Below are positions 1 to 11,545 of a DNA stretch of 11,545 nt, in pieces. This DNA is from a bacterium. GTDB lineage: Bacteria > Coprothermobacterota > Coprothermobacteria > Coprothermobacterales > JAADFF01. Under the pieces are notes generated by a model. It saw only the letters and a program-made list of their open reading frames with translations, did not search any database and was not told where the DNA came from. Where the stretch lies: assembly GCA_027063755.1 (NCBI GenBank), contig JAMORD010000036.1, positions 1 through 11,545 on the forward strand, written 5' to 3'. Position numbers and translations under genes: made by a program. Each line of letters begins with the position of its first letter. Positions within the stretch are counted from its first letter, which is position 1.

Positions 1-6
1 ATTATA

Positions 7-1074
7 TCAGAGCCTAAATATCTTATCCAAAGAGGATAAAACTATGACTCCGTCATCTGTCATCATAACATCATCTTCTATTCTCACCCCAAATTCCCCC
101 GGTAGATAAACACCAGGTTCAATAGTGAAGATAATGTTTCTATCTATAACCTCTTCAGACATATAAGACACACGGGGCATCTCGTGAATCTCTACACCAA
201 TACCATGACCCAGTGAATGAGTAAAATATTCCGCAAGCCCTTTTTCTTTAAGATAGTTCCTTGCCAATGCATCTATTTCCCTGGCAGTCATACAACATCT
301 TGCCTCACGAATGGCCGTCTCCTGAGCCTCTTTAACAGCCTGTAAGGTAAATTCTGCTTTTTCCGATATCTTTCCAACTGCTACCATGCGGGTAAGATCA
401 GAAACATACCCCTTGTAAAACGCTCCCCAATCTATAACAATCAGTTCGCCCTCTTTTATTTTTTTATCTGATGCAACCCCGTGCGGAAGAGCCCCTCTAT
501 AGCCTGAAGCTACAATAATATCAAAACTCTCTTTATCTGCTCCCAACCGTCTCATATGATAACAAAGCTCTGAGGCAACTTCCCTTTCAGTTACCCCCGG
601 CTTTATTATTTCCAGTGTCTTTAAAAAGGCCTGTTGTGCAATATCTATAGCCTTTTCTATTAGAGATCTCTCATATTCATCTTTTACCATGCGCATTTTA
701 TAGAGATATTCATCTGCAGCTGGAAATTTTTTAATATGGGAGGCTACTTCTCTCAATTTTCCCATGAATTTTACAGTTATGATATTGTCTTCTATCCATA
801 ACGTATAAACATCTTCCAAATATTTAGGTAGTTCCTCCCATATTTTGCTAAATAGAATAACCTCCACACCATCCCATACCTCGTCAGTAGCTTGAGTGGT
901 ATAACGCCCATCAACCAACAACTTAACAGAGTCTTTCGTAATAAGAAGATATCCTTCACCACCTGTAAAACCTGTCAGATAGTATAAATGATGAGGTGTT
1001 GTGGTTAAATATGCCTCTCCCTCTGCAAGATTAAGCCTTTGTCTAAGAGTTTCAACCCTCTCCCTCACAAGCAT
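7..1074 (-). CDS. M24 family Xaa-Pro peptidase (aminopeptidase P / prolidase-like)
   Basis: A cytoplasmic metallopeptidase of the pita-bread fold, expected to release the N-terminal residue before proline or to split X-Pro dipeptides. Residues ~1-125 form the creatinase-type N-terminal domain and ~135-350 the catalytic domain. The full dinuclear metal set is visible: D215 (IDWGAF), D226 (SDLTR), H290 (SLGHGIG), E319 (TIEPGVY) and E333 (RIEDD). The substrate-site H198 (ALPHG) is also present. The length of 355 residues is normal for the short bacterial form. There is no signal peptide. It starts 3 bases after the stop of the 99-residue pilus gene, so it is probably the last cistron seen here. 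The start is uncertain. The ATG at 1074 has AAGGAA 8 bases upstream, but the GTG two codons later (1068) has GAGGG at a good 6-base spacing. Family motifs do not decide between aminopeptidase P and prolidase. A role in pilus biogenesis is not implied. Confidence 0.95.
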   Translation of the reverse strand: MLVRERVETLRQRLNLAEGEAYLTTTPHHLYYLTGFTGGEGYLLITKDSVKLLVDGRYTTQATDEVWDGVEVILFSKIWEELPKYLEDVYTLWIEDNIITVKFMGKLREVASHIKKFPAADEYLYKMRMVKDEYERSLIEKAIDIAQQAFLKTLEIIKPGVTEREVASELCYHMRRLGADKESFDIIVASGYRGALPHGVASDKKIKEGELIVIDWGAFYKGYVSDLTRMVAVGKISEKAEFTLQAVKEAQETAIREARCCMTAREIDALARNYLKEKGLAEYFTHSLGHGIGVEIHEMPRVSYMSEEVIDRNIIFTIEPGVYLPGEFGVRIEDDVMMTDDGVIVLSSLDKIFRL

Positions 1075-1077
1075 CCC

Positions 1078-1377
1078 TCACTTTCCTTGAAATGGATCTT
1101 TTACGCCCACATCATTGGGATTTTGCTCTTTTACTTGTATATAATAACGCTGTGATACAACATTTTCTATTTCCTTTATCTTATCTTCTGGTATCTGAAG
1201 CTTTTCAATAGCATACTGCTTCTGCAAAACTTTTATCTGGGCATCTGGAGTTTTGTATTTACTAACCATGCGAAGAATATAGGAATTATAACCACCTGTA
1301 AAAATGATAGCAGCAGAAAATGCCAAACTAACAATCGTTAATACTATTAATGTGAGTATCCATCCTTTCTCTGTCAT
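1078..1377 (-). CDS. small bitopic pilus-cluster protein, PilP-like N-terminal part (hypothetical)
   Basis: A 99-residue protein with no firm family assignment. It has a short basic N-terminus, one hydrophobic helix at ~7-28, then a mainly charged, helix-prone stretch (~38-75) that would lie outside the membrane. Its tail ends GVKDPFQGK. It directly follows pilO with a 4-base ATGA overlap, the place pilP holds in many pilMNOPQ operons. In PilP the membrane-proximal region carries a (R)DPF-type motif before the beta domain that contacts the PilQ secretin. Here the protein stops three residues after DPF (94-96), so the secretin-binding domain is absent. My inference is a minimal PilP-like partner of PilN and PilO in a bacterium whose pilus needs no secretin. 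It could equally be an unrelated minor component. The SD is encoded in the tail of pilO. Confidence 0.8.
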   Translation of the reverse strand: MTEKGWILTLIVLTIVSLAFSAAIIFTGGYNSYILRMVSKYKTPDAQIKVLQKQYAIEKLQIPEDKIKEIENVVSQRYYIQVKEQNPNDVGVKDPFQGK

Positions 1378-1952
1378 TTCTCCTCACCCCCCATAATCAC
1401 AACAGGAAACTGCATATTGAACGACAGGGTATATGGATAATCGTCGCCTTCGGAATATTTTATGTTGACATTTGACAAAATAATCATCTTATCGGCATTC
1501 TCAATTCGTTTAAGCATGTTTATAACCCCATCGTATGTCTTTGGACCTTTTACCCCATCAACACTGACAGACACTATTCCCCACATAGGATTGTTTTTAT
1601 CAACAGCAATATTACCCACTCTCACACTCTTAAATTCAGAGGCACCAACATTCTCCATAAGAGCTTTGACATATTTAAAGAGAAAAGAATTAACCTCATA
1701 AGTAGGTTTACTTCCATCAATAAAAAGTATTGCCGCCCTATCTACTATTTCTTCTAATTTGTCTACCTCCTGTGTCAATTTTTTTTCATCTATCTGACTA
1801 ATAAGTCTATTCTTCTCAGTAAGGACATCAACAGTAGTCATGTTGGTACGATAAGTTTCAAACTCCGAAGACATATATTTATAAAGCACAAAAATAGCCA
1901 CTATAAGTAACAAGATAGACACAACATGTTTATTTTCTTCAAACCATCTCAT
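1374..1952 (-). CDS. pilO: PilO-like type IV pilus alignment protein
   Basis: A bitopic inner-membrane protein expected to pair with PilN and link the PilM ring to the outer parts of the pilus machine. Residues 1-8 are cytoplasmic, ~9-26 form the membrane helix, ~40-75 are a charged heptad-like coiled coil, and ~80-190 look like the compact alpha/beta ferredoxin-like domain of PilO, with alternating strands and helices (for example around 107-130 and 168-187). The length of 192 residues is typical. Sequence similarity within this family is low, so the call rests on architecture plus position after pilM and pilN. It overlaps pilN by ATGA (1949-1952), with AAGGTGAGGG at 1956-1965 as its SD. Its own C-terminal GGEEK carries the SD for the next gene. 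Confidence 0.85.
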   Translation of the reverse strand: MRWFEENKHVVSILLLIVAIFVLYKYMSSEFETYRTNMTTVDVLTEKNRLISQIDEKKLTQEVDKLEEIVDRAAILFIDGSKPTYEVNSFLFKYVKALMENVGASEFKSVRVGNIAVDKNNPMWGIVSVSVDGVKGPKTYDGVINMLKRIENADKMIILSNVNIKYSEGDDYPYTLSFNMQFPVVIMGGEEK

Positions 1953-2578
1953 TTACCCTCACCTTCTTTCACATCTTGTTTCCAGCCAAGAACAAGATTA
2001 ACACTATAGGTCCATTTATCTTCCTGAGCTTTGGAAATTGAATTAACATTAATGGGGGTCACCTTGACATCCTTCACATACAAATATGGCGATGAGGCAA
2101 ATGCGTCAATAAGCTGAGGAGCATCTAAATAGCTATCGGATACTATCTTCAAAGACAGCATAACACTATCTCCATTAACTCCAAGATTCATACCTCCTTG
2201 AACAGTAGAACCTTTAGGTAAACGTTTTCTTATCTCTTGAAGTACGATAGAAATCTTGGGTTGCATATTAATAAGATTGTAAGCATTATCAATAAACTTC
2301 ATAATATTGTTTTTTTGCTTGATAACTTGATGAAATCTCGCCTCTTTAGCTTTTAACGAAGCATAAGTACTATTTAACGAATTGACTTTCTTGGAAAGCG
2401 AGCTATTAATAGTCTTCATTGTTATAATTGGCGCAGCTGTCATAATAGCAATAAGAATCACAGATACCCAAAATGTCGTCCAGCTAATACCAACTTGCCT
2501 CTTAATAAACTTTGGACCATCTAATAAATTGAGACGAATAACAGTAAAAGTCACTTTTCCTTTATTCTTCGCACTCAT
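1949..2578 (-). CDS. pilN: PilN-like type IV pilus alignment protein
   Basis: A bitopic inner-membrane partner of PilM and PilO. The cytoplasmic N-terminus holds RLNLLD at residues 15-20. This matches the conserved (I)NLLP-type peptide that docks into the groove of PilM in known complexes, here with Asp in place of the usual Pro. One membrane helix follows at ~33-54, then a coiled coil at ~58-100, then an alpha/beta domain to ~200. The length of 209 residues is normal. Its start overlaps the pilM stop by ATGA (2575-2578). The SD, AGGAGGAGGGG (2586-2596), lies within the codons for the glycine-rich PilM tail, 7 bases before the ATG. The motif, topology and position between pilM and pilO together make the assignment firm despite the low sequence conservation of the family. 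Confidence 0.9.
   Translation of the reverse strand: MSAKNKGKVTFTVIRLNLLDGPKFIKRQVGISWTTFWVSVILIAIMTAAPIITMKTINSSLSKKVNSLNSTYASLKAKEARFHQVIKQKNNIMKFIDNAYNLINMQPKISIVLQEIRKRLPKGSTVQGGMNLGVNGDSVMLSLKIVSDSYLDAPQLIDAFASSPYLYVKDVKVTPINVNSISKAQEDKWTYSVNLVLGWKQDVKEGEGK
1956..1965 (-). promoter_or_regulatory. ribosome binding site of pilO inside the pilN tail
   Basis: AAGGTGAGGG on the minus strand, ending 3 bases before the pilO ATG, with AAGGTGA as the better-spaced core. The same bases encode the EGEG of the PilN tail. Confidence 0.7.
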
Positions 2579-3678
2579 CTAAGATCCCCTCCTCCTGCTA
2601 AGCCAGGCAACATATCCACATATTCCCATAAGGCAAGCCCGAATGCCGTTGATACAAGTGGGGATATTTCATACAAAACATCTGAATGGAGTTTTTCTAC
2701 ATCCAGTGGTTCAAGATAAGATAACGTCCTATTCTTCGTAATGGGAAAACCAAGTTCTTCAGAAAGCAATGTATCAAAGCCCTTGAGCAAAGCTCCACCA
2801 CCGGAAATAATCCCAGAAAATTTTCCGCTACTGGAAGAAATATTAGATTGATAATATGCTATAACCCTATGTATTTCTCTTATAAGACTTTTCATGGCAC
2901 CGGCTATAATATTCCTCAACTGTTGGTTCTCTTCCTCCTCTAAAATATTTCGTTGGTTTAGGAGATACTCTGCTTCCCTTTCACTGATACCTTTAAACTC
3001 ACTTACCTGTCTAACAAACATACTAGCCCCCATGTCAATAAGTCGGGTATAGTTCAAAGTTCCACCCTCAAAGAAACTAATAGTAGTTGTTTTACTACTA
3101 ATATTAAGCAGAACGTAGGTTATATCTATATCATCTTCATTGGTAAGCAGATATAATGTTCTTGCTTCAGCAAGCAGCTCTGCATCGGCCGCAATAACAT
3201 TAAGACCTAATGACTTAAAAACTTCAATATAAGGATCAACATGCTCCTTCTTGACAGCGGCAAAAATAACATCATAAACATTACCCTTCTCTGACATACG
3301 AGTGCCCAGCACTTGAAAATCAAAATACAACTTCTCAACAGGTGTTGAGAGTTCTGCCTGAATATCATCCCGAATAAATTCAAACATTATCTGCTTCTTC
3401 TTTGATATGTTGGCAGGGACCTGAATAATCTTTATTATTGTCTGCTCACCAGGAACTCCAATAACAATATTTTTCCCTTGAAAAACATAAGCATCCAGAA
3501 TCTGAGAAATTGCCCGCTTAAATACCTCTGGATTAACCAAAAGACCATTGGCTATAGAACCTTTTGGTACAGGGAAATGTGCAACCTCTGACACATACAG
3601 TTTTTTCCCTTTTCTTGCAAGTTCTACAGCCTTGATAAAGTGATCACCAAGGTCAAATCCAATAACACTCGCTCTCAT
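2575..3678 (-). CDS. pilM: PilM, actin-like cytoplasmic type IV pilus protein
   Basis: A cytoplasmic protein of the actin/FtsA fold that binds the N-terminal peptide of PilN and connects the alignment complex to the motor. Phosphate-1-like GFDLGDHFIK lies at residues 7-16, and the adenosine-type glycine motif ISGGGALLKG at 291-300. The region at 190-202 (LLNISSKTTT) corresponds to phosphate-2, where most relatives carry DIG; here N192 takes the place of the aspartate. The length of 367 residues fits the family. It is the first gene of the coupled pilM-N-O-99aa block and starts 14 bases after pilD. The SD, TAAAGGGGGG at 3686-3695, includes the pilD stop codon and sits 7 bases before the ATG. 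No membrane segment or signal is present. The D-to-N change may affect nucleotide binding or turnover. Confidence 0.95.
   Translation of the reverse strand: MRASVIGFDLGDHFIKAVELARKGKKLYVSEVAHFPVPKGSIANGLLVNPEVFKRAISQILDAYVFQGKNIVIGVPGEQTIIKIIQVPANISKKKQIMFEFIRDDIQAELSTPVEKLYFDFQVLGTRMSEKGNVYDVIFAAVKKEHVDPYIEVFKSLGLNVIAADAELLAEARTLYLLTNEDDIDITYVLLNISSKTTTISFFEGGTLNYTRLIDMGASMFVRQVSEFKGISEREAEYLLNQRNILEEEENQQLRNIIAGAMKSLIREIHRVIAYYQSNISSSSGKFSGIISGGGALLKGFDTLLSEELGFPITKNRTLSYLEPLDVEKLHSDVLYEISPLVSTAFGLALWEYVDMLPGLAGGGDLR
2586..2596 (-). promoter_or_regulatory. ribosome binding site of pilN inside the pilM tail
   Basis: AGGAGGAGGGG on the minus strand, 7 bases before the pilN ATG. These bases also encode the glycines of the PilM C-terminal AGGGDLR, so the tail sequence is probably constrained by the SD. 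Confidence 0.75.
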
Positions 3679-3685
3679 ACATTAG

Positions 3686-3695
3686 CCCCCCTTTA
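3686..3695 (-). promoter_or_regulatory. stop-embedded ribosome binding site of pilM
   Basis: TAAAGGGGGG on the minus strand. The TAA is the pilD stop, and the run of six G ends 7 bases before the pilM ATG. It is identical to the pilT signal. Confidence 0.75.
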
Positions 3696-4484
3696 TATAA
3701 AAAACAAACGTCTATACCACAAGATAATAGGTATACCATAAAACCAAGATAAGATAGCTCCCAAGAGCATAAAAGGTCCAAACGGAACAACATGCTTAGT
3801 TTCACCTTTCGTAAATTTAGAAATTAGCATAAAAATAACTCCGACTATTGCTCCCAAACCAAATGCGATAAAAAACCAAGGAACAATTTTCGGGAAACCC
3901 AAAAACCATCCAATAATAGGAGAAAGCTTTACATCTCCTTCTCCCATACCATCAGGGACGAGATAGTAAATAATTAGGAAAAACACCAAAAGTACCACAG
4001 CCCCTATTAAGCGATTTCTTAAGTCAATAAAAGTTTCCCATTTCATAACAAGAGCAAAAACGCTCCATACTATTTCAAAGATAGCCATAGGAAGTAGGAT
4101 TTTATTGGGTAAAATGTAAAGTTGCATATCTATAACACTCAGTGCTATAGCAAAATAACCAAATACAAGTACCTCTACAAACGCATCAATATTACCGGGA
4201 AATAGCATAATAAAGACAAGAACTGTCCATACCCCTGTTATAAATTCAATAACAGGATACAAAGGAGAAATACTTTTACCACAATAACGACACTTCCCCT
4301 TAAGTATAAGATAACTAACAATTGGAATCATGTCATACCACGCCAACTTATGACCGCAATGTGGACATCTACTGGGCGGAAACACAATACTTTCCCCACG
4401 TGGAACACGATATATCACAACATTAAGAAAACTACCTATTGACGCTCCTATTGCAAACACTATAAACAAGATTAAATAATACAA
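3693..4484 (-). CDS. pilD: PilD prepilin peptidase (A24A aspartic protease)
   Basis: A polytopic membrane protease that cleaves the leader peptide of type IV prepilins and usually N-methylates the new first residue. The N-terminal domain has GSFLNVVIYR (17-26), typical of bifunctional enzymes, and two CxxC pairs, C40/C43 and C65/C68, that form the zinc site. The catalytic aspartates are D119 (IDMQ) and D184 in GMGEGDVKL. The VPFGPF signature is at 233-238. About eight hydrophobic helices span the protein, and 263 residues is normal. The start is a TTG (4484-4482), chosen because the SD TAAGGAGGG (4492-4500) is 7 bases away; the ATG at 4489 is out of frame. It lies 13 bases after pilC, and the SD uses the pilC stop. 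Its prepilin substrates are not encoded in this window. Confidence 0.96.
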   Translation of the reverse strand: MYYLILFIVFAIGASIGSFLNVVIYRVPRGESIVFPPSRCPHCGHKLAWYDMIPIVSYLILKGKCRYCGKSISPLYPVIEFITGVWTVLVFIMLFPGNIDAFVEVLVFGYFAIALSVIDMQLYILPNKILLPMAIFEIVWSVFALVMKWETFIDLRNRLIGAVVLLVFFLIIYYLVPDGMGEGDVKLSPIIGWFLGFPKIVPWFFIAFGLGAIVGVIFMLISKFTKGETKHVVPFGPFMLLGAILSWFYGIPIILWYRRLFFI

Positions 4485-4491
4485 GACATGT

Positions 4492-4500
4492 CCCTCCTTA
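4492..4500 (-). promoter_or_regulatory. stop-embedded ribosome binding site deciding the TTG start of pilD
   Basis: TAAGGAGGG on the minus strand, where TAA is the pilC stop. It is spaced 7 bases from the TTG at 4484. The closer ATG at 4489 is out of frame, so this SD supports TTG as the true pilD start. Confidence 0.8.
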
Positions 4501-5721
4501 CAAGTTCATCTCTCCAACCATACTAAATATTGGCAAATAGATAGAGATAATGGCCGTACCAACCATAAGTGCTAAAACAAGCACGGTAATCGGTTCCATT
4601 GCAGAGGCCAAAGCCTCTACAGCAGCATCAACTTCTTCTTCATAATACGCTGCCATTTTCTCAAGCATTTTATCAAGAGCACCTGACGTTTCTCCAATCC
4701 TCACCATGTTAATAAACATAGGTGGGAATAAATCAGGATACTGGGCCATCGCAGCAGATATACGACTACCCCCCTTAACCTTGGAAATAATATCGGCAAT
4801 AGCATCTTCGTAAACCTTGTTTCCCATAACATCTTTAAGATTATCAAGTGCCTCTGTTGGGGAAATACCACTTCTCACCATAGTTGCAAAGTTAGATGCA
4901 AACTGAGCAAGAATGGATGTACGAGTAAGTCTACCGAATAGAGGCATTTTCAGTTTTAATCTATGCCACCCCTTACCTCCCAATCTGAAGCCTAACATAC
5001 CAAAATAGTTAAAGATAAAGATAAGGACAAGGACCCCCAGCATCCATGGCCAGTATTTGATAATAAATCTTGCTAGACCTATCATAAATGTTGTAAGTGC
5101 GGGCATCTTTTTTATACCAAAATCTTTAAACATCTGCTCAAACTTTGGAATGATGAAAATTACTATACCAAGAAATATCGCCAAGGAGATGGTTAAAACA
5201 ACCATAGGATATGTCATAGCACTCTTTATTTTCCTTCTTATGGCCATATTCTTCTCAAGAAGCGTGGCTACATCATTTAGTGCCTTCTCCAAATGGCCCG
5301 TTACCTGAGCAGCTTTAATGATATTAGGATACATAGGAGGAAAAACTCCAGAATACATCGCAAGGGCATCACCAAATGTTGTATCACCTCGTCTAACCAT
5401 ATTAGCAATCTCAGTAAACACCTGCTTCAAGTATGGATCCTGTATCTGTTGAGCAACAATATCCAGCGACTCCACAAGTTGCATACCCGATTCTATCATA
5501 GTAGCCAGCTGTCTCGTTGCAAGGGTCAAGGATTTAAGAGAAACCTTTTTCCTAAAAACCTTACCAGAAGAAGAAGCCGGGGTTGTTTCTTTCAGAGATA
5601 ATACCTGCGTTATTCCCATATCCATGAGTTTTTCTAATGCCACCCTACGAGAAGGTGCTTCTACAACACCCTTAACCGTGCTAAATGTACCTTTTTTAGC
5701 AACATACTTGTAATATGGCAT
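4498..5721 (-). CDS. pilC: PilC inner-membrane platform protein (T2SF family)
   Basis: The polytopic platform protein of the type IV pilus, through which the ATPases PilB and PilT are thought to drive pilin insertion and removal. A short N-terminal segment (~1-50, with the usual YKY and GITQV elements) precedes two homologous T2SF domains at ~66-190 and ~269-391. Each carries a FPPM motif (127-130 and 332-335), and the second also has GETSG (343-347) and MEPI. Predicted membrane helices lie near 172-193, 222-243 and 376-398. The length of 407 residues is exactly the family norm. It sits 14 bases after pilT, and its SD (TAAGGAG, 5732-5738) includes the pilT stop, about 10 bases before the ATG. 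A GspF protein of a type II secretion system would look similar, but the neighbouring pilT and pilM-O favour the pilus role. Confidence 0.96.
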   Translation of the reverse strand: MPYYKYVAKKGTFSTVKGVVEAPSRRVALEKLMDMGITQVLSLKETTPASSSGKVFRKKVSLKSLTLATRQLATMIESGMQLVESLDIVAQQIQDPYLKQVFTEIANMVRRGDTTFGDALAMYSGVFPPMYPNIIKAAQVTGHLEKALNDVATLLEKNMAIRRKIKSAMTYPMVVLTISLAIFLGIVIFIIPKFEQMFKDFGIKKMPALTTFMIGLARFIIKYWPWMLGVLVLIFIFNYFGMLGFRLGGKGWHRLKLKMPLFGRLTRTSILAQFASNFATMVRSGISPTEALDNLKDVMGNKVYEDAIADIISKVKGGSRISAAMAQYPDLFPPMFINMVRIGETSGALDKMLEKMAAYYEEEVDAAVEALASAMEPITVLVLALMVGTAIISIYLPIFSMVGEMNL

Positions 5722-5731
5722 GAATCATCAT

Positions 5732-5738
5732 CTCCTTA
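5732..5738 (-). promoter_or_regulatory. stop-embedded ribosome binding site of pilC
   Basis: TAAGGAG on the minus strand. The TAA is the pilT stop and AGGAG the SD, about 10 bases before the pilC ATG. Two ATG triplets between SD and start are out of frame. Confidence 0.75.
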
Positions 5739-6797
5739 CATGCCAAGATATCGGTTAAAATCATTAAGAGAATGTACATAGTGAAGGGCTTCATCGTAGT
5801 CCACAAGCCCTCGCTTAACAAGCATGGCAAGGGCTTTATCCATAGGCTGCATTCCCTCAGCTGCTCCCATCTGAATATGACTAAGAATCTGATGGGTCTT
5901 ACCCTCTCTAATAAGGGCTCTTATAGCAGAATTGGCTATCATTATCTCAGCTGCAAGAACTCTTCCTCTACCATCTGCCCGTTTTAAAAGTCTTTGCGAG
6001 ATAACAGCCAGTAGCACAGATGCAAGCTGTATCCTTACTTGAGGTTGTTGATGTGGGGGAAATACATCAACAATTCTATCTATTGTCTGAGCAGCAGAAT
6101 TTGTATGAACTGTTGCAAACACTAGATGCCCCGTTTCGGCCAGTGTAAGAACTGTTTGAATCGTTTCTAAATCCCTCATCTCACCAACCATAACAACATC
6201 TGGATCCTCACGAAGAGCTGCACGAAGAGCATTAGCAAAACTCAAGGTGTCTGCACCAACCTCTCGCTGGTTAACCATTGACTTACCATGTCTAAAAACA
6301 TATTCAATAGGATCCTCAATGGTCAATATATGGTATGGATAAGTGATATTAATCTGCTGAATCATAGAAGCCAGTGTAGTAGACTTACCTGAACCCGTAG
6401 GTCCCGTAACAAGAATAAGTCCTTGCCTCTTATGGATAAGGTCTTTGACAACCTCTGGAAGCCCTAAATCGTCTATATGAGGAACTTCAAATGGTATACG
6501 GCGCAGTGCCGCTGCTACTGTAGCCCTCTGTCTATATGCATTAACTCTATAACGACCGAGCCCTGGTATACCAAACGAGAAATCTATTTCACCCTGAGAT
6601 TCAAATTTTTGAATTTGAACTTCATTCATAATCTGGTATACAATATCTCTCGTATCTTCCGGCGTTAGTTTATCATCTCCATATGTGACAAGCTCACCAT
6701 TGACACGATACACGGGAGCTCTACCAACAGTAATGTGTAGATCGGAAGCCCCCAAATCTTGCATTTCCCTTAATAAATCAACAATATCATATTTCAT
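5736..6797 (-). CDS. pilT: PilT pilus retraction ATPase
   Basis: A cytoplasmic hexameric secretion-type ATPase that depolymerises the pilus and powers twitching motility. An N-terminal PAS-like domain (~1-100) is followed by the RecA-like core. Visible motifs are Walker A GPTGSGKST (132-140), the Asp box TIEDPIEY (159-166), Walker B DPDVVMVGEMRD (198-209) with catalytic E206, and the His box TGHLVFATVHTN (222-233). The C-terminal AIRALIRE (291-298) closely matches the AIRNLIRE retraction signature of PilT, which argues against PilU or an extension ATPase. The length of 353 residues is typical. It follows pilB after 12 bases, with the pilB stop inside its SD (TAAAGGGGGG, 6803-6812). There is only one retraction ATPase gene in the cluster. 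Confidence 0.97.
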   Translation of the reverse strand: MKYDIVDLLREMQDLGASDLHITVGRAPVYRVNGELVTYGDDKLTPEDTRDIVYQIMNEVQIQKFESQGEIDFSFGIPGLGRYRVNAYRQRATVAAALRRIPFEVPHIDDLGLPEVVKDLIHKRQGLILVTGPTGSGKSTTLASMIQQINITYPYHILTIEDPIEYVFRHGKSMVNQREVGADTLSFANALRAALREDPDVVMVGEMRDLETIQTVLTLAETGHLVFATVHTNSAAQTIDRIVDVFPPHQQPQVRIQLASVLLAVISQRLLKRADGRGRVLAAEIMIANSAIRALIREGKTHQILSHIQMGAAEGMQPMDKALAMLVKRGLVDYDEALHYVHSLNDFNRYLGM

Positions 6798-6802
6798 AGT
6801 AT

Positions 6803-6812
6803 CCCCCCTTTA
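6803..6812 (-). promoter_or_regulatory. stop-embedded ribosome binding site of pilT
   Basis: TAAAGGGGGG on the minus strand. The TAA is the pilB stop and the purine run is the pilT SD, 5 bases before the ATG. The identical decamer recurs before pilM, which suggests termination-reinitiation coupling. Confidence 0.75.
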
Positions 6813-8642
6813 CACCTCAAGTGACGAAACAACCCTTGTAACTTCATCAACAGTTGTAAGGCCCTTGAACACTTTTAGCATACCATCTTGTAGAAGTGTA
6901 CGAGCACCTTTTGACGTCGCTATCCGTTTTATCTCAGCTCCAGAGGCACGGTCTAATATTAATCTGCGTATATCTTCATCTACAACCAACAATTCGTGTA
7001 TAGCCAATCTCCCACGGTACCCTGTACCACTACATTTAGGACAACCTTGCCCTTTAAAATACCTAGGCTCATACCCGAGTTCTACTAAACTCTGTTCTGC
7101 CTCTTCTAAAGCAAGTGGCATCTGGGGCTTAGAAATAGACATCTTACAGCTGTTGCATATTCTTTTTACCAATCTTTGTGCCAGAACACCGATCAACGAC
7201 GATGCTATAAGAAATGGTTCTATACCCATGTCAATAAGTCTCATAGGAGCAGAAAAGGCATCGTTTGTGTGTATAGTAGAAAGCACAAGGTGACCTGTCA
7301 AAGCAGCATGCATAGCAATCTCTGCCGTCTCTTTATCACGAATCTCACCTACCAGTATGATATCCGGGTCTTGTCTAAGAAAAGACCTTAAAGCGCTGGC
7401 AAATGTTAAGCCCGCTTTAGGATTAACCTGTACCTGATTGATACCAGTCATTTCGTACTCCACAGGATCCTCAACGGTCATAATATTTACAGAGATATCA
7501 TTAAGTTCATTAAGGGCTGCATACAGTGTTGTAGACTTACCTGAACCTGTAGGACCAGAAACAAGTATCATACCGTAGGGCTGGTGAATAAGCGTTCGGA
7601 AACTTTGAAGAACATCGGGTTCAAAGCCAATATTATCAAGATTAAGAAGCGATGGATCCTTCCTCAACAAACGCAAAACTGCTTTCTCTCCATGCACAGT
7701 AGGCAAAGTTGAGACACGCACATCTACATTTATATTGCTCCCAGGCAATTTCGTAGTAAATCGCCCATCAAGAGGTTTTCTATGTTCTGTCACATCCATA
7801 TTGGCCATAACCTTAATACGGGCAATAATACTACGTTTATAGTAAGAAACATTTTCGTTGAAAGTCATATGTTCTTTCAAAATACCATCAACTCTAAAGC
7901 GAATACGAAGGGATTTTTTTAAAGGTTCTATATGAATATCACTTGCCCCTTCAAGAAGTGCCGTTTTAAGCATATTATTGACAAATTCCACTATAGGTCC
8001 AGAAACCTCTTCCTCGCTTTCTCCTTCCTCATCGCTAATATCTATATCGCCGATATCTGCCAGTTTGGAACCATAAATAACTTGAATAATATAATCAAAA
8101 TCTTTCTCAGGAATATAGTAAGGATGGATTGTATCAAACTGTCCTTCAAACATCCGTTTAATATAATCCTCCGCTTCCAAATTCCAAGGATCGGCAAAAG
8201 CCACCTCAAGCTCCCTTATAAAAGAACCTGATGGAGTGGGATTCTCAATAATACGAATAGGTAATACCCCATAGTCTTCAGCTTTCTCCCTCGGAATTTT
8301 ACCAAGAAGAAGTTCCCCCCCCATAGACTCAACCTCTTCTTTAATTGACATAATCTTCTCTTTGGAAATAAGATCATAACCAAAGTAATCAGCAATCATC
8401 TGGACTAAACTTTCTTCACTAATACCAAAGATATCCATGAATACTTCAAGAGGAGATTTGGAGGAATGATCCCCTTCCGATTCCTCCACAACACGAGAAA
8501 TCTCAGACTTGATCACATCGGGTGTCATAACGGTAATTAAAGAAGGATTTTTCTTTACTGCTTCAGCATATTTAGCAGCATCTTCTCCAAAATACAACAA
8601 CATGCTAATAATAGGATCAATATAACGATCAAGACGCGACAT
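6810..8642 (-). CDS. pilB: PilB pilus extension ATPase (GspE/PilB family)
   Basis: A cytoplasmic hexameric ATPase that powers pilus assembly. Residues ~1-60 are a poorly conserved extension. Residues ~60-190 form an MshEN-like N-terminal domain, with the family's ADPWNLEA element near 150-157. Residues 200-214 are an acidic linker, and ~215 onward is the ATPase. Motifs are Walker A GPTGSGKST (363-371), Asp box TVEDPVEYE (389-397), Walker B DPDIILVGEIRD (425-436) with E433, and His box TGHLVLSTIHTND (449-461). The tetracysteine zinc motif is C496/C499 with C534/C537. At 610 residues it is somewhat longer than many PilB proteins, and the extra length is at the N-terminus. It is the first pil gene, 34 bases after the YqeG-like gene, with its own strong SD GGGGAGGT (8649-8656), 7 bases from the ATG. 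Confidence 0.96.
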   Translation of the reverse strand: MSRLDRYIDPIISMLLYFGEDAAKYAEAVKKNPSLITVMTPDVIKSEISRVVEESEGDHSSKSPLEVFMDIFGISEESLVQMIADYFGYDLISKEKIMSIKEEVESMGGELLLGKIPREKAEDYGVLPIRIIENPTPSGSFIRELEVAFADPWNLEAEDYIKRMFEGQFDTIHPYYIPEKDFDYIIQVIYGSKLADIGDIDISDEEGESEEEVSGPIVEFVNNMLKTALLEGASDIHIEPLKKSLRIRFRVDGILKEHMTFNENVSYYKRSIIARIKVMANMDVTEHRKPLDGRFTTKLPGSNINVDVRVSTLPTVHGEKAVLRLLRKDPSLLNLDNIGFEPDVLQSFRTLIHQPYGMILVSGPTGSGKSTTLYAALNELNDISVNIMTVEDPVEYEMTGINQVQVNPKAGLTFASALRSFLRQDPDIILVGEIRDKETAEIAMHAALTGHLVLSTIHTNDAFSAPMRLIDMGIEPFLIASSLIGVLAQRLVKRICNSCKMSISKPQMPLALEEAEQSLVELGYEPRYFKGQGCPKCSGTGYRGRLAIHELLVVDEDIRRLILDRASGAEIKRIATSKGARTLLQDGMLKVFKGLTTVDEVTRVVSSLEV

Positions 8643-8648
8643 TTTTAA

Positions 8649-8656
8649 ACCTCCCC
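8649..8656 (-). promoter_or_regulatory. ribosome binding site of pilB
   Basis: GGGGAGGT on the minus strand, with GGAGG 7 bases before the pilB ATG. This is the only pil SD not overlapping the preceding gene, which fits pilB as an independently initiated first cistron. Confidence 0.8.
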
Positions 8657-8660
8657 ATCA

Positions 8661-8691
8661 ACACTTGATATATAGTCTATTTTACACTTGA
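8661..8691 (-). repeat. 8-bp direct repeat upstream of pilB, possible operator
   Basis: Two exact copies of TCAAGTGT (minus strand) lie at 8684-8691 and 8661-8668, with starts 23 bp apart, about two helical turns. One copy is inside the end of the YqeG-like gene and the other is just before the pilB SD. Between them lies the AT-rich TATATAT element. The spacing and position would suit a dimeric regulator, but an 8-bp repeat could also be chance. Binding is an inference. Confidence 0.35.
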
Positions 8692-8695
8692 AACT
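8667..8695 (-). promoter_or_regulatory. weak candidate promoter for the pil genes
   Basis: Read on the minus strand, the end of the YqeG-like gene and the following gap hold TATATA (8667-8672, or TATATC two bases later) as a possible -10. The only -35 candidate is a poor GTTTCA (8689-8694), 14-16 bp upstream. This is the widest gap in the window (34 bases) and the natural place for an internal promoter, but the -35 match is weak and read-through from the upstream cassette is equally possible. Confidence 0.2.
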
Positions 8696-9171
8696 ATTTT
8701 TTCGGCTATAAAACTTCGTTCAAGTATCCGGAATATTTTCGTATGGGGACCATCATGTCTTGAAAGTGGCTTCACAAGAACAAACGATGTGCCGGCAAAT
8801 CTTGCCATAAGTACGTCGGTAAACACCTGATCACCAATAACACATGTTTCATCAGGTGAATAACCATATCTAATAAGGATTTTCCATAAGGCAAAAGGGG
8901 AAGGTTTTAACGCCATATAATAAACTGGAACTTTTACTATTAACTTTGATATTAAAGCTCGTAAATACCATGTATTAGATAAAACAACGACATCCATATT
9001 CAACTTTTTTGCCTCTGCAATCCAGCGTTTAATTTCATGTTCAACGGTATAGTTACCATAAGGCGATAAAGTATTGTCCAAATCCAAAACTATTAGCCTA
9101 ATTCCATTCTCATATAGGAAAACAGGTGAAATATCACTCAATTTGTCTATAACCATCCCAATCTTCCTCAT
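8677..9171 (-). CDS. yqeG: YqeG-type HAD-superfamily IIIA phosphatase
   Basis: A small soluble HAD phosphatase. Related enzymes (yeast Gep4, plant and cyanobacterial YqeG-like proteins) dephosphorylate phosphatidylglycerophosphate, so a role in phosphatidylglycerol synthesis is possible but not shown here. Motif I is DLDNTLS (30-36) with D30 and D32. Motif II is LSNT (64-67). The motif III lysine is K89 in ALKPSP, and motif IV is IGDQVFTD (112-119). The length of 164 residues is normal, and there is no cap domain. The start is uncertain. The first ATG (9171) overlaps the upstream gene by 38 bases and has only GGTGGTGA about 9 bases away. The ATG at codon 6 (9156) has GAGGAAG at a better spacing and reduces the overlap to 23 bases. 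It ends with TAG, 34 bases before pilB. Confidence 0.88.
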   Translation of the reverse strand: MRKIGMVIDKLSDISPVFLYENGIRLIVLDLDNTLSPYGNYTVEHEIKRWIAEAKKLNMDVVVLSNTWYLRALISKLIVKVPVYYMALKPSPFALWKILIRYGYSPDETCVIGDQVFTDVLMARFAGTSFVLVKPLSRHDGPHTKIFRILERSFIAEKIVSSVK

Positions 9172-9406
9172 AAGGTTTTATCACCACCGACTTAACCTTT
9201 CTTTCAACAATTAGATCACCTATCATGGCAAGTAGCACATTGAGTTTATAACCGGTAAGCCCGTATACGATAACTGTATGCCTATGCCCTTTATGGGTTT
9301 GAAGCATAACACCTGCATTATCTTCTGCCTCAAGTAAAGACTGAATATCTCCAACATGAGGCAGATCCACTTCTATATACATAACCCAATAATTACTTTC
9401 CACCAC
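9134..9406 (-). CDS. conserved-looking small protein of unknown function
   Basis: A 90-residue acidic soluble protein that I cannot assign with confidence. The pattern is strand (YWVMYIEVD), helix (DIQSLLEAED), strand (GVMLQTHK), strand (HTVIVYGL), long helix (~52-69) and strand (VKSVVIKP). It looks like a compact alpha/beta fold and recalls short DUF4911-type proteins, but this is only an impression. It has no signal, membrane helix or cysteine. It overlaps mltG by 14 bases, and its SD AAGGAGGG (9409-9416) lies in the mltG tail. The start is one of two adjacent GTG codons. The second (9403) is 7 bases from GGAGG and is the better spaced; the first is only 4. The tight coupling on both sides, in a cassette of conserved genes, argues that it is real and expressed. 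Confidence 0.8.
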   Translation of the reverse strand: MVESNYWVMYIEVDLPHVGDIQSLLEAEDNAGVMLQTHKGHRHTVIVYGLTGYKLNVLLAMIGDLIVERKVKSVVIKPYEEDWDGYRQIE

Positions 9407-10418
9407 GAACCCTCCTTATATTGGCAAGATGCTCAGCATATGTCTTGGCAAATAAATGTCCACCTTTACCATCGGCAACAAAGTACAAGTAATCCGTATG
9501 TGCATAGTTTATAACAGCATTGATGGCATCTATAGAAGGATTACCTATAGGGGTAGGAGGCAATCCATAATATTTATATGTGTTATATGGAGAATCAATT
9601 TGGATATCCTGGTATGACAACACCGGTTTATGGTAGCCCAATGCATATTCAACGGTTGGACATGATTCAAGTTTCATACCACTACGAAGTCTATTAATAA
9701 ATACACCGGCTATGATAGGAGCCTCTTTCTTTTTAACAGCCTCTTTCTCTACTATAGAAGCCAAAGTAATAATGCCATACTTATCAAGTCCTGTCTTTTT
9801 CTCTGCTTTATCCCAATCAATACCCGAAACTTTTTCAAAAAAGTTATCTAACATTATAGATACAAGCTTTGATGTACTACCGGTATAAGCATATGTATCT
9901 GGATACAAAAAACCTTCAGGATAAAAAACTTTTTTACCAACAAAGTCGGATATTCTCTGAAGCACAGATGTTGCTGTAGCCGACTGAAAGAAAGTTTGTG
10001 TAGAAGTCTGTGTCTTTTTTTGTAGAATATTTGCCATCTCTTTCAGGGTAATACCCTCGGGAAAAGTCACCATAATAAATGCCTTATCACACCAATCTTG
10101 AAAAGACATCACAATGTCAAGGTATGTACCTTTCTTGGGAATACAATAAACATAATCGGCCTTCAGCATATTTGCCACATGATATTTTTCCATAAGTAAC
10201 AATAACACTTCTTTATCAACAGATGGATATTTCTTTACAATCTCATCAACAATCCTTGAGGGCGTATCCCCACTCTGTACTGTAATTTTCATAGGGGTAT
10301 CAAAACAATAGACCATACTTTCAGGAGATTCAACAAATCCCGAAAAAAACCACCACATGCTGTATATTCCTATTACTATTGCCACTACATAGGCCAAGTA
10401 TTTAATCTTAGCCCTCAC
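9393..10418 (-). CDS. mltG: MltG endolytic murein transglycosylase (YceG-like)
   Basis: A membrane-anchored lytic transglycosylase that cuts nascent glycan strands and is thought to terminate peptidoglycan chains. One membrane helix at ~7-26 is followed by the extracytoplasmic region. A LysM-like subdomain (~43-98, from KITVQSGDT) leads to the catalytic YceG domain. Signatures are FPEG (119-122), PEGFLYPDTY (167-176), the catalytic glutamate E224 in ASIVEKEA, and PYNTY...GLPPTPIGNPS (277-295). The length of 341 residues is normal for the family. Four cysteines (C38, C92, C110, C253) are all on the outer side. The start is a GTG overlapping ruvX by 11 bases, with GAGGGGG about 10 bases upstream inside ruvX. 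The ruvX-mltG proximity is known in Firmicutes. Confidence 0.95.
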   Translation of the reverse strand: MRAKIKYLAYVVAIVIGIYSMWWFFSGFVESPESMVYCFDTPMKITVQSGDTPSRIVDEIVKKYPSVDKEVLLLLMEKYHVANMLKADYVYCIPKKGTYLDIVMSFQDWCDKAFIMVTFPEGITLKEMANILQKKTQTSTQTFFQSATATSVLQRISDFVGKKVFYPEGFLYPDTYAYTGSTSKLVSIMLDNFFEKVSGIDWDKAEKKTGLDKYGIITLASIVEKEAVKKKEAPIIAGVFINRLRSGMKLESCPTVEYALGYHKPVLSYQDIQIDSPYNTYKYYGLPPTPIGNPSIDAINAVINYAHTDYLYFVADGKGGHLFAKTYAEHLANIRRVRGGK

Positions 10419-10806
10419 TACCTAAATACCCCCTCAAAAGTTCAAGTGCTGCCAAAGAATCTATAGAATACTGTTTACCATATATATCTGCAAGCATATC
10501 TCTTGCTATCTTGCTGGTATATCTTTCATCTAAGAGAATAACATCAATATCTTTTGGAAGCTGTGTCCTTAACGTTTCAACAAATTCATCAACAAGATTA
10601 GCAACCCTACCATGGAGTCCTTTGAGCGTTATAGGATAACCGACGATGATCTTATTAATACGCTCTTTTTTAATAATGGTAATGAGATCTTTCCAAAATG
10701 AAGGACTGTTTCTCTCAAGATGTGGTCTTGGAAATATAAAACCTTCTTTGGCTATGGCTATTCCTACTCTCTTCTCTCCATAATCAATCGCTAAAATATT
10801 TGACAT
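10408..10806 (-). CDS. ruvX: RuvX / YqgF RNase H-fold nuclease
   Basis: A small cytoplasmic RNase H-fold nuclease. The family is linked to maturation of the 5' end of 16S rRNA and was first described as a Holliday-junction-resolvase-like protein. Conserved elements are AIDYGEKRVGIA (6-17) with D8, IIVGYP (53-58), LLDERYTS (91-98) with E94, and DSLAALELL (116-124) with D116, completing the acidic active site. At 132 residues it has the family's usual length. The ATG at 10806 has a good SD (GGGAGGAAGG) 2-6 bases upstream, lying within the end of the AI-2E gene, which it overlaps by 23 bases. In many Firmicutes ruvX sits close to alaS and mltG; alaS is not seen here. Confidence 0.95.
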   Translation of the reverse strand: MSNILAIDYGEKRVGIAIAKEGFIFPRPHLERNSPSFWKDLITIIKKERINKIIVGYPITLKGLHGRVANLVDEFVETLRTQLPKDIDVILLDERYTSKIARDMLADIYGKQYSIDSLAALELLRGYLGSEG

Positions 10807-11545
10807 GACCTTCCTCCCATTCCCTAAAATAAAAACCTATAATCTTTGACAATGCCGTAAACATAGGAACACCAATAATGATTCCAACAACACCACCAAT
10901 TTTACCTCCCACAAGTAGTGCAAGAATAACAATCCAAAACGGAACTGACAAATTTGTGGAATAAATGAGAGGAGCAGATACATTTTCTACAACCTGGCTT
11001 ATGATGTAAATAGCAGTTAATATAATTAATGCTTTTAACGAGGGTACCGATGGCATAACAGCAACAACACCAAACATCCATCCTAAAATGGGGCCAACAT
11101 ATGGAATGAGATCTGTAACAATGGCAACAAGTGCAGCAATGCCTGCATTAGGAAAACCTACAATAATAAAACCCAGCCACACGGAAAACCCCACAATAAA
11201 TGAAATAAGAAGTCTGTTACCCGTAAAGCCAACCATATAAAAATGTATAACTTTCAAATCACGAGAGATATTACGAAGTATTCTCTTTTCTGAAGAAGAA
11301 AAACGGGTAATTAACGCTTTTATGTTTTTAGCTTCCATACCAATAAGAACAGATGCAAAAGCACCAGCAGCAATATCAACTAAAAACTCCAAAGATGAAA
11401 CAAAACCTACCATCTTTTTCGAAATAACCGATAAGAAATCCGTGTGTGAAAATACATTATTTATGATATTCTGAGCAATATTTACAGCCTGTTCCTGTGT
11501 AAGCCCGACATGATACAACAATGTTTCTAATTCTTTTTCTATAAG
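10784..11545 (-). CDS. AI-2E family transporter (partial, N-terminus beyond window)
   Basis: The C-terminal ~253 residues of a polytopic permease of the AI-2E/TqsA/YtvI family. Members move small solutes or ions; the autoinducer-2 name comes from one E. coli member and should not be taken as the function here. Visible family signatures are DLIPYVGPILGW (about 11078-11113) and, near the end, VPFWIVILALLVGGKIGG followed by GVVGIIIGVPMF, the typical last two helices. The reading frame stays open to 11545, so the gene continues outside the window. The TTG at 11521 sits mid-gene and is not a credible start, since whole family members have about 340 residues. The short charged C-terminal tail overlaps ruvX by 23 bases and carries its SD. 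Confidence 0.92.
   Translation of the reverse strand, partial: LIEKELETLLYHVGLTQEQAVNIAQNIINNVFSHTDFLSVISKKMVGFVSSLEFLVDIAAGAFASVLIGMEAKNIKALITRFSSSEKRILRNISRDLKVIHFYMVGFTGNRLLISFIVGFSVWLGFIIVGFPNAGIAALVAIVTDLIPYVGPILGWMFGVVAVMPSVPSLKALIILTAIYIISQVVENVSAPLIYSTNLSVPFWIVILALLVGGKIGGVVGIIIGVPMFTALSKIIGFYFREWEEGHVKYFSD

Follow-up and report, generated by a model that had tools for sequence, protein, structure and literature searches.

Gene organization of the pilus locus

The analyzed DNA stretch of 11,545 nucleotides (hereafter the window) is contig C36, part of a metagenome assembly that measures 1.5 Mb and is 88% complete. It carries a pilus locus on the minus strand, in the order pilB, pilT, pilC, pilD, pilM, pilN, pilO, a gene for a 99-aa protein and an M24 peptidase gene. 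The genes of the extension ATPase PilB (6810..8642), the platform protein PilC (4498..5721) and the prepilin peptidase PilD (3693..4484) were assigned by direct reading of the sequence, and that of the retraction ATPase PilT (5736..6797) by its 54-62% identity to pilT-type genes in hundreds of genomes. The pilM gene (2575..3678) was matched by PF11104 (3e-35) and TIGR01175 (4e-45). Gene order together with a sub-threshold match to PF05137 (E-value 0.066) identified pilN (1949..2578), while pilO (1374..1952), which has no family match, was assigned from gene order and architecture. The M24 aminopeptidase gene (7..1074; PF00557, 3e-64) is a conserved downstream neighbour outside the pilus machine, in an order common to the two phyla compared below; in a congener (G001) it is followed by efp. 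Ten matches to prepilin signals were found in the window genome, which means that the cell has a pilus to build.

A 99-aa protein encoded after pilO

The PilP-like 99-aa protein is encoded at 1078..1377 on the minus strand, and was assigned from its open reading frame and its conserved slot. The start of the gene overlaps the pilO stop (ATGA), the ribosome-binding site GGTGAGGAG lies upstream of its ATG, and its stop is followed after 3 nt by the start of the M24 peptidase gene. The congener protein shares 85% amino acid identity. Nucleotide differences between the two genes are distributed 16/5/36 over the three codon positions, and the changed codons comprise 27 synonymous-only and 15 non-synonymous cases. 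The ATGA overlap, the GGTGAGGAG site and the codon-position pattern establish this as a real gene under constraint.

The protein has one hydrophobic stretch, a membrane helix at residues ~6-27 (1297..1362) that was located by hydropathy and coincides with a helix at residues 3-39 in the AlphaFold2 model. Two linker helices follow in this medium-confidence model, at residues 44-58 (1204..1248; pLDDT about 70-77) and 64-85 (1123..1188; pLDDT about 58-77); the tail is disordered and no beta strand was modelled. The terminal motif GVKDPF (residues 91-96; 1090..1107) is followed by QGK and the stop codon, giving the C-terminus NDVGVKDPFQGK. No lipobox was present, and family searches returned no usable match. 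The net charge is 0 before the membrane helix and +3 just after it, which does not support an N-in topology for this protein; most of its counterparts in other genomes are strongly basic before the helix, pointing to N-in. The original prediction, made from this sequence, of a one-helix 99-aa protein that follows pilMNO and ends GVKDPFQGK was confirmed by the reading frame, the overlap and the codon pattern, and the charged helical stretch that it described is borne out by the three modelled helices.

Conservation of the slot and tail in secretin-less loci

Related loci were gathered through pilT. The slot is occupied elsewhere: in 25/25 secretin-less pilMNO loci from two phyla, pilO is followed by a one-helix protein of 92-136 aa (hereafter a stub), although the loci are related within each phylum and do not represent 25 independent events. 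The predicted conservation of the tail was also seen, since the final 12 residues of all 25 slot proteins (homologues or positional equivalents) include [DN][PI]F, compared with 2 of 97 other proteins from the same loci, both of which are PilMs of close relatives. Two genomes from another family of the window's phylum (G007 and G008) have the order pilMNO, a 101-aa one-helix protein ending KVNIFAP, M24 peptidase and efp. In the second phylum (that of G021, probably Caldisericota), 21/21 loci encode a one-helix protein of 92-136 aa after pilO, ending GKxNPFE or a close variant. About 35% identity is left among the stub linkers, while the motif has been kept. P and F are invariant in the stubs and in PilPs; the tail of the sister family in the window's phylum reads NIF, not PF.

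Secretin (PF00263) was found in 0/9 genomes of the window's phylum and in 0/41 genomes of G021's phylum, in which 34/41 encode PilM. The same search was positive in six control genomes. As the window genome itself is 88% complete, the absence is judged over the group. Omp85 was likewise absent from all nine genomes of the window's phylum. PilP (PF04351) was absent from the window's phylum and from G021, so that, in agreement with the original prediction, the stubs were not found beside a full-length PilP. Since Caldisericum exile appears outer-membrane-like by electron microscopy yet is reported to lack BamA (PMC4104836), "secretin-less" is a safer label than "monoderm" for these systems.

Position of the motif in PilP proteins

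When 29 PilP ORFs were picked automatically with PF04351, 24 of them carried G-[KR]-x-[DN]-P-F or a close variant between the linker and the HR domain. Four of the five exceptions are wrong-frame picks and the fifth is a PilO-PilP fusion with GRRDPM at this site. P and F are two of the five invariant columns in an alignment of 14 diderm PilPs. For true PilPs, the prediction that DPF marks the border with the secretin-binding domain is therefore right. The PilP of M. xanthus (3jc8) reads VGKRDPFRSP at the motif. In N. meningitidis PilP (4av2) the motif is lacking, and GPNAFDF (~60-65) is aligned at its site.

Residues 77-164 of N. meningitidis PilP suffice for PilQ binding (PMC3441751), a construct that leaves the motif site out, and PilNO is bound by residues ~18-76 of P. 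aeruginosa PilP (PMC5805733). The motif is thus on the PilNO side of PilP, and for this reason a role with PilN and PilO is preferred for the stub tail. In Neisseria, PilN-PilO is stabilised by PilP (PMC6916266).

Similarity of the stubs to PilP and GspC

A PilP-only scoring matrix placed its best site at the extreme C-terminal tail in 25/25 stubs. The tail of the window protein scored at p=0.006 and that of the L068 stub was not significant. In hhalign comparisons with PilPs, the window protein alone was aligned at the motif only (DVGVKDPFQ to PIGKRDPFK; E-value 0.098), and a 16-member stub profile aligned only EIGKxNPFE to PIGKRDPFK (E-value 5e-4; probability 30%). Profile-profile similarity outside the motif was insignificant between stubs and PilPs and also between the two stub groups, whose full-length comparison was not significant. 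The window protein searched alone against 98 genomes matched only its congener, the remaining hits being noise, and a PDB search with the stub profile returned membrane-helix noise. Homology of the window protein over its whole length is weak.

The stub profile was also compared with 386 genomes. Most matches were confined to the helix and were disregarded; one new match, at locus L266, spanned the motif (E-value 1.8e-5 per genome). There, PilO is followed by a one-helix protein that carries QIGRSDPF and a T2SSC/HR domain, and then by a secretin-like gene (translation judged by eye). This one-helix protein matches PF11356 with 28.5 bits (cut-off 27). The stub corresponds to all of the L266 protein ahead of the HR domain, and the profile match runs over helix and motif. 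The same protein ranked first when 512 ORFs from pilus loci were scored with the PilP-only matrix; PilOs with a helix and a tail motif (L239 and L257) also scored high. The predicted PilP-like alignment was accordingly obtained with the stub profile, at the motif and in L266, whereas the window protein by itself aligned weakly. No paper naming a DPF motif in PilP or a PilP-like stub was found in the open-licence literature.

PilO tails in Bacillota

Among 36 usable Bacillota loci, 13 have the strict motif after the PilO fold, compared with a mean of 1.9 and a maximum of 7 loci in 2000 shuffles. In the same loci it occurs in one PilN and in no PilM, and about half of the Bacillota PilOs are without it. 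Several PilOs end at the motif, namely L257 (DIGKINPFTGRK), L230 (DRNPFV), L255 (STNPFENQ) and L134 (GRPNPFQLPGQ). In five other loci (L223, L224, L227, L228 and L262) the motif is carried by a PilP-like protein that has remained separate. Secretin exceeded the cut-off in only one of 16 genomes behind named loci, that of L148 (Berkelbacteria). The L134 protein was modelled with a PilO fold (2rjz, 5uvr). Folding of the tail back onto its own PilO was unsupported, as the L134 fusion tail is disordered in the model (alignment of 11 sequences) and points to no docking site.

Comparison with known systems

The 99-aa protein resembles PilP (PF04351) in that its gene directly follows pilO in a pilMNO operon, in its N-terminal membrane anchor and linker, and in the G-[KR]-x-[DN]-P-F motif, the PilP-only matrix having chosen its tail. 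PilP is usually a lipoprotein and continues into the PilQ-binding HR beta domain, whereas this protein has a membrane helix and ends at the motif. With the HR domain absent, no match to PF04351 and secretin in none of the nine genomes of its phylum, it is not formally a member of PilP. GspC/T2SSC proteins (PF11356) likewise have an N-terminal membrane helix and a linker, with GRSDPF in L266; unlike the 99-aa protein, they possess an HR domain (plus a PDZ domain or coil in true GspC) and a secretin partner. The PilO tails of monoderm Bacillota (L257, L134 and L230) also bring [DN]PF to the extreme C-terminus, and their systems are secretin-less for those tested, but the tail is fused to PilO there and sits on a separate one-helix protein here. 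The gene of Thermus PilW, which links PilMNO, lies in a similar slot between pilO and pilQ (PMC13039148). PilW differs from the window protein in having a secretin and an HR-like domain that faces it.

Proposed role of the 99-aa protein

In the usual view PilP is a linker to the secretin, and its absence from bacteria without a secretin follows logically. The need for PilP in minimal Neisseria pilus assembly has been explained as indirect, by way of the stability of PilN-PilO (PMC6916266). We propose that the 99-aa protein is probably an HR-less linker of the PilP/GspC type, working with its helix, linker and tail in the assembly complex of PilN and PilO. The original reading of a PilP without its secretin-binding half is well supported and reaches further than it claimed. 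The protein ends three residues past DPF and has no HR domain. The inner-membrane half of such a linker would have been retained, that is, the helix, a partly helical extracytoplasmic linker and the [DN]PF tail, and the HR domain would be missing since these cells have no secretin for it to hold. The protein would most likely join the PilN-PilO pair. The tail may act as a short clip, keeping the PilMNO ring together or attaching it to a partner such as PilN or PilC, and would thereby support pilus assembly. Weighing against this proposal are the insignificant similarity outside the motif, the NIF tail of the sister family and the non-significant score of L068, the charges around the helix of the window protein, the disordered tail of the L134 fusion and the Bacillota PilOs without the strict motif. 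Our claim is that the protein works like the inner half of PilP, rather than that it is PilP. It may have arisen from a PilP that lost its HR domain, the change may have run the other way, or the motif may have been acquired independently.

An alternative, which we regard as unlikely, is that the protein shares slot and tail with PilP but does not descend from it, being a small membrane protein that acquired the motif because its receptor, a universal part of the pilus, rewards it; the protein would still do the work of the PilP inner half. This would agree with the lack of significant similarity outside the motif and with the presence of the motif on PilO in Bacillota, by which it can move between hosts. 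Against it stand the shared gene slot, the single helix, the similar linker length and the HR-bearing one-helix form at L266, which matches the stub profile over helix and motif. It is distinctly improbable that the tail has a different partner, such as a minor pilin, the cell wall or PilC approached from outside, and that it serves to anchor or guide the pilus and not to clip PilN-PilO. In favour of this, two Bacillota PilOs (L146 and L110) have a LysM domain past the motif or its position, which fits the idea of a PilO-cell wall contact (PMC6916266). Against it, diderm PilP has the motif as well, ahead of its HR domain and within the PilNO-binding region. That a small, unrelated ORF has its DPF by chance is very hard to credit, for despite the missing family match and the shortness of a three-residue motif, the tail is found in 25/25 stubs versus 2/97 controls, the codons are constrained, and P and F are invariant in stubs and PilPs.

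Under the preferred reading of an HR-less linker, a stub that lacks exactly the secretin-binding half, in genomes that lack secretin, separates two roles of PilP, and a motif of a few residues becomes a testable element of the second. The occurrence of a shortened PilP look-alike in secretin-less pilus builders suggests that part of PilP helps pilus assembly, beyond reaching the pore. It may be, and we put it forward tentatively, that type IVa assembly platforms in general include the [DN]PF clip and do so independently of a secretin, the clip being carried by diderm PilP, by the thermophile stubs and by the PilO tails of Bacillota. If so, the statement that monoderms lack PilP would hold only for the HR domain, and the need for PilP in assembly would sit in the clip.

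Additional observations

At locus L200, PilO and PilP are joined in one polypeptide, a natural PilO-PilP link, with GRRDPM in place of GRRDPF. Two PilO-slot proteins of Bacillota (L146:17502-18866 and L110:19482-20819) do not stop at the pilus fold: each goes on with another domain and then a LysM domain at its C-terminus (PF01476; E-values 6e-9 and 4e-9), which may anchor a monoderm pilus machine to the cell wall. A contact of monoderm PilO with the cell wall has been suggested in the literature (PMC6916266). The PilO of a small-genome (CPR-like) bacterium (L072:7206-7922) ends PFQRDNPFSSAL, and the motif tail may thus occur in such bacteria too. The secretin match behind L148 (G199:C1:840342-840812; 1.3e-40) belongs to a Patescibacteria genome in which pilT is present too.

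Identity of the tail motif with RD(MILF)N(FYW)FS, described as C-terminal in monoderm PilN (Pelicic 2019), was weighed and dismissed, since the latter string is N-terminal in the PilN of L243. That protein (L243:1066-1653) has MRDINFFS at its N-terminus in place of the PilM-binding motif of the INLLP type. Finally, a 90-aa ORF without a family match lies on the minus strand of the window at 9134-9406, between mltG and a YqeG-type phosphatase gene and overlapping both, and is conserved in the congener G001 (L067:17401-17673).
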